Below are positions 1 to 64,000 of a stretch of 64,000 nucleotides of DNA, piece after piece. The stretch comes from Bacteroidota bacterium (GTDB lineage Bacteria; Bacteroidota; Bacteroidia; 2-12-FULL-35-15): positions 62,001 to 126,000 of the forward strand of contig JAOQAG010000005.1 of the NCBI GenBank assembly GCA_025963715.1, in the 5' to 3' direction. The stretch's first letter is position 1, and each line of letters starts with the position of its first letter. The notes below the pieces were generated by a model. That model was given only the letters and a program-made list of their open reading frames with translations, made no database searches and was not told the DNA's origin. Made by a program: the position numbers and the translations under genes.

Positions 1-43
1 ATTTACAGTTCATCGCAGAAAAATTAATTTTTAAAAATTGTAT

Positions 44-643
44 ATGAAAAAAATCATTCCTGTTCTGTCATTCATCTTCTTGTTTTCGGTTGCCCCGAAA
101 GCACAAAATGCCGAAGCTGCCTTTACAAAAAGTTATGCATTTGAATACGATACGCAGTATGCGAAAGCGATCACAGCATTACTGGAAGCGGGAGAAGATA
201 CCTACGAAATTAATTTGCGCCTCGGCTGGCTGTATTACAGCAGCAAGGATTATGTAAAATCCGAAACATATTATAAAAAAGCCATCAGTATGGAATCCGG
301 TTCCATTGAAGCGCGCTTTGGACTTGCATTGCCGCTTTCGGCGCAGGGAAACTGGAATGATGTATTGGCAACCTACCTGGAGATCCTGAAGCAGGATCCC
401 AATAATTCAATTGCCAATTACCGCATTGCCAGCATTTATTACAACCGAAAGGATTATGCAAATGCCAGCACCTCCATTTTAAAAGTAATTAAAATGTATC
501 CTTTTGATTACGACAGTAATTTATTGTACGGGAAAATACTGATGGCGCAGAATAAAAATGCGGATGCAAAAAAATTCCTGATCAAAGCGGTGGAATACAA
601 TCCGCAATCCGACGACGCAAAAGCCTTACTTAAGAAGCTGTAA
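44..643 (+). CDS. Exported TPR-repeat protein
   Basis: Exported tetratricopeptide-repeat protein of 199 residues; its partner is unknown. An MKK start is followed by a hydrophobic core and a likely signal-peptidase site near residue 21-25 (AQNAEA). The rest is about four TPR units, with the typical aromatic/small pattern in LGWLYYSSKDYVKSETYY (about residues 60-77). The ATG at 44 is preferred to an in-frame TTG at 38 because MKK plus hydrophobic core is a canonical signal peptide. It ends 6 nt before a LytTR regulator, so the two are probably cotranscribed. The same order, TPR protein then LytTR, recurs at 9235-11228. The family is clear; the role is inferred scaffolding or sensing in the periplasm. 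Confidence 0.85.
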   Translation: MKKIIPVLSFIFLFSVAPKAQNAEAAFTKSYAFEYDTQYAKAITALLEAGEDTYEINLRLGWLYYSSKDYVKSETYYKKAISMESGSIEARFGLALPLSAQGNWNDVLATYLEILKQDPNNSIANYRIASIYYNRKDYANASTSILKVIKMYPFDYDSNLLYGKILMAQNKNADAKKFLIKAVEYNPQSDDAKALLKKL

Positions 644-649
644 ATTCCT

Positions 650-1339
650 ATGAATTGTTTGATCATTGATGATAATCCGATCGCCCGTAAAGTGCTTTCA
701 CACTTTATTGACGACCTTGATTTTTTAACGGTTGCCGGTGCTTGTGAAAGCATTATGGAAGCAACCAATATCCTGAATTCGAAAAAGATCGATTTGCTGC
801 TGCTGGATATTGAATTGCCGCGTATGTCGGGACTGGATATGCTGCGTACCATTCCGGATCTTCCGCTGGTGATCCTCATTACTTCCAATGCCGAATATGC
901 TGTGGCTGCTTTCGAATACAACGTGGTGGATTTTTTACTGAAACCCATCAAGGAAGATCGCTTTTTAAAAGCCATTTACCGTGCGAAAGATATTTTTGAG
1001 AACAATACAAAAGAGCTGGAAGCCGGGAAAGAATATTTTTTTATCAAGGAAAAAGGCGCATCTGCGAAAGTGATGATGGACGATATTTTGTACATCCAGG
1101 CATTAGGCGATTATGTGAACATTCATACGGCCAGCCGCAAATACACGATCCATTATTCCATCAGTGCCATCGAAAAAAAACTGCCTGCATCGCTGTTCAT
1201 GCGTGTTCACCGCTCATACATCATTGCCATCGATAAGATCGACTCGGTGGAAGAAGGCACCGCTTTTATTTATCAAACGCCCGTTCCGGTGGGTGATAGT
1301 CAGCGCGCCGCTTTAATGAAGCGAATTAATATGCTGTAA
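650..1339 (+). CDS. LytTR-family response regulator (first copy)
   Basis: DNA-binding response regulator of 229 residues. The N-terminal receiver (about 1-120) has the acidic pair DD at 7-8, the phospho-acceptor D53 in LLLDIELP, and the conserved K in FLLKPIKEDRF. The C-terminal LytTR domain (about 130-229) shows ILYIQALGDYVNIHT and the FMRVHRSYIIAIDKI core typical of AgrA/LytR-type binding to direct repeats. No LytS/HPK7-type kinase is adjacent; the nearest kinase is the hybrid protein at 1906. It follows the TPR gene by 6 nt. A second LytTR regulator closes the region at 10524-11228. Targets are unknown, and the surrounding cluster is the obvious candidate. Confidence 0.93.
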   Translation: MNCLIIDDNPIARKVLSHFIDDLDFLTVAGACESIMEATNILNSKKIDLLLLDIELPRMSGLDMLRTIPDLPLVILITSNAEYAVAAFEYNVVDFLLKPIKEDRFLKAIYRAKDIFENNTKELEAGKEYFFIKEKGASAKVMMDDILYIQALGDYVNIHTASRKYTIHYSISAIEKKLPASLFMRVHRSYIIAIDKIDSVEEGTAFIYQTPVPVGDSQRAALMKRINML

Positions 1340-1905
1340 ATCAATTGTTTGTGATTTCGTTCTACATTCAGGGGATTTCAAGCCCGGTTTCTTCCTTTTC
1401 ATCAAACAATTGAATAAAGCGCTGTTTACCATTGTAATTTTGATTCAGAATAAAAAGAACAAAGATTTTTAAACAAGCAGCGCTGTGGATCGGAACGCAG
1501 ATCAAAAATGATTTTTATGACGTTAAAAAGATCGCCTGTGGCGAATTATGATTTTTTTATGATTTGATTTTAGTGCAAATTTATCAAAATGCTCTGTAAG
1601 CCACCAACACACAGTAAACACAAAGCACTACAATCACAATTTAAAACTATAATTACCCGGGTAGACTCTTTCGGCCTGTTCAGTAATAGCGGTAAAAAAT
1701 CGCCCCGGGATTGACAATAGAAAAAATAGCATTTCGTTGAATCAAATGAAAGGAAAAGGTGTACTGGCGATTATTTATCCGTGGTTTTCCTGCAGCGCCA
1801 GCGGAAGGAAAAATTACCTTACAGGCCAGAAAAGGTTTTTGTAACTTTTTGCCTTCAAAAAGTTAGAACAAAATTAATTGCAAAATTAAAAACTGCAAAT
1901 TCGCC
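1340..1905. repeat. Non-coding spacer with dispersed repeat copy 1
   Basis: No convincing gene. Positions 1483-1866 resemble 37121-37519 in ordered blocks: GGAACGCAGATAAAAAATG-like start, GATCGCCTGTGGCG, CCGGGTAGAC, GCGATAGCGG, GGCGAT, CCGTGGTT, AGCGGAAG, and a closing palindrome. In this copy the palindrome is AACTTTTTG-CCTT-CAAAAAGTT (1843-1864). A 43-codon frame starting at 1589 is not kept in the second copy, so the repeat is probably not protein coding. The promoter of the kinase at 1906 should lie in the last 100 bp, but no clear TAnnTTTG box was found. Confidence 0.6.
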
Positions 1906-4101
1906 ATGAGCGCAAAATTTAAGATCCATACAAAATCACTCATCATTATCAGCTCCTTGCTGAGCATTGGCTTGGTGCTGTTTATAGCCATGAATGCCAA
2001 TCGCTACATGGCAAAAATGGCAAGGAATAATGCAGAGCTGTACAATGCATACCGCATCTCCGAGCTCATGAAATCCTTCCGGAGCAGCATTATTACGCTG
2101 GATGCAAAACAACAGGGCTACCAGGTAACCGGTGATGGTAAATTTTTGGAAGCATATAAAGCCAAAGAAACCGAAACAAAAACCTACTTAAAAAGTATGG
2201 AAAAATATTTTTCGGGAACGGCGGAAGAAGAAACATTTTATGCGCTGAAAGATTATACCTACCGGAAATTACTGGCAGCAAAAGATCTGTCGGCCATGCA
2301 AACCACCAGCGGCAGCGATGCGGACGGTTCTCAATCTATGGACCTGATCAACAAAACGATCGACGATATTAACATCAGCCTGAATGCCACCACGCAGCAA
2401 CTCATTGCCAACGGCGTTGAATATACGGATGCTTCCCAACGCTGGAATATTCTCGAAATTATTTTCGCGGTGGTAACGGCGCTTACCGCACTCATCCTGC
2501 TGTTCCGCGATTTTAATTTAAGGATCAAACTGGAAGAAGAATTACGCGTGGCAAAAAAACAAGCAGATGATAACGCCGCGCTGAAAGAAACATTTATGGC
2601 CAACATGAGCCACGAGATCCGCACACCGATGAATGCCATCATTGGCTTTTCGGACCTGTTGCGCAAAACGGAGCTGGGCGATACACAAAAAGAATATTTA
2701 TCGGCGATCAAAAATAGCGGCGCCAATTTGTTGAACATCATCAACGATATTCTTGATTTTTCAAAAATTGGCGCAGGAAAATTAAAGATCGAAAAAATTG
2801 CATTCGACATTCATGGTTTGCTTTCCTCTTTAAAATTAATGTTCTCCGAAAAAGCATCGCGTAAAAAAATCGGTTTTGAGATCATCATTGATAAGAACAT
2901 GCCGCTATTTATTTTCGGCGATCCCACACGGCTTACACAAATACTGGTGAACCTGGTGAACAATGCCATTAAGTTTACCGACAATGGAAAAGTGCAGTTG
3001 AAATGCGAAGTAAAAAGCATTGAGCACGACATTGTGCAGCTGGTATTTAAAATAAAAGATTCCGGCATCGGCATTCCCGCCGATAAACTGTCCGGAATTT
3101 TTGAAAGATTTGAACAGGCGAACACTGAAACCACGCGTAAATACGGCGGTACAGGATTAGGTTTGGCAATTGTGAAAGAGCTGGTTGACATTCAGCATGG
3201 AACCATCGCGGTAAAAAGCGTGGAGAAGGAAGGCTCAGAATTTATTGTAACCATGAGCTACCCGGTTTCTTACGAAGATGTGGATGCCATGGACAGCGCG
3301 AAAGATCTGCACAATTCGTTTACGGTAAATCCTGCCAAACCATTGCGGGTATTGCTTGCAGAAGATAATGTATTGAACCAGCGGCTTGCATCCACCTACC
3401 TCAGCGGTTTTGGATTGCAGGTAGATGTGGCGGAGAACGGAGAGATCGCGCTTGAAAAATTGCAAAATAAAAAATACGATTTGTTATTACTGGATATTCA
3501 AATGCCGGTGCTGGATGGTTACAATACAGCCGAGCGGGTGCGGAAGGTGTTAAGATCGGAGATCCCTATCATTGCCATGACGGCGCACATCATGGTAGAT
3601 GAAAAAGAAAAATGTTTGAGCTACGGGATGAACGATTACATCTCCAAACCTTTTAAAGAAGCGGAATTGTTCCAGGTCATTAAAAAACACATTGCGGAAG
3701 AATACACTACGGCTGTAAAACCAATGGAGGCAGTAATGGAAGGCGGAGAAATGGCGGTGGTAAATGTAAAGGAGTTGTTTGGGATCGCTCGTGGCGACAA
3801 TGAATTTGTGAAAGAAATGATCGGGATTTTCAAAAAACAAAATGCCGAAGATCTGGAAATTTTAAGTGCTGCAATTGCTTCCGCTGATTTTGATACGATC
3901 CGGGTAGTTTCCCACCGGATGCGCACTTCCGTTGGTTTTATGGGAATGAACGTGATGCTGGAACCGCTGGCAAAAATGGAAAAAGAAGCAAAAATAAACC
4001 AGGATCTGCAACAGATCCTCCCTGTTTTTGAATTGATAAAAAGTCAATCCGAAAAAGGACAGGAAGAAATAAACACCATTTTATCTACTCTTGATCTCTA
4101 A
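1906..4101 (+). CDS. CHASE3 hybrid histidine kinase with REC and Hpt domains
   Basis: Membrane-bound hybrid sensor kinase of 731 residues carrying a complete phosphorelay. A membrane helix at about 11-31 is followed by an extracytoplasmic CHASE3-like domain (about 35-175, QQGYQVTGDGKFLEAYKAK) and a second helix near 182-200. HisKA has phospho-acceptor H236 (MSHEIRTPMNA); HATPase follows with N, G1 and G2 boxes (VNNAIKFTD, DSGIGIP, GGTGLGLAI). A receiver carries D530 (LLLLDIQMP), and a C-terminal Hpt domain carries H670 (SHRMRTSVG). The stop codon is 5 nt upstream of the PqqD-like gene, so the kinase heads the biosynthetic operon. The terminal Hpt implies phosphotransfer to a separate regulator; the two LytTR proteins are candidates by position only. 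Confidence 0.93.
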   Translation: MSAKFKIHTKSLIIISSLLSIGLVLFIAMNANRYMAKMARNNAELYNAYRISELMKSFRSSIITLDAKQQGYQVTGDGKFLEAYKAKETETKTYLKSMEKYFSGTAEEETFYALKDYTYRKLLAAKDLSAMQTTSGSDADGSQSMDLINKTIDDINISLNATTQQLIANGVEYTDASQRWNILEIIFAVVTALTALILLFRDFNLRIKLEEELRVAKKQADDNAALKETFMANMSHEIRTPMNAIIGFSDLLRKTELGDTQKEYLSAIKNSGANLLNIINDILDFSKIGAGKLKIEKIAFDIHGLLSSLKLMFSEKASRKKIGFEIIIDKNMPLFIFGDPTRLTQILVNLVNNAIKFTDNGKVQLKCEVKSIEHDIVQLVFKIKDSGIGIPADKLSGIFERFEQANTETTRKYGGTGLGLAIVKELVDIQHGTIAVKSVEKEGSEFIVTMSYPVSYEDVDAMDSAKDLHNSFTVNPAKPLRVLLAEDNVLNQRLASTYLSGFGLQVDVAENGEIALEKLQNKKYDLLLLDIQMPVLDGYNTAERVRKVLRSEIPIIAMTAHIMVDEKEKCLSYGMNDYISKPFKEAELFQVIKKHIAEEYTTAVKPMEAVMEGGEMAVVNVKELFGIARGDNEFVKEMIGIFKKQNAEDLEILSAAIASADFDTIRVVSHRMRTSVGFMGMNVMLEPLAKMEKEAKINQDLQQILPVFELIKSQSEKGQEEINTILSTLDL

Positions 4102-4105
4102 AATT

Positions 4106-4366
4106 ATGAGCATTAAAAAAAACATCGCGATCAGCGAATCCGGATTTATTTTTGATCCTTCCACCGGTAATTCATTTACCACCAATCCCATTGGCCTGGA
4201 GATCCTGCAGCTCATCAAAGAAGGCAGGGAGCAGAATGAAATTAAAAAACACATCACCGCCGGTTATCACGTGGATGATAATACTTTTGAAAAAGATTTT
4301 TATGATTTTATTTCGACGTTGCAGCAACTTAAACTGACTGTGGAAAATGAAAAAAAGAACGATTAA
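4106..4366 (+). CDS. PqqD-like peptide-binding (RRE-type) protein
   Basis: Small protein of 86 residues matching the PqqD fold: an F-x-x-N/P-x-x-G strand-turn region (GFIFDPSTGNSFTTNPIG), then I-L-x-L-I-x-E-G, a short helix region and a final hydrophobic helix (FISTLQQLKLTV). PqqD proteins bind precursor peptides for modifying enzymes, usually a radical SAM enzyme. None is present here. The ATG at 4106 is chosen over an in-frame TTG at 4091 inside the kinase gene. Its last 20 nt overlap the start of the ATP-grasp gene, which indicates translational coupling. I infer a peptide or amino-acid carrier/recognition subunit for the ligase; no precursor peptide gene was found nearby. Confidence 0.8.
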   Translation: MSIKKNIAISESGFIFDPSTGNSFTTNPIGLEILQLIKEGREQNEIKKHITAGYHVDDNTFEKDFYDFISTLQQLKLTVENEKKND

Positions 4367-5396
4367 CATCGGCGTTACCGGCTTAAACGCGATTGATAGT
4401 CCTGGCCCGGGCGTGCCCGTGATCAGGGCATTGCGGGAGAGTACCGCATTTGATGTGCGCATCATCGGGCTTTCCTACGAAGCAATGGAGCCGGGCATTT
4501 ATATGCACGATTTAGTGGATAAAACGTACCAGTTGCCGCTTCCGTCTGCCGGGCAGCAGGCACTTTTAGCACGCCTGGAATACATTCACGCACAGGAAAA
4601 ACTGGATGTGATCATCCCGAATTTTGATGCTGAATTATTCAATTTTATACAACTTGCAAATGTGCTGAAAAGCAATTACAACATCAATGTATTTGTACCC
4701 ACGCTGGAGCAATTTGAAGCGCGGCAAAAAGTAAACCTGTATGAATACGGTAAAAAACACGGCATTGATGTTCCCAAAAGCAAAACCATTTTTAGCGTAA
4801 AAGATGTTTATTCGCTGGAACAGGAATTTGAATTTCCATACGTGATAAAAGGGAAATTTTACGATGCAATCATTGTTTACAGCACCGATCAGGCTGTTGC
4901 GGCTTTTCACAGGATCGCTTCCAAATGGGGATTGCCGATCATCATCCAGGAATTTGTAGAAGGACAGGAAGTAAATGTAACCGCTCTCGGCGATGGACAG
5001 GGCAATCTGATCGGTGCCGTTCCCATGCGTAAACAATACATTACGGATAAAGGTAAAGCCTGGTCGGGCATTTCCATAGATGACGATAAAATGCTGCAAA
5101 TGGCTAAAAAGCTTATTCAGTCAACAAAATGGAGGGGCGGACTGGAACTGGAAATTGTACGAACGGATGATGAAAAATATTATCTGCTCGAGATCAATCC
5201 GCGCTTTCCGGCCTGGGTATACCTTGCGGTGGGCTGCGGACAAAATCATCCGGAAGCACTGGTACGCATGGCAATGGGTGAAACCGTTGCACCGTTTGAA
5301 AAATACGATGTAGGTAAAATGTTTGTGCGTTATTCGTACGACATGATCGTGAATCTCAATGAATTTGAAAAAATTTCTATTAACGGAGAATTATAA
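4347..5396 (+). CDS. ATP-grasp ligase (carbamoyl-phosphate synthase/PylC-like)
   Basis: ATP-grasp enzyme of 349 residues, predicted to activate a carboxylate as acyl-phosphate and join it to an amine. The N-terminal preATP-grasp part (about 1-115) is Rossmann-like (GVTGLNAIDSPGPGVPVIRA). The ATP-grasp domain has a lysine-bearing strand (FPYVIKGKF), an adenine-linker region IIIQEFVEGQEVNV, and metal-binding EINPRFPAW with E282, N284 and R286. It resembles the carbamoyl-phosphate synthase large-chain group rather than RimK-type graspetide ligases. It overlaps the PqqD-like gene by 20 nt, and its TAA lies 1 nt before the decarboxylase ATG. Substrates are unknown; the neighbours suggest an amino-acid or peptide product. 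Confidence 0.88.
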   Translation: MKKRTINIGVTGLNAIDSPGPGVPVIRALRESTAFDVRIIGLSYEAMEPGIYMHDLVDKTYQLPLPSAGQQALLARLEYIHAQEKLDVIIPNFDAELFNFIQLANVLKSNYNINVFVPTLEQFEARQKVNLYEYGKKHGIDVPKSKTIFSVKDVYSLEQEFEFPYVIKGKFYDAIIVYSTDQAVAAFHRIASKWGLPIIIQEFVEGQEVNVTALGDGQGNLIGAVPMRKQYITDKGKAWSGISIDDDKMLQMAKKLIQSTKWRGGLELEIVRTDDEKYYLLEINPRFPAWVYLAVGCGQNHPEALVRMAMGETVAPFEKYDVGKMFVRYSYDMIVNLNEFEKISINGEL

Positions 5397-5397
5397 A

Positions 5398-6762
5398 ATG
5401 TACCTGACAAAAAAACAATATGAACGCCCCGTGATCCAGCGTGTAAACGTTGGCCTTATGAATAAATACGGTACCCGTACGGAATATGAACCGGTAACGC
5501 ACATCGATGGAAATGCTGTTGCTGACCTGATCACAGCTTACGGTTCACCGGTATTTGTACTTTCAGAAAAAACGATCCGCGCTACTTTCCGCGATGCCAA
5601 CCGTGCGTTTAAAACACGTTATCCAAAAGTGCAATTTGCCTGGTCGTACAAAACAAATTACATCAGCGCCGTTTGCAATGTGTTTCACCAGGAAGGTTCC
5701 TGGGCCGAGGTAGTTTCGGGTTTCGAATATCAGAAAGCAATTAATAATGGTGTTCCAGGTGCAAACATTATTTTTAACGGCCCTGACAAATCCGAAGCGG
5801 AATTAATTTTTGCCATCAACAACGGTTCGCTCATTCACATTGATCACCTCGATGAATTGTACCTGATCAAAGAAATAGAACCGCAATTACAAAAACGTGC
5901 GCGTGTTGCCATCCGTGTAAACATGGATACAGGCGTGTATCCGGCCTGGGACCGTTTTGGATTTAATTACGAAGGCGGACAGGCGCAGGATGCCATCAAT
6001 AAAATTATGCTCAATACCAACATGGATTTGGTGGGTTTGCATTGCCACATCGGCACGTTCATGCTCACGCCTAGCGCCTATGCAGTGGCGGCAACCAAAA
6101 TGTCGGAGCTGGCATTGAACGTAAAGAAAAAATTCAAAAAAACACTCGAATACATTGATATGGGCGGCGGTTTTGCTTCCCGCAATACGCTCAAAGGTTC
6201 CTACATACAAGGTGCAGATGCAGCGCCTTCATTTGACCAATACGCCGAAGCGATCAGTACGGCCATTTTAAATGCCGGTTTTACCGAAGCGGACCTGCCT
6301 TTGCTGATCCTGGAAACAGGCAGGGCGCTGATCGATGAAGCCGGATTTTTATTAGGATCGGTGATCTCCAACAAACGCCTGGCAGATGGAAGAAGAGCCA
6401 CGATCATGAATTTCGGCGTGAACATTTTATTCACTTCTTTCTGGTACGATCATAAGATCACACCGGCTCAGCCTTTCGGACAGCACAACGAAAGTACAGT
6501 GTTGTATGGCCCGCTGTGTATGAACATTGATGTGATCCGTGAAAATATTTCATTACCACCTTTGAAAAAAAATGACCAGGTGGTAGTGCATACCGTTGGT
6601 GCATATAACATGACACAGTGGATGCAGTTCATCGCTTTACGCCCGGCAGTAGTGCTGATCGATATGAACCAAAAACCGCATGTGATCCGCAACAAAGAAA
6701 CACCTGCCAGCATTCAGAAAGAAGAAGAAATGCCAGCGTATTTAAAAGAGTTTAAAATTTAA
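5398..6762 (+). CDS. Fold-type III PLP decarboxylase, DAP decarboxylase-like
   Basis: PLP enzyme of 454 residues of the alanine-racemase-fold group IV decarboxylases (diaminopimelate, ornithine, arginine, carboxynorspermidine). Visible landmarks are PLP lysine K85 in SYKTN, H217 in HCHIGT, the phosphate-binding GGGFA loop, E306-T-G-R309, and Y in VGAYNMTQW. Where classical DAP decarboxylase has C-E-S-G-D, this protein reads C374-M-N-I-D, so the catalytic Cys is kept but the next residues differ. That argues against ordinary LysA. The ATG at 5398 is taken instead of an upstream TTG, because it follows the ATP-grasp stop by 1 nt. Likely function: decarboxylation, or less likely racemisation, of the ligase substrate or product. 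Confidence 0.87.
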   Translation: MYLTKKQYERPVIQRVNVGLMNKYGTRTEYEPVTHIDGNAVADLITAYGSPVFVLSEKTIRATFRDANRAFKTRYPKVQFAWSYKTNYISAVCNVFHQEGSWAEVVSGFEYQKAINNGVPGANIIFNGPDKSEAELIFAINNGSLIHIDHLDELYLIKEIEPQLQKRARVAIRVNMDTGVYPAWDRFGFNYEGGQAQDAINKIMLNTNMDLVGLHCHIGTFMLTPSAYAVAATKMSELALNVKKKFKKTLEYIDMGGGFASRNTLKGSYIQGADAAPSFDQYAEAISTAILNAGFTEADLPLLILETGRALIDEAGFLLGSVISNKRLADGRRATIMNFGVNILFTSFWYDHKITPAQPFGQHNESTVLYGPLCMNIDVIRENISLPPLKKNDQVVVHTVGAYNMTQWMQFIALRPAVVLIDMNQKPHVIRNKETPASIQKEEEMPAYLKEFKI

Positions 6763-6896
6763 AATGAATTTTACATTGCGAGGATATTGTTGAGCGTAGT
6801 TTCCCGCTACGCCCTGCTTAACAAGGTATCCCGCCTGTTTATGATTTGTTGAAACAATTTATAATGATCGGCCAGAAGCCAGTTAAAATGGACGTA
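6763..6896. other. Spacer after the decarboxylase
   Basis: First part of the 316-bp gap between the two halves of the cluster. Only a nine-codon frame starting at 6763 is present. No precursor-peptide-like ORF or promoter box was seen. Confidence 0.4.
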
Positions 6897-6967
6897 TGTA
6901 GGCGCTAGGCTCTGCCTAGTGACAAACATTATAATATAATGTCACTAGGCAGAGCCTAGCGCCTACA
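6897..6967. repeat. Perfect 28-bp inverted repeat (hairpin)
   Basis: Arms at 6897-6924 and 6940-6967 are exact reverse complements of 28 bp around a 15-nt AT-rich loop. Each arm contains GGCGCTAGGCTCTGCC. There is no T-tract directly after the stem, so it is not a standard intrinsic terminator, although such a stem could block read-through or protect an RNA end. It lies between the decarboxylase and the transporter-peptidase gene. It may also be a minimal non-autonomous mobile element. Confidence 0.85.
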
Positions 6968-6974
6968 CACAGCA

Positions 6975-7037
6975 AACTTTGAACTTTGAACTTTAAACTT
7001 TGAACTTTAAACTTTGAACTTTAAACTTTGAACTTTT
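6975..7037. repeat. Heptanucleotide tandem repeat, nine units
   Basis: Nine head-to-tail 7-mers, AACTTTG alternating with AACTTTA and ending AACTTTT. The same phrase recurs as short runs in other gaps: 25908-25966, 48473-48489, 62317-62350 (complementary strand) and 63489-63517. No spacer sequences separate units, so it is not CRISPR. Confidence 0.85.
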
Positions 7038-7078
7038 TTATTCATTATTAAAAATATCTAAGTGCCCTTAGTGCCTTA

Positions 7079-9265
7079 GTGGTAAAAAAATGCACATTGA
7101 AAGAATACATTAAACTCCTTAAACAAGGGCTTCCGGCCAGCTACAGCCAGATCTTTTTTTCGGATCAGCGCCTGTTTGCATTCATGTTGCTGCCCGCTTC
7201 TTTTATTGATCCGGCAACAGGGTTAAGCGGATTGATCTGCGTGTTCATGTCGCTCACTGCTGCGCATGTGCTGGGGTTAAATCCCATTTCTGCACGACAG
7301 GGATATTATTCCTTTAATTCCTTATTAACAGGATTGGTATTGGGAACCACGTTTCAGTTCAATGCAGCTTTACTCATTTATTTATTGATCGGCGGATTAC
7401 TGTCCCTGCTGTTTACCGTTTGGTGCTCTTCGTTTTCCATCCGTTATAAAGTCCCGTTTTTAAGTATCCCTTTTATTATTACCATCTGGTTGTTATTCCT
7501 GAGCATGCGTGCTGCTCATACCGGTATTGTTGGGGTAGGAGCAAGCCCGTTTCAGTGGCCGAAAGAAATTATTTCTTCGTTGGCAATACAATGCAATTAC
7601 AATGGAAGCAATTGCCTGCTGCATTTCATGGCCATTTATTTTAAAGCAATGGCCGCTATCTTTTTTCAGCACAGCGTGGTTGCCGGAATTGTTATTTCAA
7701 TCGGTTTACTGATCTATTCCCGCATCTCATTTACCTTGTCGTTGTTGGGTTTTGCTGCGGGCTTCCTGTTTTTTAAAATAATATACCCGCATGCACCGGA
7801 GCCGGATTTTAACTGGCTGTCGTTTAATTTTATTTTGTCCGCTATTGCAATCGGTTATTTCATGATCCCTTCCGGCGCTTCTTATTTATTGGTTTTTATA
7901 GCCACGCTGTTAACGCAATTATTTATTTCCGCGCTGGGCGTACTGGCTCAATCGTTTTTCCTTCCACTGTATTCATTGCCGTTCAGCCTTGTTACCATGC
8001 TGCTTATAGTAGTGCTGAACAACCGTTATACGATCCGTTATCTTCATTTGGTTCAATATCAGCTGCATTCGCCCGAAAAAAATCTGTACATGTTCCGCAG
8101 CGCTTCCGAGCGTTTTAAAAACGATACGTATGTACACATTCATTTACCGTTTTTTGGCGAGTGGTTTATTTCGCAGGGGCATTCGGGAAACATTACGCAC
8201 AAAGATAAATGGCGCTATGCATGGGATTTTGTGGTAACCGGCGGGGATGGAAAAACCATGCGCAATCACGGTTCGCAGCTGGCCGATTATTATTGTTATT
8301 CCCTGCCGGTTACCGCTCCTGCGGATGGACAGGTAATTTTGCTGGAAGATGGAATTGAAGATAATTTAGTGGGAGATGTGAACCTGGAACAGAACTGGGG
8401 AAACACCATCGTGCTCAAACACAGCGAAGGTTTGTACAGTAAGCTCAGCCATATCAAAGCGGGCAGCTTTAAAGTAAAAACCGGCGATTATATTAAAAAA
8501 GGCGATGTGCTTGGATTGTGCGGAAACTCAGGCCGTTCGCCGGAACCACACATTCATTTTCAATTACAGGCCACGCCGTTCATCGGTTCGCATACCTTAA
8601 AATATCCCTTGAGCTATTACATCATCAAAGCGGAAGAAAAATATATTCTCCGTTCATTTGATTATCCGAAAGAAGGCGAAACCATTATCCGTCCTTCACC
8701 TACGGCATTGCTGCAGCAGTCTTTCCATTTTATTCCCGGAATGAAACTGGAGTTTGATGTAAACGACGGTAAAAAAACATATCCCGAACAATGGGAAGTA
8801 TTTACGGACATTTCAAATTTCTCCTATTTGTATTGTCACCGCACGCAATCGCTTGCTTATTTTTCAAACAACGGTACCCTGTTTTATTTTACCAGCTTTA
8901 AAGGCGATGAAAAATCGTTGCTGTATTATTTTTACCTGGCAGCATACAAAGTATTATTAAGTTATTTTCCTGCATTGGAGATCCATGATGAACTGCCGGT
9001 ACAGGACAGCAAAAGCGTATTAAAACCTTTGCAGGATCTCATCGCGCCGTTTCATGTGTTAATGAAAGCATCGTTCCGGTCGGAATATATTTTTGCAGAC
9101 AATGAGCGATTGCCAAAAACGATCAGGATCGCTTCTGCAGTTACAAGCACAGGAATCAGCACAACCAAAAAAACATTTGAGCTGGAGATAGAGAACAATC
9201 AATTAAAATCAATCACGGTCAACAGCGATCAGTTATGTATAAAAGCGGTCAATTCTTCTTTTTAG
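7079..9265 (+). CDS. Urea-transporter-like membrane domain fused to M23 peptidase
   Basis: Fusion protein of up to 728 residues. Residues about 25-330 are hydrophobic with a urea-transporter (UT) pattern (GLSGLICVFMSLTAAHVLGL, and a Y-x-F/Y-N-x-x-L repeat region). Residues about 360-520 resemble LytM/M23 zinc endopeptidases: D383 in YAWDF, SHI, GDVLGLCGNSGRSPEPHIHF with H491 and H493. About 200 uncharacterised residues follow. The start is uncertain: no in-frame ATG exists near the 5' end. GTG 7079 lies inside a dispersed repeat (TTAGTGCCTTAGTGGTAAAA), TTG 7097 is the other option, and ATG 7090 is out of frame. The next gene overlaps by 31 nt. Likely role: small-solute or product transport coupled to cell-wall peptide cleavage. 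Confidence 0.85.
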   Translation: MVKKCTLKEYIKLLKQGLPASYSQIFFSDQRLFAFMLLPASFIDPATGLSGLICVFMSLTAAHVLGLNPISARQGYYSFNSLLTGLVLGTTFQFNAALLIYLLIGGLLSLLFTVWCSSFSIRYKVPFLSIPFIITIWLLFLSMRAAHTGIVGVGASPFQWPKEIISSLAIQCNYNGSNCLLHFMAIYFKAMAAIFFQHSVVAGIVISIGLLIYSRISFTLSLLGFAAGFLFFKIIYPHAPEPDFNWLSFNFILSAIAIGYFMIPSGASYLLVFIATLLTQLFISALGVLAQSFFLPLYSLPFSLVTMLLIVVLNNRYTIRYLHLVQYQLHSPEKNLYMFRSASERFKNDTYVHIHLPFFGEWFISQGHSGNITHKDKWRYAWDFVVTGGDGKTMRNHGSQLADYYCYSLPVTAPADGQVILLEDGIEDNLVGDVNLEQNWGNTIVLKHSEGLYSKLSHIKAGSFKVKTGDYIKKGDVLGLCGNSGRSPEPHIHFQLQATPFIGSHTLKYPLSYYIIKAEEKYILRSFDYPKEGETIIRPSPTALLQQSFHFIPGMKLEFDVNDGKKTYPEQWEVFTDISNFSYLYCHRTQSLAYFSNNGTLFYFTSFKGDEKSLLYYFYLAAYKVLLSYFPALEIHDELPVQDSKSVLKPLQDLIAPFHVLMKASFRSEYIFADNERLPKTIRIASAVTSTGISTTKKTFELEIENNQLKSITVNSDQLCIKAVNSSF

Positions 9266-10500
9266 TACTCCTGCTTTTACTCGCCGGTAAAAACGTATCC
9301 GCACAGGATCCGCTTACTGCCGGTGCCGCAGAAGAAGTATCCTACCGGTTGTATCAGCAGGGAAGCTGGGATAGTCTTGCCGCTTACTGCGATAAAGCCA
9401 TTGCAGCCGGTTACGATTATTATTACATGCGGATGCGTGCCGGAATTGCCTGTTATAAAAAAACAGATTACCGCAAAGCAATCCTGCATTTTGAAAAAGC
9501 ATTAACGTTTAATGCCAGCGACGACGCGGCAAATGAATATTTATATTTCTGTTATACGTATTCCGGCGAATACGATCAGGCGCGCTGGCTGGCAAAAGAT
9601 TTTGATTCGACATTCAGTGCCGCAGCCGGAATAAAAAAAGTGCCTGTATCGATGTTGCTGCTCGAAGGCGGTACCAAACTCAGCAGCAGTGATTTGTTTC
9701 AACCGGTAGTGTATGCACATGCAGCGCTTTCGCATTATGTGAACAGCCGCGTTTCGCTGTTTCATGCATTTACGTATTACGGACAAAAGGAATCGCGGTA
9801 CACGATCAACCAATACCAGTATTACCTGGGAGCAAGCATCCCACTACAAAAACGCTGGTCGGTATCTGCCGGAGCACAGGTAATGTACAACCGTAATATT
9901 TACCGCGATAGCGTGGATGTACTCATGCAGCAAGGATTTATGGGTGGAGGAGGAGGGCCGCCACCACCGCCGCCATCCGGGCAAACGACAAAAGTGCTGG
10001 AATCGGTAACAAAAAATGAATGGAATTACATTGCTGCATTTACAATAAAAAAATCAGTTACACATTTTAGTGCAGCATTAGGTGCTACTTACTGGTACAG
10101 GGATACCGCCAGCTTTTATCAATTAAATGGAAATGTAACGTACTATCCGTTCGCAAATAATTTGTTAAGTATTTCGGCTGACGTGTATCTGCACACGATC
10201 AACAATTTTAAAAATAATTATGTTTCGGTAGCGCCAGCAGTTACGCTCAATTTTAAAAAATGGAACCTTACTGCAGGTTATCTCAACAATGCAGGCGGCA
10301 ATGCCATTGAGCACACCGGCTACGTTGTAAATAATTCGGAAGACCTGAGCCGCGACCGGTATACCTTATCGCTTGCATACCGGATCAAAAAGCTTAGCGT
10401 GTACTGCACCTATAGTTATGAAACCAAAGAAATGGCAGAAAAAAATCTGCATTATAATTACAACACGTTTATAGCCGGAATTTGTTTTACACCTTATTAA
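9235..10500 (+). CDS. TPR plus beta-barrel outer membrane protein (YaiO-like)
   Basis: Outer membrane protein of 421 residues. A signal peptide (1-24, ending VSAQ) is followed by one or two TPR units (about 30-120: YYMRMRAGIACYKKTDYRKA). A C-terminal half (about 150-421) of alternating hydrophobic/aromatic strands, separated by charged loops, fits a YaiO-like barrel. A low-complexity loop GGGGGPPPPPP lies near residue 240-252. The start overlaps the transporter-peptidase gene by 31 nt, and the stop lies 23 nt before a LytTR regulator, so the three form one unit. It may be the outer membrane exit, entry or sensor component of the cluster; the barrel call rests on pattern only. Confidence 0.75.
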   Translation: MYKSGQFFFLVLLLLLAGKNVSAQDPLTAGAAEEVSYRLYQQGSWDSLAAYCDKAIAAGYDYYYMRMRAGIACYKKTDYRKAILHFEKALTFNASDDAANEYLYFCYTYSGEYDQARWLAKDFDSTFSAAAGIKKVPVSMLLLEGGTKLSSSDLFQPVVYAHAALSHYVNSRVSLFHAFTYYGQKESRYTINQYQYYLGASIPLQKRWSVSAGAQVMYNRNIYRDSVDVLMQQGFMGGGGGPPPPPPSGQTTKVLESVTKNEWNYIAAFTIKKSVTHFSAALGATYWYRDTASFYQLNGNVTYYPFANNLLSISADVYLHTINNFKNNYVSVAPAVTLNFKKWNLTAGYLNNAGGNAIEHTGYVVNNSEDLSRDRYTLSLAYRIKKLSVYCTYSYETKEMAEKNLHYNYNTFIAGICFTPY

Positions 10501-10523
10501 TCTACTCTTAAAAATTAGAAACG

Positions 10524-11228
10524 ATGAAAAGAAAAATAAACGCAATTGCAATTGATGATGAGCCAATGGCTACACGCATCATCGAAAATTTTTGCAGCGA
10601 CATAGAGTTTATTCAGCTCGAAAAAAGTTTCAATGATCCGAAAGCCGGATTAAAATACCTGAAAAAATATCCGGTGGATCTTGTATTCCTGGATATTGAT
10701 ATGCCCGGGATGAGCGGATTAGAGCTGTGCAAACAAATCAGGCAGGAAGCCATGATCGTGTTTATTACCAGCCATCGCGACCTTGCTGTGGAAGGTTTTA
10801 ACCTGGATGCCGTGGATTATGTCACGAAGCCATTCCAGTTTGAACGTTTTGAAAAAGCAGCAAAAAAAGCCTACGATTTTTTAAGTTTCCGAACAGAGCG
10901 CCCCAACGCCGAAAGTGAAAAATACATGTACCTGCGCGCCGATTATAAATTGCATAAAATTACCATCAGCGAAATTGTGTACGTGGAAGGACTGGATGAT
11001 TATGTGAAAGTGCACATCGAAAATCAAAAAACACTGGTGGTGCGCATTACCATGAAAAAATTATTGGAAAAACTTCCACCCAACGAATTTATCCGCGTCC
11101 ATAAATCATTCATCATTGCGGTAAACCGCATCAACTGGATCAAAACAGGTAGTGTTTCGGTAGGCGGGCAGGAGCTTCCGTTAGGGCAAAATTATGCAAA
11201 AGCAGTAACGGAGGTTTTTCACCACTAA
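10524..11228 (+). CDS. LytTR-family response regulator (second copy)
   Basis: Response regulator of 234 residues. The receiver (1-120) has DDE at 11-13, phospho-acceptor D57 (FLDIDMPGMSG) and K in YVTKPFQFERF. The LytTR domain (about 135-234) has IVYVEGLDDYVKVH and FIRVHKSFIIAVNRI. It is a clear paralogue of the regulator at 650-1339 and lies 23 nt downstream of the beta-barrel gene. The last codons and stop (CACCACTAA) are formed by a dispersed repeat unit, so the C-terminal two residues are probably repeat-derived. The two LytTR genes bracket the whole cluster, which suggests local regulation. Confidence 0.93.
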   Translation: MKRKINAIAIDDEPMATRIIENFCSDIEFIQLEKSFNDPKAGLKYLKKYPVDLVFLDIDMPGMSGLELCKQIRQEAMIVFITSHRDLAVEGFNLDAVDYVTKPFQFERFEKAAKKAYDFLSFRTERPNAESEKYMYLRADYKLHKITISEIVYVEGLDDYVKVHIENQKTLVVRITMKKLLEKLPPNEFIRVHKSFIIAVNRINWIKTGSVSVGGQELPLGQNYAKAVTEVFHH

Positions 11229-11595
11229 GGCACTAAGAGCACTAATGTTTTCTTGCAGAGACGCAGAGATCGAAGAGCTGTGTAGTTTTACCACTAAGAC
11301 CACTAAGGTTTTATCGGAGAGATCGCAGAGCAGTGTGTGATGCTATTTATTGGGGGAATCCTCTCTAACGGAGCTGTCATCCTGTCTGCCGTGGCGGACG
11401 GGATCTCATAAATGTTTGCAGTATTTAATTCAGAATTTTATTTTTAGAATAGCCGTAACACCCCGCACTTTTGCATTCTTTTGTTCCTTTTGTGGTGGAA
11501 AAATACACGTTGGTATGTAACAGCTTGCCTTATGTGGTAGAAATCCACACAGAAATACACAGAAAAATCTTTTTTTCTCCTTTTTTCTTAGTGCC
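11229..11595. repeat. Repeat-filled spacer between convergent genes
   Basis: No gene. It holds several dispersed phrases: ACCACTAAGGCACTAAGAGC (from 11221), ACCACTAAGACCACTAAGG (11290), CAGAGACGCAGAGATCG (11256), a CCGTGGCGGACGGGAT palindrome half (11390-11406), CCTTATGTGGTAGAAATCC (11528) and CTTAGTGCCTTAGTGGTAAAA (11587). The last runs into the 3' end of the minus-strand gene. No transcription terminator was recognised. Confidence 0.7.
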
Positions 11596-13308
11596 TTAGT
11601 GGTAAAACCCCGGGTAACGCACCCAAAAAACAAAGCCGTTTTTCCTGTAAATCTCTTTCAGGTCTTTATACGTTGTAAAGATCTGATCGTAATCCGTAAT
11701 GCGGGATGCAAAATACGCCGGTTTATCAATGTTGCCGCGCAGCATCCAGTCGATGTTGGAATGCTCCGGATTTTTATCTTCCTTTTTCTGAGGATAAAAC
11801 AAATACGCATAACTTTTAAAGCCGTACGTTTCTACATAACAATCCTTGTCCTTCAGGTATTCATAAAATTCGATAGCAGCTCCCTGCGTATATTGTTCCA
11901 CACGTGGCGCAATTACCAACGATGAAATATTTACCGTAAACATCGACACCAGGAAAATTCCAATGGCACCCTGCTGTATTTTTCCTTTTGTAATAAAAAA
12001 AAGCATCACCGCAGTGCCAATAATAAACACAACACCGATCAGCCATTCAAATCCCAGCCAGTGTACATTTGCTTTTAAATTTTCCAGCATCATTTTGTCT
12101 TTTACCAGGCCGGTGGCAACAAGTTGTTGTTTGTATTTTTCCAACAATGGCAGCGCCGAAACCACTATGCCGAAAAGTCCCGCTAACACCATCATTAAAA
12201 CGCTGCTTGCTTTTTTCCATTTAAGCTGACCATTGATCAGTTTATGAATAGTGTATGCTGCTAAAAAGCTCATCGGGAAATAACACAGGGAAGAGTAATG
12301 CACGATCTTGGTTTTTACAATGCTGAACAGGATCAGCACCACCCAAAACAGGATCATCATGTGTAATTTAAAAACACGCTGGAATGCTGTATCGTGGGCA
12401 TTTGATTTAAAGCCCCGGAGTGCAAATACCGACATGGGGAAACATCCCACCAGCAATACTATCCAGTGATAATAGAAGGGGCCGCCGTGTCCGGCATCCG
12501 GTGTGCTGAACAAGCGCACCTGGTAAATAAAAAATTGGCTGATGATCTCGGCATGACCGGAAAACAGCAATAACAAAAGCCATGCGCCGCCTACCAATGC
12601 AGCTGTACTGCTATAGATCAGGAAATGTTTGAGCGTCATCAACGGCTCAAACCGCATAAGGATGCGGTAAATAACCAGGCACAAACCCAGGATCAACACG
12701 GCTGCCGGTCCTTTTGTTAGTACCGCCAACCCGATAAAAACAGCAGAAAGCAGCAGCCGGTTGACACTTTTGGTATCACTGTAAATAATGAAATAATAAA
12801 TGCTGCAGAAAATAAAAAGATTGAACCAGGGATCAATGATCCCGGATTTAAAAAAGAAATGCGGCAAGAATGAGCCCGCAAAAGCAAGCATCCAAAGCAA
12901 TCCAAAGCGTTCGTTGTAGATCTTCCGCCCGATATTAAAAACAGCCAGCAGGGTAATGATCCCGCAGATCGCATCGGGCAACCGCGCTGCAAATGCGTTA
13001 ATGCCAAATACCGACATGGACAATGCCTGCATCCAGATGAACAACGGAGGTTTTTCCCAGAAAGGCTGAAAATTAATTTTAACAGAAAAATAATTATGCG
13101 TTACCAGCATTTCGCGGGCGCATTCGGCAAAATTTATTTCGTCCCAGTCGAATAAATGAGCGCTGCCTAAAAATGGAACAAACAATACAAGCGCTGCAGC
13201 TACAATCGCTAAATTGTATTTCCATACACTTACTTCCGATCTTGTAAGCGGTTTTAATTCCAGTAACTGGCCATTACCGGAAGCATAAATGTTGGGGATC
13301 GCACGCAT
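11596..13308 (-). CDS. GT-C glycosyltransferase, ArnT/PMT-like (GT39/GT83)
   Basis: Polytopic membrane glycosyltransferase of 570 residues that would transfer a sugar from a polyprenyl-phosphate donor at the outer face of the inner membrane. The first periplasmic loop has the expected acidic motif FDWDEINFAECAREML, followed by an ArnT-type PPLFIWMQ segment. About ten to twelve membrane helices follow and then a soluble C-terminal tail. The ATG at 13308 is chosen over an upstream TTG (13326). The 3' end runs into the dispersed repeat CTTAGTGCCTTAGTGGT, which supplies the TAA stop and the final residues. The acceptor (lipid A, polysaccharide or protein) cannot be deduced. Confidence 0.85.
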   Translation of the reverse strand: MRAIPNIYASGNGQLLELKPLTRSEVSVWKYNLAIVAAALVLFVPFLGSAHLFDWDEINFAECAREMLVTHNYFSVKINFQPFWEKPPLFIWMQALSMSVFGINAFAARLPDAICGIITLLAVFNIGRKIYNERFGLLWMLAFAGSFLPHFFFKSGIIDPWFNLFIFCSIYYFIIYSDTKSVNRLLLSAVFIGLAVLTKGPAAVLILGLCLVIYRILMRFEPLMTLKHFLIYSSTAALVGGAWLLLLLFSGHAEIISQFFIYQVRLFSTPDAGHGGPFYYHWIVLLVGCFPMSVFALRGFKSNAHDTAFQRVFKLHMMILFWVVLILFSIVKTKIVHYSSLCYFPMSFLAAYTIHKLINGQLKWKKASSVLMMVLAGLFGIVVSALPLLEKYKQQLVATGLVKDKMMLENLKANVHWLGFEWLIGVVFIIGTAVMLFFITKGKIQQGAIGIFLVSMFTVNISSLVIAPRVEQYTQGAAIEFYEYLKDKDCYVETYGFKSYAYLFYPQKKEDKNPEHSNIDWMLRGNIDKPAYFASRITDYDQIFTTYKDLKEIYRKNGFVFWVRYPGFYH

Positions 13309-13740
13309 CTTTTTCACCTTACACAAAATTTATACCCGCCATTTTTGTAAATTTTTATGGATTGCAATACTGCCATTTTCGGCTGCAATAGGCTCCACAA
13401 TTGATGATACACAGCTTTATTCATGATCTATTCCTTTTTACTTCTGCAAAACTATGGAAACTTTTAATGTTCTACAAGTTTCCGGCTGCTAATTTTTTAT
13501 TAGTGCTTAATTTACAGGCAATTAAAATTATTCAAAAGTGGTTTAAGGCTTCATTACCATCCTAATAAATAACTGAAATAGTCCCACGTTTCTCAAAACA
13601 TGCTGCTGTCAATTTGTAAAAACAATAGAATAATCATTCTGCACTCTTTACCTGAACTTTCTAACACATAAAAATTGGACTTTTTAACAAAGTGGAATGC
13701 TGTATTTGTGCAGACCTTTGTATTCTAAAATATAAACATC
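13309..13740. other. Divergent promoter region, 432 bp
   Basis: AT-rich spacer between divergently transcribed genes. No ORF and none of the dispersed repeats were recognised. It should contain promoters for both directions. A near-consensus GACCTTTG lies about 13714-13721 before the SDR gene and a loose TATAAATTTTG before the glycosyltransferase gene, but neither pairs with a clear -33 box. Confidence 0.4.
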
Positions 13741-14787
13741 ATGGAAAATAAAACAAATAAATTAGTACTCGTCACAGGCGGAACAGGCTTTGTAGGCGTT
13801 CATTGCATTTTACAGCTCTTACAGGAAGGGTACAATGTAAGAACCACGCTGCGATCACTCAGTAAAAAAGAAAAAGTGATAGAAATGCTGAAATTCGGCG
13901 GCATTAAAAGTTTCGAAAACCTGTCGTTTGTCGAAACGGATTTGTCTGCCGATGCCAACTGGGACAAAGCAGTGGAGCATTGCGATTTTGTATTACACGT
14001 GGCTTCTCCCATTTTTTTAAGAATTCCCAAAGACGAGAACGAAATGATCCGGCCTGCCGTGGAAGGCACATTGCGCGTATTAAAAGCGGCACGCAATGCC
14101 GGTGTAAAGCGCGTGGTAATGACCTCCAATTTTGGTGCAGTGGGTTACAGCCACAAAGATCCTACAACGCTTATTACAGAAGAAAGCTGGACCGACCCGG
14201 ATGAAAAAGGGCTGAGCGCCTACAACAAATCAAAAGTATTAGCCGAACGTGCCGCATGGGATTTCATGAAAAAAGAAGGTGGCAACATGGAGCTTGCGGT
14301 GGTAAACCCGATGGGAATTTTTGGGCCTTCGCTTGGGCCGGATCTTTCCAGTGGGTTCGAGATTTTGAAAAAAATGCTGGATGGTTCCATGAAATCCATT
14401 CCAAATTTAACGCTTGGAATAGTGGATGTGCGCGATGTTGCCGATCTGCATCTGCGTGCGATGGTAAATCCCAATGCAAACGGACAGCGCTTTCTGGCTT
14501 TATCGGGCGGCACACTTTCGCTTCCGCAGATAGCACAATTATTAAAAAATAAAATGCCTGATGCGGCTAAAAACGTATCCACAAAAACATTACCCGACTG
14601 GCTTGTAAGATTTGCTGCCCTGTTTAACGCCCAGGCAAAAGCCATCGTTCCCATGCTGGGTATTAACCGCAATTCAAGCAATGCAAAAGCAAAAACTATG
14701 TTGGGCTGGGCGCCGCATACCAATGAAGAAGCCGTGTTAGCTTCCGCAGAAAGTATTGTGCGGTTTGGTTTATTAAAAAAATCCTAA
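13741..14787 (+). CDS. NAD(P)-dependent extended SDR (dihydroflavonol reductase-like)
   Basis: Short-chain dehydrogenase/reductase of 348 residues. The N-terminal dinucleotide-binding motif TGGTGFVG (about 12-19) and the catalytic Y161-N-K-S-K165 are intact. V-A-S-P near residue 87-90 and the overall length fit extended SDRs of the dihydroflavonol-4-reductase/cinnamoyl-CoA reductase-like group, which reduce aldehydes or ketones on small molecules. The AraC regulator gene starts 9 nt after the stop, a layout common for stress- or aldehyde-inducible reductases. The physiological substrate is unknown. Confidence 0.9.
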   Translation: MENKTNKLVLVTGGTGFVGVHCILQLLQEGYNVRTTLRSLSKKEKVIEMLKFGGIKSFENLSFVETDLSADANWDKAVEHCDFVLHVASPIFLRIPKDENEMIRPAVEGTLRVLKAARNAGVKRVVMTSNFGAVGYSHKDPTTLITEESWTDPDEKGLSAYNKSKVLAERAAWDFMKKEGGNMELAVVNPMGIFGPSLGPDLSSGFEILKKMLDGSMKSIPNLTLGIVDVRDVADLHLRAMVNPNANGQRFLALSGGTLSLPQIAQLLKNKMPDAAKNVSTKTLPDWLVRFAALFNAQAKAIVPMLGINRNSSNAKAKTMLGWAPHTNEEAVLASAESIVRFGLLKKS

Positions 14788-14796
14788 ATTAACATC

Positions 14797-15597
14797 ATGA
14801 AAATATCGGCCATTTCCGCTTGTTATGTTAGTCCGGCTATTTCGGTAGAACAGTTTATTCCCGAGCATTTTTTCCTGTACCTCGCAAAAGGTTCCATGAT
14901 GGTATACGATGGAAACAAAGAATATACTATAAAAGCAGGAGATTACGGCATTGCCAGGAGAAATCACCTTGCAAAATACAGCAAGATTCCCGATAACGGA
15001 ATGTTTGAAAAAGTGGTACTGTTTTTTGACCAGGAATTTTTAAAAGAATTCAGTAAACAACATTTACCGGCAATAGAAAAATCAAGATCCGCCGATGCCG
15101 TTATAAAGCTTGGTAAAAGTAAGCTCGTGATTAATTTTTTGCAATCACTAACGCCTTATTTTAATGAAGAAGGAAAAATAGACGAACGGTTTTTGAATGT
15201 AAAACGTACGGAATTACTGTTGATCCTGCTGAAAGAAAATCCGGAAATAGCCAACATCTTTTTTGATTTCAGCAGCCCGGGAAAAATTGACCTCGAAAAA
15301 TTCATGAACCGTAATTACAAGTTCAATGTCAGCATCGGGCGGTTTGCGTACCTGACCGGCCGCAGCTTATCGGCATTTAAACGCGATTTCGAAAAAATAT
15401 TCAATGCCACACCGGCGCATTGGCTGGTTCAAAAACGGTTGGAAGAAGCACACTTCCTGATCGGTAAAAAAAATAAAAAACCATCCGATATTTATCTTGA
15501 CCTAGGTTTCGAAGACCTGTCGCATTTTTCCTTTGCCTTTAAAAAATTATTCGGGCATGCACCAACGGGGTTAAATGCGCAGCAAAAAAATAAATAG
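14797..15597 (+). CDS. AraC-family transcriptional regulator
   Basis: Regulator of 266 residues with an N-terminal cupin-like ligand domain (about 1-130; MVYDGNKEYTIKAGDYGIA) and a C-terminal AraC double helix-turn-helix (about 165-262). The first helix-turn-helix is GRFAYLTGRSLSAFKRDFEK; the second shows IYLDLGFEDLSHFSFAFKKL and the terminal G-x-x-P-T-G-L motif. It follows the SDR gene by 9 nt and probably controls that operon. It ends 6 nt from the convergent hypothetical gene at 15604, and no terminator separates them. Confidence 0.93.
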   Translation: MKISAISACYVSPAISVEQFIPEHFFLYLAKGSMMVYDGNKEYTIKAGDYGIARRNHLAKYSKIPDNGMFEKVVLFFDQEFLKEFSKQHLPAIEKSRSADAVIKLGKSKLVINFLQSLTPYFNEEGKIDERFLNVKRTELLLILLKENPEIANIFFDFSSPGKIDLEKFMNRNYKFNVSIGRFAYLTGRSLSAFKRDFEKIFNATPAHWLVQKRLEEAHFLIGKKNKKPSDIYLDLGFEDLSHFSFAFKKLFGHAPTGLNAQQKNK

Positions 15598-15603
15598 TAT
15601 GTT

Positions 15604-16227
15604 TCAGGGTCCTTGCGTTGTTGCCGCTTGCTTCTTCGCCATTTTATGCAGTTCCCGCCGGGCCTTGATATGAAAACCACTTTTCCAGCAGCTTAAACAC
15701 CAGATCCGCGGGTGCTCAATGTGATTTTTCTTTTTAGTTAAAAAGCGAATTGTTGAAATATCAAACACACTATTTAAGGATAATAAATATTGACGTTGTT
15801 CATCGTTAATACTGCAATTAATGGTTTGCCGCGAAATTTTTTGTTCTTTCCCCATTGGATGGATCTCGATTTTTCCGGTCGGTATATATTTGTTTAAGCC
15901 CACCTTCAGTTTTTTAATACGTTTATTGGTCAGCTCATCCGTCTCTGTGCTGTCACGCCAGATAACATAACTATAGATCTCTCTCACGTGATGCGCTATA
16001 TACTTAAAGCACGAATCAGACGTATAAGGCATTGCTGCATAGTCAGTTGAATTGTGCTTAAAGTAAATGCCGGGGTACACCATTTTGAGTTCTCCGGTAA
16101 TAAGCCTGTCAATTTCCGTTCCTTGTCCCCGCAGATTTGTGGAGAGCATAAGAAGCATTATTAAAAAGCGGGCTATGCGTTTTAGCGTTTTACAGGGAAG
16201 TATTATTTTTAAAACGAATCTCCGCAT
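15604..16227 (-). CDS. Exported protein of unknown function
   Basis: Protein of 207 residues that I do not recognise. The basic N-terminus and hydrophobic stretch RFLIMLLMLSTNLRGQG suggest a signal peptide ending near residue 35; if so, an internal Met start would also work. The mature part is rich in charged residues and has two Cys close together (IWCLSCWKSG, about residues 175-184) that could form a disulphide or bind metal, plus a basic tail. It is convergent with the AraC gene and separated from the propeller gene by about 200 bp. Coding probability is supported by length and the signal peptide only. Confidence 0.55.
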   Translation of the reverse strand: MRRFVLKIILPCKTLKRIARFLIMLLMLSTNLRGQGTEIDRLITGELKMVYPGIYFKHNSTDYAAMPYTSDSCFKYIAHHVREIYSYVIWRDSTETDELTNKRIKKLKVGLNKYIPTGKIEIHPMGKEQKISRQTINCSINDEQRQYLLSLNSVFDISTIRFLTKKKNHIEHPRIWCLSCWKSGFHIKARRELHKMAKKQAATTQGP

Positions 16228-16429
16228 GCGTTTGATCTTCTGTTTTTACTGGTAATTGCAACGCTCTCATTGCATATTCAAATTGCTTTGTACTAAAGAT
16301 ACTGTTTTATCGGAGATCATTAACAACTCAATAACAAGTTTCAATTCAAAATGGTTATACTTTAGTTCAGAATTTCTGTTATGAAAGTTTCATGCGGAAA
16401 GCCATATCAGGTATAATTAATTTTGATAA

Positions 16430-17605
16430 ATGATAAAGTATAACTCACACAATCCGGCTTACTCTCTGCTGTTAGTATTGATTTTTTTTACTTCATGCAA
16501 TGGCCAAAACAAAACCCAATCACAGGAAATTGTAAATGAAACAAAAACAATTCCTGTCGGGCAGCCAAAACTTATTAAAAACCATTTCACTAACCGATAT
16601 CAGGCTGAGGCCGATAATGTTCATTGTGGGTTGCAGGATAAAGCAGGCAATCTTTGGTTCGGCACAACGGGGGATGGAGTTTATCGCTACGATGGAAAAT
16701 CGTTTACCAATTTTACCATGAAAGATGGTTTGGACACGAATCAAATTTTCTGTATTTTAGAAGATAAGATTGGTAACATTTGGTTCGGTTCAAGAAGTGG
16801 GATCTGTCGTTATGATGCCCGCCTGAACGACTCGGTCGGGCAGCGACAAACCATTACCAAAATCCCAATCACTGTAACTAATAGCTACAATTTCTATCCC
16901 TCAAACAATAAACAGCCACCTGCAAAAAACGCAGTGTGGAGTATGATGCAGGATAAAATGGGAAACATCTGGTTCGGCACTGACGAAGATCTTTATTGTT
17001 TCAACGGAAAAACATTTACCCGTTTTTTAGATGATCCAGCCATCATAAATAAAAGTAGACTTACGCTAAAGAGTGTTCAATATATGTTAGAAGATAAGAA
17101 TGGAAACATTTGGTTTGGTTCCGGGCCGATGGCATTTGAAGGCATTTGCTTTTATGATGGAAAAACACTGACCAATTTTAAGCCGAAAAATCAACAATGG
17201 GTTCGTAAAATAATAGAAAGTAAAGATGGAAGGATCTTATTTGCAACAAGGCAAGCGGGTATTTGCTATTACGACTTTTCTGCCGATCAAACAGGCGGAA
17301 AAATATTTAATAGTTTTCCCACGCCTCCGGAATTCTTCAACGGTTCGCTAACAAATATTTTGGAAGATAAAGCAGGAACTATTTGGATAGCATCTGATTA
17401 TGGAAATGAACCAGGGGATACTCTTGGCGGATTATGGGGGTCCGGTTTATCCACAGATAAAACAGCTGAAAGAACATTTACAAAGATTACCAATAAGGAA
17501 ATTTTTTTTATGCTTGAAGACAAAGACAACAATATTTGGCTTGGCACAAGAGGTACTGGTTTGTATCGTTATGATAGAAAAACAGTCACCGCCTTTTCTG
17601 AATAA
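16430..17605 (+). CDS. Seven-bladed two-component-regulator propeller lipoprotein
   Basis: Lipoprotein of 391 residues: hydrophobic segment 11-22, then lipobox FTSC with Cys23. The mature part has seven propeller repeats of the kind found in the sensor domains of Bacteroidota hybrid kinases: NLWFGT, NIWFGS, NIWFGT, NIWFGS, a divergent RILFAT, TIWIAS and NIWLGT, each preceded by E/D-D-K-x-G/N. Seven blades would close one complete beta-propeller. No kinase or DNA-binding domain is attached, so it is a free surface or periplasmic ligand-binding protein. It is convergent with the DoxX gene, 21 nt away. Confidence 0.85.
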   Translation: MIKYNSHNPAYSLLLVLIFFTSCNGQNKTQSQEIVNETKTIPVGQPKLIKNHFTNRYQAEADNVHCGLQDKAGNLWFGTTGDGVYRYDGKSFTNFTMKDGLDTNQIFCILEDKIGNIWFGSRSGICRYDARLNDSVGQRQTITKIPITVTNSYNFYPSNNKQPPAKNAVWSMMQDKMGNIWFGTDEDLYCFNGKTFTRFLDDPAIINKSRLTLKSVQYMLEDKNGNIWFGSGPMAFEGICFYDGKTLTNFKPKNQQWVRKIIESKDGRILFATRQAGICYYDFSADQTGGKIFNSFPTPPEFFNGSLTNILEDKAGTIWIASDYGNEPGDTLGGLWGSGLSTDKTAERTFTKITNKEIFFMLEDKDNNIWLGTRGTGLYRYDRKTVTAFSE

Positions 17606-17626
17606 TTAAAAGCAGCCTTGTGTGAC

Positions 17627-17986
17627 TTACCTGAACCTATAATAGGCTACCACAAAAGCAAGCATAAAAACAGTTACCAACATGGGGAGCATTTTATACT
17701 CCTTTTTTTGAGTATGCACAATAATGCCTGCCACCATGATCAGGCAAAAGCAAACGGCTGTTATAGGAGTGAGTATAGGAACAATACCGGTAAGCCAGGG
17801 CACTATGATACCCACACAGCCTAAGAGCTCAAGAATACCAAGGATCCGTACGGGTATTACCGGGGCTCCGGGTTTTATGTGATTGTCGTTTATATGTTTT
17901 TGTTTACTACTGCTGACTTTCCCAATGCCGGGTATCAGGAAGAAGGCAGCGAGAAGCCCTTGTATCAACCATAGTGCAGGATTCAT
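17627..17986 (-). CDS. DoxX-like small membrane protein
   Basis: Integral membrane protein of 119 residues with four predicted helices. The first helix ends in the DoxX-like P-G-x-x-K motif (FFLIPGIGKV), and the second carries RILGILELLGCVGIIVP with the conserved Glu. The family is widespread; some members associate with redox functions, but biochemical roles are mostly unproven. It is a single gene with its 3' end facing the propeller gene. No clear promoter box was found upstream at 17987-18030. Confidence 0.85.
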   Translation of the reverse strand: MNPALWLIQGLLAAFFLIPGIGKVSSSKQKHINDNHIKPGAPVIPVRILGILELLGCVGIIVPWLTGIVPILTPITAVCFCLIMVAGIIVHTQKKEYKMLPMLVTVFMLAFVVAYYRFR

Positions 17987-18034
17987 CTTATTGATTTTTT
18001 GTTATTTTGCAAGCAAGCTTTCGGATCTTTCATA

Positions 18035-18075
18035 AAACAAAAAAGTCCTTCTGGTCAAGAAGGACTTTTTTGTTT
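18035..18075. terminator. Bidirectional intrinsic terminator
   Basis: Stem of about 18 bp with core AAAAAAGTCCTTCT / AGAAGGACTTTTTT, loop GGTCA (18053-18057), and A- and T-tracts on both sides. It lies downstream, on the minus strand, of the tRNA-Ser region and the structured segment at 18082-18168, and upstream of the DoxX gene. Confidence 0.85.
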
Positions 18076-18081
18076 GAAAAT

Positions 18082-18168
18082 TGGCGGGAAAGAGGGGACG
18101 AATTTCGGACCACATTCAGTTATTTCCTGAAGTAGAAATCGCTACACGATTTCACTTCAGGCCCGCCA
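18082..18168 (-). ncRNA. Candidate structured RNA or tRNA-Ser remnant
   Basis: An 87-nt segment closed by a perfect 7-bp stem TGGCGGG (18082-18088) / CCCGCCA (18162-18168). Inside is a strong hairpin at 18126-18161 (8 bp + 6 bp with a small internal bulge). Its left end, TGGCGGGAAAGAGGGGACGA, closely matches the 3' end of the neighbouring tRNA-Ser complement (TGGCGGAGAAAGAGGGATTC). Each segment has an intrinsic terminator just to its left. This may be a degenerate duplicate of the tRNA or a small RNA cotranscribed with it. The minus strand is assumed from the tRNA similarity, and no promoter of its own was seen. Confidence 0.45.
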
Positions 18169-18175
18169 CGAAGCG

Positions 18176-18210
18176 AAAAAGCCTCCCCGATTATTTCGGG
18201 GAGGCTTTTT
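18176..18210 (-). terminator. Terminator of tRNA-Ser
   Basis: Perfect 15-bp stem AAAAAGCCTCCCCGA / TCGGGGAGGCTTTTT with a 5-nt loop at 18191-18195. On the minus strand it follows the tRNA CCA end by 9 nt and ends in a T-tract. It would also work on the plus strand. Confidence 0.85.
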
Positions 18211-18219
18211 CTGCTTCTG

Positions 18220-18307
18220 TGGCGGAGAAAGAGGGATTCGAACCCCCGGAAGTGTTACCTTCAACAGTTTTCAAGACTGCCGCAATCGACCACTCTGCCA
18301 TTTCTCC
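18220..18307 (-). tRNA. tRNA-Ser(UGA), CCA end encoded
   Basis: Type II tRNA of 88 nt. The acceptor stem GGAGAAA / TTTCTCC is perfect, with discriminator G (complement of 18223) and encoded CCA (18222-18220). The anticodon loop CTTGAAA gives anticodon UGA (complement of 18271-18273), reading UCA/UCG codons. The long variable arm and the T-arm GGGGGTTCGAATCCC fit serine. A divergent promoter lies at 18312-18341 and a terminator at 18176-18210. Small ORFs drawn across this locus are spurious. Confidence 0.96.
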
Positions 18308-18311
18308 GCTG

Positions 18312-18341
18312 CGAAAGTACTATTTTTTTATATTTCACAAA
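18312..18341 (-). promoter_or_regulatory. Promoter for tRNA-Ser
   Basis: On the minus strand, -33 TTTG (complement of 18338-18341), an 18-nt spacer, then -7 TACTTTCG (complement of 18312-18319), close to the Bacteroidota TAnnTTTG consensus. The start site would fall at or next to the tRNA 5' end (18307). Confidence 0.6.
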
Positions 18342-18348
18342 TAAAAAA

Positions 18349-18378
18349 TTGAAAAAAAATATTTATTCACTAACTTTG
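18349..18378 (+). promoter_or_regulatory. Promoter for the GWxTD gene
   Basis: TTG at 18349-18351, a 19-nt spacer and a perfect TAnnTTTG box (TAACTTTG, 18371-18378). The leader to the ATG at 18422 would be about 38 nt. It is back to back with the tRNA promoter, 7 nt away. Confidence 0.7.
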
Positions 18379-18421
18379 TTTCTCCCCGTTGCCGCATTAT
18401 TCAATTAAACAAGATGATTTT

Positions 18422-19924
18422 ATGAAAAAGTATTTGATTTTGGCAGGGCTAACTCTTTGTATGTTAGCGCCTAATGTAGTTTCGGCGAACGTAGTAGCAT
18501 ACCTCACCTCCGCATCTTTCAATGTTCCCGGCAAAGTGCCTTATTTTGAAACATACTTGTCCGTGATCGGGAAATCCGTGAAATTTGTTAAAAATTCCAA
18601 TGGAAAATTCCAGGGTGCAGTAGATATCACGATCCAATTCCTGCAAAATGGCGAAGTAAAGAACGGACGTAAATATTCACTCAACAGCCCGGAAGTAACA
18701 GATACAACCAAAGCGCTTCCAAACTTTATTGATCAGCAACGGTATTCACTCCCAAATGGCGCTTACAGTGCGGAGATCTCTATCGCAGATAAAAATAATC
18801 CCGGAGCAAAACCTCTGACAACCACCATTCAGCTCACTATTAATTTTGCGGAGAACATTATTGCAGCATCGGATATTCAATTGCTCGAATCCTATGCAAA
18901 AGCGGTAACGCCCGGTGCACTTACCAAAAGCGGTTACGACCTGGTGCCCTATGTTTCTACATTTTATCCGGAAAACATCTCTAAAATAAAATTCTATGCA
19001 GAGTTTTACAATGCAAAAAAAGTAATAGGAGAGAATGAGAAGTTGCTGATGAGCTATTTTATTGAAGGCTACGAAACAAAATCCAAAATGACCGATTATA
19101 CTGCTTTTACAAAGCAGACAGCAAACGATGTGAACATTGTGCTTGGCGAGTTTAATATCGAAAACCTGCCGAACGGAAATTACAACCTGGTGATCGAAGT
19201 AAGGGACAAAGACAATAAATTACAGGCGGAACAGCGTTGTTTTATCCAACGCAAAAATAAAGCAGTGCAATTGAGCATCGACGATATCAGCAAGATCGAC
19301 ATCAGCAATACCTTTGTTGGCAAATACAAAAGCGTGGATACGCTCATGGAATATTTAAGATGCCTGCGCCCGATCTCCAGCTCATCCGACATTGAATTTA
19401 CCGAGAACCAGATCCGTGCAAAAAACCTGCAATTGATGCAGCAGTATTTTTATAATTTCTGGAAATCAAGAAGCCCGCTTACACCCGAGCAAAGCTGGCA
19501 GGATTATCACAAGGAAGTACAAAAAGTAAACGAGCAATACGGCACCTACGGCTTAAAAGGCTATGATACCGATCGTGGCCGCGTGTACCTGCAATACGGT
19601 CCGCCCGATCAGCTTACCCGGGCCGAAAACGAGCCAAGCGCCTATCCATACGAGATCTGGGCGTACAACAGCCTTGTCGACAGGAAACAGGAAATTACAA
19701 ATCCCTACAACCGCCAGTCCAACAAAAAATTTGTATTCTACAATCCCGACCTCGTTTCCAATAAATACCTGCTGCTGCATTCCACTGCAAAAGGCGAGAT
19801 CTTTAACAGCAACTGGGATTTGATCCTGCATAAGCGCGATACGCCGCAAAATAATATTGATGCGGATACTGCTCCCGACCATTTTGGCGGTAATGCCAAC
19901 GATACATTCAGAGATCCCCGATAG
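18422..19924 (+). CDS. GWxTD domain-containing exported protein
   Basis: Exported protein of 500 residues: signal peptide MKKYLILAGLTLCML..VSAN, then beta-rich repeats, and a C-terminal GWxTD domain seen as GYDTDRGRVYLQYGPPDQ with the following YPYEIWAY segment. GWxTD proteins occur in Bacteroidota and related phyla and their function is unknown. The ATG at 18422 is preferred to an upstream TTG (18389) because it gives a clean signal peptide and lies downstream of a strong promoter. The GT2 gene begins 6 nt after the stop, so the two are likely cotranscribed. No TonB or T9SS features were seen. Confidence 0.88.
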   Translation: MKKYLILAGLTLCMLAPNVVSANVVAYLTSASFNVPGKVPYFETYLSVIGKSVKFVKNSNGKFQGAVDITIQFLQNGEVKNGRKYSLNSPEVTDTTKALPNFIDQQRYSLPNGAYSAEISIADKNNPGAKPLTTTIQLTINFAENIIAASDIQLLESYAKAVTPGALTKSGYDLVPYVSTFYPENISKIKFYAEFYNAKKVIGENEKLLMSYFIEGYETKSKMTDYTAFTKQTANDVNIVLGEFNIENLPNGNYNLVIEVRDKDNKLQAEQRCFIQRKNKAVQLSIDDISKIDISNTFVGKYKSVDTLMEYLRCLRPISSSSDIEFTENQIRAKNLQLMQQYFYNFWKSRSPLTPEQSWQDYHKEVQKVNEQYGTYGLKGYDTDRGRVYLQYGPPDQLTRAENEPSAYPYEIWAYNSLVDRKQEITNPYNRQSNKKFVFYNPDLVSNKYLLLHSTAKGEIFNSNWDLILHKRDTPQNNIDADTAPDHFGGNANDTFRDPR

Positions 19925-19930
19925 CAATAT

Positions 19931-20962
19931 ATGAAGATTGCGGTAGTCATTTTAAATTGGAACGGCAGAAAATTTCTGGAAGAATTTTTACCCAGCGTCG
20001 TTGCCTGCAATGCTGCCGATGCCGAAATAATTGTGGCGGATAATGCTTCCAGCGACGATTCCATTGCTTTCCTGCAACAACACTATCCGCAGATCAGGAT
20101 TGTTGTAAATGCCGAAAATGGCGGTTTTGCCAAAGGATACAATGATGCCCTCAAACATGTGCAGGCTGAGTATTATGTACTCCTGAATTCCGATGTGGAA
20201 GTTACGCCCGGCTGGATCGATGGTGTAATAAAGCTCATGGACAGCGACAGCAACATTGCCGCCTGTCAGCCTAAAATAAAAGCATTTCACAACAAAAAGC
20301 AATTTGAATATGCCGGTGCTGCCGGTGGTTTCATTGATAAGTTCGGCTACCCGTTTTGCCGTGGCCGGATTTTGGAAAACCTCGAAGACGATAACGGGCA
20401 ATACGATGATGTGCGCGAGATCTTTTGGGCAACCGGCGCCTGTATGTTCGTTCGTGCCGATTATTATCACAACGTAGGCGGTTTCGACGAAGATTTTTTT
20501 GCACACATGGAAGAGATCGACCTGTGCTGGCGCTTGAAAAACCTGGGATATAAAATTTTTTATTGCCCGGATGCCACTGTTTATCACGTAGGTGGCGGTA
20601 CGCTCAACAAAACAAGTCCGCGCAAAACGTATTTGAATTTCAGGAACAACCTTATTCTTATTAGTAAAAATCACCCGCCGCACTATTTTATTTCAAAGCT
20701 CATCACCCGTATGATCCTGGATGGCGTTGCCGGATTTAAATTTTTGGCATCCGGACAATTCTCGCATTTTTCGGCCGTGCTTAAAGCGCACTATAGCTTT
20801 TACAGCACTTTCGGCAAAACCATGCAAAAGCGGAAAGTCTTAAAAAAAGCAATAAAAAGTTACACCACCACGGCAGTATACATTCATTGCATTGTTGCAG
20901 ATTTTTATTTAAGAGGAAAAAAAACGTTCAAAGAGATCGACCTTAAAGAGCGCTTCAGATAA
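19931..20962 (+). CDS. Family 2 glycosyltransferase
   Basis: GT2 enzyme of 343 residues, probably on the cytoplasmic membrane face, using a nucleotide-sugar donor. A GT-A fold is visible: VVILNWNGRKFLEEFLPSV, DNASSDDS, the D-x-D-like LNSDVEV near residue 87-93, and MEEIDLCWRLKNLGY with the catalytic-region E-x-D-L-x-W-R. A basic C-terminal tail follows. It resembles rhamnosyl- or glucosyltransferases of cell-surface glycan synthesis. It is downstream of the GWxTD gene by 6 nt. Its last 8 nt overlap the convergent 3' end of aroQ. Confidence 0.92.
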   Translation: MKIAVVILNWNGRKFLEEFLPSVVACNAADAEIIVADNASSDDSIAFLQQHYPQIRIVVNAENGGFAKGYNDALKHVQAEYYVLLNSDVEVTPGWIDGVIKLMDSDSNIAACQPKIKAFHNKKQFEYAGAAGGFIDKFGYPFCRGRILENLEDDNGQYDDVREIFWATGACMFVRADYYHNVGGFDEDFFAHMEEIDLCWRLKNLGYKIFYCPDATVYHVGGGTLNKTSPRKTYLNFRNNLILISKNHPPHYFISKLITRMILDGVAGFKFLASGQFSHFSAVLKAHYSFYSTFGKTMQKRKVLKKAIKSYTTTAVYIHCIVADFYLRGKKTFKEIDLKERFR

Positions 20963-21368
20963 AGCTTTCAATTGCCAGCCGGTACGAATCCATCCCGAAT
21001 CCCGAAATGCTTCCTTTGCATACCGGCGCAATCAGCGAGGTATGGCGGAATTCTTCGCGTGCAGATACATTGGAGATATGCACTTCCACCACCCGCGTTT
21101 TAATAGCAGAGATGGCATCGCGCAAAGCAACGGAGGTGTGTGTATAACCGCCCGCATTTAAAATAATACCCTCGTACGAAAAGCCTGTTTCATGCAGCTT
21201 GTTGATCAGTTCGCCTTCCACATTGCTTTGATAATAGCTCAGCTCAACCGCCGGGAATTTGCTTTTTAATTCCGCAAAATAAGTCTCAAACGATTGATTG
21301 CCATACACACCCGGTTCGCGTGTACCCAATAAATTAAGATTTGGCCCGTTGATGATCAGTAGTTTCAT
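20955..21368 (-). CDS. aroQ: 3-dehydroquinate dehydratase, type II
   Basis: Shikimate-pathway dehydratase of 137 residues, converting 3-dehydroquinate to 3-dehydroshikimate; the type II fold forms dodecamers. Conserved blocks are complete: IINGPNLNLLGTREPGVYG with catalytic Tyr, NAGGYTHTSVALRDA with the substrate-binding His/Thr, and VVEVHISNVSAREEFRH. The ATG at 21368 gives MKLLIINGP, the normal N-terminus; an upstream TTG at 21389 is not needed. It is divergent from xerD with a repeat-rich spacer, and overlaps the 3' end of the GT2 gene by 8 bp. Confidence 0.97.
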   Translation of the reverse strand: MKLLIINGPNLNLLGTREPGVYGNQSFETYFAELKSKFPAVELSYYQSNVEGELINKLHETGFSYEGIILNAGGYTHTSVALRDAISAIKTRVVEVHISNVSAREEFRHTSLIAPVCKGSISGFGMDSYRLAIESFI

Positions 21369-21739
21369 AAATGTTTTATTGCTTAACAAATGTACTAAAA
21401 AACCAATTCTATATTTTATTTCTGCTATAAACCAATTCTATGCTTTATTTCTACCACATAAGGCACAAAGGAACACATAAGGTATAGCCCGGTCCAACTT
21501 AATATTGTCAAAATAAACACACGGCACGAGTTTAGTCTTATGTGTTCCTTTGTTCCTTATGTGGTTTAATTTTTACACACAGCTCTGCGTTCTCTGCGCC
21601 TCTGCGAGAAAAAATAAGCGAGCCTGCGAGCAATAACACACAGTATACACACGGATTCGTAAAATTCCTGCCCGACTAGGTCATTCAGGCGGGCGTTCCT
21701 GTTCGTTATCCATACAAATTACCTAACTTTATAAAATAA
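21369..21739. repeat. Repeat-filled divergent spacer aroQ / xerD
   Basis: No gene. It contains ACCACATAAGGCACAAAGG (21453) and its inverse TATGTGTTCCTTTGTTCC (21540), forming a separated inverted pair. It also holds CTCTGCGTTCTCTGCGCCTC (21583) and the phrase GTTCCTGTTCGTTATCC (21697). A TAACTTTA box at about 21724-21731 could be the -7 element of xerD. Confidence 0.7.
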
Positions 21740-22639
21740 ATGAGCTGGAAGATCTACATAAAAGGCTTCAAATCCTTTCTTGCACTGGAAAAATCCCTTT
21801 CGGAAAATTCCATCGAAGCCTATATGCACGATGTAGAAAAACTCTTTCAGTTCCTGGAATTTAAACAATACACCATTGCACCGCAGGATCTAAAGCTCGA
21901 AAACCTCCGGGAATTTTTACAATGGGTAAATGAGCTGGGTATGAGTGCACGCACACAAGCTCGTGTGATCAGCGGAATAAAAGGATTTTACAAATACCTG
22001 CTGCTCGAAAATGTGATCCATAACGACCCAACTGCTTTGCTTGAATCGCCTAAGCTCGGCCGTAAACTCCCGGATACATTGAGTCTGGAAGACATTAATA
22101 ACATTATTGTCGCCATTGACCTGAGCACAAAAGAAGGCCAGCGGAACAAAGCAATGCTGGAAACCCTTTACAGCTGCGGTTTACGTGTGAGCGAGCTGGT
22201 GAATTTAAAAATTTCCGAATTGTATTTCTCTGACGGTTTTGTAAAAGTAACCGGTAAAGGCGATAAGGAACGACTGGTACCGATTGGGCGGGAAGCCATC
22301 AAACAGATCACTATTTACAAAAACCAGGTGCGCATTCATGTGCCCGTTAAAAAAGAATTTGAAGATGTGCTGTTCCTGAACAGGAGAGGAGCAAAACTTA
22401 CCCGCGTGATGATCTTCACGATCATTAAAAATCTGGCCACAGCAATCGGTTTAAAAAAGCACATCAGCCCGCATACCTTCCGCCATTCCTTTGCCACACA
22501 TTTGATCGAAGGCGGCGCCGACCTGCGTGCCGTGCAGGAAATGCTCGGTCATGAGTCCATCACCACCACCGAGATCTATACGCACCTCGACCGGGAATAT
22601 TTACGCTCGGCAATCCTGCAATTTCATCCCCGCAGTTAG
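21740..22639 (+). CDS. xerD: Tyrosine recombinase XerD/XerC
   Basis: Site-specific recombinase of 299 residues that resolves chromosome dimers at dif with FtsK. An N-terminal SAM-like core-binding domain (1-100) precedes the catalytic domain. The catalytic set is intact: R149 (CGLRVSEL), K in TGKGDKERL, H245 and R248 (HTFRHSFATH), H271 (LGHES) and Y280 (EIYTHL). Length and sequence are those of housekeeping Xer proteins rather than phage integrases, and divergent aroQ is a frequent neighbour in Bacteroidota. XerD versus XerC cannot be settled from sequence alone. Confidence 0.93.
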   Translation: MSWKIYIKGFKSFLALEKSLSENSIEAYMHDVEKLFQFLEFKQYTIAPQDLKLENLREFLQWVNELGMSARTQARVISGIKGFYKYLLLENVIHNDPTALLESPKLGRKLPDTLSLEDINNIIVAIDLSTKEGQRNKAMLETLYSCGLRVSELVNLKISELYFSDGFVKVTGKGDKERLVPIGREAIKQITIYKNQVRIHVPVKKEFEDVLFLNRRGAKLTRVMIFTIIKNLATAIGLKKHISPHTFRHSFATHLIEGGADLRAVQEMLGHESITTTEIYTHLDREYLRSAILQFHPRS

Positions 22640-22909
22640 TATATAGTCATTAGTTTTTAGTCTTTAGTAATTAGACTGTGTGTAATAGTTAGTGGTATAT
22701 CCCGCACAAGCCAGGCCTCATGTGTTCCTTTGTTCCTTATGGGGTTGCTTTTTTATACATACAGCATCAAGCCACGCCTTATGTTTTCTTTTGTTCCTTA
22801 TGTGCTGAATTTGCACAGCATAACACAGCTTTGCGTTCTTTGCGCCTTCTCCGTGTTCTCTGCGGTTAAACACACACAGCAAACCAATGATTTTACTAAA
22901 TTTGCATCC
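22640..22909. repeat. Repeat-filled spacer
   Basis: Contains AGTCTTTAGTAATTAGA (22661), ATGTGTTCCTTTGTTCC (22720), ATGTTTTCTTTTGTTCC (22781) and TGCGTTCTTTGCGCC (22828). The ORF of the next gene is open through part of these repeats, but the repeats should not be counted as coding. A TAAATTTG box at 22897-22904 lies only 5 nt before the ATG. Confidence 0.7.
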
Positions 22910-24349
22910 ATGCGCACCATTAAAAATCGTCCTTTCTGGCTCCTTACATTTGCCGCCATTTTTATACTGGTGGTGTCGCAGCTTATACAGGATGGTGCTT
23001 TCATGGATGGAATGCTTTATGTTTCCGTCAGCAAAAACCTGCACGATGGCATCGGTACCTTCTGGGATCCGCATTTTTGCAAATTTTATCAATCCTCTTT
23101 TCACGAACAGCCGCCGCTGTATTTTGGTTTACTGGCTGTATTTTACAAAGTATTCGGCACCAGCCTGTATGTCGAGCGCTTTTTCTGCTTCTGCTGTTTT
23201 GCACTCACCGCGGTTTACATTCATAAACTATGGAAAAAAATAACGTCGGTGTACCCCGATGTTGCTGCCAATAGCTGGCTGCCTGTTTTTTACTGGACCA
23301 TTATCCCCATTTGTTTCTGGGCCTATACCAACCTGGTGGAAGAAGTAGTAATGAGCATGTTTGTGGTCATTGCCCTGTATTATTCATTCGTGGCTTTGTT
23401 CTTAAACCAACGGACAATTTTAAATCTTGCCTTAGCCGGAATTTTTATTTTTCTGTCCTTTCTCACCAAAGGCATCCAGGGAGTTTTTCCGGTTGCTGCT
23501 GCAGGTGCTTACTGGCTGGTCAACCGTAAAAATTCTTTTTCTAAAATGCTGCTGCATTCACTCATTCTGTTGGGTGTTCCGGTTCTGATCTACTTTGTGA
23601 TCGTAAGTACTAATTCCGCTGCCGCGATGAGCTTTCATCATTATTTTTATGATCGCGTACTCGGCACATTCACCAATAAAAATGCAACCACCGGCAATCG
23701 TTTTTTTCTGCTCGGCATGTTGGTTTCCCATCTTTTGCCAATTGCAGTCATTTCCATTCTTTTGCGCTTCGCCTTCAAAAAAACAAGTACGGAGCATCCA
23801 GCAAAAAATAAATTCAATGCAGTGATCGTTTGGCTGTTGCTGATCGGGCTGGCAGGTTCCCTTCCCCTGATGATCACGCTGGAGCAGCGCACATTTTACC
23901 TGGTAACCTCCATGCCGTTTTTTGCCCTGGCCATTGCACTCTGGTCCGAGCCTTTCCTTGCCGGGATCATTGATAAATTAAATACAGGCACAAAAAAAAT
24001 GAAAGCGATCACCATTGCTTCCTGGCTGATCTTATTGGCATCCCTTGTATTCAGCGGTATGCAAACCGGCAAAGCAAAACGCGACGGCGCCATGCTTGAA
24101 GATGTATATGCATTTGGAAAAATAATTCCACACAGCGAAATCGTAGGAATGCCGTCCAGCATGTGTACCGAATTTAATTTTAAAGAATACTTCATCCGCT
24201 ATTATTACATCAACCTCGATGATACCGATACCCGCAACTCACATCAATATTACATTTGCAGAAAAGGAGAACCGAAAAGCATGCTTCCTGCTAATTTCAG
24301 GCTGTATCCGGCGCAAACCAAAGAGTTTGATCTGTATATAAGGAATTAA
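22910..24349 (+). CDS. GT-C membrane glycosyltransferase (GT39-like)
   Basis: Polytopic membrane protein of 479 residues with about ten helices. The first loop after helix 1 has the acid motif QDGAFMDGMLYVSVSKNLHD, followed by FHEQPPLYFGLLAVFYKVFG, the H-x-x-P-P-L pattern of polyprenyl-phosphate-dependent glycosyltransferases of the PMT/ArnT type. The C-terminal part is a soluble periplasmic segment. The ATG at 22910 (MRTIKNRPFW) is chosen because upstream in-frame codons lie in dispersed repeats. Donor and acceptor are unknown. Two related GT-C genes lie at 11596-13308 and 59621-60835. Confidence 0.82.
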   Translation: MRTIKNRPFWLLTFAAIFILVVSQLIQDGAFMDGMLYVSVSKNLHDGIGTFWDPHFCKFYQSSFHEQPPLYFGLLAVFYKVFGTSLYVERFFCFCCFALTAVYIHKLWKKITSVYPDVAANSWLPVFYWTIIPICFWAYTNLVEEVVMSMFVVIALYYSFVALFLNQRTILNLALAGIFIFLSFLTKGIQGVFPVAAAGAYWLVNRKNSFSKMLLHSLILLGVPVLIYFVIVSTNSAAAMSFHHYFYDRVLGTFTNKNATTGNRFFLLGMLVSHLLPIAVISILLRFAFKKTSTEHPAKNKFNAVIVWLLLIGLAGSLPLMITLEQRTFYLVTSMPFFALAIALWSEPFLAGIIDKLNTGTKKMKAITIASWLILLASLVFSGMQTGKAKRDGAMLEDVYAFGKIIPHSEIVGMPSSMCTEFNFKEYFIRYYYINLDDTDTRNSHQYYICRKGEPKSMLPANFRLYPAQTKEFDLYIRN

Positions 24350-24361
24350 AAGGTTTGGTGT

Positions 24362-24472
24362 TGTTGTAGGAAAATGTTATTTTTTTACAATATTCACAAA
24401 CAATACTGTCAAGCCCGGGATGACAGCTTAAGAAAGTATTTCTATTTCCATAAACGACATTGTTCTACAACA
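24362..24472. mobile_element. MITE-like element, copy 1
   Basis: A 111-bp unit with imperfect 16-bp terminal inverted repeats, TGTTGTAGGAAAATGT (24362-24377) and ACATTGTTCTACAACA (24457-24472), 14 of 16 matching. The interior has ATACTGTC, AAGCCCGGGATGACA, a TTTCCATA phrase and more. The same order of blocks is found at 59404-59519. No coding capacity. Both copies lie 8-13 bp after the stop codon of a membrane or envelope protein gene. Confidence 0.65.
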
Positions 24473-24496
24473 TACGATCGATTTTGGATAACACAT

Positions 24497-24533
24497 AAAA
24501 AAACACAAAGACATTTAATCTTTGTGTTTTTTT
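24497..24533. terminator. Bidirectional terminator
   Basis: Perfect 15-bp stem AAAAAAACACAAAGA / TCTTTGTGTTTTTTT with loop CATTTAA (24512-24518), placed between convergent genes ending at 24349 and 24568. A CTTAGTG..GTGCCTTAGTGGTAAAA repeat (24537-24567) fills the space up to the minus-strand stop codon. Confidence 0.88.
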
Positions 24534-24567
24534 GATCTTAGTGTTCTCTGTGCCTTAGTGGTAAAAG

Positions 24568-25074
24568 CTATTCTTTCTGTGCTGGCGGCCCATCCGGATG
24601 ATCCTTCAATTTATTCAGCAATACCCGCTTAAATTGTTCTTCCGCCTGGTATAGTTTTGCTATTTTTTTTACCGGCAGGATCGCTTTGAATTTCGCTGCA
24701 TATTCCTTACGGAGATCCAGTTCTTTCTGGCGGGAGATCAGGTCATTATCAATGGATTGCTCCACTTCCTTATCCGTCATTTTATCCACATTGTCTTTTG
24801 TGTCCCTGGCGTTGTCCATGCGTTTTTTGCGCAAGTCCTGCAGCTTATCATTGTATTGATTGTATACGGGCCAGAATTGTTGTGCCTCTTCCGGTGTCAG
24901 CGCCAGCTCTTTTGTAATGTATGCGATCTTCATCGCATCAATATCTTCTTTTTTATCCTGTTGCTTTTGCTGGTGGCCTTTTTCAGCAGGCCTCGGCGGA
25001 CGTTGTGCAAATACAGTACTTGCAAACAAAAAAGCGGTGCTTAGCAAAGCGGTTTTAAATACGTATGTTTTCAT
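24568..25074 (-). CDS. Periplasmic Spy/CpxP-like protein
   Basis: Exported protein of 168 residues: signal peptide ending STVFAQ, then a Q/K-rich segment and a helical, charged domain with L-T-P-E-E-A-Q-Q-F-W-P-V-Y-N-Q-Y and a coiled-coil-like stretch LQDLRKKRMDNARDTKD. This LTPEEA..FWP motif marks a Bacteroidota group related to the Spy/CpxP chaperone-like LTxxQ proteins. Its gene is third after the ECF sigma factor and the putative anti-sigma gene, so an envelope-stress role is inferred. The upstream neighbour ends 12 nt away, so they share a transcript. Confidence 0.75.
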   Translation of the reverse strand: MKTYVFKTALLSTAFLFASTVFAQRPPRPAEKGHQQKQQDKKEDIDAMKIAYITKELALTPEEAQQFWPVYNQYNDKLQDLRKKRMDNARDTKDNVDKMTDKEVEQSIDNDLISRQKELDLRKEYAAKFKAILPVKKIAKLYQAEEQFKRVLLNKLKDHPDGPPAQKE

Positions 25075-25086
25075 GTGAGCGTATGT

Positions 25087-25683
25087 TTATAATGCACTGG
25101 TTAAATTCGTTTCATCCACATTGTTCTCCATCAGGTAATCCACAATGTGTTGATTTTCATTATCGGTAGTGGTTGTTGTGGCGCTGGCCTGGCTGGCAAG
25201 TGCATCCACAATGGTAGATTCATCAATGTTCTGTAATTGCAATTGATCATCCACGGTAATCTCTTCTGCAAACGTTGCTTTTTCAGTTACTGCATCCTGG
25301 TTCACGTTGTGGATCCCTGCAAAGGCAATCAATGCGACCGTCAGTACAGGGATCACGAAACGTGGTTTAATCATTAGCTGCAGCCATTCGATCAGCGATG
25401 GCGCTTTCGTTCTTTCAACAATTACGCGTTGCTGAACCAAAGAAGGAAGCTCATCAAAATAACCGGATGGAACTGCAAATGGATTGTATTTGGGGATGTT
25501 GTTTAATAAAGGCGCTTCAGTTTTTATTTCTTCAAATGCATTTACACGCGACTGCATTTTATCGGCGAAGCTCTCGAAGTAGTCTCCGGCAGGTTTAAAC
25601 GGATTGTTGATCCCGGCTTTTGAAAAGCGCGGATCCATTCCGTTTAAATCATTTTCATCGTGTATGTTATTTTCGGTACTCAT
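25087..25683 (-). CDS. Putative anti-sigma factor, single-pass membrane protein
   Basis: Protein of 198 residues with an acidic N-terminal cytoplasmic part carrying two repeated motifs, NPFKPAGDYFESFADKMQSR and NPFAVPSGYFDELPSLVQQR. One membrane helix (FVIPVLTVALIAFAGI, about 112-128) and an acidic periplasmic tail follow. The P-x-G-Y/D-F-x-x-x-x-x-x-x-x-x-R motif is common in Bacteroidota genes next to ECF sigma factors. No ZAS H-x3-C-x2-C motif is visible. Anti-sigma function is inferred from position and topology. The sigma gene lies 368 bp upstream, unusually far and filled with repeats. Confidence 0.6.
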   Translation of the reverse strand: MSTENNIHDENDLNGMDPRFSKAGINNPFKPAGDYFESFADKMQSRVNAFEEIKTEAPLLNNIPKYNPFAVPSGYFDELPSLVQQRVIVERTKAPSLIEWLQLMIKPRFVIPVLTVALIAFAGIHNVNQDAVTEKATFAEEITVDDQLQLQNIDESTIVDALASQASATTTTTDNENQHIVDYLMENNVDETNLTSAL

Positions 25684-26051
25684 TTTATTTTTTGTCCTTC
25701 AAATTACTTTGTACAAGTCTGGACGGGACCCGAACCCAAAGATAAGCTTTTCAGTTTTTTTTTAACATTGTAAACTTTAGCCTGTTTATTTAGCAGATTT
25801 CTAAAAACTTACTTTTTATTAACCGATCCCGCAATCCGCCGCGGCGGACGGGATGACAGTCTGGTTGATGATTGGTTTCTAATTTAGCAAACTACATCTG
25901 CGCACAGTTAACTTTAAACTATTTTAGCAAATACAGCTAACTTTGAACTTTAAACTTTGAACTATTTTAATACACAAATTCGTAATTTCGTCCCTGTTCG
26001 TTATCCGTACATCAGGAAACTTTTTTTATGACTGAACACTCCTAAAAAGGT
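25684..26051. repeat. Repeat-filled spacer in the sigma locus
   Basis: No gene. It has the palindrome CCGCCGCGGCGGACGGGATG (from 25842), AACTTTGAACTTTAAAC runs (25908-25966) and CGTCCCTGTTCGTTATCC (25989). The anti-sigma gene should have its own promoter in 25684-25760, but only a weak TAATTTG is visible. Confidence 0.7.
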
Positions 26052-26597
26052 TTAATGTTTCGCAAGGTATTCTTCAATTTTTTTTACTGCATGGTGGTAC
26101 GATGCTTTTAATGCACCTACCGAAGTATCAAGGATCTTGCTCATTTCCTCGTATTTGATCTCATCAAAATATTTCATGTTGAACACGATCCGCTGTTTGT
26201 CCGGAAGTGTAAGAATTGCTTTTTGCAGCAATGCCTGGATCTCATCTCCTTTAAAATAAGCATCGCTTTCCAGATTGTTTGCCAAAAATGCCGATACATC
26301 ATCCAGCGGAACACCCGCCCGTTTTTTCTTCTGGTTCAAAAAGGTAATGGATTCGTTGGTAGCAATACGGTACAACCATGTATACAGCTGCGATTCTTCT
26401 TTAAAACCTTCCAGGTTGCGCCACACCTTTATAAATACATTCTGCAATACATCGTCCGTATCATCATGGTCGATCAGGATCTTGCGGATATGCCAATACA
26501 ATCTTTTCTGGTACTCGCGCACCAGCAGGTTAAAGGCGTAATTCCGGGTTTCGGGATTACGGAATTGCTCTAAAAGTTCTTTATCTCCTTCACTCAT
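26052..26597 (-). CDS. ECF RNA polymerase sigma factor
   Basis: Sigma-70 family ECF factor of 181 residues. Region 2 (about 20-90) shows RLYWHIRKILIDHDDTDDVL, QNVFIKVWRNLEGF and YTWLYRIATNESITFLNQKK. Region 4 (about 120-178) shows ALLQKAILTLPDKQRIVFNM, the YFDEIKYEEMSKIL turn and TSVGALKASYHHAVKKIEEY. ATG 26597 (MSEGDKEL) is preferred to TTG 26606. The genes downstream on the same strand encode a membrane protein and a Spy-like protein, an envelope-stress type arrangement. It starts 38 nt downstream of the transketolase C-half stop. Confidence 0.93.
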   Translation of the reverse strand: MSEGDKELLEQFRNPETRNYAFNLLVREYQKRLYWHIRKILIDHDDTDDVLQNVFIKVWRNLEGFKEESQLYTWLYRIATNESITFLNQKKKRAGVPLDDVSAFLANNLESDAYFKGDEIQALLQKAILTLPDKQRIVFNMKYFDEIKYEEMSKILDTSVGALKASYHHAVKKIEEYLAKH

Positions 26598-26635
26598 ACA
26601 GGCCAATCCGGGTTGTTTAGTAAAGCGATTGGGGG

Positions 26636-27592
26636 CTATGCTTTGCGGGTAATTACCTTTTTTACGGCAGCCACAATGTTCACTGCATCCAAACCGTATT
26701 TTGTCATCAGCTGATCCGGTGTTCCGCTTTCGCCGAAACTATCATTTACGGCAACCATTTCAAGCGGTGTAGGCAATTCCCTTGCAAGCAATTGTGCGAT
26801 GCTGTCGCCTAAGCCACCGTTCATCTGGTGCTCTTCGGCTGTAACCACACAACGTGTTTTTTTCGCTGAAGCTAAGACTGCTTCCGCATCCAAAGGTTTA
26901 ATAGTATGGATATTAATAATTTCAGCATTAATGCCTTCGGCGGCTAATTGTTCTCCGGCTTCTATCGCTTTCCAAACCAAATGGCCGGTTGCAAAAATGG
27001 TCACATCCGTTCCTTCATTCAGCATTACTGCTTTCCCGATCTTAAAATCCTGGTCAGCAGGTGTAAAATTCGGAACCGTAGGGCGGCCAAAACGCAGGTA
27101 TACCGGGCCATCGTAATTTGCGATCGCAATGGTAGCCGCTTTTGTTTGGTTGTAATCACAAGGGTTGATCACTACCATGCCCGGCAGCATTTTCATCAAA
27201 CCAAGGTCTTCCAGAATCTGGTGTGTAGCACCGTCTTCGCCCAGTGTTAAACCGGCATGTGAAGCGCAGATCTTTACATTTTTACCCGAATACGCCACCG
27301 ATTGGCGGATCTGGTCATATACACGCCCCGTAGAAAAGTTGGCAAATGTTCCGGTAAACGGAATTTTCCCGCCAATGGTCAATCCAGCTGCAATTCCTAT
27401 CATGTTCGCTTCCGCGATCCCTACCTGGAAAAAACGCTCCGGGTGGTCTTTTGCAAACGCATCCATTTTCAAGGAACCTGTCAGATCAGCACACAAAGCC
27501 ACCACATTCGGGTTGGATTTTCCAAGCTCTGATAAACCGGCACCAAATCCTGAACGGGTATCTTTTTTTTCGGTATACGTGTATTTTTTCAT
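26636..27592 (-). CDS. Transketolase, C-terminal subunit
   Basis: Protein of 318 residues equal to the pyrimidine-binding (Pyr) and C-terminal domains of transketolase. Landmarks are the TPP-activating Glu in VGIAEANMIGIAAGL, the T-L-G-E-D-G-A-T-H-Q region, R-F-G-R-P and the C-terminal EEHQMNGGLGDSIA. With the N-terminal subunit (29237-30082) it forms the two-gene transketolase typical of many Bacteroidota, moving C2 ketol units in the pentose phosphate pathway. Here a VWA-domain gene is inserted between the two halves, so the usual direct adjacency is broken. Confidence 0.95.
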   Translation of the reverse strand: MKKYTYTEKKDTRSGFGAGLSELGKSNPNVVALCADLTGSLKMDAFAKDHPERFFQVGIAEANMIGIAAGLTIGGKIPFTGTFANFSTGRVYDQIRQSVAYSGKNVKICASHAGLTLGEDGATHQILEDLGLMKMLPGMVVINPCDYNQTKAATIAIANYDGPVYLRFGRPTVPNFTPADQDFKIGKAVMLNEGTDVTIFATGHLVWKAIEAGEQLAAEGINAEIINIHTIKPLDAEAVLASAKKTRCVVTAEEHQMNGGLGDSIAQLLARELPTPLEMVAVNDSFGESGTPDQLMTKYGLDAVNIVAAVKKVITRKA

Positions 27593-27638
27593 GTAAATAA
27601 TTGATTAATATATGTTATTTAAATATCTGATTATTAAT

Positions 27639-29033
27639 TTAGTACAATTTTACGGGTGTGGAAATGCCTGAATCTACCTTAAACCGTTTCTCGATCGTGT
27701 AAATAGATTCCCTGGCGTTTCTCGGGCGGTATTCCACGCGGTATTTTCCGGGCTGCAATACAATGGTTTCCTGTAGCGCATTACTGTTCAGGTTGCACAC
27801 CCATACCAGCTTGTTGTTTTCCTCCAGGTACAAACTTCCCGGCCCTTCACTTGGTTTTACAATAGTAGCGCTGCCCGATTGAGGGATCTCTACCGTGGTG
27901 GTTTTGCTTTGGCCTACATCGATCTTGTTCAGCTTTACACGTGGCAGGGTCAATACTTCAATATCATATTTTCCTACAATGTATTTCTCAGTGGAATTGA
28001 ACTGCTGCACGGTCAATGTTTGCATTTCGCCGTTTTTACGGACAATACATGCCGGGCTTACATTACCCGCCATCTTTAAGCTGATATAGCCCTGCGGCGC
28101 ATCCACGGCAATAATGTTGTGTTTGCCCGGTACCAGCTCAATGCCTGTTTTCTCTACCGGTGGAATGGTATGCACCACCATTTTGTAAGTCCCGATCGGG
28201 TCGATGTTGATGGTATCCGGCACACCTTTATTGTTGATCGTATGCATGTAATTGTATTTGATCAAGCCGGTTTGCTCATCGTAAAAGGTCATGTTCACAT
28301 CTGTTTCCGTAGGCCGCCCGATCTGGTCGTTCAGATTTACCTGTACGGTGGTATTGTTCAGCGCCTGTGAGATCACCATACTCAGGATGTTCTTAAAGCT
28401 GCTTTCATTCGAGGCATCGTAAAATTTACCCACACAACCAAACGAATTCATATAGCTTTGGTCCAGCCCGATGCCGATAATGAAAGGCTTTAATACAATT
28501 CCTTTTTTCTGTAAAGCAAGGGAAACTGCACAAGGGTCGCCGTCGCATTCTTCGATCCCATCCGTGATCAGGATGATAATGTTCCTGACGTTGGCATTGG
28601 AAGCCGAAGGGAAATCGCCGCCGCATTGTTCCAATGTGTAAGCGATTGGTGTGGTTCCTTTTGGGACAATGGATTTTAACCGGTTTTTGATCGCGGTAAC
28701 ATTTCCGCTCAGGTTGGAGCTGAACGCTACTTCCAGTTTGGTATCGGTACAGCTTCTTTCGGGACGTAAAGGCACCTGGTGGCCGTAACAGCGGAAAGCT
28801 ATTTCCAGGTTAGGCGCACTCTTAATGCTGTCGAGGAAATCGCCCAGCATTTTTTTCGCGATGTCCATTTTCATCCCGCTTTGCCATTGGCCGAACATGC
28901 TGAACGAAGCATCAAATACAAACTCAATACGGGTGAGCGGCTTTTGTGCGTGAGCAGGAGATGCAAGAAGCAAGAAGCAAGACACAAGAAGTGCAGATAA
29001 AAATTTGAGTACTGATGCTTGCTTTTTGTACAT
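27639..29033 (-). CDS. Exported VWA-domain protein
   Basis: Exported protein of 464 residues. A long signal peptide (LKFLSALLVSCFLLLASPAHA) precedes a von Willebrand factor A domain (about 35-225) with MIDAS motif D-A-S-F-S (FVFDASFSMFGQW), Thr in KGTTPIAYTL and Asp in ILITDGIEECDGD, so metal binding should be intact. About 240 residues of beta-rich repeats follow. Cys residues in CYGHQ, CTDT, CGGDFPS and ECDGDPC suggest disulphides. Such proteins mediate metal-dependent protein interactions in the envelope. The gene separates the two transketolase genes. DNA coding the signal peptide (28965-29005) looks like a CAAGAAG repeat. Confidence 0.85.
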   Translation of the reverse strand: MYKKQASVLKFLSALLVSCFLLLASPAHAQKPLTRIEFVFDASFSMFGQWQSGMKMDIAKKMLGDFLDSIKSAPNLEIAFRCYGHQVPLRPERSCTDTKLEVAFSSNLSGNVTAIKNRLKSIVPKGTTPIAYTLEQCGGDFPSASNANVRNIIILITDGIEECDGDPCAVSLALQKKGIVLKPFIIGIGLDQSYMNSFGCVGKFYDASNESSFKNILSMVISQALNNTTVQVNLNDQIGRPTETDVNMTFYDEQTGLIKYNYMHTINNKGVPDTINIDPIGTYKMVVHTIPPVEKTGIELVPGKHNIIAVDAPQGYISLKMAGNVSPACIVRKNGEMQTLTVQQFNSTEKYIVGKYDIEVLTLPRVKLNKIDVGQSKTTTVEIPQSGSATIVKPSEGPGSLYLEENNKLVWVCNLNSNALQETIVLQPGKYRVEYRPRNARESIYTIEKRFKVDSGISTPVKLY

Positions 29034-29236
29034 ATAAAAATTATAAATTGTTTGGATAAAAAAGCTAATCTTATTGATTCTAAAAGTATTGATCTATAAT
29101 TACGTTTAAACAAACATCACTCATACACAGTTCTTGGTTCTTGAATCTTGATTCCTGGCTCTTTTAAACGCGGTCCAAGATCTAACATCTAATAATCCAA
29201 CATCAGTCAGGCACCCAGTCTAAGATCCAACATCTG
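29034..29236. repeat. Spacer with CTTGATTC / CCAACATC repeats
   Basis: A 203-bp gap with GTTCTTGGTTCTTGAATC-type units (29130-29158) and repeated AAGATCTAACATC / AAGATCCAACATC phrases (29177-29237). The second set reaches the 3' end of the transketolase N-half gene. No ORF. Confidence 0.6.
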
Positions 29237-30082
29237 CTAATAATCCTTATCGCCTATATTCTGTGCCAGCGCTGCAGCCAATTGTTCATCATTTGGAGCA
29301 ACGCCGTGCCATTTGTGACTTCCCATCATAAAATCAACGCCGTGGCCCATTTCGGTTTTCATCAGGATCATTACCGGTTTTCCTTTGCCGGTATGTTCTT
29401 TTGCTTTTTTGAGCGTAGCAACTACCGATGCAATGTCGTTTCCTTTTTCCAGGTCCAGCACATCCCATCCGAATGCTTCAAACTTAGCGCGTAAGCTCCC
29501 CATATTCAACACGTTATCGGTAGAGCCGTCAATTTGCTGCCCGTTCATATCCACGGTAGAAATAATGTTATCCACTTTTTTCGCGGAAGCGTACATGGCC
29601 GCTTCCCAGACCTGGCCTTCCTGCAATTCGCCATCGCCGTGCAGAGTATACACAATGCTGTTATCCTTGTTTAATTTTTTTGCCAATGCGGCGCCAATCC
29701 CAACGGAAAGTCCTTGTCCGAGCGAGCCCGAAGCCACGCGTACACCCGGCAAGCCTTCATGTGTGGTGGGATGCCCCTGCAAGCGCGAGTTTAATTTGCG
29801 GAATGTAGCCAGTTCACTCACCGGAAAATAACCCGAACGTGCCAAAACGCTGTAAAAAACCGGGGAAATATGTCCGTTCGAGAGGAAGAAAAGATCCTCG
29901 TTAAGGCCATCCATGCTGAATTTTGAAGGGTTATGCTTCATCACTTCGAAATAAAGGGAAACCAGGTATTCGGAACAGCCAAGTGAACCACCCGGGTGAC
30001 CGGAATTAACGGCATGTACCATTCTGACAATATCTCTTCTTACCTGGGATACAATTTTCTCTAATTCTGCTGTTGAAGCCAT
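29237..30082 (-). CDS. Transketolase, N-terminal subunit
   Basis: TPP-binding half of transketolase, 281 residues. It has SGHPGGSLGCSEYL, the GDGELQEGQVWEAAM block with the N-x-I/V-s-t-V-D-x-N-x-x-Q cofactor region (NIISTVDMNGQQ), and C-terminal HGVDFMMGSHKWHG. It is complete in length for this subunit and must pair with the C-terminal half at 26636-27592. It is divergent from ychF, with a -7-like TACTTTTG on its strand at 30123-30130. The last codons run into a dispersed repeat. Confidence 0.95.
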   Translation of the reverse strand: MASTAELEKIVSQVRRDIVRMVHAVNSGHPGGSLGCSEYLVSLYFEVMKHNPSKFSMDGLNEDLFFLSNGHISPVFYSVLARSGYFPVSELATFRKLNSRLQGHPTTHEGLPGVRVASGSLGQGLSVGIGAALAKKLNKDNSIVYTLHGDGELQEGQVWEAAMYASAKKVDNIISTVDMNGQQIDGSTDNVLNMGSLRAKFEAFGWDVLDLEKGNDIASVVATLKKAKEHTGKGKPVMILMKTEMGHGVDFMMGSHKWHGVAPNDEQLAAALAQNIGDKDY

Positions 30083-30122
30083 AATATGTTGATTAAATGT
30101 TGGTGTTTTTATAATAAGTGCT

Positions 30123-30130
30123 CAAAAGTA
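30123..30130 (-). promoter_or_regulatory. Putative -7 box for transketolase N-half
   Basis: TACTTTTG on the minus strand matches TAnnTTTG and lies about 41 nt before the ATG. No TTTG is present at the expected -33 spacing, so support is partial. Direct repeats TTATTGTTGAAAA at about 30152 and 30172 lie further upstream. Confidence 0.35.
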
Positions 30131-30234
30131 CCACTTTTTACAAGGCTTTCGCCTATTGTTGAAAATATACGTTTATTGTTGAAAACTCAATGCAATTAAG
30201 GTAAATAAGGGCTTTCTAAAACTTTTGAGATGGC

Positions 30235-30242
30235 TATATTTG
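30235..30242 (+). promoter_or_regulatory. Putative -7 box for ychF
   Basis: TATATTTG matches TAnnTTTG, 85 nt before the ychF ATG. A weak TTTC at the -33 distance (about 30213) is the only upstream element. Confidence 0.4.
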
Positions 30243-30326
30243 CAGGCTGAAATTAAGTGTAGAATTCCTGAATTTTTTGTTCTCAGATTCTGCAAAATCA
30301 AATACTCAACAAACAAAAATTAAAAT

Positions 30327-31427
30327 ATGGCATTACAGTGTGGAATTGTGGGGTTACCCAACGTAGGAAAATCGACGTTATTTAATTGTTTATCAAATGC
30401 AAAGGCGCAGGCGGCTAATTTTCCGTTTTGCACGATTGAGCCGAATGTGGGCGTAATTACCGTTCCGGATGAGCGTTTGGCGGTATTGGAAAAGCTGGTA
30501 AACCCGGAGCGTGTGGTACCAACCACTGTGGAGATTGTGGACATTGCCGGTTTGGTAAAAGGAGCCAGCAAAGGCGAAGGTTTGGGGAATAAATTTCTGG
30601 CTAACATCCGGGAAACCAATGCGATCATTCACGTGTTACGTTGTTTTGATGACGATAACATCATCCATGTGGATGGTTCTGTAAACCCGATCCGGGATAA
30701 GGAGATCATTGACACGGAGCTGCAGCTGAAAGATTTAGAGTCGGTGGATGCAAAGCTGAAACGCGTGGAAAAAATGGCAAAGACCGGTAATGATAAAGAT
30801 GCCAAAAAAGCATACGATGTGTTATTGAAATTAAAAGGTTTGCTGGAGCAGGGTAAATCGGCACGTGCTGCCAATCTTGCGCCGGAGGAACTGCCTGCTG
30901 TGGCCGATATTCACTTGTTGACGTTGAAACCAGTGCTTTACGTGTGTAATGTGGACGAGGCATCTGTGAAAACAGGAAATGCATACGTGGATAAAGTAAG
31001 AGAAGCGGTGAAAGATGAAAACGCAGAAGTGCTGATCATTACCGCTGCTATGGAAGCAGAAATTGCGGGTTTGGAAACGTACGAAGAACGCCAGATGTTT
31101 TTAGGTGAAATGGGATTGGAGGAACCGGGTGTGAATTTCCTGATCAAGGCGGCGTATAGAATTTTGAATTTACAAACGTATTTTACAGCGGGTGTAAAAG
31201 AAGTACGTGCCTGGACGATTGAAAAAGGAATGACCGCGCCACAGGCTGCCGGTGTGATCCACACGGATTTCGAAAAAGGATTTATCCGCGCTGAAGTAAT
31301 TAAATACAATGATTTTGTAACGCTTGGTTCAGAAGCCGCTTGCAAAGAAGCCGGTAAAATGGGCGTGGAAGGAAAAGAATATGTGGTAAATGATGGGGAT
31401 CTGATGCATTTCAGGTTTAATGTTTAA
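30327..31427 (+). CDS. ychF: Ribosome-binding ATPase YchF
   Basis: Obg-family P-loop protein of 366 residues that hydrolyses ATP rather than GTP and binds ribosomes. The P-loop [12 protein letters not shown] is at 8-19, the G3 region is [20 protein letters not shown], and the G4 equivalent is N-V-D-E ([13 protein letters not shown]) in place of NKxD, which marks YchF. The C-terminal TGS-like domain shows [20 protein letters not shown] and ends [11 protein letters not shown]. All are conserved at full length. It is a single gene followed by short AGTCGTTAGTCATTAGTAG repeats. Confidence 0.97.
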
Positions 31428-31502
31428 ATTAGTAGAGAGTCGTTAGTCATTAGTAGTTAGATGCTGATTGAGAAAGATGTTAGCTGTAAGAAGTATTGAG
31501 AT

Positions 31503-32285
31503 ATGAGATATTTGATCATCGTTTTCATTTGTTCCGTTTTTCAATACGCGTCTGCTCAAAAAGTGCCAAGAGCATTTAAAAACGAGTCTGATTCTATTCC
31601 TCAGTTCCAATTTGGTAAAATAGAATACGATTCGCTGCTTTATTGGAATAAAAAAATGCCAAAAGATGCGCTTTTAGTAGATGGCTTAACGGCCGATGTT
31701 GATTTAACTTTTGATATTGATACATCTGGAAAAATAGAAAATATTGTTGCTTCTGATTATTCATTACGTGTAAGCAAAGAGTTCATTGAAAATAATCCGG
31801 CTTCTATTTTAAAGCGTTTGAATGATGAGCTGACATTGGAAGCGAAAAGATTGTTATTACTGACGGATGGTTTATGGGAACCGGCAAAGCTGAACAATCA
31901 AAAAATAGTAAAACGAATTTATACTACAATTGATCTTAGCGCTTATGATGAGCGATTGAATGGAAGCCAGGAGTTTTTGGATTCTTTACATAAAAACCTG
32001 GTTTATTTCCATTTAGCAACCACGGATGTAACAGACAATGCTTACAAACAGCGGAACTTATTTAAGGCTGCAGTAAGAAAAATGAAAGAGAAAAAAACAA
32101 AGCTGGCAATTGTTTATTTTCTCCAGGCAATAGATTTTAATAAAAATGATATTAATTCGTATTATAATTTAGGGATCTGTTATTACAGGACACATGATGT
32201 ACAAAACGCTTGTAAATGTTGGAATACAGGCAAAATGCTGGGCGATAAAGATGTTGAAGAATTATTAAAAAAATATTGCAAATAG
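31503..32285 (+). CDS. Exported protein with TonB-C-like and TPR regions
   Basis: Exported protein of 260 residues, not assigned to a named family. The signal peptide ends YASAQ. The central part (about 60-150) has the DVDLTFDIDTSGKIENIVAS pattern of TonB C-terminal-like beta-alpha folds that occur free in Bacteroidota. The end (about 195-258) holds one or two TPR units (KLAIVYFLQAIDFNKNDINS, YYNLGICYYR) and two Cys (ACKCW). It lies between ychF and parE with repeat-containing spacers on both sides and looks monocistronic. Function unknown. Confidence 0.65.
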   Translation: MRYLIIVFICSVFQYASAQKVPRAFKNESDSIPQFQFGKIEYDSLLYWNKKMPKDALLVDGLTADVDLTFDIDTSGKIENIVASDYSLRVSKEFIENNPASILKRLNDELTLEAKRLLLLTDGLWEPAKLNNQKIVKRIYTTIDLSAYDERLNGSQEFLDSLHKNLVYFHLATTDVTDNAYKQRNLFKAAVRKMKEKKTKLAIVYFLQAIDFNKNDINSYYNLGICYYRTHDVQNACKCWNTGKMLGDKDVEELLKKYCK

Positions 32286-32368
32286 TATGAAGTCGTTAGT
32301 CTTTAGTAATTAGAGTAATGATATAGTAAACACAGATTAGTAAATTAGTATTTATTCGTATTTAGTAG
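32286..32368. repeat. Repeats abutting the parE start
   Basis: GTCGTTAGTCTTTAGTAATT (32292) and then a 30-plus-bp phrase from 32330, CACAGATTAGTAAATTAGTA and TTATTCGTATTTAGTAG, that ends at the A of the parE ATG. Almost the same phrase lies before the MBOAT gene (56203-56241) and at 37671-37706. Confidence 0.7.
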
Positions 32369-34216
32369 ATGGAGAAAGAAGTAAAATATAACGAAGACAG
32401 TATCAAAACGCTGGAATGGAACGAACACATCCGTTTGCGTCCGGGAATGTACATTGGTAAGCTGGGCGATGGTTCATCGCCGGATGATGGGATCTACATT
32501 TTGCTGAAAGAAACCCTGGACAACTGTATCGATGAATTTGTGATGGGTAATGGAAGAAGCATTGAAGTGACCATCAAAGATAAAACCGTTCGTGTCCGCG
32601 ATTTTGGCCGCGGAATCCCTTTGGGAAAACTGGTGGATGTTGTTTCCAAGATCAATACCGGCGCAAAATACGATTCGGAAGCGTTTAAAAAATCGGTTGG
32701 TTTGAACGGAGTAGGTACCAAAGCCGTAAATGCTTTGTCGAGCTATTTCCAGGTGCAGGCTTTCCGCGAAGGAAAAACAAAATCTGCTGAGTTCAGCACC
32801 GGTAATTTATCAAAAGAAACGAAGATCGTTGATTCGGATACCCGCCAGGGAACCCTGGTAACGTTTATTCCGGATGAAAAAATATTCGGGAATTACCATT
32901 TCATCAACGAGTACATCGAAAAAATGTTGTGGAATTATGCCTACCTGAATACGGGCTTAACCATCAACTATAACGGGCAAAAATTCCATTCCGAAAACGG
33001 ATTGCTGGATTTATTGACACAAAATATCAACGGTCCGATCCTGTATCCGACCATTCATTTAAAAGGATACGATATTGAAGTGGCGCTGACGCACAGCAAT
33101 CAGCAATACGGCGAGGAGTATTATTCGTTTGTAAACGGACAGCATACCACGCAGGGCGGCACGCACCAGGGCGCTTTCCGCGAAGCGGTGGTGAAAACGA
33201 TCCGTGATTTTTTCAAAAAAGATTTTGAAGCGGTGGATGTTCGTACCTCCATTATTGCCGCTGTAAGTATAAAAGTACAGGAGCCGGTTTTCGAATCGCA
33301 AACCAAAACCAAATTAGGTTCGCAGGAGATCAGTCCAAAAGGACCTTCTGTAAAAGCATTTGTAGGAGATTTCTTAAAAACGGAGTTGGATAATTTTCTG
33401 CACAAAAATCCGGAAGTAGCACAATCCATCTTGCAAAAAATTCAGCAGAGTGAGCGCGAACGCAAAGATCTGCAAGGCATCCAGAAGCTGGCGCGCGAAC
33501 GGGCGAAACGCTCCAACCTGCACAATAAAAAGTTACGCGATTGCAGGGTGCATTTAACCTCCAACGATGAGCGCAAGTTGGAAACTACCTTGTTTATTTG
33601 CGAGGGTGATTCGGCGAGCGGTTCCATCACCAAAACACGCGATGTGAACACACAGGCGGTATTCAGCTTAAAAGGAAAACCGTTGAATGCATTCGGCCTG
33701 ACCAAAAAAATTGTGTATGAAAATGAAGAGTTCAACTTGCTGCAGGCGGCATTGAACATCGAGGACGGGATTGAAAATCTGCGCTATAATAATATTGTTG
33801 TAGCTACCGATGCCGATGTAGATGGAATGCACATCCGCTTATTGCTGATGACATTTTTCCTGCAGTTTTTCCCGGATTTAGTAAAAAACGGGCACGTGTA
33901 TATTTTGCAAACGCCTTTGTTCCGCGTCCGCAATAAAAAAGAAACGATTTATTGTTACAGTGAAGAAGAGCGCAGAAATGCAATTGCAAAACTGGGAACA
34001 AAACCGGAGATCACGCGATTTAAAGGTTTGGGAGAAATTTCGCCGGATGAATTTAAAATGTTTATCGGGAAAGATATCCGCAAAGATCCTGTGATCATTG
34101 GAAAAGACCGTACCATCATCGACATGCTTGGTTATTACATGGGGAAAAATACACAGGAGCGCCAGGATTTTATCATTGATAATTTGGTGGTGGAGAAGGA
34201 TTTGGTGGAAGAATAA
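32369..34216 (+). CDS. parE: DNA topoisomerase IV subunit B
   Basis: ATPase subunit of 615 residues of a type IIA topoisomerase. The GHKL domain has [16 protein letters not shown] (Asn and Asp for ATP/Mg), [10 protein letters not shown] and the lid [20 protein letters not shown]. The Toprim domain has [11 protein letters not shown] and [14 protein letters not shown]. The short length without the GyrB insert, and pairing with parC 82 nt downstream, favour Topo IV over gyrase. It decatenates replicated chromosomes. Bacteroidota usually carry separate gyrA/gyrB elsewhere. A dispersed repeat touches the start codon. Confidence 0.93.
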
Positions 34217-34298
34217 AAGAATCAAGATACAAGAACCAGGACGCTGTGTGTAGGGATTTAGTTTTTTAGAATTTAGAGATTAGAATTTTTTAATATTT

Positions 34299-37010
34299 AT
34301 GGATAACGAAAATATAAATGAAGATTTAACCGGTGGAGGTGATGAGTTACACAATGTAATTCACGTTTCCGGGATGTACCAGAATTGGTTTTTGGATTAT
34401 GCTTCCTATGTAATTCTGGAACGCGCTGTGCCCTATGTGGAAGACGGTTTGAAACCCGTTCAGCGCCGGATCCTGCATTCGATGGACGACCTGGATGACG
34501 GACGCTATAATAAAGTGGCGAACATCATCGGACACACCATGAAATACCATCCGCATGGTGATGCCAGTATTGGCGATGCTTTGGTGGCATTAGGGCAAAA
34601 AGATCTGTTGATTGACACACAGGGAAACTGGGGGAATATTTTAACCGGCGACCGTGCAGCAGCGCCGCGTTACATCGAAGCGCGTTTATCCAAGTTTGCA
34701 GTGGAAGTGGTTTTTAATCCTAAAACAACTACCTGGTTATCCAGTTACGATGGAAGAAACAAAGAGCCGGAAACACTGCCGGTAAAATTCCCCTTGTTAT
34801 TGGCGCAGGGAGTAGAAGGGATTGCGGTAGGTTTAGCCTGTAAAATGCTGCCGCATAATTTTAATGAATTGTGCGATGCTTCCGTTGCTGTGCTTCGCGG
34901 TAAGCGCACAGATATTTTGCCTGATTTTGCAACAGCCGGTATGGCTGATTTCAGTAATTACAACGATGGTTTGCGCGGTGGAAAAGTGAGGGTGCGTGCA
35001 AAAATTTCGCAGCTCGATAAAAAAACACTGGTTGTTTCCGAGATTCCGTTTGGTACCACCACCGGATCATTGATCGATAGTATTGTAGCGGCAAATGATA
35101 AAGGAAAGATCAAGATCCGCAAAGTGGAAGATAATACCTCCGATTCGGTGGAAATTGTGATCCATCTGGTTCCGGGCATTTCGCCTGATAAAACCATTGA
35201 TGCCTTGTATGCATTTACGGATTGCGAAGTTTCTATTTCGCCGAATGCCTGCATCATTGAAAACGACCGTCCGAAATTTATAGGCGTGAATGAGATCTTG
35301 CGGCTTTCGACACACCGCACACTTGAATTATTAAAGCGTGAGCTGCAGATCGAAAAGGCTGAATTGCAGGAATCGTACATGTTTGCATCGCTTGAGAAGA
35401 TCTTCATCAAGGATGAAATGTACATCGAGTTCAAGAATTATTCGAACAAGGAAACGTTGTTCCAGTATTTGGACGGACGCTTTACGAAATACAAAAAACA
35501 ATTTATCCGCGAGATCACCAACGAGGATTATGAAAAATTGACGCAGATCCCGATGATCCGCATCACGCGTTTTGACTCGGCGAAAGCGGATGAAAAAATG
35601 AAAGCGCTGGATGCACGCATCAAAGAAATTGATCATCACCTGGCCAACCTTATTGATTACGCCGTGGAATATTTCAAAAATCTGAAAAAGAAATACGGTG
35701 TGGGACGTGAGCGGAAGACGGAAATTAAGCCGTTTGAAAGTATTGTGGCAACAAGCGTTGTGGTTGCCAACGAAAAATTATATGTGAACCGCGAAGAAGG
35801 TTTTGCCGGTTACGGATTGAAGAAAGATGAATTTGTGGGCGAGTGTTCCGACATTGACGATATCATTGTGTTCCGCAAGGATGGAACCATGCAGGTTTCC
35901 AAAGTAGCGGACAAGGCATTTGTAGGAAAAGACCTAATCCACATTGCGGTGTTCAAGAAAAACGATGAACGCACTATTTACAATGTGATCTACCGCGATG
36001 GAAAAGCAGGAGCGGTGTTCATGAAACGTTTCCCGGTAACGGGCGTAACGCGCGATAAGCAATACGACCTGACGAAAGGAACAAAAGGCTCGGAGGTGCT
36101 TTATTTTACGGCCAATCCAAACGGAGAAGCGGAAATTGTGGAGGTGCAGCTGAAACCAATGCCGGGCTTGCGCAAAGTGCAATGGGATCTTAATTTTGCA
36201 GAACTAGCTGTGAAAGGCCGTAATTCCATGGGTAACGTGGTAACGAAATACGCAACTAAAAAGGTAATAAAAGTAAGGGAGGGCGTTTCCACTTTAGGTG
36301 CGCGCGATATTTGGTTTGACGATACTGTACAGCGTTTGAATACGGATAAGCGCGGAACATTCCTTGGAAGTTTCGGGCCGGAAGATAAGATCCTGACGAT
36401 CACACAGAGCGGGCATTACAAGCTTACAGGTTTTGATGTATCCACACACTTTGATCAGGATATGATCCTGATCGAAAAATTCAATCCGCGCAAAGCAGTA
36501 TCGGCAGTGTACCTGGATGGCGAAAGCAAAACGTATTTTGTAAAACGTTTTATAGTGGAACCAACCGATAAAAAAGTATTATTTGTTTCCGAAGCGGAAG
36601 GCTCCCGCATTGAAGTGGTAACAACGGAAGCGTTGCCGGTGGTTGAGGTGAAATTCAGCAAGGTAAAAGACAAAGAAGTGCCTGCGGAAACGATCAACCT
36701 CACCGAATTTATTGAAGTGAAAGGTCTGAAAGCAAAAGGAAATAAATTATCGTATGCGAAAGTAAAAGACATTACGTTATTGCCGCCGGTGGAGGTGCCA
36801 ATTGAGGAAGATGTGCTGGATGAGTTTGAAGAAAGCGGCATGTCGCCTTTGGAAGCGATCAAAAAAGCGCAGGAACCGGTAAAGGAAAAAACAATTCGTT
36901 CGATTGATCAGATGATCAATGAGGAGATCAAATTACCATCTGAGGAAAAAAAGAAAAAGAAAAAAAAGGATGAGGATGATGGGGAGCAGATCACGATGAA
37001 CCTGGATTAA
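34299..37010 (+). CDS. parC: DNA topoisomerase IV subunit A
   Basis: DNA-cleaving subunit of 903 residues. The winged-helix region reads YASYVILERAVPYVEDGLKP and QRRILHSM. The catalytic Tyr is Y125 in AAAPRYIEARLS, next to the Arg. Coiled-coil arms occupy about 340-470, followed by a C-terminal beta-pinwheel (about 500-850) and an acidic/basic tail with a K-rich run (KKKKKKDEDD, about 885-895). The tail beyond the pinwheel is longer than in typical ParC. It forms a heterotetramer with the ParE encoded 82 nt upstream; cotranscription is likely. Confidence 0.93.
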   Translation: MDNENINEDLTGGGDELHNVIHVSGMYQNWFLDYASYVILERAVPYVEDGLKPVQRRILHSMDDLDDGRYNKVANIIGHTMKYHPHGDASIGDALVALGQKDLLIDTQGNWGNILTGDRAAAPRYIEARLSKFAVEVVFNPKTTTWLSSYDGRNKEPETLPVKFPLLLAQGVEGIAVGLACKMLPHNFNELCDASVAVLRGKRTDILPDFATAGMADFSNYNDGLRGGKVRVRAKISQLDKKTLVVSEIPFGTTTGSLIDSIVAANDKGKIKIRKVEDNTSDSVEIVIHLVPGISPDKTIDALYAFTDCEVSISPNACIIENDRPKFIGVNEILRLSTHRTLELLKRELQIEKAELQESYMFASLEKIFIKDEMYIEFKNYSNKETLFQYLDGRFTKYKKQFIREITNEDYEKLTQIPMIRITRFDSAKADEKMKALDARIKEIDHHLANLIDYAVEYFKNLKKKYGVGRERKTEIKPFESIVATSVVVANEKLYVNREEGFAGYGLKKDEFVGECSDIDDIIVFRKDGTMQVSKVADKAFVGKDLIHIAVFKKNDERTIYNVIYRDGKAGAVFMKRFPVTGVTRDKQYDLTKGTKGSEVLYFTANPNGEAEIVEVQLKPMPGLRKVQWDLNFAELAVKGRNSMGNVVTKYATKKVIKVREGVSTLGARDIWFDDTVQRLNTDKRGTFLGSFGPEDKILTITQSGHYKLTGFDVSTHFDQDMILIEKFNPRKAVSAVYLDGESKTYFVKRFIVEPTDKKVLFVSEAEGSRIEVVTTEALPVVEVKFSKVKDKEVPAETINLTEFIEVKGLKAKGNKLSYAKVKDITLLPPVEVPIEEDVLDEFEESGMSPLEAIKKAQEPVKEKTIRSIDQMINEEIKLPSEEKKKKKKKDEDDGEQITMNLD

Positions 37011-37830
37011 TATTTTTTTAATAGAACGCGGATGACGCGGATCTTGCTGACGTACACGGATTTTTTTAGGTGTTGATTTGTAAGGTTCGCGTTATTTTTT
37101 TACGTCTGTGTGATGTGCTGCTGTGTATTGGAACGCAGATAAAAAATGATTTTTATGATGTAAAAAAGGATCGCCTGTGGCGCTTATGATCAAATTATGA
37201 TTTGATTGTAACGCAAATTTATCAGGCAAATAATTAATGGTAATTGTCTTGGTAAACTAAACACAGTACAGCAATCACTATTAAAAAGAATGTTCATCCG
37301 GGTAGACGCTTTTGATCTTGTGCAGCGATAGCGGGAATGATCGCCGCACAAATAACAGAAGAGAAATGAATTTGATTTTAAATTTATCAAATCAATGCTG
37401 AGAATTAATTGGCGATCGTTAACCGTGGTTCTTCTGAGCGAAAGCGGAAGAAGAAATCGCATTACAAGATCGTCCCGCACGTGCGGGATTGGTTACTTTT
37501 TGGCCGCCAAAAAGTGACAAGAAAAAACAAGAACTACCTGTTTTAATTTGAAATGTATCTTTCCATTTTTACATTACATACCAACGTTTGCTATTACCCC
37601 ATCAAGGGATTTGAAACCCTTGAAGGGATAGTTCTTTTTAACACACAGCAACACACACAGCAACACACACAGATTAGTAGATTCGTATTAATTCGTATTT
37701 AGTAGACCCACAGATTCGTAATATTCGTTCCTGTTCGTTATCCGTACATCCGTACCCTTGTTTTTTCCAAATAAAATCCCGTACTTGGTAGTACAAATCA
37801 TCTCTCAATTAATCCAGAAACTCATTTGAA
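37011..37830. repeat. 820-bp non-coding region with dispersed repeat copy 2
   Basis: The largest gene-free gap. Positions 37121-37519 match 1483-1866 in ordered blocks and end in the palindrome TACTTTTTGGCCGCCAAAAAGTGA (37494-37517, shown in two halves: TACTTTTTGG and CCAAAAAGTGA). An additional hairpin CGTCCCGCACGTGCGGGAT lies at 37471-37489. Then come CAAGGG-ATTTGAAA-CCCTTG (about 37603-37622), CAACACACACAG tandem units (about 37641-37672), and GTTCCTGTTCGTTATCCGTA (37728). A short frame on the minus strand near 37190-37480 is not protein-like. Confidence 0.7.
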
Positions 37831-40254
37831 ATGAAATTACAAAAAATCATCGCGCTGGCATCTGCTGCCCTTGCGTTTATTACTGTGGCACCGGCACAAA
37901 ACTTAAACCTGGTACAACGCGGCCATCTTTCTTACGGTACCCAAACCTGCGCCAACATTTGCGGATACGTGGATTCACTCGGGAACGAATATGCGCTTGT
38001 GGGCGCTTCCGTGGGATTATCCATAGTAGATGTAACCGATCCAACCACGCCAACACAAGTGTATCAGCACGTAGGCCCGGCCAATGCACAATCCGAATGG
38101 CAGGAAATTAAAGTACGCGGTAAATATGCATACGTAACTACCGAAGCTGGTGGCGGTTTGCAGATCTTTAACCTGAGCAGCTTACCGGATGTTTCCGGCA
38201 TTACCATGCACAGCTGGACAGGTGATGGCGCCGCAACGGGCCTGAACACGATCCACGCGCTGCACATCGACGGACATTATGTATACCTCTACGGAAGTAA
38301 TAAATTTAACGGAGGCGCACTCGTAGCCGATATTACCGATCCATGGAATCCGACTTATGCCGGAAATTATTCGGTGGGAACAGGCAGTAACCAGGCATAC
38401 GTGCACGATGGTTATGTGCGTAACGATACACTGTATGCGGGACATATTTATTCGGGTTATTTTTCCATTGTGGATTTCAGAAATAAAAATGCACCGGTAG
38501 AATTGGCAAACCAATACACACCAAGCAATTTTACACACAACACCTGGTTATCAACCAACAGTAAAATTTTATTTACTACGGATGAAGTCGATAATTCCTT
38601 TTTAACATCCTACGATATTTCGGATGTAAGTAACATCATTCAGCTGGATAAGATCCAGTCGAATCCGGGCTCGCAATCCATTGTGCACAATACACACATC
38701 ATCAATGTGGCAGGGAATGATTATGCAGTTACATCGTGGTACCGCGATGGATTTACCATTGTGGATGCAGGCCGTCCGAATAACCTGATCCAGGTTGGTA
38801 ATTACGATACCTATCCATCCGGCAGCGGTGGCGGCTTTAACGGCGATTGGGGTGTGTACCCGTTCCTGCCATCCGGCACTATTGTGGTTTCTAATATCGA
38901 AGACGGCTTGTACGTATTTACACCAACGTATGTGCGTGCCTGTTACCTTGAAGGTGCTGTAACTGACAGTGTTTGTGGCGTACAGCTGAACAATGTCCAT
39001 GTTACGGTTACCGCCATGATCAATGACAGTACTGATATTTCCGGGCAATACCGCACTGGTAGCGCCATTCCCGGAACGTATTCCGTTACCTTCTCAAAAT
39101 CAGGTTATATTACCAAAACCATTACAGGTGTGGTATTATCGCCGGGGATAGTAAATAACCTCAATGTGGCATTGGTGCCATTTAATACTGTAGCGCTTAA
39201 CGGTAGCACCAGCGATGCTTCCAGCACATTGCCCCTTGCAAATGCAGTGGTGATGATCAACGATGCAACAAATGCTTATAGCTTTGTTTCCGATGCATCG
39301 GGAGCGTTTAACAGCTGTAATGTGGTAGCCGCTACGGATTATAACATCACCGCAGGCAAATGGGGATACAACACCGTTTGTTTGTCGGGGCAGGACATTA
39401 ATTCCGCTGCCAGTACACTTTCATTACCATTGGTAAAAGGTTATTACGATGATTTTTCATTGAACCTCGGCTGGACTGTTTCCAGTACTGCAACAACCGG
39501 TATGTGGGTTAGAGGCGTGCCGATCGAAACAGTTAACGCCTCTGCGATCTCCAATCCGGGAACGGACGACAGCACCGATTGCGGAAATATTGCTTACATC
39601 ACCGGTAATGGAGGTGGTACAGCTTCCGCAGATGATGTGGATAACGGTGTAACAACATTAACGTCGCCGGTCTTTGACCTGACGACATACACTAATCCGT
39701 ATGTTGATTTCTCCCGTTGGTTTTACAATGCAGGCGGAACAGGAACACCAAATGATTCATTGACGGTATCGATCAGTAACGGACTTACTACCGTGATGCT
39801 GGATGTTGCGGTTTACAACACACCGGGCAACTCGAGCTGGATCCACAAATCATTTAAAGTAACGGATTTTATTGCACCGACAGCTACGATGAAAATGATT
39901 GTAAGAACAGAGGATAACAATCCGGGACATCTGGTAGAAGCCGGTTTTGATAAATTTGTAGTGAGCGAAGGCCCAACCGGAATTGATGAATATGCTATGA
40001 ATGTACCGGTGATCAGCGCTTCGCCAAATCCATTTACCACCGAAACAACCATTCATTACGAGATCAAAAATAATATGGCTTCAAATGCAAGTATGATTGT
40101 AACAGATGTAACCGGAAGGGTAGTGGAGAGCATAAAATTAAACCAGGCAAGTGGTTCTGTTTTGTTGAATACGTCTATTAATTCAGGTGTTTATTTTGTA
40201 ACGATCATCAATGGGAATCAAGCGAGGATCCCGGTGAAGATCATGAAAATGTGA
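37831..40254 (+). CDS. T9SS-secreted LVIVD/choice-of-anchor protein
   Basis: Secreted protein of 807 residues. The signal peptide ends VAPAQ. Residues about 25-375 have LVIVD-type repeats (GLSIVDVTDPTTPTQVYQHV, GGLQIFNLSSLPDVSG, FTIVDAGRPNN) forming a propeller of the choice-of-anchor B kind. Two carboxypeptidase-regulatory-like Ig folds follow (about 378-540), then a jelly-roll-like adhesion region. The C-terminal type IX sorting domain (about 730-807) has SASPNPFTTETTIHYEI and GVYFVTIINGN. Exported via Sec and T9SS to the surface or medium. Monocistronic, with a strong terminator 97 bp downstream. Confidence 0.9.
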   Translation: MKLQKIIALASAALAFITVAPAQNLNLVQRGHLSYGTQTCANICGYVDSLGNEYALVGASVGLSIVDVTDPTTPTQVYQHVGPANAQSEWQEIKVRGKYAYVTTEAGGGLQIFNLSSLPDVSGITMHSWTGDGAATGLNTIHALHIDGHYVYLYGSNKFNGGALVADITDPWNPTYAGNYSVGTGSNQAYVHDGYVRNDTLYAGHIYSGYFSIVDFRNKNAPVELANQYTPSNFTHNTWLSTNSKILFTTDEVDNSFLTSYDISDVSNIIQLDKIQSNPGSQSIVHNTHIINVAGNDYAVTSWYRDGFTIVDAGRPNNLIQVGNYDTYPSGSGGGFNGDWGVYPFLPSGTIVVSNIEDGLYVFTPTYVRACYLEGAVTDSVCGVQLNNVHVTVTAMINDSTDISGQYRTGSAIPGTYSVTFSKSGYITKTITGVVLSPGIVNNLNVALVPFNTVALNGSTSDASSTLPLANAVVMINDATNAYSFVSDASGAFNSCNVVAATDYNITAGKWGYNTVCLSGQDINSAASTLSLPLVKGYYDDFSLNLGWTVSSTATTGMWVRGVPIETVNASAISNPGTDDSTDCGNIAYITGNGGGTASADDVDNGVTTLTSPVFDLTTYTNPYVDFSRWFYNAGGTGTPNDSLTVSISNGLTTVMLDVAVYNTPGNSSWIHKSFKVTDFIAPTATMKMIVRTEDNNPGHLVEAGFDKFVVSEGPTGIDEYAMNVPVISASPNPFTTETTIHYEIKNNMASNASMIVTDVTGRVVESIKLNQASGSVLLNTSINSGVYFVTIINGNQARIPVKIMKM

Positions 40255-40350
40255 TACGGATAGCGAATAAAAAACGAAAAACGAATCTGTGTATGAGCTG
40301 CGTATCTTTACCGCAAAGAGCGCAAAGAAGGCGCAGAGATCGCAAAGTAT

Positions 40351-40392
40351 TATAAAAAAATGTCCCGGTAAACGCCGGGACATTTTTTTATA
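40351..40392. terminator. Bidirectional terminator
   Basis: Perfect 18-bp stem TATAAAAAAATGTCCCGG / CCGGGACATTTTTTTATA with loop TAAACG (40369-40374). It lies between the T9SS protein gene and the convergent gene ending at 40529. A CGCAAAGAGCGCAAAGAAGG repeat precedes it (40314). Confidence 0.9.
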
Positions 40393-40528
40393 ATACATTT
40401 CTTCGCGTCCCCTTCGGTAAAAACACGTACAGCATCTGCGTAAAGCAAACACATCGCAAACTTCCGAATTGGAACTTCCGCATTCCGCCTTAATAACAAA
40501 TCCAGTACGTCAAAATTTTAAACTTTTT

Positions 40529-41242
40529 TTAAAAGGAGTAACCAAGATTGATCCCCGCAACGGCATTTAAATGCGAGTTATAAATATCTCCGAAATCTTC
40601 CGTATCGAGCTGATAGGTATTTCGGGAACCGGAATGATAATATAATTTATTTGATTTATACCCGAGCCCGGCATATATATCGATCGTAAGCCGGTTGATT
40701 TTACCGGCCTGTACGCCAATCACACCATCAATATTAAAATTGCGGAAATCATAATATATATCATTGTAATAACGCTGCAAGCCAATGGAGATCCTTGCAT
40801 TGGCATACGAAACCATCGGTGCAAAATAAAAACCATACGGCGCATAATGTCTGCGTCCGATCCAATAAAATTTATGTTCGTATTGTACCCGCCAGCCATT
40901 GATCTTGTAAAATTCGTTGTGCGGAATGTTTGCAAGATTTTCCACTGCTTTTACAAACAAGCTTTTACCTAAATAAGAAACCGCCAGTTGTTCCGATTGC
41001 CTTTTACCGCTGGTAATTTCCATCATCAGGCGGTATTCGGCAGTAAACGGCACCACGCCCCCGGAAAGGATAGCGGTTGGACATGTTTTGATGACCAGCG
41101 GCGGAAGAAACATTTTTTCACGCAGATCGCTGCTCTCTTTTTGGATTCTTTTTTTGTAAATGGTATCGGTCGCTACCGCAGTAGCAGTGAAGTGAAGCAG
41201 GAGAGCGACGAATAAAAATAAATATGTAAGCTTCTGATTCAA
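40529..41242 (-). CDS. Exported protein, likely outer membrane
   Basis: Protein of 237 residues, not assigned to a named family. A strong signal peptide (YLFLFVALLLHFTATAVA) is followed by a beta-rich, tyrosine-rich domain (YYNDIYYDFRNFNIDGVIGV, IDIYAGLGYKSNKLYYH) that ends in Phe (NLGYSF), as expected for an outer membrane beta-barrel. The only usable start is TTG at 41242, six nt after the tsaD stop codon, so translation is probably coupled to tsaD. No ATG or GTG gives the signal peptide. Confidence 0.7.
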   Translation of the reverse strand: MNQKLTYLFLFVALLLHFTATAVATDTIYKKRIQKESSDLREKMFLPPLVIKTCPTAILSGGVVPFTAEYRLMMEITSGKRQSEQLAVSYLGKSLFVKAVENLANIPHNEFYKINGWRVQYEHKFYWIGRRHYAPYGFYFAPMVSYANARISIGLQRYYNDIYYDFRNFNIDGVIGVQAGKINRLTIDIYAGLGYKSNKLYYHSGSRNTYQLDTEDFGDIYNSHLNAVAGINLGYSF

Positions 41243-41248
41243 TCGCGT

Positions 41249-42277
41249 TTATTTTAGTTGGTAGCGTGCAAGCGGTGTAATATCCTGTGAGGCAAATTCG
41301 GAGCGTAAAAATTTATAATATCCTGTAATTGCTATCATTGCCGCATTGTCGGTACAATATTCAAATTTAGGGATGAAGACTTTCCAGCCCAGTTCTTTTT
41401 CTAATCCGTATAATGTGTTGCGCAGCCCGCTGTTCGCGGAAACGCCGCCCGCAATCGCAATTTGCCTGATGCCGGTTTGTTCCGCTGCTTTTTTTAATTT
41501 ATCCATAAGGATCGTAATGATCGTGTGCTGGATGGAGGCGCAAATATCGTTTTTATTTGTTTCTGTAAAGTTGGGATTGGCCGCCGACTGATTATTAATA
41601 AAATTCATAAATCCCGTTTTTAATCCACTAAAACTAAAATTCAGCTCCGGGATCTGCGGCTTCGAAAATTTGAATGCCAGCGGATTTCCTTCTTTTGCAT
41701 ATTTATCGATCAGCGGTCCGCCCGGATAAGGAAGCCCCATGATCTTCGCCGCTTTGTCGAATGCCTCACCGGCAGCGTCATCAATCGTTTCGCCGATCAC
41801 CGTCATGTCAAAAAAATCTTTTACCAGCACAATCTGCGTATGTCCGCCCGAAACAGTCAAACACAAAAATGGAAATTCCGGGTGTTGTTCGGTTTGTTCC
41901 GGCGTGTCAATAAAATGCGCCAAAATATGGCCCTGCATATGATTTACCTCGATCATGGGAATGTTCAAACCCATGGCAAATGCCTTTGAAAAGGAAGTAC
42001 CTACCAGTAGCGAACCCATTAGTCCGGGCCCGCGTGTGAACGCAATTGCAGTGATCTCTTCCTTGCTGATCCCGGCGCGTTTGATCGCCTGATCCACCAC
42101 CGGGATAATGTTTTGCTGGTGCGCACGCGATGCCAGTTCAGGCACCACACCGCCATACGCTTTGTGAATGTCCTGGTTAGCAACAATATTGGCAAGCAAT
42201 TTGCCGTTTTTAATCACAGCAGCCGCAGTATCATCGCAGGATGATTCAATGCCTAAAATGATGGTTGTTTTACTCAT
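41249..42277 (-). CDS. tsaD: tRNA threonylcarbamoyladenosine transferase subunit TsaD
   Basis: ASKHA-fold enzyme of 342 residues that transfers the threonylcarbamoyl group to A37 of ANN-decoding tRNAs. The N-terminus is LGIESSCDDTAAAV. The iron-binding motif is in EVNHMQGHILAHF (two His). It also has LTVSGGHTQIVLV, DDAAGEAFDKAAKIMGLPYPGGP and the C-terminal CTDNAAMIA. All are intact. It is followed closely by an exported-protein gene and divergent from the tamB-like gene; a TACCTTTG box on its strand lies 47 nt upstream. Confidence 0.97.
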   Translation of the reverse strand: MSKTTIILGIESSCDDTAAAVIKNGKLLANIVANQDIHKAYGGVVPELASRAHQQNIIPVVDQAIKRAGISKEEITAIAFTRGPGLMGSLLVGTSFSKAFAMGLNIPMIEVNHMQGHILAHFIDTPEQTEQHPEFPFLCLTVSGGHTQIVLVKDFFDMTVIGETIDDAAGEAFDKAAKIMGLPYPGGPLIDKYAKEGNPLAFKFSKPQIPELNFSFSGLKTGFMNFINNQSAANPNFTETNKNDICASIQHTIITILMDKLKKAAEQTGIRQIAIAGGVSANSGLRNTLYGLEKELGWKVFIPKFEYCTDNAAMIAITGYYKFLRSEFASQDITPLARYQLK

Positions 42278-42323
42278 AAATCCTTAACTTCGTCCCGCTT
42301 AATGCGGGACGCACATTAAAAAT

Positions 42324-42331
42324 CAAAGGTA
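42324..42331 (-). promoter_or_regulatory. Putative -7 box for tsaD
   Basis: TACCTTTG on the minus strand matches TAnnTTTG, about 46 nt before the ATG. No TTTG at the -33 distance. A GTCCCGC-TTAAT-GCGGGAC hairpin (42292-42310) lies in the resulting leader. Confidence 0.4.
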
Positions 42332-42372
42332 TTAAAAAACTCGGTAACATATTCTTTCGTTTACTGTCAACA

Positions 42373-45300
42373 TTGCTGTTTTTGCTGGTGTTGATCTTTT
42401 TGCTGGTGCAGGTAAAATCGGTGCAAACCTATGCCGGGCACCAGGTAGCCGCGTATTTAACCAAAAAGCTCAAAACAAAGGTGGAGATTGGCAGTGTGGA
42501 GATCGACTTTTTGAAAACCTTTGTTTTTACAGATGTTTACATCCAGGATCTCCATAACGATACGCTTTTGTATTCCAAAAAGATCAAGATTGATGTGGGC
42601 GAGTTCAATGCCGAAAAAGAAAGAATCCGGATCAGCAGCATTGTATTGCTCAATGCCAAAGCCGACCTGATCAAGTACAAAGCCGATCCCGACCTTAACC
42701 TGCAATTTATTATTGATGCTTTTGACGATGGCGATACCACCAGGCATGCGCCCCGGAAGCCCTGGGACATTAGCTTTGGAGAGGTTACGGTAGTAAATAC
42801 CTCCTTTACTTACCGCAACGAGCACGATACTATGGAAACCACGGGGATCAACTTTGTGGATATTGGGACGCGCAATATCAACGGGCGTTTTACGGATATT
42901 AAAATTGATAACGATACCATTCTCGGCACCATCGATTATTTATCGGCGACCGAAAAAAGCGGGTTTATTTTGGAAAATTTCAGCAGCTATGTAAACATTA
43001 GTCCCGTGGGATTAAAGCTGGACGAGCTGAAGATCAAAACCGCCGAAAGCAACATTCAAACCGATCTTACCTTTAAATACAAGCGTTACCGCGATTTCCT
43101 GAGTTTTATCGATAATGTGCGCATGACAGCCGTATTCGACCATTCGCAGCTGGAAATGAGCGACCTGGCTTATTTTGCGCCCGACCTGAAAGGCGTTTAC
43201 AAAAATGTATCGGTCACCGGAAAGGTAAGCGGCAAGGTGAGCGACCTGCGCGGCAAGGGAATGGATATTTACCTGGGCGGGCAAACCCATTATATTGGCG
43301 ATTTTGCGTTTACCGGTTTGCCCGATATTGACCAAACGCTGATCCATTTGAACGTACAAAGCTTATCCACCAATTACAAAGATCTGATCTCGCTGCCGAT
43401 TCCGCCGTTTGACAAACATGAAAAATTAAAATTGCCGGATAATATTGCCAGGCTGGGAAACATGACGTTTAAAGGAACGTTCACCGGTTTGTACAACGAT
43501 TTTTATGCATACGGAGTATTTAATTCGGCGCTCGGCAGGTTGTACACCGACCTTTCCGTAAAAAATGATTACGATAAAAAGAAAGAATTTTACAAAGGAA
43601 AATTACGCTCCGAGGATTTTGATGTGGGTACATTTTTAAAAGCGCCGCTGCTCGGGAAAGTTACCGCCAATGTGGAGATCGACGGATCGGGCCTGACCCT
43701 GGAAGATGTGGAAGCAAAGCTGAAAGGAACGATCAACAGCATTGATTTTAACGATTACCATTATAACAATGTAGCAATTGAAGGCGATGTAGCGAAACAG
43801 GTGTTCAACGGAAAATTAAATGTGAAGGACGATAACATTGATTTTGATTTTATCGGGAAAGTGGATTTTTCGAAAAAATTGCCAACGCTGGATTTTGTGA
43901 GTACGGTGAATAAAGCCGATCTGGGCGCACTGCATTTTATCACTACCGATAAAAAAACAAACCTCACCACGCAGATCATCATCAACGTAACGGGCAACAG
44001 CATTGATAATTTAATAGGGCAGATCAACCTGGACAATACCATTTATACTGCCGATAAGGAGGTGTATCGCGTAAGCGTTTTTAATCTTGTATCGGAAGAG
44101 GATAAAGGTGTAAAAACGATCAAGCTGTTTTCCGATTTTTGCAATGCCAAAGTAAAAGGCTCGTTCAGGATCCTGGACATGGCCAACTCTATGAAAAGTG
44201 TGCTGAGCAAATACCTGCCATCGTATATCAGCACTACAATTGTTAAAAACACGCCGCAGCAAAATTTCGAATACAGTTTTTTATTCAAAAAAACAGATGC
44301 GGTTACCCGGCTGTTTACGCCCGGAATAGAGATTGCGCCGCAAACAAAACTCAAAGGGAATTTTAATTCGCTGACCAATACTCTTTCCATGGACGGCACT
44401 TCCGATAAGATTAACCTGTACGGTTATGTGTTTACTGACTGGAAGCTGAACAGTACAACCAGCAACGAAGAATTACAGCTGAACATGTCGGGTAGCAAAC
44501 TGTATTTATCCGATAGTTTGTGGCTCACGGACTTTACGGTGAAAACAAATACGCGTTCCGACAGTGTGAATTTGAAAGTGGATTGGGACAATAAAAAAAC
44601 GAGCAATTTGTACAAAGGCGACCTGAGCGCATTCCTGAATTTTAATCCCGATAAAACGATTGAATTTAAGATCCAGCCTTCGTCTTTTGTGATCGCAGAT
44701 TCGGTGTGGGATGTAAACAAATCCAATCAAGTGCTGATCGACTCATCGTATGTGATCATCAAAGACTTAACGTTTGAGCACAAGGAGCAATCCATCGCGA
44801 TCAACGGCGCTATTTCCGACAATTCAAAAGATGCGTTGCGGCTGGCGCTGAACGATTTTAACCTGGCCAACCTGAATGTTTTTACCCGGCAAATGGGTTT
44901 GAAACTGCAGGGAAGAACCACCGGTGAATCTGATATTCTTGATTTTTATCACAACATGGTATTTACGAGCAATACCAATTTTAAATCACTTTTTGTAAAC
45001 GGCGAGGAGATTGGCGACGGCGATGTGGAAACCGTGTGGGACAAAGCCAAGGAAGCGTTGTATCTGCACGGTACGTTTACACTTGGGATTGTACCCAATA
45101 TTTTATTTTCCGGTTATTATTATCCGAAACGCATCGGCGATAACCTCGATCTGGAGCTGAATTTACAGGCGATCCAGATGAAAATTTTTGAGCCGTATGT
45201 AAAACAATACTGTTCGGATTTTATCGGGCAGTTTTCCGGAAATGTACTGGTGAAAGGCTCTGTAAAGAAACCTTTGCTGAGCGGAAAAATAAGTGTAAAT

Positions 45301-46875
45301 GCAAAAAAGATTACGGTGGATTACCTGAATACATCGTATCGTTCGACGCACGACATCATTATCGAAAACAATTCCTTTGGTGTGGAAGACATGGTGGTAT
45401 ACGATGTGAACAATAACAAAGCGATCGTTACCGGAAAATTATACCACAATAATTTCAAGGATTTTCAGCTGGATTATGATATCAGCATCAACAAATTCAT
45501 GTGCCTGAATACCACGGAAGCCAACAATACGTTGTTTTACGGGAAAGCGTATGCAACGGGCATTGTCAATATTTCGGGTTTTATTGACGACGAGATCCGC
45601 ATCGATGCAAATGTGAAAACGGAAAAGATCACGTCGTATGATAAAACAGATAAAATTTCGTTATTGTCGAAAACCGAAATGACACAATTTTTCATCCCGC
45701 TTTCGGGCCCCTCGGAAGTAAGTGAGAATAATTTTATCACGTTTGTGAAAAAAGATTCGAGCTTAAAAGTGAAAAATAATTACAAGGTGCAGCTGGGCGG
45801 ACTGGCCTTGAATTTTGATCTGGAAGTAACGCCCGATGCGGAAGTGCAATTGATCTTTGATCAGAAGGTGGGCGACGTGATCAAGGCGCGTGGCGCGGGA
45901 AACATAAAGCTGCAGATCAACTCGCAGGGCGATTTTAAAATGTACGGCGATTATGTGATCGAGGATGGCGATTATTTGTTTACGCTGCAAAATATCATCA
46001 ATAAAAAATTCGCGATCGAAAAAGGAAGTGTGATCAAGTGGAGCGGCGTTCCGTACAAAGCCGACCTGGACATTACCGCGATCTACAAAGCGCGTGCAAC
46101 GCTGAAACCGTTTTTTCCGACGGATTCGTCCAGCAATTACAAACGTCGTTACCCGGTTGATCTGAAGCTGATGATGACTGATCAGTTGCTTTCTCCGCAG
46201 ATCAATTTCGGAATTTACATTCCTACCGTGGATGCCAGCACGCGGCAAACGGTAATGAATTATATTAATACGGATGCGGAGATGAACCGCCAGGTTTTTT
46301 CGCTGCTGATGCTGAATAGTTTTGTAACGCCGCCGCAATTGCTTTCGGCCGGAACGGTCACGGGTAACCCCGGCACCGCGGCAGGTACGGCGCTTAATGC
46401 GAACAGCGCCGAGCTGCTTTCCAACCAGCTGAGTAATATGCTGAGCAAGATCAGCAAGGATTTTGATATAGGCGTAACGTACCGGCCGGGCGAATACCAG
46501 GGCGGGAGCGAGATCAGTTCCAAAGAGCTGGAAGTGGCGCTTTCCAAACAATTGTTCGACGACCGGCTGAGCATTGACGGAAACGTGGGTGTGAACAGCA
46601 ACAGCACGAGCCAGAATACCAACAATATTGTGGGTGATGTAAACGTGGATTATAAAATTACGGACGACGGGAAATTACGGATCAAGGCATTTAATAAATC
46701 CAACGACAATAACCGGATCTATAGCTCCGGGCCGTATACGCAGGGCGTGGGAGTTTTTTACCGGGAAGAATTTGATACCATCGGAGAATTATATGCGCGT
46801 TATCTCGGAAATTTACGCGACCGGAAAGCGCGGAAAAAACAAGTGGATGATAATGCGGAACCACCTTCGGATTAA
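42373..46875 (+). CDS. tamB: TamB/DUF490 translocation-assembly protein homologue
   Basis: AsmA/TamB-type envelope protein of about 1500 residues. An N-terminal membrane helix is followed by a very long beta-helical repeat region and the C-terminal TamB domain: GAGNIKLQINSQGDFKMYGD, DYLFTLQNIINKKFAIEKGS and LMMTDQLLSPQINFGI. Family members bridge inner and outer membranes in outer membrane protein assembly or phospholipid transport. The start is uncertain. The frame is open back to 42280 with no ATG or GTG. TTG 42373 is the first standard start, yet the upstream in-frame residues IKGIKKLGNIFFRLLST look like the normal cytoplasmic lead, so a non-standard start (such as ATT 42331) is possible. 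Confidence 0.88.
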   Translation: MLFLLVLIFLLVQVKSVQTYAGHQVAAYLTKKLKTKVEIGSVEIDFLKTFVFTDVYIQDLHNDTLLYSKKIKIDVGEFNAEKERIRISSIVLLNAKADLIKYKADPDLNLQFIIDAFDDGDTTRHAPRKPWDISFGEVTVVNTSFTYRNEHDTMETTGINFVDIGTRNINGRFTDIKIDNDTILGTIDYLSATEKSGFILENFSSYVNISPVGLKLDELKIKTAESNIQTDLTFKYKRYRDFLSFIDNVRMTAVFDHSQLEMSDLAYFAPDLKGVYKNVSVTGKVSGKVSDLRGKGMDIYLGGQTHYIGDFAFTGLPDIDQTLIHLNVQSLSTNYKDLISLPIPPFDKHEKLKLPDNIARLGNMTFKGTFTGLYNDFYAYGVFNSALGRLYTDLSVKNDYDKKKEFYKGKLRSEDFDVGTFLKAPLLGKVTANVEIDGSGLTLEDVEAKLKGTINSIDFNDYHYNNVAIEGDVAKQVFNGKLNVKDDNIDFDFIGKVDFSKKLPTLDFVSTVNKADLGALHFITTDKKTNLTTQIIINVTGNSIDNLIGQINLDNTIYTADKEVYRVSVFNLVSEEDKGVKTIKLFSDFCNAKVKGSFRILDMANSMKSVLSKYLPSYISTTIVKNTPQQNFEYSFLFKKTDAVTRLFTPGIEIAPQTKLKGNFNSLTNTLSMDGTSDKINLYGYVFTDWKLNSTTSNEELQLNMSGSKLYLSDSLWLTDFTVKTNTRSDSVNLKVDWDNKKTSNLYKGDLSAFLNFNPDKTIEFKIQPSSFVIADSVWDVNKSNQVLIDSSYVIIKDLTFEHKEQSIAINGAISDNSKDALRLALNDFNLANLNVFTRQMGLKLQGRTTGESDILDFYHNMVFTSNTNFKSLFVNGEEIGDGDVETVWDKAKEALYLHGTFTLGIVPNILFSGYYYPKRIGDNLDLELNLQAIQMKIFEPYVKQYCSDFIGQFSGNVLVKGSVKKPLLSGKISVNAKKITVDYLNTSYRSTHDIIIENNSFGVEDMVVYDVNNNKAIVTGKLYHNNFKDFQLDYDISINKFMCLNTTEANNTLFYGKAYATGIVNISGFIDDEIRIDANVKTEKITSYDKTDKISLLSKTEMTQFFIPLSGPSEVSENNFITFVKKDSSLKVKNNYKVQLGGLALNFDLEVTPDAEVQLIFDQKVGDVIKARGAGNIKLQINSQGDFKMYGDYVIEDGDYLFTLQNIINKKFAIEKGSVIKWSGVPYKADLDITAIYKARATLKPFFPTDSSSNYKRRYPVDLKLMMTDQLLSPQINFGIYIPTVDASTRQTVMNYINTDAEMNRQVFSLLMLNSFVTPPQLLSAGTVTGNPGTAAGTALNANSAELLSNQLSNMLSKISKDFDIGVTYRPGEYQGGSEISSKELEVALSKQLFDDRLSIDGNVGVNSNSTSQNTNNIVGDVNVDYKITDDGKLRIKAFNKSNDNNRIYSSGPYTQGVGVFYREEFDTIGELYARYLGNLRDRKARKKQVDDNAEPPSD

Positions 46876-46943
46876 TTTGAAAATATGCTAATTTGAAAAT
46901 ATGCTAATTTGAAAATTTGAAGATGAGCTAATTTGAAAATGAG
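46874..46943. repeat. Tandem AATTTGAAAATATGCT repeat
   Basis: Two exact 16-bp units followed by two degenerate ones (AATTTGAAAATTTGAAG, AATTTGAAAATGAG), overlapping the tamB stop codon. Reverse-strand relatives (TTTTCAAATCTTCAAATTG) lie at 46997-47020 after the terminator. Confidence 0.75.
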
Positions 46944-46950
46944 AAAAAAT

Positions 46951-46986
46951 AAAAACGCCTTACAAAATTATTGCAAGGCGTTTTTT
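46951..46986. terminator. Bidirectional terminator between tamB and ribBA
   Basis: Stem AAAAACGCCTTACAA / TTGCAAGGCGTTTTT with one A-C mismatch and loop AATTA, flanked by A- and T-tracts, between convergent genes. Confidence 0.85.
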
Positions 46987-47033
46987 ATTTCTACATTTTC
47001 AAATCTTCAAATTGATTTCATTTTCAAATTATT

Positions 47034-48248
47034 TTATTTATCCAGCTTCAGCGAGTGTCCCATTTTATCGCGTTTGGTTTGCAGATAAAATTTATTGTGC
47101 TCGTTGGATTGGATCTCGATCGCAATATTATCCACGATCTCTAATCCGTAACCGATCAATCCTGCACGTTTTTTAGGGTTATTGCTCATCAGGCGGATCT
47201 TGGTGATGCCAAGGTCGCGGATGATTTGAGCGCCAACACCATAATCGCGCTCGTCGGGTTTAAAGCCCAGCTCTTCATTTGCTTCTACGGTATCCATGCC
47301 TTCTTCCTGTAATTTATAGGCTTTTAATTTGTTCAGCAGTCCAATTCCACGGCCTTCCTGGTTCATGTATACGATCACACCTTTTCCTTCTTTTTCGATC
47401 ATCTCCATGGAGCGTTGTAATTGCGGTCCGCAATCGCAGCGGCAGGATCCGAAAATATCACCGGTTAAGCAGGAGGAATGGACGCGCACCATCACCGGCT
47501 CGTCTTTTTTCCAGGTTCCTTTGATCAAGGCTAAATGCTCCTGGTCGTTGGTGGTCTGGCGATAAGCGATCAGGTCGAAATTACCGTATTTAGTAGGCAT
47601 TTTTACCTGCACATCGCGTGTAATAATGGTTTCGTTTTTTACGCGGTAGGCGATCAGGTCTTCGATAGAAATGATCTTCAAATTGTGTTTTTTCGCAACT
47701 ACCAGTAATTCCGGTAAACGCGCCATGGTGCCATCTTCATTTAAAATTTCCACCAATACACCTGCAGGCTCAAATCCGGCCATGCGTGCTAAATCGATGG
47801 TGGCTTCGGTATGTCCGGCTCTGCGTAAAACGCCGCCATTCTTCGCTTTAAGCGGGAAAATATGTCCGGGTCTTCCCAGTTCTTCCGGGCGTGTATTGGG
47901 ATTTACCAATGCCTGGATGGTTTTGGAACGGTCGCTTGCCGAAATTCCGGTAGTACAGCCGTGTCCGAGTAAATCAATGGAAACCGTAAATGCAGTGCTA
48001 TGCTCTGCAGTATTGTTGGTAACCATCATTTCGAGCCCCAGCTCAATGCAGCGCTCTTCGGTAATTGGTGCGCAGATCAGGCCACGACCGTGCGTTGCCA
48101 TAAAATTGATTATTTCGGGTGTTACATTTTGAGCCGCAGTCAGAAAATCTCCTTCATTTTCACGGTTTTCATCATCCACCACAATAATTACCTTTCCTGC
48201 TTTGAGGTCGGCAATTGCTTCTTCGATTGTATTTAGTACAGATTGCAT
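47034..48248 (-). CDS. ribBA: Bifunctional DHBP synthase / GTP cyclohydrolase II
   Basis: Riboflavin-pathway fusion of 404 residues. The RibB domain (1 to about 205) makes 3,4-dihydroxy-2-butanone 4-phosphate from ribulose 5-phosphate and has the acidic loop [28 protein letters not shown] and the [13 protein letters not shown] catalytic block. The RibA domain (about 206-404) opens GTP and has the zinc site [15 protein letters not shown] (three Cys), [18 protein letters not shown] and [10 protein letters not shown]. Both active sites look intact, unlike some RibBA with a dead half. The leader is too short (about 20 nt after the -7 box) for an FMN riboswitch. Confidence 0.97.
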
Positions 48249-48492
48249 TATATAAATATTGTTTAGAGTTACAAAGATAACAATTTACGGGTTGACTTGT
48301 TTAAATGAGGGAGGGGAACTTTGTGCCAATTAAAATGCTGCTAACATTTATGAGATCCCGTTCGCCGCGGCGGACGGGATGACAACTTCGGTAGATGATT
48401 ATTATTCAAATAGACGTTCGCACAGCAATACAGATTCGTAAAATTCGTTCCTGTCGCTATCTGTACAGCAAACTTTAAACTTTAAACTATTT
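48249..48492. repeat. Repeats upstream of ribBA
   Basis: Holds the ribBA promoter box, the palindrome TTCGCCGCGGCGGACGGGAT (48360-48379), CAGATTCGTAAAATTCGTTC (48430) and AAACTTTAAACTTTAAAC (48473). No gene. Confidence 0.65.
48272..48279 (-). promoter_or_regulatory. Putative -7 box for ribBA
   Basis: TATCTTTG on the minus strand matches TAnnTTTG, 24 nt before the ATG. The -33 position has no clear TTTG. Confidence 0.45.
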
Positions 48493-49719
48493 TTACCTTC
48501 TTCTCTGCGGCACATTCGCGATCAGCAACAGGAACAACAGAAAAAAGTAAACTCCCATTTGCCGTTCCAGGATGGATTCGGTAAGCATGATCAGGATAAT
48601 ACTGCCAATAATGACGATCCCAAAAGGATTATCCCTGCATTGTTTGATAAATATGAAGAGGGAGAATAAGAACAGCAGCAGAATAAAAATTCCATATGTA
48701 ACCCCAAGCGTTAAATACTGATTGTGTGAATTGTATTTGTAACTTTCAAACGCAGCCGGATTTTTACTTTTGTAACAATCGTCCAATGTTTTTTGCGAAG
48801 CCATGGCGCCGGTTCCTTTCCAGAAATGATCATTAAAAACATCTTTACTGCAATCAAGGATCATTGTCCGCTGGCTCAGGGTATTGTCATCCGCATTAGC
48901 GGCAGAAGCATAGCTTTTTACTTCATCCACACGGCTTTTCAGAGATGGGACAATGAAGTAGATCCCGGCGCTGAAAAGCAGCAGCAACGTATAAGTTTTA
49001 AATACTGTTTTCTTGTTTTTAATTTTTAAATAAATGATCCGGAAAGTGCCTGCGAGTAAGATCAGCAAAGGCATTTTTGCAGCAAGCAGGATCGTTAAAA
49101 ATAAAATAATGATTCCGGCAATAATAAAAAATAGTTTTCCGATCACCATCTGGTGTTCAAAATCGTACATGATCCAGAACAGGGTAGCGGCTGCAAACAG
49201 GCTGTAATAAGTAGGATGGAGGTGGCTGTAATTTTCAAATAGCAGGCGAAGCAGGTAAGCACCATTTTCATAACCGGCCGGAGAAAATAAAATTCCGTCC
49301 GCGATAAGCATTGCCGTTGCGTATGCTGTAACGGCAAAAATGGAAAGCGTAAAGCAAAGAAAATACGGACGTGCATTTTTTATGTTGAAGAGATGAATAA
49401 ATACCGGAATGGAAACCGGTGCTATAAAAAACAATAGCTTTTTTTGAAATTCGAACAGTATTGTGGCACTGTTCAAATGCAGGAGAAGCTCCAGCAGGTA
49501 AGGAATAAAAGGCAGGATGAGCAGCAGGCTTGTTCCTCGGTTTTTCCAGACAGGAACAGGTTCGATATAAATCCAGTAAAGCAACACATACGACGAAAAT
49601 ACACTAAACAAAATATTGGTGATATTGAGCGGCAAAGCCGGAAATGCAAACAGGGCAAAGAAAATCCACTGTGGGATCTTATGTACCAAACCTGTTTTGT
49701 TATAGTTTCCGTTCTGCAT
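48493..49719 (-). CDS. O-antigen ligase/polymerase-like membrane protein
   Basis: Polytopic protein of 408 residues with about ten helices. A large periplasmic loop (about 265-335) contains SQRTMILDCSKDVFNDHFWKG-like residues and YNSHNQYLTLGVTYG, the H-x-x-Y/x-L region of the Wzy_C (O-antigen ligase) family. It would attach or polymerise surface polysaccharide on undecaprenyl carriers. It overlaps the upstream GT4 gene by 20 bp, forming a minus-strand operon of three polysaccharide genes. Ligase and polymerase functions cannot be separated from sequence. Confidence 0.82.
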   Translation of the reverse strand: MQNGNYNKTGLVHKIPQWIFFALFAFPALPLNITNILFSVFSSYVLLYWIYIEPVPVWKNRGTSLLLILPFIPYLLELLLHLNSATILFEFQKKLLFFIAPVSIPVFIHLFNIKNARPYFLCFTLSIFAVTAYATAMLIADGILFSPAGYENGAYLLRLLFENYSHLHPTYYSLFAAATLFWIMYDFEHQMVIGKLFFIIAGIIILFLTILLAAKMPLLILLAGTFRIIYLKIKNKKTVFKTYTLLLLFSAGIYFIVPSLKSRVDEVKSYASAANADDNTLSQRTMILDCSKDVFNDHFWKGTGAMASQKTLDDCYKSKNPAAFESYKYNSHNQYLTLGVTYGIFILLLFLFSLFIFIKQCRDNPFGIVIIGSIILIMLTESILERQMGVYFFLLFLLLIANVPQRRR

Positions 49720-50815
49720 GCGCCGTGTATTTTTGATTTATAAATGCACGCAGCTCGGTGTGAAAACGGTTGACATTGAATGGTTGCACATTTTTCAGGA
49801 AGTCGGCCGTTTCGTATTTCATGTTTTGTTTTTCAAAGGTGCTTATCGCTTTTACGATGGAAACCACGGATTGTTCCTCAAAAAATAAACCGGTGGTACT
49901 CAATACGGTTTCTTTGTAGCCGCCAAGGTAAGGTACAATTACCGGCGTTCCGCAGGCCTGCGCTTCCACGATGGTAATTCCAAAATCCTCGTTGGCAGCG
50001 GCAACAAAGGCTTTTGCCGATCTTATTTTTTCTCTTAATTCGTTTAATTCCAGGTAACCCAGGATCTGCACATTGGGCGGTGCCATTTTTTTTAATTTTT
50101 TCCGGTTGGGGCCGTCCCCGGCAATCATTAATTTCAGATCAGGAAACTGTGCGAATGCTTTTACCAGCAATTCCATTTTTTTATACGCTACCAGTCGCGA
50201 AACCGTAAAATAATATTCCTGCTTTTGCTGCTGGATGCTAAATTGCTCCACATCCACAGGCGGATAGATCACGGTAGATTCGCGGTTATAATTTTGTTTG
50301 ATGCGGTTACTTACGTTGTGTGAATTGGCAATGAAAAAATCAACGCGGTCATTCACCGATCTGTCCCAGTTTTTTAAACGGTTCAAAAAGAACGAAAAAA
50401 TGCTCCGGCTCAGCGGATCTTTTGTTTCTTTTAAATAATCATCCTTCAGGTCCCAGGCATATCTTACAGGGCTGTGGCAATAACAAATGTGTAATTGACC
50501 GGGATGTTTTTTTATTCCTTTTGCAACACAATAAGAAGAGGAAATGATCAGGTCGTAATCCGACAGGTCCAGTTTTTCAATAGCACCGGGAAAAAGCGGA
50601 AAAAGAAAACGGTAGAATTTTTTAGCAAAAGGAATTTTTTGAATAAAGCTTTTGGTGGTTGATTTTCCGGATAAAAAACGCTGCCGTTTTGTATCGTCAA
50701 AAAAATCAAACAAACAATATACATCGGCATCAGGATAGCAATACAGGATCTCTTTGACCACCTTTTCGGCGCCGCCAACTTCATTGAACCAATCGTGTAC
50801 CAGTGCTATTCTCAT
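49700..50815 (-). CDS. Family 4 glycosyltransferase
   Basis: Retaining GT-B glycosyltransferase of 371 residues. The N-terminal domain begins IALVHDWFNEVGGAEKVVKE with the GGAE motif of this GT4 subgroup. The C-terminal donor domain has LMIAGDGPNRKKL and AANEDFGITIVEAQACGTPV, the E-x7-E signature. It probably adds a sugar to a lipid-linked oligosaccharide in the cytoplasm. It is second in the minus-strand operon: 2 nt after the other GT4 gene and overlapping the ligase-like gene by 20 bp. Confidence 0.93.
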   Translation of the reverse strand: MRIALVHDWFNEVGGAEKVVKEILYCYPDADVYCLFDFFDDTKRQRFLSGKSTTKSFIQKIPFAKKFYRFLFPLFPGAIEKLDLSDYDLIISSSYCVAKGIKKHPGQLHICYCHSPVRYAWDLKDDYLKETKDPLSRSIFSFFLNRLKNWDRSVNDRVDFFIANSHNVSNRIKQNYNRESTVIYPPVDVEQFSIQQQKQEYYFTVSRLVAYKKMELLVKAFAQFPDLKLMIAGDGPNRKKLKKMAPPNVQILGYLELNELREKIRSAKAFVAAANEDFGITIVEAQACGTPVIVPYLGGYKETVLSTTGLFFEEQSVVSIVKAISTFEKQNMKYETADFLKNVQPFNVNRFHTELRAFINQKYTAHAERKL

Positions 50816-50817
50816 TT

Positions 50818-51834
50818 TTATTGAAGCGTTTCCAGGTGTTTCAATACCTGCGAAGCCGCATGATCAAAGTTAAAGTTGTTTTTTAATTGTTCCCTTGCCG
50901 CTTCCGGAATTTCTTTTTTTTCGATCATCTCCATCGCTTTTTCAAAACTACCGGCATTTTCCGGCTGAAAATAAACAGGCAGGTCGCCGAATGATTCGCG
51001 GAACACCTCCAGATCCGAAGCGATTACGGGCGTTCCAAGGCAAAGGCTTTCCAGGATGGGAATCCCAAATCCTTCGTACAGCGAAGGATAAATAAGCGCT
51101 TTTGCATTTTTCAGCAGAAATAAATAATCAATGTTTTTTACATCATTTAAATAAGTGATGGCACGATGCTTCGGTAATTCAACGTTTGCAAATACATCCT
51201 TTTGGCTTTTTAATATGACCAGCTTGCAGCCTTTTTGTTCGATCAAATTGATGTAACGGATAATTGCCGCTGCATTTTTTCGCGGGTTACCGCAGCCTGT
51301 CATTAAAAAATAATTACCACGGATCATGTTGCCATTAGCAGTTTTTAGTTCGGGCAAACCGTTAGGGATGATGCTGATCTTATTTTCCGGAATGTGATAA
51401 TGCCTGATGATTTCTTTTTTTGAAAATCCGGAAACGGTAAAGATCATTTTTGAATTCCGACAAATGCGAGGGATCATGAATTGATACCATTTTTTAAAAG
51501 CAGGTTTAAACCAGTTCTTTTTCTGTTCAAATGCCAGATCGTGGATGGTAATAATTTGATTGTTAAGGCTTAACGGTGCCGCATTGCATAAATTCAGCAA
51601 GAGCGTATTTTTTTGTTTTTTAATGTAGCGCGGTAAGAAAAACTGTTCCCATAAAAAGCCATTTTTAGGACCCAGTACTTTTACATTGTTGTGAAAATGA
51701 GTATGTTGTGAAGGCGGAGCGATTAGCTCAAAAGCGATCCCTTTTTTTTCCAGTGCCGTTACAATACCGGCCGCAAAATTTTGTACGCCGCTTGCGGGCT
51801 GGGTTAAAAACCGACCGTTTATTACTAATTTCAT
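50818..51834 (-). CDS. Family 4 glycosyltransferase
   Basis: GT-B glycosyltransferase of 338 residues. The N-terminus VINGRFLTQPASGVQNFAAG has the G-V-x-x-F/Y acceptor loop of mannosyl- or rhamnosyltransferases of O-antigen and capsule assembly. The donor domain shows KALIYPSLYEGFGIPILESL with the E-x7-E motif. It is the first gene of the minus-strand operon 51834-48493 and faces the Wzm/Wzt operon across a repeat-rich spacer, so it is likely part of the same polysaccharide pathway. Donor sugar unknown. Confidence 0.93.
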   Translation of the reverse strand: MKLVINGRFLTQPASGVQNFAAGIVTALEKKGIAFELIAPPSQHTHFHNNVKVLGPKNGFLWEQFFLPRYIKKQKNTLLLNLCNAAPLSLNNQIITIHDLAFEQKKNWFKPAFKKWYQFMIPRICRNSKMIFTVSGFSKKEIIRHYHIPENKISIIPNGLPELKTANGNMIRGNYFLMTGCGNPRKNAAAIIRYINLIEQKGCKLVILKSQKDVFANVELPKHRAITYLNDVKNIDYLFLLKNAKALIYPSLYEGFGIPILESLCLGTPVIASDLEVFRESFGDLPVYFQPENAGSFEKAMEMIEKKEIPEAAREQLKNNFNFDHAASQVLKHLETLQ

Positions 51835-52281
51835 GCTGGAAGCCTTGTGGTTACTCTTACAAATATAAGTAATAAAGCGCGTTTTTTTCTCTTCATTATC
51901 GGGAGATAATCAGTTTTTACCAGCAAATTTTTTTCCACCACATAGGCACAAAGAAACACATAAGGTATCGCGTAAAAAAGATTCACCACAAAAGGAAAAA
52001 AAGAAAAACAGAAGACTGTGTGCAGATAACTTAAGCCCAAATGTAGTTTAGCGGGTTTCGTCTTTTATTTTTCTTTTGTTTCTTTTGTGGTTAAATTTTA
52101 TTTTAACAGTTCTCTTTTCCTGCACAGCCTGGCGGGTATTGCCTTATGTGTTTCTTTGTGCCTTATGTGGTAGAAATTTTTTTGTTTTTCCAATTTCTGA
52201 TTTCCCAAAAAAACAAGCACAAAAAATCTCCGCAACATAGCATAAAAATTGAGATAAAAGCCTTATTTTCGTCGGTATAAC
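51835..52281. repeat. Repeat-filled divergent spacer of the polysaccharide locus
   Basis: No gene in 447 bp. Contains ACCACATAGGCACAAAGAAA (51937), TCTTTTGTTTCTTTTGTGG (52072) and the inverse copy TATGTGTTTCTTTGTGCC (52146). The first and last form an inverted pair about 200 bp apart. A TTATTTTCG element at about 52263-52271 is a weak candidate for the wzm promoter. Confidence 0.65.
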
Positions 52282-53037
52282 ATGATTTCGCAAAAGAGCT
52301 ATTTAGTTTATTTTCTGATCTATAAAAACCTGCAGTTAAAATACAAGCATTCGCTGCTTGGTTTTGCCTGGAGTTTTTTGCATCCGCTATTTTATCTGCT
52401 GGTTTTCAATTTTGTTTTTTCAAAAGCATTTTCACAGATCGAGCATTATTCGCTGTTTGTGATCAGCGGGCTTATTTTCTGGATCTATTTTTCCAACAGC
52501 TGCAACCAGCTCAGTCAAACATTCATCCGCAATTCACATTTAATAAAATCGCTGAATGTAAAAAAACTGGTGTACCCGGTTTCGGAGCAGGGAAGCGAGC
52601 TGGTAAGCTTTTTAGCCGGTTTTGTGCTTTTTATTTTCCTGATGCTGTACCTCGGCATGCATGTCAATTTTAATTTATTGTACATCCTGCCCATCATCGT
52701 TTTGTTTTCGGTTTTTACTTTCTCCCTCGGGCTGATCCTGGGCGCGTTAAACGTATTTTTCCGAGATGTAGGAATTTTATGGAATACCTTAAATCCGGCT
52801 TTGTTTTATTTATCGCCGATCGCATACGGGCTGGATATTATCCCGGAAAAATATGTTTTTTATTTTAAGCTCAACCCGCTATACCACTTTTTTTACATTA
52901 TCCGGGATGTGTTGTATTCCGGCACTGCGCCTTCGTTGCACCATGTTTTGTATTGTTTAATCATCACCGCCGTTTGTTTCGGGATCGCCATGCTGATCTA
53001 CCGGAAGATGCGCAATGGCTTTATTTCAAATTTGTAA
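52282..53037 (+). CDS. wzm: Polysaccharide ABC exporter, permease subunit
   Basis: ABC-2 type permease of 251 residues with six helices. The N-terminal cytoplasmic segment LIYKNLQLKYKHSLLGFAWS precedes helix 1, as in Wzm/KpsM/TagG exporters. The middle has YPVSEQGSELVSFLAGFVLF and LGLILGALNVFFRDVGILW. It moves completed or lipid-linked polysaccharide across the inner membrane. The ATPase gene begins 3 nt after its stop. Confidence 0.93.
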   Translation: MISQKSYLVYFLIYKNLQLKYKHSLLGFAWSFLHPLFYLLVFNFVFSKAFSQIEHYSLFVISGLIFWIYFSNSCNQLSQTFIRNSHLIKSLNVKKLVYPVSEQGSELVSFLAGFVLFIFLMLYLGMHVNFNLLYILPIIVLFSVFTFSLGLILGALNVFFRDVGILWNTLNPALFYLSPIAYGLDIIPEKYVFYFKLNPLYHFFYIIRDVLYSGTAPSLHHVLYCLIITAVCFGIAMLIYRKMRNGFISNL

Positions 53038-53040
53038 AAA

Positions 53041-53781
53041 ATGGAAAAGTCGGTTATACAATTAAACGATGTTTCGGTAAGCTACCTGCACAACAAGCGG
53101 GGAATTTATTCAATCAAGGATTTTATGCTGAAAGGTGCATTTCTTTCGCCGTTTGAGCACAAACAGGTGTTGCACAACATCAACCTGGAAGTATACAAAG
53201 GACAAACGCTGGGCATTCTCGGAAAAAACGGCGAAGGCAAGAGTACCTTGCTGCGCACCATTGCCGGAATTATTGTTCCCGATACGGGAACCTGTAAAGT
53301 AACCATTGAGATCTCGCCGGTATTGGCATTGGGAGCCGGACTGGAACTGGAACTTACCGGGTTGGAAAATATAAAAATTTACATGGCGCTGAGCGGAAGA
53401 TACCAGAAAAATACGATTGCTTCATTGATTGATACAGTAGCGGCTTTTTCGGAATTATCCATGGAGCAGTTAAAAATGCCGGTAAAAATGTATTCCACCG
53501 GCATGCTGGCGCGATTGGCATTCAGTACCGTTATGGCTACACAGCCCAATCTGCTGATGATCGATGAAGTACTGGCGGTAGGCGATAAAGGCTTCCAGGA
53601 AAAATGCAAAAAACGCATTCATGAAGTAAAAAATGCAGGCGCCACGGTGCTGTTTGTATCGCACAATCCGGAAGAAGTGATGGAAGTGTGTGAGCGCGGC
53701 ATTTGTCTGAAAGAAGGAAAGATCATCTGCGACAGCACTTCGCAGGATGCAGTAAAGGAATATTATAATTTGTTTAATTAA
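53041..53781 (+). CDS. wzt: Polysaccharide ABC exporter, ATPase subunit
   Basis: ABC ATPase of 246 residues. Walker A is G61-KNGEGKST, the signature is YSTGMLARLAFS (S-x-G-M/Q form typical of polysaccharide and teichoic-acid exporters), Walker B is LLMIDEVLAVGD and the switch His is in LFVSHNPEEV. It stops right after the nucleotide-binding domain and lacks the C-terminal carbohydrate-binding domain of the long Wzt type that recognises a capped chain end. Termination-coupled export through Wzt is therefore not indicated. It pairs with the permease gene 3 nt upstream. Confidence 0.94.
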   Translation: MEKSVIQLNDVSVSYLHNKRGIYSIKDFMLKGAFLSPFEHKQVLHNINLEVYKGQTLGILGKNGEGKSTLLRTIAGIIVPDTGTCKVTIEISPVLALGAGLELELTGLENIKIYMALSGRYQKNTIASLIDTVAAFSELSMEQLKMPVKMYSTGMLARLAFSTVMATQPNLLMIDEVLAVGDKGFQEKCKKRIHEVKNAGATVLFVSHNPEEVMEVCERGICLKEGKIICDSTSQDAVKEYYNLFN

Positions 53782-53798
53782 GAAGGCATAAGATTTCC

Positions 53799-55937
53799 AT
53801 GAGCGGAAAAGAGATAAAAAATAAAAAGCAGCCGGACGTGGGAATACAGAAAAAGGCGGAGCTTATTTTGCCTGAAAAAATAAAAACGGCGGCGGAGCTG
53901 AATGACGAATTAAAAAGATCACGTGCCGAAGTAACACAGCTGCATCAGCAGCTCAATAATGCTTTCAGGAGCATTGAGCAATTTCAAAAACGTATTGAGG
54001 AGCTGGAAAGCAGCAAGATCTACAAGCTGCGGAAATTCATTTCTTTTTATTTAAAGCGCCTGCGCAACAATGTGAAAATAGGAGGGAAGAAAAATTTCTT
54101 TTCGGTGCTGTTCAATTATGTATTTAAAAAAGGCTGGAAAGTGCTGCGTGCTATTTCTGCCCGGATCCTGAAACACATTTACCTGCTGGTAGAAACGCGC
54201 AAGGTGATCATCGTGGAAGTGTTTAACGAAATGCTGGCAACAACGGCGGATTATTCGCAATACCTTTACCGCCGGCAATTGAACAAAAGCAAGCGAAAGC
54301 AGATCCAGAACCAGATCAGAAATTTTTCATCCAAACCATTGTTGAGTATTGTGATCCCTGTATATGAGCCACCGATTGATTTTTTTGCACAGGCATTGGA
54401 TTCGATCGTGAATCAATTGTATACCAACTGGGAAATTTGCCTTGCGGATGATTGTTCCAAAGATGAAGATGTGCGCGAACTGATTGAAAAATACCGCAGC
54501 AAACATCCCACTGTAAAAGTAATTTACAGGACAGAGAACGGGCACATTTCCAACGCATCCAATTCGGCATTAACGCTTGCTACCGGCGAATATACGGTGC
54601 TGATGGATCAGGATGATGTGCTGCGCGAAGATGCTTTGTTTGAGATCGCGAAGGCAATTAATCTGAAAAATAATCCTGATCTGATCTATACGGATGAAGA
54701 CAAGATCAACGAAAATGGCTTGCATTCCGAGCCGCATTTTAAACCAGACTGGAGTCCGGATAGTTTATTATCCAGAAATTATTTAGGCCACGTTTGCGCT
54801 TTTAAAACGGAGCAGCTCAGAGCGATTGGTGGCTGGCGTGTGGGTTTTGAAGGTAGCCAGGATTATGATTTGGTATTGCGTTACACCGAAAAATATTCCA
54901 ACATTCACCACATTCCGGAAGTGCTGTACCACTGGCGGATCCATCGCGAAAGCGCTGCTGCGAGTGAAACCGCGAAACCGTATGCGTATCATGCGGCACA
55001 GCGGGCATTGCTGGAAGCGCTTACACGTCGCGGTTATAAAGGCGATATTGATTTCCTGCAAGGTTTCCGCGGTTATAAAGTGCGTATGGAAATAAAAGAA
55101 CCGGGTGCGCAGGTAAGCATCATCATTCCTACAAAAAATAAGCAGGATTATTTGAAAAAATGCATCGACTCGATCGTGAAAAAATCGACATACCGTAATT
55201 TTGAGATCATCCTGCTGGACAATAACAGCGACGATAAAAAATTCTTTAATCTCGTTAATCAATATAAAAAACAAACGCAGTTTAAATTTAAATACATCCG
55301 CGATGAAGGCGATTTTAATTTTGCGCGCCTGATGAATGTTGGCCGTAAAAATGCAGAAGGAAAGTATTTAGTGCTGTTGAACAATGACACGGAAGTGATC
55401 ACGCCCGATTGGCTGGAGGGATTTATGGAACATGCACAGCGGCCCGAAATTGGCGTGGCGGGTTGCAAATTATTGTATGCCGATGAAACCATTCAGCATG
55501 CCGGAGTAGTGGTTGGATTGGGCGGTGTAGCGGCGCATGCTTTTACCCGTGACGACCGCGACGGACCGGGTTATTTTAATTATATTAATTTGTTGAATAA
55601 TTATTCGGCGCTCACTGCTGCCTGCATTATGGTGCGCACAGAAGTGTACGACGAGGTACATGGTTTCAGCGAAGAGTTTGTGGTGGAATACAATGATGTG
55701 GATTTTTGTTTGAAAGCGCTGGAAGCCGGTTACCGGAATTTATATGTTCCGCATGTGGAGCTGTTCCATTACGAATCGATCTCACGCGGACATCCGCATG
55801 CAACATCGGAATCGTACAAACGGCATGTGAAAGAAGTGAACCGTTTCCGCAAAAAATGGATGAAGTATGTGGATCATGATCCTTGTTACAATCCTAATTT
55901 AACGCTGGGAGCGGAGAATTTTGCGATTAAGATATAG
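53799..55937 (+). CDS. Two-domain family 2 glycosyltransferase
   Basis: Protein of 712 residues with a coiled-coil N-terminus (about 30-70: VTQLHQQLNNAFRSIEQFQK) and a basic linker. GT2 domain 1 (about 180-400) has LSIVIPVYEPPIDFFAQALD and MDQDDVL (D-x-D site). GT2 domain 2 (about 437-690) has VSIIIPTKNKQDYLKKCIDS, LLDNNSDD, LLNNDTEV and EYNDVDFCLKALEAGY. Both domains look catalytically complete. Such proteins often polymerise or extend rhamnan-like or O-antigen chains, with the coiled coil setting length or partner binding. It lies 17 nt after the ATPase gene, in the same operon. Confidence 0.92.
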   Translation: MSGKEIKNKKQPDVGIQKKAELILPEKIKTAAELNDELKRSRAEVTQLHQQLNNAFRSIEQFQKRIEELESSKIYKLRKFISFYLKRLRNNVKIGGKKNFFSVLFNYVFKKGWKVLRAISARILKHIYLLVETRKVIIVEVFNEMLATTADYSQYLYRRQLNKSKRKQIQNQIRNFSSKPLLSIVIPVYEPPIDFFAQALDSIVNQLYTNWEICLADDCSKDEDVRELIEKYRSKHPTVKVIYRTENGHISNASNSALTLATGEYTVLMDQDDVLREDALFEIAKAINLKNNPDLIYTDEDKINENGLHSEPHFKPDWSPDSLLSRNYLGHVCAFKTEQLRAIGGWRVGFEGSQDYDLVLRYTEKYSNIHHIPEVLYHWRIHRESAAASETAKPYAYHAAQRALLEALTRRGYKGDIDFLQGFRGYKVRMEIKEPGAQVSIIIPTKNKQDYLKKCIDSIVKKSTYRNFEIILLDNNSDDKKFFNLVNQYKKQTQFKFKYIRDEGDFNFARLMNVGRKNAEGKYLVLLNNDTEVITPDWLEGFMEHAQRPEIGVAGCKLLYADETIQHAGVVVGLGGVAAHAFTRDDRDGPGYFNYINLLNNYSALTAACIMVRTEVYDEVHGFSEEFVVEYNDVDFCLKALEAGYRNLYVPHVELFHYESISRGHPHATSESYKRHVKEVNRFRKKWMKYVDHDPCYNPNLTLGAENFAIKI

Positions 55938-56244
55938 TTTATTGGTTCACTTGTTCATTAGTTCATTGGTGTGCTGTGTGTGAGTTAGTAGTTTGCTTTG
56001 CGCAGAACACACCCCTGGCCCCTCTCAAGAGGGGAATGGACGCTGCAAGGATTTTGTTTTTAGTTATTAGTTGATCATAGAATTATAAAATAGTAAAATA
56101 ATTTTTAGTGCGTGCAGGATCAAATTCCCCTCTTGAGAGGGGTTAGGGGTGTGTAACACACAGTTTCGTTCATTTCGTAAGTTTTCGTTTTTCGTTGATT
56201 AACACAGATTAGTAAATTAGTATTCATTCGTATTTAGTAGATAA
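55938..56244. repeat. Spacer with a 31-bp inverted repeat pair
   Basis: No gene in 307 bp. 56007-56036 and 56124-56154 are inverted copies of a unit containing CCCCTCTCAAGAGGGG and GGGGTGTGT, with 2 mismatches. From 56203 the phrase CACAGATTAGTAAATTAGTA / TTCATTCGTATTTAGTAGAT runs to within 3 nt of the MBOAT start, as it does before parE. Confidence 0.75.
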
Positions 56245-57657
56245 ATGGTTTTTAGTTCACCCATATTTATTTTTTGGTTCCTGCCGATGGTGCTGTTCTT
56301 CTACTACATTGTAGCGAAGGAATACCGGAATTGGGTGCTTTTATTTTTCAGCCTTATTTTTTACGGCTGGGGCGAAGGGCGCATGCTTACCATCATGATG
56401 GTGTCGGTATTGCTGAATTATTTTTTTGGATTGGGATTGGAAAATGTGCGGACGGAAGCAACAAAAAAGCTCACTTTGTTTTTCGGCATTGCTTCCAATT
56501 TATCCTTGTTGCTGTATTACAAATATGCTAATTTTTTTATTGATAATTATAATTTCGCAGCCAGTAAGCTCGGCGTTGATCCGGTGATCTGGGACAAAGT
56601 TGTATTGCCGCTGGGAATTTCTTTTTACACATTTCATGGAATGAGCTACATGATCGATGTGTACCGCCAGCATGTAAAACCACAGCGCAATCCTTTGAAA
56701 TTAGCCTTGTACATTTCCTTTTTTCCACAGCTCATTGCCGGGCCGATCATTCGTTATAAGGATGTGCAGGACCAGATCGATCATCGAAACATGGATGTGG
56801 AATTATTTGCTTCCGGGATCAAACGTTTTATAATTGGTTTGGCAAAAAAAGTACTGATCGCCAACATTGCAGGGCGCGTCCCCGAATTTGTTTTTAAAAT
56901 GCCAGAAAACCAGCTTACCGGCTATTATTCCTGGCTGGCCATGCTGGCGGTTTCCATCCAGATCTATTTTGATTTTTCCGGTTATTCCGATATGGCCATC
57001 GGGTTGGGCCGCATGTTCGGCTTCCGCTTTTTAGAGAATTTTAATTACCCTATCATTTCACAATCCATGAAAGAGTTCTGGACCCGCTGGCACATTTCGC
57101 TTTCCAACTTTTTCAGGGATTATGTGTATTTGCCTTTGGGCGGAAATAAAAAGGGAAAATTCAGGATGTACCTCAGTTTGTGGACCATCTTTTTACTCAA
57201 CGGGATCTGGCACGGGCCCAACTGGAACTTCCTGTTATTCGGCGTTTACCACGGCGCATGGCTTACGCTGGAGCGATTGGGATTTTCAAGAATATTGGAA
57301 GTGTTTCCACGATGGCTGCGCAGTTTTTATGTGTTTTTAGCATTTGCATTCGGTAATATTATTTTCTCCATCGAGGATCTGCATCACATTGGCGCGTTTT
57401 ACCGTTCGCTGTTTAATTTCAGCACCGTAGCCGATCCGTTCAGCAGATTGTATTTATACACATCGGCCGAATTTTATTTCATCATTATTGCCGGTAGTTT
57501 TCTGTTTTTTCCCTGCGTGGAATACCTGTTCAAAAAGATCAGGAATGAGCGCATCAAGCCCGGTTTGGAAGCCGGACTTTTAGTGATCTTGTTTATTTTA
57601 TCGCTGAGCGAATTGGCCAACAGCAGTTATAATCCGTTTATTTATTTCAGATTTTAA
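56245..57657 (+). CDS. MBOAT O-acyltransferase (AlgI/DltB-like)
   Basis: Polytopic membrane acyltransferase of 470 residues. Conserved His residues are H283 in WTRWHISLSNFFRDYVY and H323 in NGIWHGPNWNFLLFG. N-terminal LILIFYGWGE-like and LPLGISFYTFHGMSYMIDVY blocks are typical of AlgI. AlgI-type proteins pass an acyl group, usually acetyl, across the inner membrane for polysaccharide O-acylation by a periplasmic partner. The AlgX/J-like gene starts 2 nt after the stop, so the pair is one module in the polysaccharide locus. Confidence 0.94.
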   Translation: MVFSSPIFIFWFLPMVLFFYYIVAKEYRNWVLLFFSLIFYGWGEGRMLTIMMVSVLLNYFFGLGLENVRTEATKKLTLFFGIASNLSLLLYYKYANFFIDNYNFAASKLGVDPVIWDKVVLPLGISFYTFHGMSYMIDVYRQHVKPQRNPLKLALYISFFPQLIAGPIIRYKDVQDQIDHRNMDVELFASGIKRFIIGLAKKVLIANIAGRVPEFVFKMPENQLTGYYSWLAMLAVSIQIYFDFSGYSDMAIGLGRMFGFRFLENFNYPIISQSMKEFWTRWHISLSNFFRDYVYLPLGGNKKGKFRMYLSLWTIFLLNGIWHGPNWNFLLFGVYHGAWLTLERLGFSRILEVFPRWLRSFYVFLAFAFGNIIFSIEDLHHIGAFYRSLFNFSTVADPFSRLYLYTSAEFYFIIIAGSFLFFPCVEYLFKKIRNERIKPGLEAGLLVILFILSLSELANSSYNPFIYFRF

Positions 57658-57659
57658 AA

Positions 57660-59396
57660 ATGAAACGCATCACCTTAATATACATTCTTCCGTTTATTGC
57701 AGCCTGTGCTGCAGGATGGATTTGTTATGCGGCATTGCTGAATTCTGATTTTGTAAACAAAAAAGCAAAATTCGAGGTCGAGTTTGAATCGGAGCAGCCT
57801 TCCGAAATGCAATTATTTTTGGAAGACGACAAACAGTTCAAAGCAGAGAATATGAGATCGGCGAAAACGGATGCAGTAAAAAACGGCGTCATCGATTTTG
57901 AATTTCCGTTTGTGTACCGTCCCGGCAGGTTACGCCTGGATCCGGGCTTTACAAGAGGAAAATGGCTGATCAAAAAAATTACATTAAAAGGATTGAGCAA
58001 CAGCATCCGTTTTAACGCGGCGGATATTTTTGCAAAATTCAAACCGGCAAACGATATTAAAACGTACCGCCTGGATGCGGGCGGTGTGTATGTGGAGTCG
58101 AACGGGCCGGATGCAAATCTTGTCAGTACTTTCAGCATGCCCGAATACATTGGCGTACTCACGGCAACGCCTGCTATCCAGCGTTTTCCGTTTTTACTGA
58201 GCTGCTGCCTTGGCTTTATGGTGTTGTATGTGCTCAATAAAAAACTCCGTTATTTCCTCGATCTGCAGATCACGTCTTCGCATTTGCTGGTCCTTATTTT
58301 TGTAATCGTGCTGGTATTGCCATTTGCAGGTATGACATTATTTTCCAAACCAAATGCTGACGATTCCGGTGAAAACCGCAAACTGACTGAAAAACCAGTG
58401 TTTAATTTTAATAAGTTGCTGGAATATCCAACGGCATACAACCGTTATTTTGATGATAATTTCGGTTTCCGTAAAAATTTATCGACGCTCAACAGTTATT
58501 ACAAATTAAAGATCTTCAACAGCTCTTCCAAGCCCGACATGGTGGCGATAGGGAAGAAGAGCTGGCTGTTTTCCGTGGATCCGAATTTAGCAGGCGATTA
58601 CCAGCATTTGAAATTATTTACGGAGGACGAATTAAAAACCATCCAACACAACCTGGAAGAAGCATACAACTGGCACAACGAAAAAGGTGTGCATTTTTTC
58701 ATCACCATTTTGCCTATCAAATCCAGCATTTACCCGGAGTACATGCCTGATTGTATGAAACAGAAAAGCCGGTATTCAAAATTGCAGCAGCTCAGCGATT
58801 ACATGAATAAAAACAGTGTTGTAAAAATTATTGATGTAACGCCTGATTTCCTGATCAGGAAACAAGTGGAAGAATTGTATTACGAGCATGATTTTCACAT
58901 GAATTTTGAAGGCGGTTACATTGCCTATACCAAATTATTAAATGCCATGAAACCCTATGATTCGTTATTGGTTCCAACGCCTGCCTATAAATTCAAAAAA
59001 GTATTCCGTCACATTCACAATGCCGATCTCAGCAAGCAGCTTTCGCTGGAAGATGTATTGCTTAATGATGAATGGCTGATGAAGCGCCCGGGTAAAGCGG
59101 CGTACAAAAAAGCGGATGCTCCTGTATATGGCTCCGTACAACCCATTCAGCCAACTGTGCATACGCAGATCGCCAACAGTAAATTGCCAAAAGTTGTGGT
59201 GTACCGCGATTCGTATTTTAATTTGCTAAGCCCGTTCTTCTCCGAAAATTTTAGTGATTGTATTTATTTATGGACCAATGAAATGTCGGTAGAAGTGGTG
59301 GAAAAAGAAAAGCCGAAATTTGTGGTGTATGAAATTTTAGAATCGTCTATTGATAAATTACTGGAAGATAACCCAACCGGCATCCGGAACAAATAA
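57660..59396 (+). CDS. SGNH-like acetyltransferase partner (AlgX/AlgJ/DltD type)
   Basis: Membrane-anchored periplasmic protein of 578 residues. An N-terminal helix (about 5-27) is followed by a beta-rich segment of about 150 residues, two further helices (about 180-240) and a C-terminal SGNH-like domain. That domain shows NRYFDDNFGFRKNLSTLNSY, AIGKKSWLFSVDP, the Y-E-H-D-F-H-M-N motif with the Asp-His pair, and VVVYRDSYFNLLSPFFSENF with the presumed nucleophile Ser. It would O-acetylate polysaccharide with acyl groups supplied by the MBOAT partner 2 nt upstream. The extra N-terminal domain and three helices are longer than in AlgJ. Confidence 0.85.
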   Translation: MKRITLIYILPFIAACAAGWICYAALLNSDFVNKKAKFEVEFESEQPSEMQLFLEDDKQFKAENMRSAKTDAVKNGVIDFEFPFVYRPGRLRLDPGFTRGKWLIKKITLKGLSNSIRFNAADIFAKFKPANDIKTYRLDAGGVYVESNGPDANLVSTFSMPEYIGVLTATPAIQRFPFLLSCCLGFMVLYVLNKKLRYFLDLQITSSHLLVLIFVIVLVLPFAGMTLFSKPNADDSGENRKLTEKPVFNFNKLLEYPTAYNRYFDDNFGFRKNLSTLNSYYKLKIFNSSSKPDMVAIGKKSWLFSVDPNLAGDYQHLKLFTEDELKTIQHNLEEAYNWHNEKGVHFFITILPIKSSIYPEYMPDCMKQKSRYSKLQQLSDYMNKNSVVKIIDVTPDFLIRKQVEELYYEHDFHMNFEGGYIAYTKLLNAMKPYDSLLVPTPAYKFKKVFRHIHNADLSKQLSLEDVLLNDEWLMKRPGKAAYKKADAPVYGSVQPIQPTVHTQIANSKLPKVVVYRDSYFNLLSPFFSENFSDCIYLWTNEMSVEVVEKEKPKFVVYEILESSIDKLLEDNPTGIRNK

Positions 59397-59403
59397 AAGG
59401 TTA

Positions 59404-59519
59404 TGTTATAGAATAATGTTTTTTACAACATTCACAAATAATACTGTCATCCCGGGTCAAGCCCGGGATGACAAGTCAGGAGAGTGTCTTTGTTTCCATA
59501 GAAGGATTGTTCTACAACA
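59404..59519. mobile_element. MITE-like element, copy 2
   Basis: A 116-bp unit with degenerate terminal inverted repeats (TGTTATAGAATAATGT, 59404-59419; GGATTGTTCTACAACA, 59504-59519). Its interior blocks match the element at 24362-24472. The central palindrome GTCATCCCGGG-TCAAG-CCCGGGATGAC (59447-59473) is complete here and half-deleted in copy 1. Confidence 0.65.
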
Positions 59520-59620
59520 TGGCCATTAAATACTGCAAGCAATTACAGGATGACAGTATTGTTAATGAACATCGTTAAAAAACAACATTTATTACAATAT
59601 AATCCAAATAAAATAGAAAA

Positions 59621-60835
59621 ATGACTTTGAAACGGGATCAGATCCTTACTTATTTCCTGGTTGTGTTATGTGCTTTTACGATCATCCGGTCGGTCATGTA
59701 CATTGATGCGCAATACCGTTGGAGCCCGATCGATGAATTTGCACACATGGATTATGTGGACAAAGTAAGTGAAGGCACATTACCCAAAGTTTCGGATACA
59801 ATTTCGGACGAATTGTTTCAATCTGTTATCAAAGATACGCTGCGTTCATTCCTTCATAACATTCATTCCCGGCAGGCGCTTGGGTTGGGTGATTTTTCGT
59901 ATGAATCACACCATCCTCCGGTCTATTATTTTGTTTTGGCGGTTCCGGAACGGATCATGAAAAAATGGAACTGGGATATTATCAAACGCCTGAAAGTATT
60001 ACGCCTGTGTTCGTATTTCATTTTCGCAGCCGGAATGTTTTTGTGCATTCCATTGTTCAGGTCGCTTAACAAGCTCGGTTTTAATATCCCGCTTAGCTAT
60101 GCCTGGGGATGTGTATTATTTGGGCTGGCCATTGTCACCAACCGGCGTTATGGTTTGGGGAACAATATGATGTCGCCGCTCATGATCAATAGCTGCGCTT
60201 ATTTTCTGATTCAGTATTATGGCAAACCTTCGCAGCGGAATTTATATTTAATGATCACATTTTGCTGCCTGTCTGTTTTTACAGCCTTCAGCAACATTTT
60301 TATTGTACCCCTGCTTTTCCTGTTCCTTTTAAAAAAATACAGATCTAATTTTAGCTGGAAAAGTTTCAGTATTTCGCTGCTGATCATCATCACGTCGGTT
60401 CTGTTATTGTTTTACTGGCGAAAAGCCACGGCGCCCAATCCGCTTATTGCTAATTTTATTTATACTGCTTTTGCAGGGATTGTTCCGGCCGGACAGATGA
60501 AATATGGCATTTTCTGGCAATTGCTGTCGGAAGATATGCTTACACTGACATTTATAAAAGATAATTTGAACATGACGTACGTGATGCTTGCGCTGTTTAT
60601 AGTCAGTAATGGGATTTGCCTGCTTTATTTAAAAAACGTGTTCAAAAAAAACGCATGGCTTCTTTGTTTTGGCATGCTGTTTTTTACATTCATGCTCTGC
60701 ACATTTTTCCTTAATAAATATGTAGGCGCCATCTATTGGGATGCGTTCCGGCATTACCTCGGATTCATCCCGGTGATCTACGTTGCCTGTACTGCTTTTA
60801 TTCCGGTATTGTATTCAAAATACAGGAACAGTTAA
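59621..60835 (+). CDS. GT-C-like polytopic membrane protein
   Basis: Protein of 404 residues with about nine to ten helices. The first periplasmic loop has YRWSPIDEFAHMDYVDKVSE, the D-E-x-A-H motif found in GT-C glycosyltransferases and in many uncharacterised relatives, and SHHPPVYYFVLAVPER, the H-x-P-P-x-Y motif. It probably transfers a sugar from a polyprenyl-phosphate donor to the polysaccharide or a lipid outside the inner membrane. It lies at the end of the polysaccharide region, separated from the acyltransferase pair by a MITE-like element, and may have its own promoter. Confidence 0.75.
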   Translation: MTLKRDQILTYFLVVLCAFTIIRSVMYIDAQYRWSPIDEFAHMDYVDKVSEGTLPKVSDTISDELFQSVIKDTLRSFLHNIHSRQALGLGDFSYESHHPPVYYFVLAVPERIMKKWNWDIIKRLKVLRLCSYFIFAAGMFLCIPLFRSLNKLGFNIPLSYAWGCVLFGLAIVTNRRYGLGNNMMSPLMINSCAYFLIQYYGKPSQRNLYLMITFCCLSVFTAFSNIFIVPLLFLFLLKKYRSNFSWKSFSISLLIIITSVLLLFYWRKATAPNPLIANFIYTAFAGIVPAGQMKYGIFWQLLSEDMLTLTFIKDNLNMTYVMLALFIVSNGICLLYLKNVFKKNAWLLCFGMLFFTFMLCTFFLNKYVGAIYWDAFRHYLGFIPVIYVACTAFIPVLYSKYRNS

Positions 60836-60880
60836 GCCGGTTTAATTCGCTTCAAAATCCCTTAAAAAACATAAAAACAG

Positions 60881-60888
60881 TATATTTG
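60881..60888 (+). promoter_or_regulatory. Putative -7 box of the phosphohexomutase gene
   Basis: TATATTTG matches TAnnTTTG exactly, 18 nt before the ATG. The -33 region is A-rich without TTTG. Confidence 0.45.
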
Positions 60889-60906
60889 CACACAAAATAA
60901 AAAGAT

Positions 60907-62313
60907 ATGACAAAAATTAAATTTGGAACAGACGGATGGAGGGCCATCATCGCAAAAGATTTTACAGTAGAGAACGTTGCACGTGTTACGATCGCAACCG
61001 GTGAATGGGTGAAAAAGAATTTTGATAAACCAAGTGTGGTAGTAGGCCACGATTGCCGTTTTGCCGGCGAATTATTTGCAGAAACAACAGCAAAAGTACT
61101 GGCAAATGCCGGAATAAAAGTATACCTGGCAAAGGATTTCGTGTCAACGCCGATGGTATCCTTAGGAACAAAAAAATTAGGAGCATCATTGGGTGTGATC
61201 ATCACTGCATCCCACAATCCGCCATCTTACAACGGATATAAATTAAAAGGCAGCTTTGGCGGGCCGTTATTACCTGCTGATATTCAAAAAATCGAAGACA
61301 TTATTCCGGATGCCAATTCAATTGATGTGGAAAAATTATCCATCGATGAATTTGTGAAAAAAGGAATGATCGAGTATGTCGACCTGGAAACAATGTATGT
61401 GGAGCATGTAGAGAAAAATTTCGACATGAAAGCCATCCGTAATACCAACATGAATTTTGCATACGATGCCATGTACGGTGCCGGGCAAAATGTAATGCGC
61501 CGCCTGTTGCCCGATATTACATTTATGCATTGCGATTATAATCCCGGTTTTGAAGGACAAGCGCCGGAACCGATCCATAAAAATTTAATTCCGTTTTCTA
61601 CCCTGATCTCCGAATCAGGTGATATTGATTGCGGGCTTGCTACCGATGGAGATGCCGACCGGATTGGATTATACGACAGCAAAGGAAATTTTGTGGATTC
61701 GCATCACATCATTTTGCTGCTGATCAATTATTTGGTAACACAAAAAAAATTCACAGGAAAAGTAGTGAACGCATTTTCCGTAACGCCGCGTGTAAAAAAA
61801 ATGTGCGAACATTACGGATTGGAATACCAGGTGGTGCAAATCGGCTTTAAACACATTGCCGGGATCATGATTTCGGAAGATGTATTGCTGGGTGGCGAAG
61901 AGAGTGGGGGAATTGCCATTAAAGGTCACATTCCTGAGCGCGATGGGATCTGGATGGGACTTACCATTTGGGAATACATGGTAAAATCCGGTAAATCACT
62001 GGAAGAATTAATTGATGAAGTATATGCGATCGTTGGCGAATTTAAATTCGAGCGCAGCGATATGCATTTGAAAGAAGAAGTAAAAAACAGGATCGTTGAA
62101 AATTGCAAAAACGATAAATACAAAGCATTCGGGCCTTACAAAGTAGCACGTGTGGAAACCATTGACGGCTGGAAATATTTCTTTGAAAATGGCGACTGGC
62201 TGATGATCCGTGCTTCGGGAACCGAGCCTGTATTAAGGAATTATGCAGAATCGGAAACAACTGCAAAAGCATTTGCTATTTTAAAAGCAGCGGAGAAGGA
62301 ATTATTAGGATAG
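60907..62313 (+). CDS. Phosphohexomutase (PGM/PMM/GlmM family)
   Basis: Alpha-D-phosphohexomutase of 468 residues. All four signature loops are present: phosphoserine S102 in ITASHNPPSYNGYK, the metal loop D247-GDADR, the sugar-binding loop GGEESGGIAIKGHIPERDG and the phosphate-binding RASGTEPVLRNYAES. It interconverts 1- and 6-phosphates of glucose, mannose or glucosamine. The E-E-S-G-G loop leans toward PGM/PMM rather than classical GlmM, but the substrate cannot be fixed. It would supply nucleotide-sugar precursors for the neighbouring polysaccharide locus. Single gene with its own terminator at 62460. Confidence 0.94.
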   Translation: MTKIKFGTDGWRAIIAKDFTVENVARVTIATGEWVKKNFDKPSVVVGHDCRFAGELFAETTAKVLANAGIKVYLAKDFVSTPMVSLGTKKLGASLGVIITASHNPPSYNGYKLKGSFGGPLLPADIQKIEDIIPDANSIDVEKLSIDEFVKKGMIEYVDLETMYVEHVEKNFDMKAIRNTNMNFAYDAMYGAGQNVMRRLLPDITFMHCDYNPGFEGQAPEPIHKNLIPFSTLISESGDIDCGLATDGDADRIGLYDSKGNFVDSHHIILLLINYLVTQKKFTGKVVNAFSVTPRVKKMCEHYGLEYQVVQIGFKHIAGIMISEDVLLGGEESGGIAIKGHIPERDGIWMGLTIWEYMVKSGKSLEELIDEVYAIVGEFKFERSDMHLKEEVKNRIVENCKNDKYKAFGPYKVARVETIDGWKYFFENGDWLMIRASGTEPVLRNYAESETTAKAFAILKAAEKELLG

Positions 62314-62663
62314 ATAGTTCAAAGTTCAAAAGTTTAAAAGTTTAAAGTTAGCTTTACGCAGATGCTGTGTTTACAAGCGGAGAGCTGCTTATTCATTTAA
62401 ACTGTCATCCCGGGCGCCGACCCGGGATCTGCCAATTAAAAACGTTACATAAATCAAAGCGATAAGAGAAAATCTTATCGTTTTTTTATTTTTAAATGAT
62501 GTGTTCAGAATTTAAACAGAATCAATAGTTGTCTTTATTTGCAATGCTTCTGGTGGATCATGTAAGTTGCTTTTTTATAAAACAAAAAGTAGTAACAGAA
62601 TTAAAACAGATTCAGCCAATACCATTGCATTGTAAAAACAAACAAATAACTAAAAAATAATCC
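62314..62663. other. Spacer with repeats and terminator, 350 bp
   Basis: No gene. 62317-62350 has AGTTCAAAGTTCAAAAG-type repeats in the inverse orientation of the AACTTTG family. 62402-62427 has the palindrome ATCCCGGGCGCCGACCCGGGAT, followed by the terminator at 62460. The last 170 bp are the upstream region of the PepSY-like gene, without a clear promoter box. Confidence 0.6.
62460..62487 (+). terminator. Intrinsic terminator of the phosphohexomutase gene
   Basis: Stem CGATAAGA / TCTTATCG (62460-62467, 62473-62480), loop GAAAA, then seven T. Confidence 0.85.
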
Positions 62664-63095
62664 ATGAAAAAATCAATTTTAATACTTGCAATAGCAGGTT
62701 TTGGCACGCTCACAGCGGCTGCGCAAAAAATGAAAGAAGCAGATGTTCCTGCAAATGTAAAAGCTGCTTTTGCAAAACAATACCCCAATACAAAAGCCGG
62801 AAGCTGGGAAAAAGAGAACGGGAATTACGAAGCGGAGTTTGATATGAATAAAACGGAGATGTCTGTTTTGATCGACCCGAGCGGAAACATTACCGAAACT
62901 GAAACAGAAATCAACGTATCGGAGCTTTCAGCGGCTATCGTTGATTATTGTGCAAAAAATTATGCCGGTAAAAAAATTGCAGAAGCATCAAAAATTGTAG
63001 ATGCAAAAGGAGTTGTTACCTACGAAGCAGAAATAAATAAAACGGATGTTTTATTTACAGCTGATGGTAAATTTATTAAAGAATCAAAAGACTAG
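62664..63095 (+). CDS. PepSY-like exported protein
   Basis: Exported protein of 143 residues. A signal peptide ending TAAAQ is followed by two PepSY-like (BLIP-like fold) repeats: VPANVKAAFAKQYPNTKAGS with WEKENGNYEAEFDMN, and LSAAIVDYCAKNYAGKKIAE with YEAEINKTDVLFTADGKF. Bacteroidota PepSY-like proteins of this size are periplasmic, of unknown function. It is a single gene with a strong terminator 26 nt downstream. Confidence 0.88.
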   Translation: MKKSILILAIAGFGTLTAAAQKMKEADVPANVKAAFAKQYPNTKAGSWEKENGNYEAEFDMNKTEMSVLIDPSGNITETETEINVSELSAAIVDYCAKNYAGKKIAEASKIVDAKGVVTYEAEINKTDVLFTADGKFIKESKD

Positions 63096-63120
63096 TTTAA
63101 TTAAAGTTTAGTTTAGAGAA

Positions 63121-63149
63121 ATGCCCGCTTTTTCAGCGGGCATTTTTTT
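63121..63149 (+). terminator. Intrinsic terminator of the PepSY-like gene
   Basis: Stem ATGCCCGCT / AGCGGGCAT with loop TTTTC and a run of T (63144-63149). Confidence 0.88.
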
Positions 63150-63510
63150 GCGCAACATGGAGCGCTTTATTTCCCATGTAAAAACAAAAAAATCCACCAC
63201 ATAAGACACAATAGAAAACATAAGGTGAAGCCTGCCATGCTAATGCATTATTAAAGCCACAGATTCGCAGATTAAAAAATTAAAAAGGAATTTGCGCAGA
63301 TCAATACAAATCGCCTCGCGATTTTATCCGTGTAATCCTTATTTAAATAAAAAAATCCGTGAATCTGTGGCAACAAATAATCCGCCTTTTTTATCCGCCC
63401 AATCCGTATCATCTGCGTTCCATCATACGCAGATTCGTTTTTCGTTTCTGTTCCTGCCCGAATCGTTCAGGCGGGCGCTATCTGTACCGCAAACTTTTGA
63501 ACTTTAAACT

Positions 63511-63539
63511 TTGAACTTCCTTGAAAATCCTTATTTTTG
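63511..63539 (+). promoter_or_regulatory. Putative promoter of the metalloprotease gene
   Basis: TTG at 63511-63513, an 18-nt spacer and TATTTTTG (63532-63539), a full TAnnTTTG match. The -33 TTG belongs to an AACTTTGAAC-type dispersed repeat. Confidence 0.45.
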
Positions 63540-63578
63540 TTTATCCCCAAAACGTTTTACCCCAATACAATGCTACCA

Positions 63579-64000
63579 ATGAAAAAAACACTCTCTCTCG
63601 TATGTGTATTCATTTCCGTTTACACGATCCATGCTCAAACTCAACATGATTTCTGGTCGGTTATCAGCGATGCTGCCGTAAGCCCACAGGCCGAACGTAC
63701 CATTATTCCTGATAAATACGAAGTAGTGGCATTAACATCTAACAATTTAAAGACAACACTTTTTTCGGCACCCAACGAAAAAACAATGCAGTTGAAAAAT
63801 TCAACTACCATTATAGAATTGCCTTTTCCGGATGGAACTATGGAACAATTCCGCGTGGTGGAATCGCCAATGATGGCAGCAGAGCTGGGAACACGCTTCC
63901 CGGAAATAAAAACATTCAATGTTCAAAGCGTAAGTCAGCCGGGCGTTTTCGGGAAACTCGACTGGACCGATTTTGGTTTTCATGCCATGATCCGCACTCC
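63579..64000 (+). CDS. Secreted metalloprotease, N-terminal part (cut by window end)
   Basis: Open to the window edge; 140 codons seen. The signal peptide starts MKKTLSLVCVFISVYTIHAQ; an in-frame ATG at 63570 would add three residues. The visible propeptide-like part, with F-W-S-V-I-S-D near the mature start and MMAAELGTRFPEIKTFNVQS followed by GKLDWTDFGFHAMI, matches the N-terminal region of Bacteroidota reprolysin-like (M12B-type) zinc proteases, which usually carry a T9SS sorting domain. The catalytic HExxH motif lies beyond the window, so enzyme activity cannot be confirmed. Confidence 0.75.
   Translation, partial: MKKTLSLVCVFISVYTIHAQTQHDFWSVISDAAVSPQAERTIIPDKYEVVALTSNNLKTTLFSAPNEKTMQLKNSTTIIELPFPDGTMEQFRVVESPMMAAELGTRFPEIKTFNVQSVSQPGVFGKLDWTDFGFHAMIRT

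Follow-up and report, generated by a model that had tools for sequence, protein, structure and literature searches.

What is a urea transporter (UT)-like channel doing in the same polypeptide as an M23 metallopeptidase, and what might the two handle together? The question is raised by a single reading frame at positions 7079-9265 (forward strand) of the window, a 64,000-nucleotide stretch of DNA from a Bacteroidota bacterium. Two textbook families are linked here in a way that we did not find in the open-access literature. The component families are known, yet our searches of that literature found no paper combining urea transporter and M23 peptidase terms, and none that covers any three among PqqD, ATP-grasp, diaminopimelate decarboxylase, and urea transporter; neither the combination nor the operon described below was found in print.

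The linkage suggests a processing-and-transport device for a small amide-like operon product. In our preferred reading, to which we give a probability of about 0.4, the fusion serves a conserved operon for biosynthesis and transport as its membrane component, a peptidase-bearing channel that would process and pass the amide made by that operon.

Is the Fusion Real?

The frame runs stop-free for 728 aa and joins a UT domain, an M23 domain, and a 215-residue C-terminal domain. Translation could begin at GTG 7079 or at the in-frame TTG 7097, and the start codon is not certain. An AlphaFold2 model of the whole protein, built from 43 aligned fusions, has a mean pLDDT of 90.9 and a pTM of 0.84. The UT fold occupies residues 1-312 (7079..8014, forward strand, as are all features below) according to Pfam PF03253 and model comparison. 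A basic linker and helix, residues 313-350 (8015..8128), joins channel to M23 in the alignment and the model, and two of its residues, E333 and R345, are invariant across the aligned fusions. There follow the M23 domain, residues 351-513 (8129..8617), and a beta-rich C-terminal domain delimited in its own model, residues 514-728 (8618..9262).

Both folds named in the preliminary description are borne out. PF03253 matches residues 20-312 (E 9.7e-47; 160 bits vs a cut-off of 25), and the model aligns over residues 5-345 with human, zebrafish, bovine, and Desulfovibrio (dvUT) urea transporters at Z ~37 with an identity of 17-24%. For the peptidase, PF01551 (Peptidase_M23) matches residues 410-497 above its curated cut-off (E 3.7e-15), and residues ~347-514 of the model align at Z ~12-14 with LytM, lysostaphin, LasA, and other M23 domains.

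The same description had listed two findings that would speak against a fusion of this kind: absence of a UT fold (structure comparison found the fold) and two genes joined by an assembly error or frameshift. Within the genus, 19 of 36 genomes have a UT gene and all 19 carry it as a one-frame fusion of 725-766 aa (the sample is identical to the set returned at family and order level). An even draw of 395 genomes across the phylum gave UT matches over the cut-off in 44, and in 33 of these, the window's genome included, the UT shares one frame with M23 (535-769 aa). Stand-alone UT genes, in frames of 280-332 aa, occur in 10 of the 395. A single genome, G040, has the two parts in overlapping frames, with a frame shift at an A-run in the linker that reflects either a sequencing error or a real split. 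This case, one of the 34 fusion genomes in the phylum draw, is what a joining artefact has in its favor; the breadth of one-frame copies (33 of 34 in the phylum, 19 of 19 in the genus) already refutes it, the trees below give one fused group for each half, and we regard the probability of an artefact as negligible.

In the UT tree a single branch (100/100) splits 27 fused rows from 8 stand-alone ones; in the M23 tree, where one stand-alone row (L101) is badly trimmed, a single branch (100/99) splits 18 fused rows from 8 stand-alone relatives. One fused group per half agrees with a single fusion event without proving it, and the UT, M23, and C-terminal domains were probably joined in one event. 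The C-terminal domain is found in 33 of the 395 phylum genomes, only where the fusion occurs; the fusion in genome G290 is without it. Among the best 80 of 564 matches in named records, most are Bacteroidota metagenome bins and some are labelled Ignavibacteria, Chlorobiota, Marinimicrobia, or Rhodothermaceae; two more of these 80, labelled Competibacteraceae and Melainabacteria, may be mis-binned. The fusion is real and is spread across the phylum.

Residue counts in fusions are given for a 47-row set, the window plus 46 of 47 loci, with the split locus L066 excluded; the rows taken were 43 of 47 for A1, 33 for A2, and 45 for A3.

Is the Peptidase Intact?

The zinc motifs of M23 enzymes are H(x)nD and HxH, with an extra His ~30 residues before HxH, as a review of these enzymes gives them (PMC9662197). 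These motifs are present in the fusion sequence as H374-x8-D383, H458, and H491-x-H493, and all five residues (H374, D383, H458, H491, H493) are invariant in 47/47 aligned fusions. H374 (8198..8200) is the predicted first zinc ligand and D383 (8225..8227) another predicted zinc ligand; H458 (8450..8452) is a predicted catalytic His, and H491-x-H493 (8549..8557) would supply a catalytic His and a zinc ligand. Profile alignment places H458 and H491 at the sites that were mutated in two chains, H216A and H247A, of a solved M23 peptidase. The alignments to PDB sequences begin after the first zinc ligand, so the assignment of H374 rests on conservation. Stand-alone M23 relatives have H-x10-D or H-x11-D in 8/8 sequences.

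The preliminary description was right about D383 and the HxH (H491, H493). It had found the first ligand unclear, overlooking it because the motif is H-x8-D, and had suggested that the domain might be a non-catalytic binding module. With the full set invariant in 47/47 that suggestion loses its footing: as far as conservation can tell, the catalytic set is complete and apparently intact. A degenerate M23 domain was also considered and is ruled out by the same five residues.

Does the Channel Still Carry Urea?

We take Q24, T130, E187, and T294 of dvUT to be its urea-contact positions; by alignment they correspond to residues 24, 129, 193, and 299 of the window protein. Here Q24 is kept (codon at 7148..7150), whereas T130 has become S, E187 has become A (A193, codon at 7655..7657), and T294 has become S. 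The fusion belongs to the UT family by fold but departs from it at these urea-contact residues. Neither E nor Q is found at the E187 equivalent in any of the 47 fusions; the T130 equivalent is S in 43 of them, and the T294 equivalent is S, V, or A in 42. In contrast, the stand-alone UTs of the phylum (8 of the 10 served as pore and charge controls, one having a stop and one being without a locus) have Q, T, E or Q, and T at the four positions in 8/8.

Could the protein nevertheless be an ordinary urea channel carrying a passenger domain? The UT fold is complete, the equivalent of dvUT F27 is F in 47/47 fusions (it is L in 8/8 stand-alone UTs), N250 is kept in every fusion, and Q24 is retained in 33 of 47, with L in the 11 clade-B proteins discussed below and in one other. 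These points are outweighed by the loss of the E187 equivalent throughout and the changes at T294, by a score of 117 bits against the TIGR03441 urea transporter equivalog (curated cut-off 274.6), and by the lack of any urease over the cut-off in the 36 genus genomes, and we think a plain urea channel very improbable. Urease over the cut-off was found in 0/59 genomes (36 of them the genus, and some incomplete), and the single sub-threshold match came from outside the genus; urea import feeding a urease was rejected on this ground. The altered contact residues, together with the lack of a urease match in the genus, make it likely that the pore's substrate differs from urea.

What Accompanies the Fusion Gene?

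Three genes lie upstream of the fusion in the window, and all three are conserved there. They encode a PqqD-family protein (4091..4366; PF05402, E 3e-9), an ATP-grasp ligase (4347..5396; PF02655/PF15632), and an alanine-racemase-fold PLP decarboxylase (5359..6762) whose nearest solved relative is N-citrylornithine decarboxylase. Directly downstream is a TPR protein (9235..10500) with a C-terminal part of unproven fold, in which an outer-membrane barrel is suspected by eye; family searches with it gave weak TPR-type matches and no known family. A second TPR protein, with a leader-like N-terminus, is encoded at 38..643, and its homologue stands downstream of the fusion in most mapped relatives. 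In the window, and in some genus relatives, the operon is flanked by histidine kinase and LytTR genes.

The preliminary description had suggested looking for the same fusion in other genomes and for PqqD and ATP-grasp genes beside it. Both searches succeeded: alongside the one-frame copies in 33 of 395 phylum genomes, a survey of 112 loci (the 18 genus loci L020-L037 excluded) offered 85 with at least 3.8 kb upstream, of which 84 have the ATP-grasp and decarboxylase genes upstream of the fusion and 83 have PqqD too. L121 has 9.9 kb upstream and none of the three genes; L099 has ATP-grasp and decarboxylase without PqqD. With 3 kb downstream, 85 of 88 loci have a homologue of the TPR protein at 38..643 and 63 of 88 one of the longer TPR protein. 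These locus counts include one contig twice (L068, L172) and at least four copies of genus contigs (L109, L110, L114, L160).

In the phylum draw the decarboxylase (E <= 1e-75) and the fusion mark the very same 34 of 395 genomes, G040 among them; the decarboxylase matches are all at ~1e-138 or better, and 0/10 genomes with a stand-alone UT have one. The linkage of the fusion to the PqqD, ATP-grasp, and decarboxylase genes is near-obligatory, and because fusion and decarboxylase coincide in 34/34 genomes the operon is well defined as a pathway that can be tested.

Two other explanations of the neighborhood were tried. No small conserved ORF that might encode a RiPP precursor peptide was seen among the 8 largest groups in 1.3 kb upstream of PqqD and in the gap before the fusion, a test that is weak for short or fast-changing peptides, which could escape it. 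Six proteins checked as a possible defence system gave no PADLOC match.

Does the Partnership Hold in Clade B?

Within the genus, the 19 fusion genomes divide into 8 of clade A and 11 of clade B. The operon decarboxylase (E <= 1e-60) is present in 7/8 clade-A genomes and 0/28 other genus genomes; in the clade-A genome without a match, G019, the contig starts with the fusion gene. Clade-B loci show none of the operon's decarboxylase, ATP-grasp, and PqqD genes. What they have is an OKR_DC_1 decarboxylase (E <= 1e-60; 915 aa in L028), found in 11/11 clade-B genomes and 0/25 others of the genus, and of a different fold from the operon's PLP decarboxylase. In 9 of the 11 loci of clade B its gene is close to the fusion; of the other two, L033 stops 140 bases upstream of the fusion, and the ~2 kb of L037 contains no OKR_DC_1 gene. 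Between OKR_DC_1 and the fusion lies a gene of ~150 aa, taken for VOC-like, that no Pfam or NCBIfam model matched. In six loci (L027, L028, L029, L031, L035, L036) a second ATP-grasp gene stands beside OKR_DC_1, identified as PRK06524 (over its cut-off in L028). It therefore seems that the fusion is paired with an ATP-grasp enzyme and an amino-acid decarboxylase, of whichever family each may be.

All 11 clade-B proteins share four fixed pore changes (Q24L, L83F, I194T, and L253F). Over 63 conserved UT positions without gap columns (71 with them), clade-B changes are not significantly enriched at the pore (4/12 pore vs 7/51 other positions, p = 0.12), nor are they in a looser count (5/12 vs 10/51, p = 0.11).

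What Might the Operon Make?

Among PDB entries, N-citrylornithine decarboxylase 7kh2 (E 5e-60) comes closest to the operon decarboxylase, followed by diaminopimelate decarboxylases (9e-38) and BtrK (6e-25). Of the NCBIfam models, FslC fits best, yet below its cut-off, and the protein is likewise under the TIGR01048 cut-off. The acidic residue beside the catalytic Cys that marks diaminopimelate and basic amino-acid decarboxylases is absent; Met follows the Cys in 106/106 copies (E < 1e-100, duplicates included), as in FigC. In FigC this Met (M355) replaces the Asp that binds the side-chain amine in other members, and the specificity helix is without the Arg of diaminopimelate decarboxylases (PMC7857480). 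By this likeness, the substrate probably is an amino acid whose side chain bears a substituent, and such a substrate would fit an ATP-grasp amide ligase.

On Which Side of the Membrane Is M23?

The two halves of a UT are inverted repeats, so both termini lie on one side of the membrane, as is established for the family. When the loops are taken from the model, the N/C-terminal side has the higher K/R density and net charge in 47/47 fusions (a mean of 9.3 K/R in 75 residues vs 1.7 in 58 on the opposite side), and K/R density is likewise higher there in 8/8 stand-alone UTs. The inner loops alone agree in 42 of 47 fusions, tie in 2, and disagree in 3. Please note that the loops were drawn after the family's charge profile was known, so the charge test is not blind. 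Human UT-B is N-glycosylated at N211 (PMC10541013); going by residue range, we assign this site to the linker that joins the halves, in which case the linker would face outside.

The charge bias and the shared side of the UT termini predict that the M23 and C-terminal domains are cytoplasmic, and we lean toward that placement. The earlier suggestion that the channel is tethered to a wall hydrolase and transports at sites of wall cleavage is accordingly not favored.

Some observations do pull the other way. Wall hydrolysis is the main known activity of M23 enzymes (PMC9662197). Relatives in the M23 subfamily and the neighboring TPR proteins have N-termini that look leader-like by eye, and the C-terminal domain weakly resembles LolA, LolB, and RseB. 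If the UT were inverted, or the C-terminus reached the periplasm, M23 could act there on peptidoglycan near the channel or on an exported product. We consider this unlikely, given the K/R bias in every fusion and every stand-alone control, an inverted-repeat fold that would keep the termini together, and the UT-B glycan as placed in the inter-half linker. If M23 is indeed cytoplasmic, a wall-cutting family has been put to another use.

Modelled alone, the C-terminal domain is beta-rich with a pLDDT of 92.9, but no sequence family was found for it, and the search of PDB sequences returned a single match at E 0.86. Its structural likeness to LolA-like half-barrels is weak (best Foldseek E 2e-3, best Z 9.3): LolA rows have Z ~6-9 and TM ~0.28-0.40, not clear of the usual background, and LolB and RseB are also among the weak matches.

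How Could the Parts Work Together?

In our preferred reading of a peptidase-bearing channel, the ATP-grasp enzyme would attach a group to an amino acid through an amide (or peptide) bond, and the PLP enzyme would decarboxylate this substituted amino acid much as N-citrylornithine decarboxylase does. The C-terminal cup might then capture the product or its precursor, and the M23 site would cut it where the channel opens to the cytoplasm. The small amide or amine so released could pass the altered UT pore and travel onward via the TPR proteins. A fuller statement may be offered, though only tentatively: that this is a peptidase-containing channel, with a cytoplasm-facing M23 and a ligand-binding cup on a UT-fold pore that no longer recognizes urea, serving a PqqD/ATP-grasp/decarboxylase natural product in Bacteroidota and their relatives.

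Several points were counted against the preferred reading. No precursor-peptide gene was found at the loci. Human, bovine, and D. vulgaris UTs have a narrow pore of ~2-3 A (PMC10541013), so a bulky amide may not pass. To these we add the lack of enrichment among clade-B pore changes, the exceptions L121 and G019, the clade-B loci without PqqD, the LolA-type matches, and the mostly wall-hydrolytic record of M23.

UTs are passive, so the direction of transport is not set by sequence, and a sensor or importer should be weighed as well: a small external amide or amine would enter through the pore, to be handled or reported inside by the M23/cup domain. Besides the free direction, the histidine kinase and LytTR genes noted above beside the operon are consistent with such a role. 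Their matches are scattered among the phylum and named loci, however, and the strictest partners of the fusion are biosynthetic enzymes; we find a sensor or importer rather improbable.

How Does the Fusion Compare with Known Systems?

With the UT family (dvUT, UT-A, UT-B; PF03253) the fusion shares the whole fold at Z ~37. It differs in the added C-terminal M23 and cup domains, in the missing E187 equivalent (47/47), and in falling below the TIGR03441 cut-off.

With M23 peptidases of the LytM/lysostaphin type (PF01551) it shares the fold and, by conservation, the two zinc His, the zinc Asp, and the two catalytic His. The family has Hx3D where the fusion has H-x8-D, and the M23 of the fusion is attached to a channel on the predicted cytoplasmic side. 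Close relatives compared with it are the stand-alone M23 proteins L100-L107 of Bacteroidota and haloarchaea, which have the same first-ligand His and a similar LPFxGEW-type start, but which have leader-like or few-segment hydrophobic N-termini (by eye), carry neither a UT nor the C-terminal domain, and form a separate group in the tree.

C39 peptidase exporters are peptidase-containing ABC transporters. The likeness is one of logic only, in that the peptidase of a membrane transporter handles a product made next door; the fusion has another peptidase, a channel replaces the ABC pump, and no precursor peptide was found.

For the biosynthetic genes, the nearest parallels are FigC/FslC and the BtrJ/BtrK pair of butirosin, of which we take BtrJ to be an ATP-grasp enzyme. 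As PMC7857480 describes them, these systems combine a bond-making enzyme with the decarboxylase of a substituted amino acid, and the operon would do the same. Unlike them, it has an ATP-grasp enzyme in place of the NIS synthetase and no identified acyl carrier protein, and it adds the UT::M23 fusion.

Repeats and regulators around the fusion gene

The gap 5′ of the fusion gene (window 7079-9265, forward strand) contains two repeats. The first is a 31-bp palindrome pair (6894-6970), with arms that are 97% complementary. This is a REP-like element dispersed through the genome, as the 22-base core of the palindrome has 58 genomic copies, compared with 0 for a control (both strands searched, ≤2 mismatches). 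The second, immediately 5′ of the gene, is a direct repeat of the AACTTTGAACTTTA type with a 14-base spacing (6975-7044).

In both the window and several relatives from clade A, one of two groups of genus genomes with the fusion, the PqqD, ATP-grasp, and decarboxylase operon is flanked by LytTR response regulators and a hybrid histidine kinase (650-1339, 1906-4101, and 10524-11228 in the window). The presence of these flanking genes suggests that expression of the operon is regulated.

Variant copies and neighborhoods

Not every copy of the fusion appears intact. In G040, a phylum genome consisting of one contig, it is found as two overlapping frames (L094, 7923-10195), with the break at an A-run in the linker; this may represent an error, a pseudogene, or a true split. 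At L122 (9203-11398), the M23 domain holds an in-frame stop, and the copy is otherwise normal. In genome G159, fusion and decarboxylase genes are found near both ends of contig C1 (C1:11-3938 and C1:3731224-3735354): the second fusion copy is cut or broken, and the second decarboxylase has an identical score. The chromosome may be circular, with the two ends of the contig overlapping in the assembly.

The usual partners can also differ. In clade B, the other genus group (L027-L037), an OKR_DC_1 decarboxylase, a different ATP-grasp, and a small gene without a family match lie beside the fusion, standing where the decarboxylase/ATP-grasp/PqqD set would be. At L121, where the fusion is 47% identical to that of the window, PqqD, ATP-grasp, and decarboxylase had no match within 9.9 kb upstream.

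Haloarchaeal relatives

M23 proteins of the same subfamily as the M23 domain of the fusion are encoded on haloarchaeal plasmids (L106, 5815-6678; L107, 5692-6618). Since haloarchaea lack peptidoglycan, these relatives must have a different substrate.
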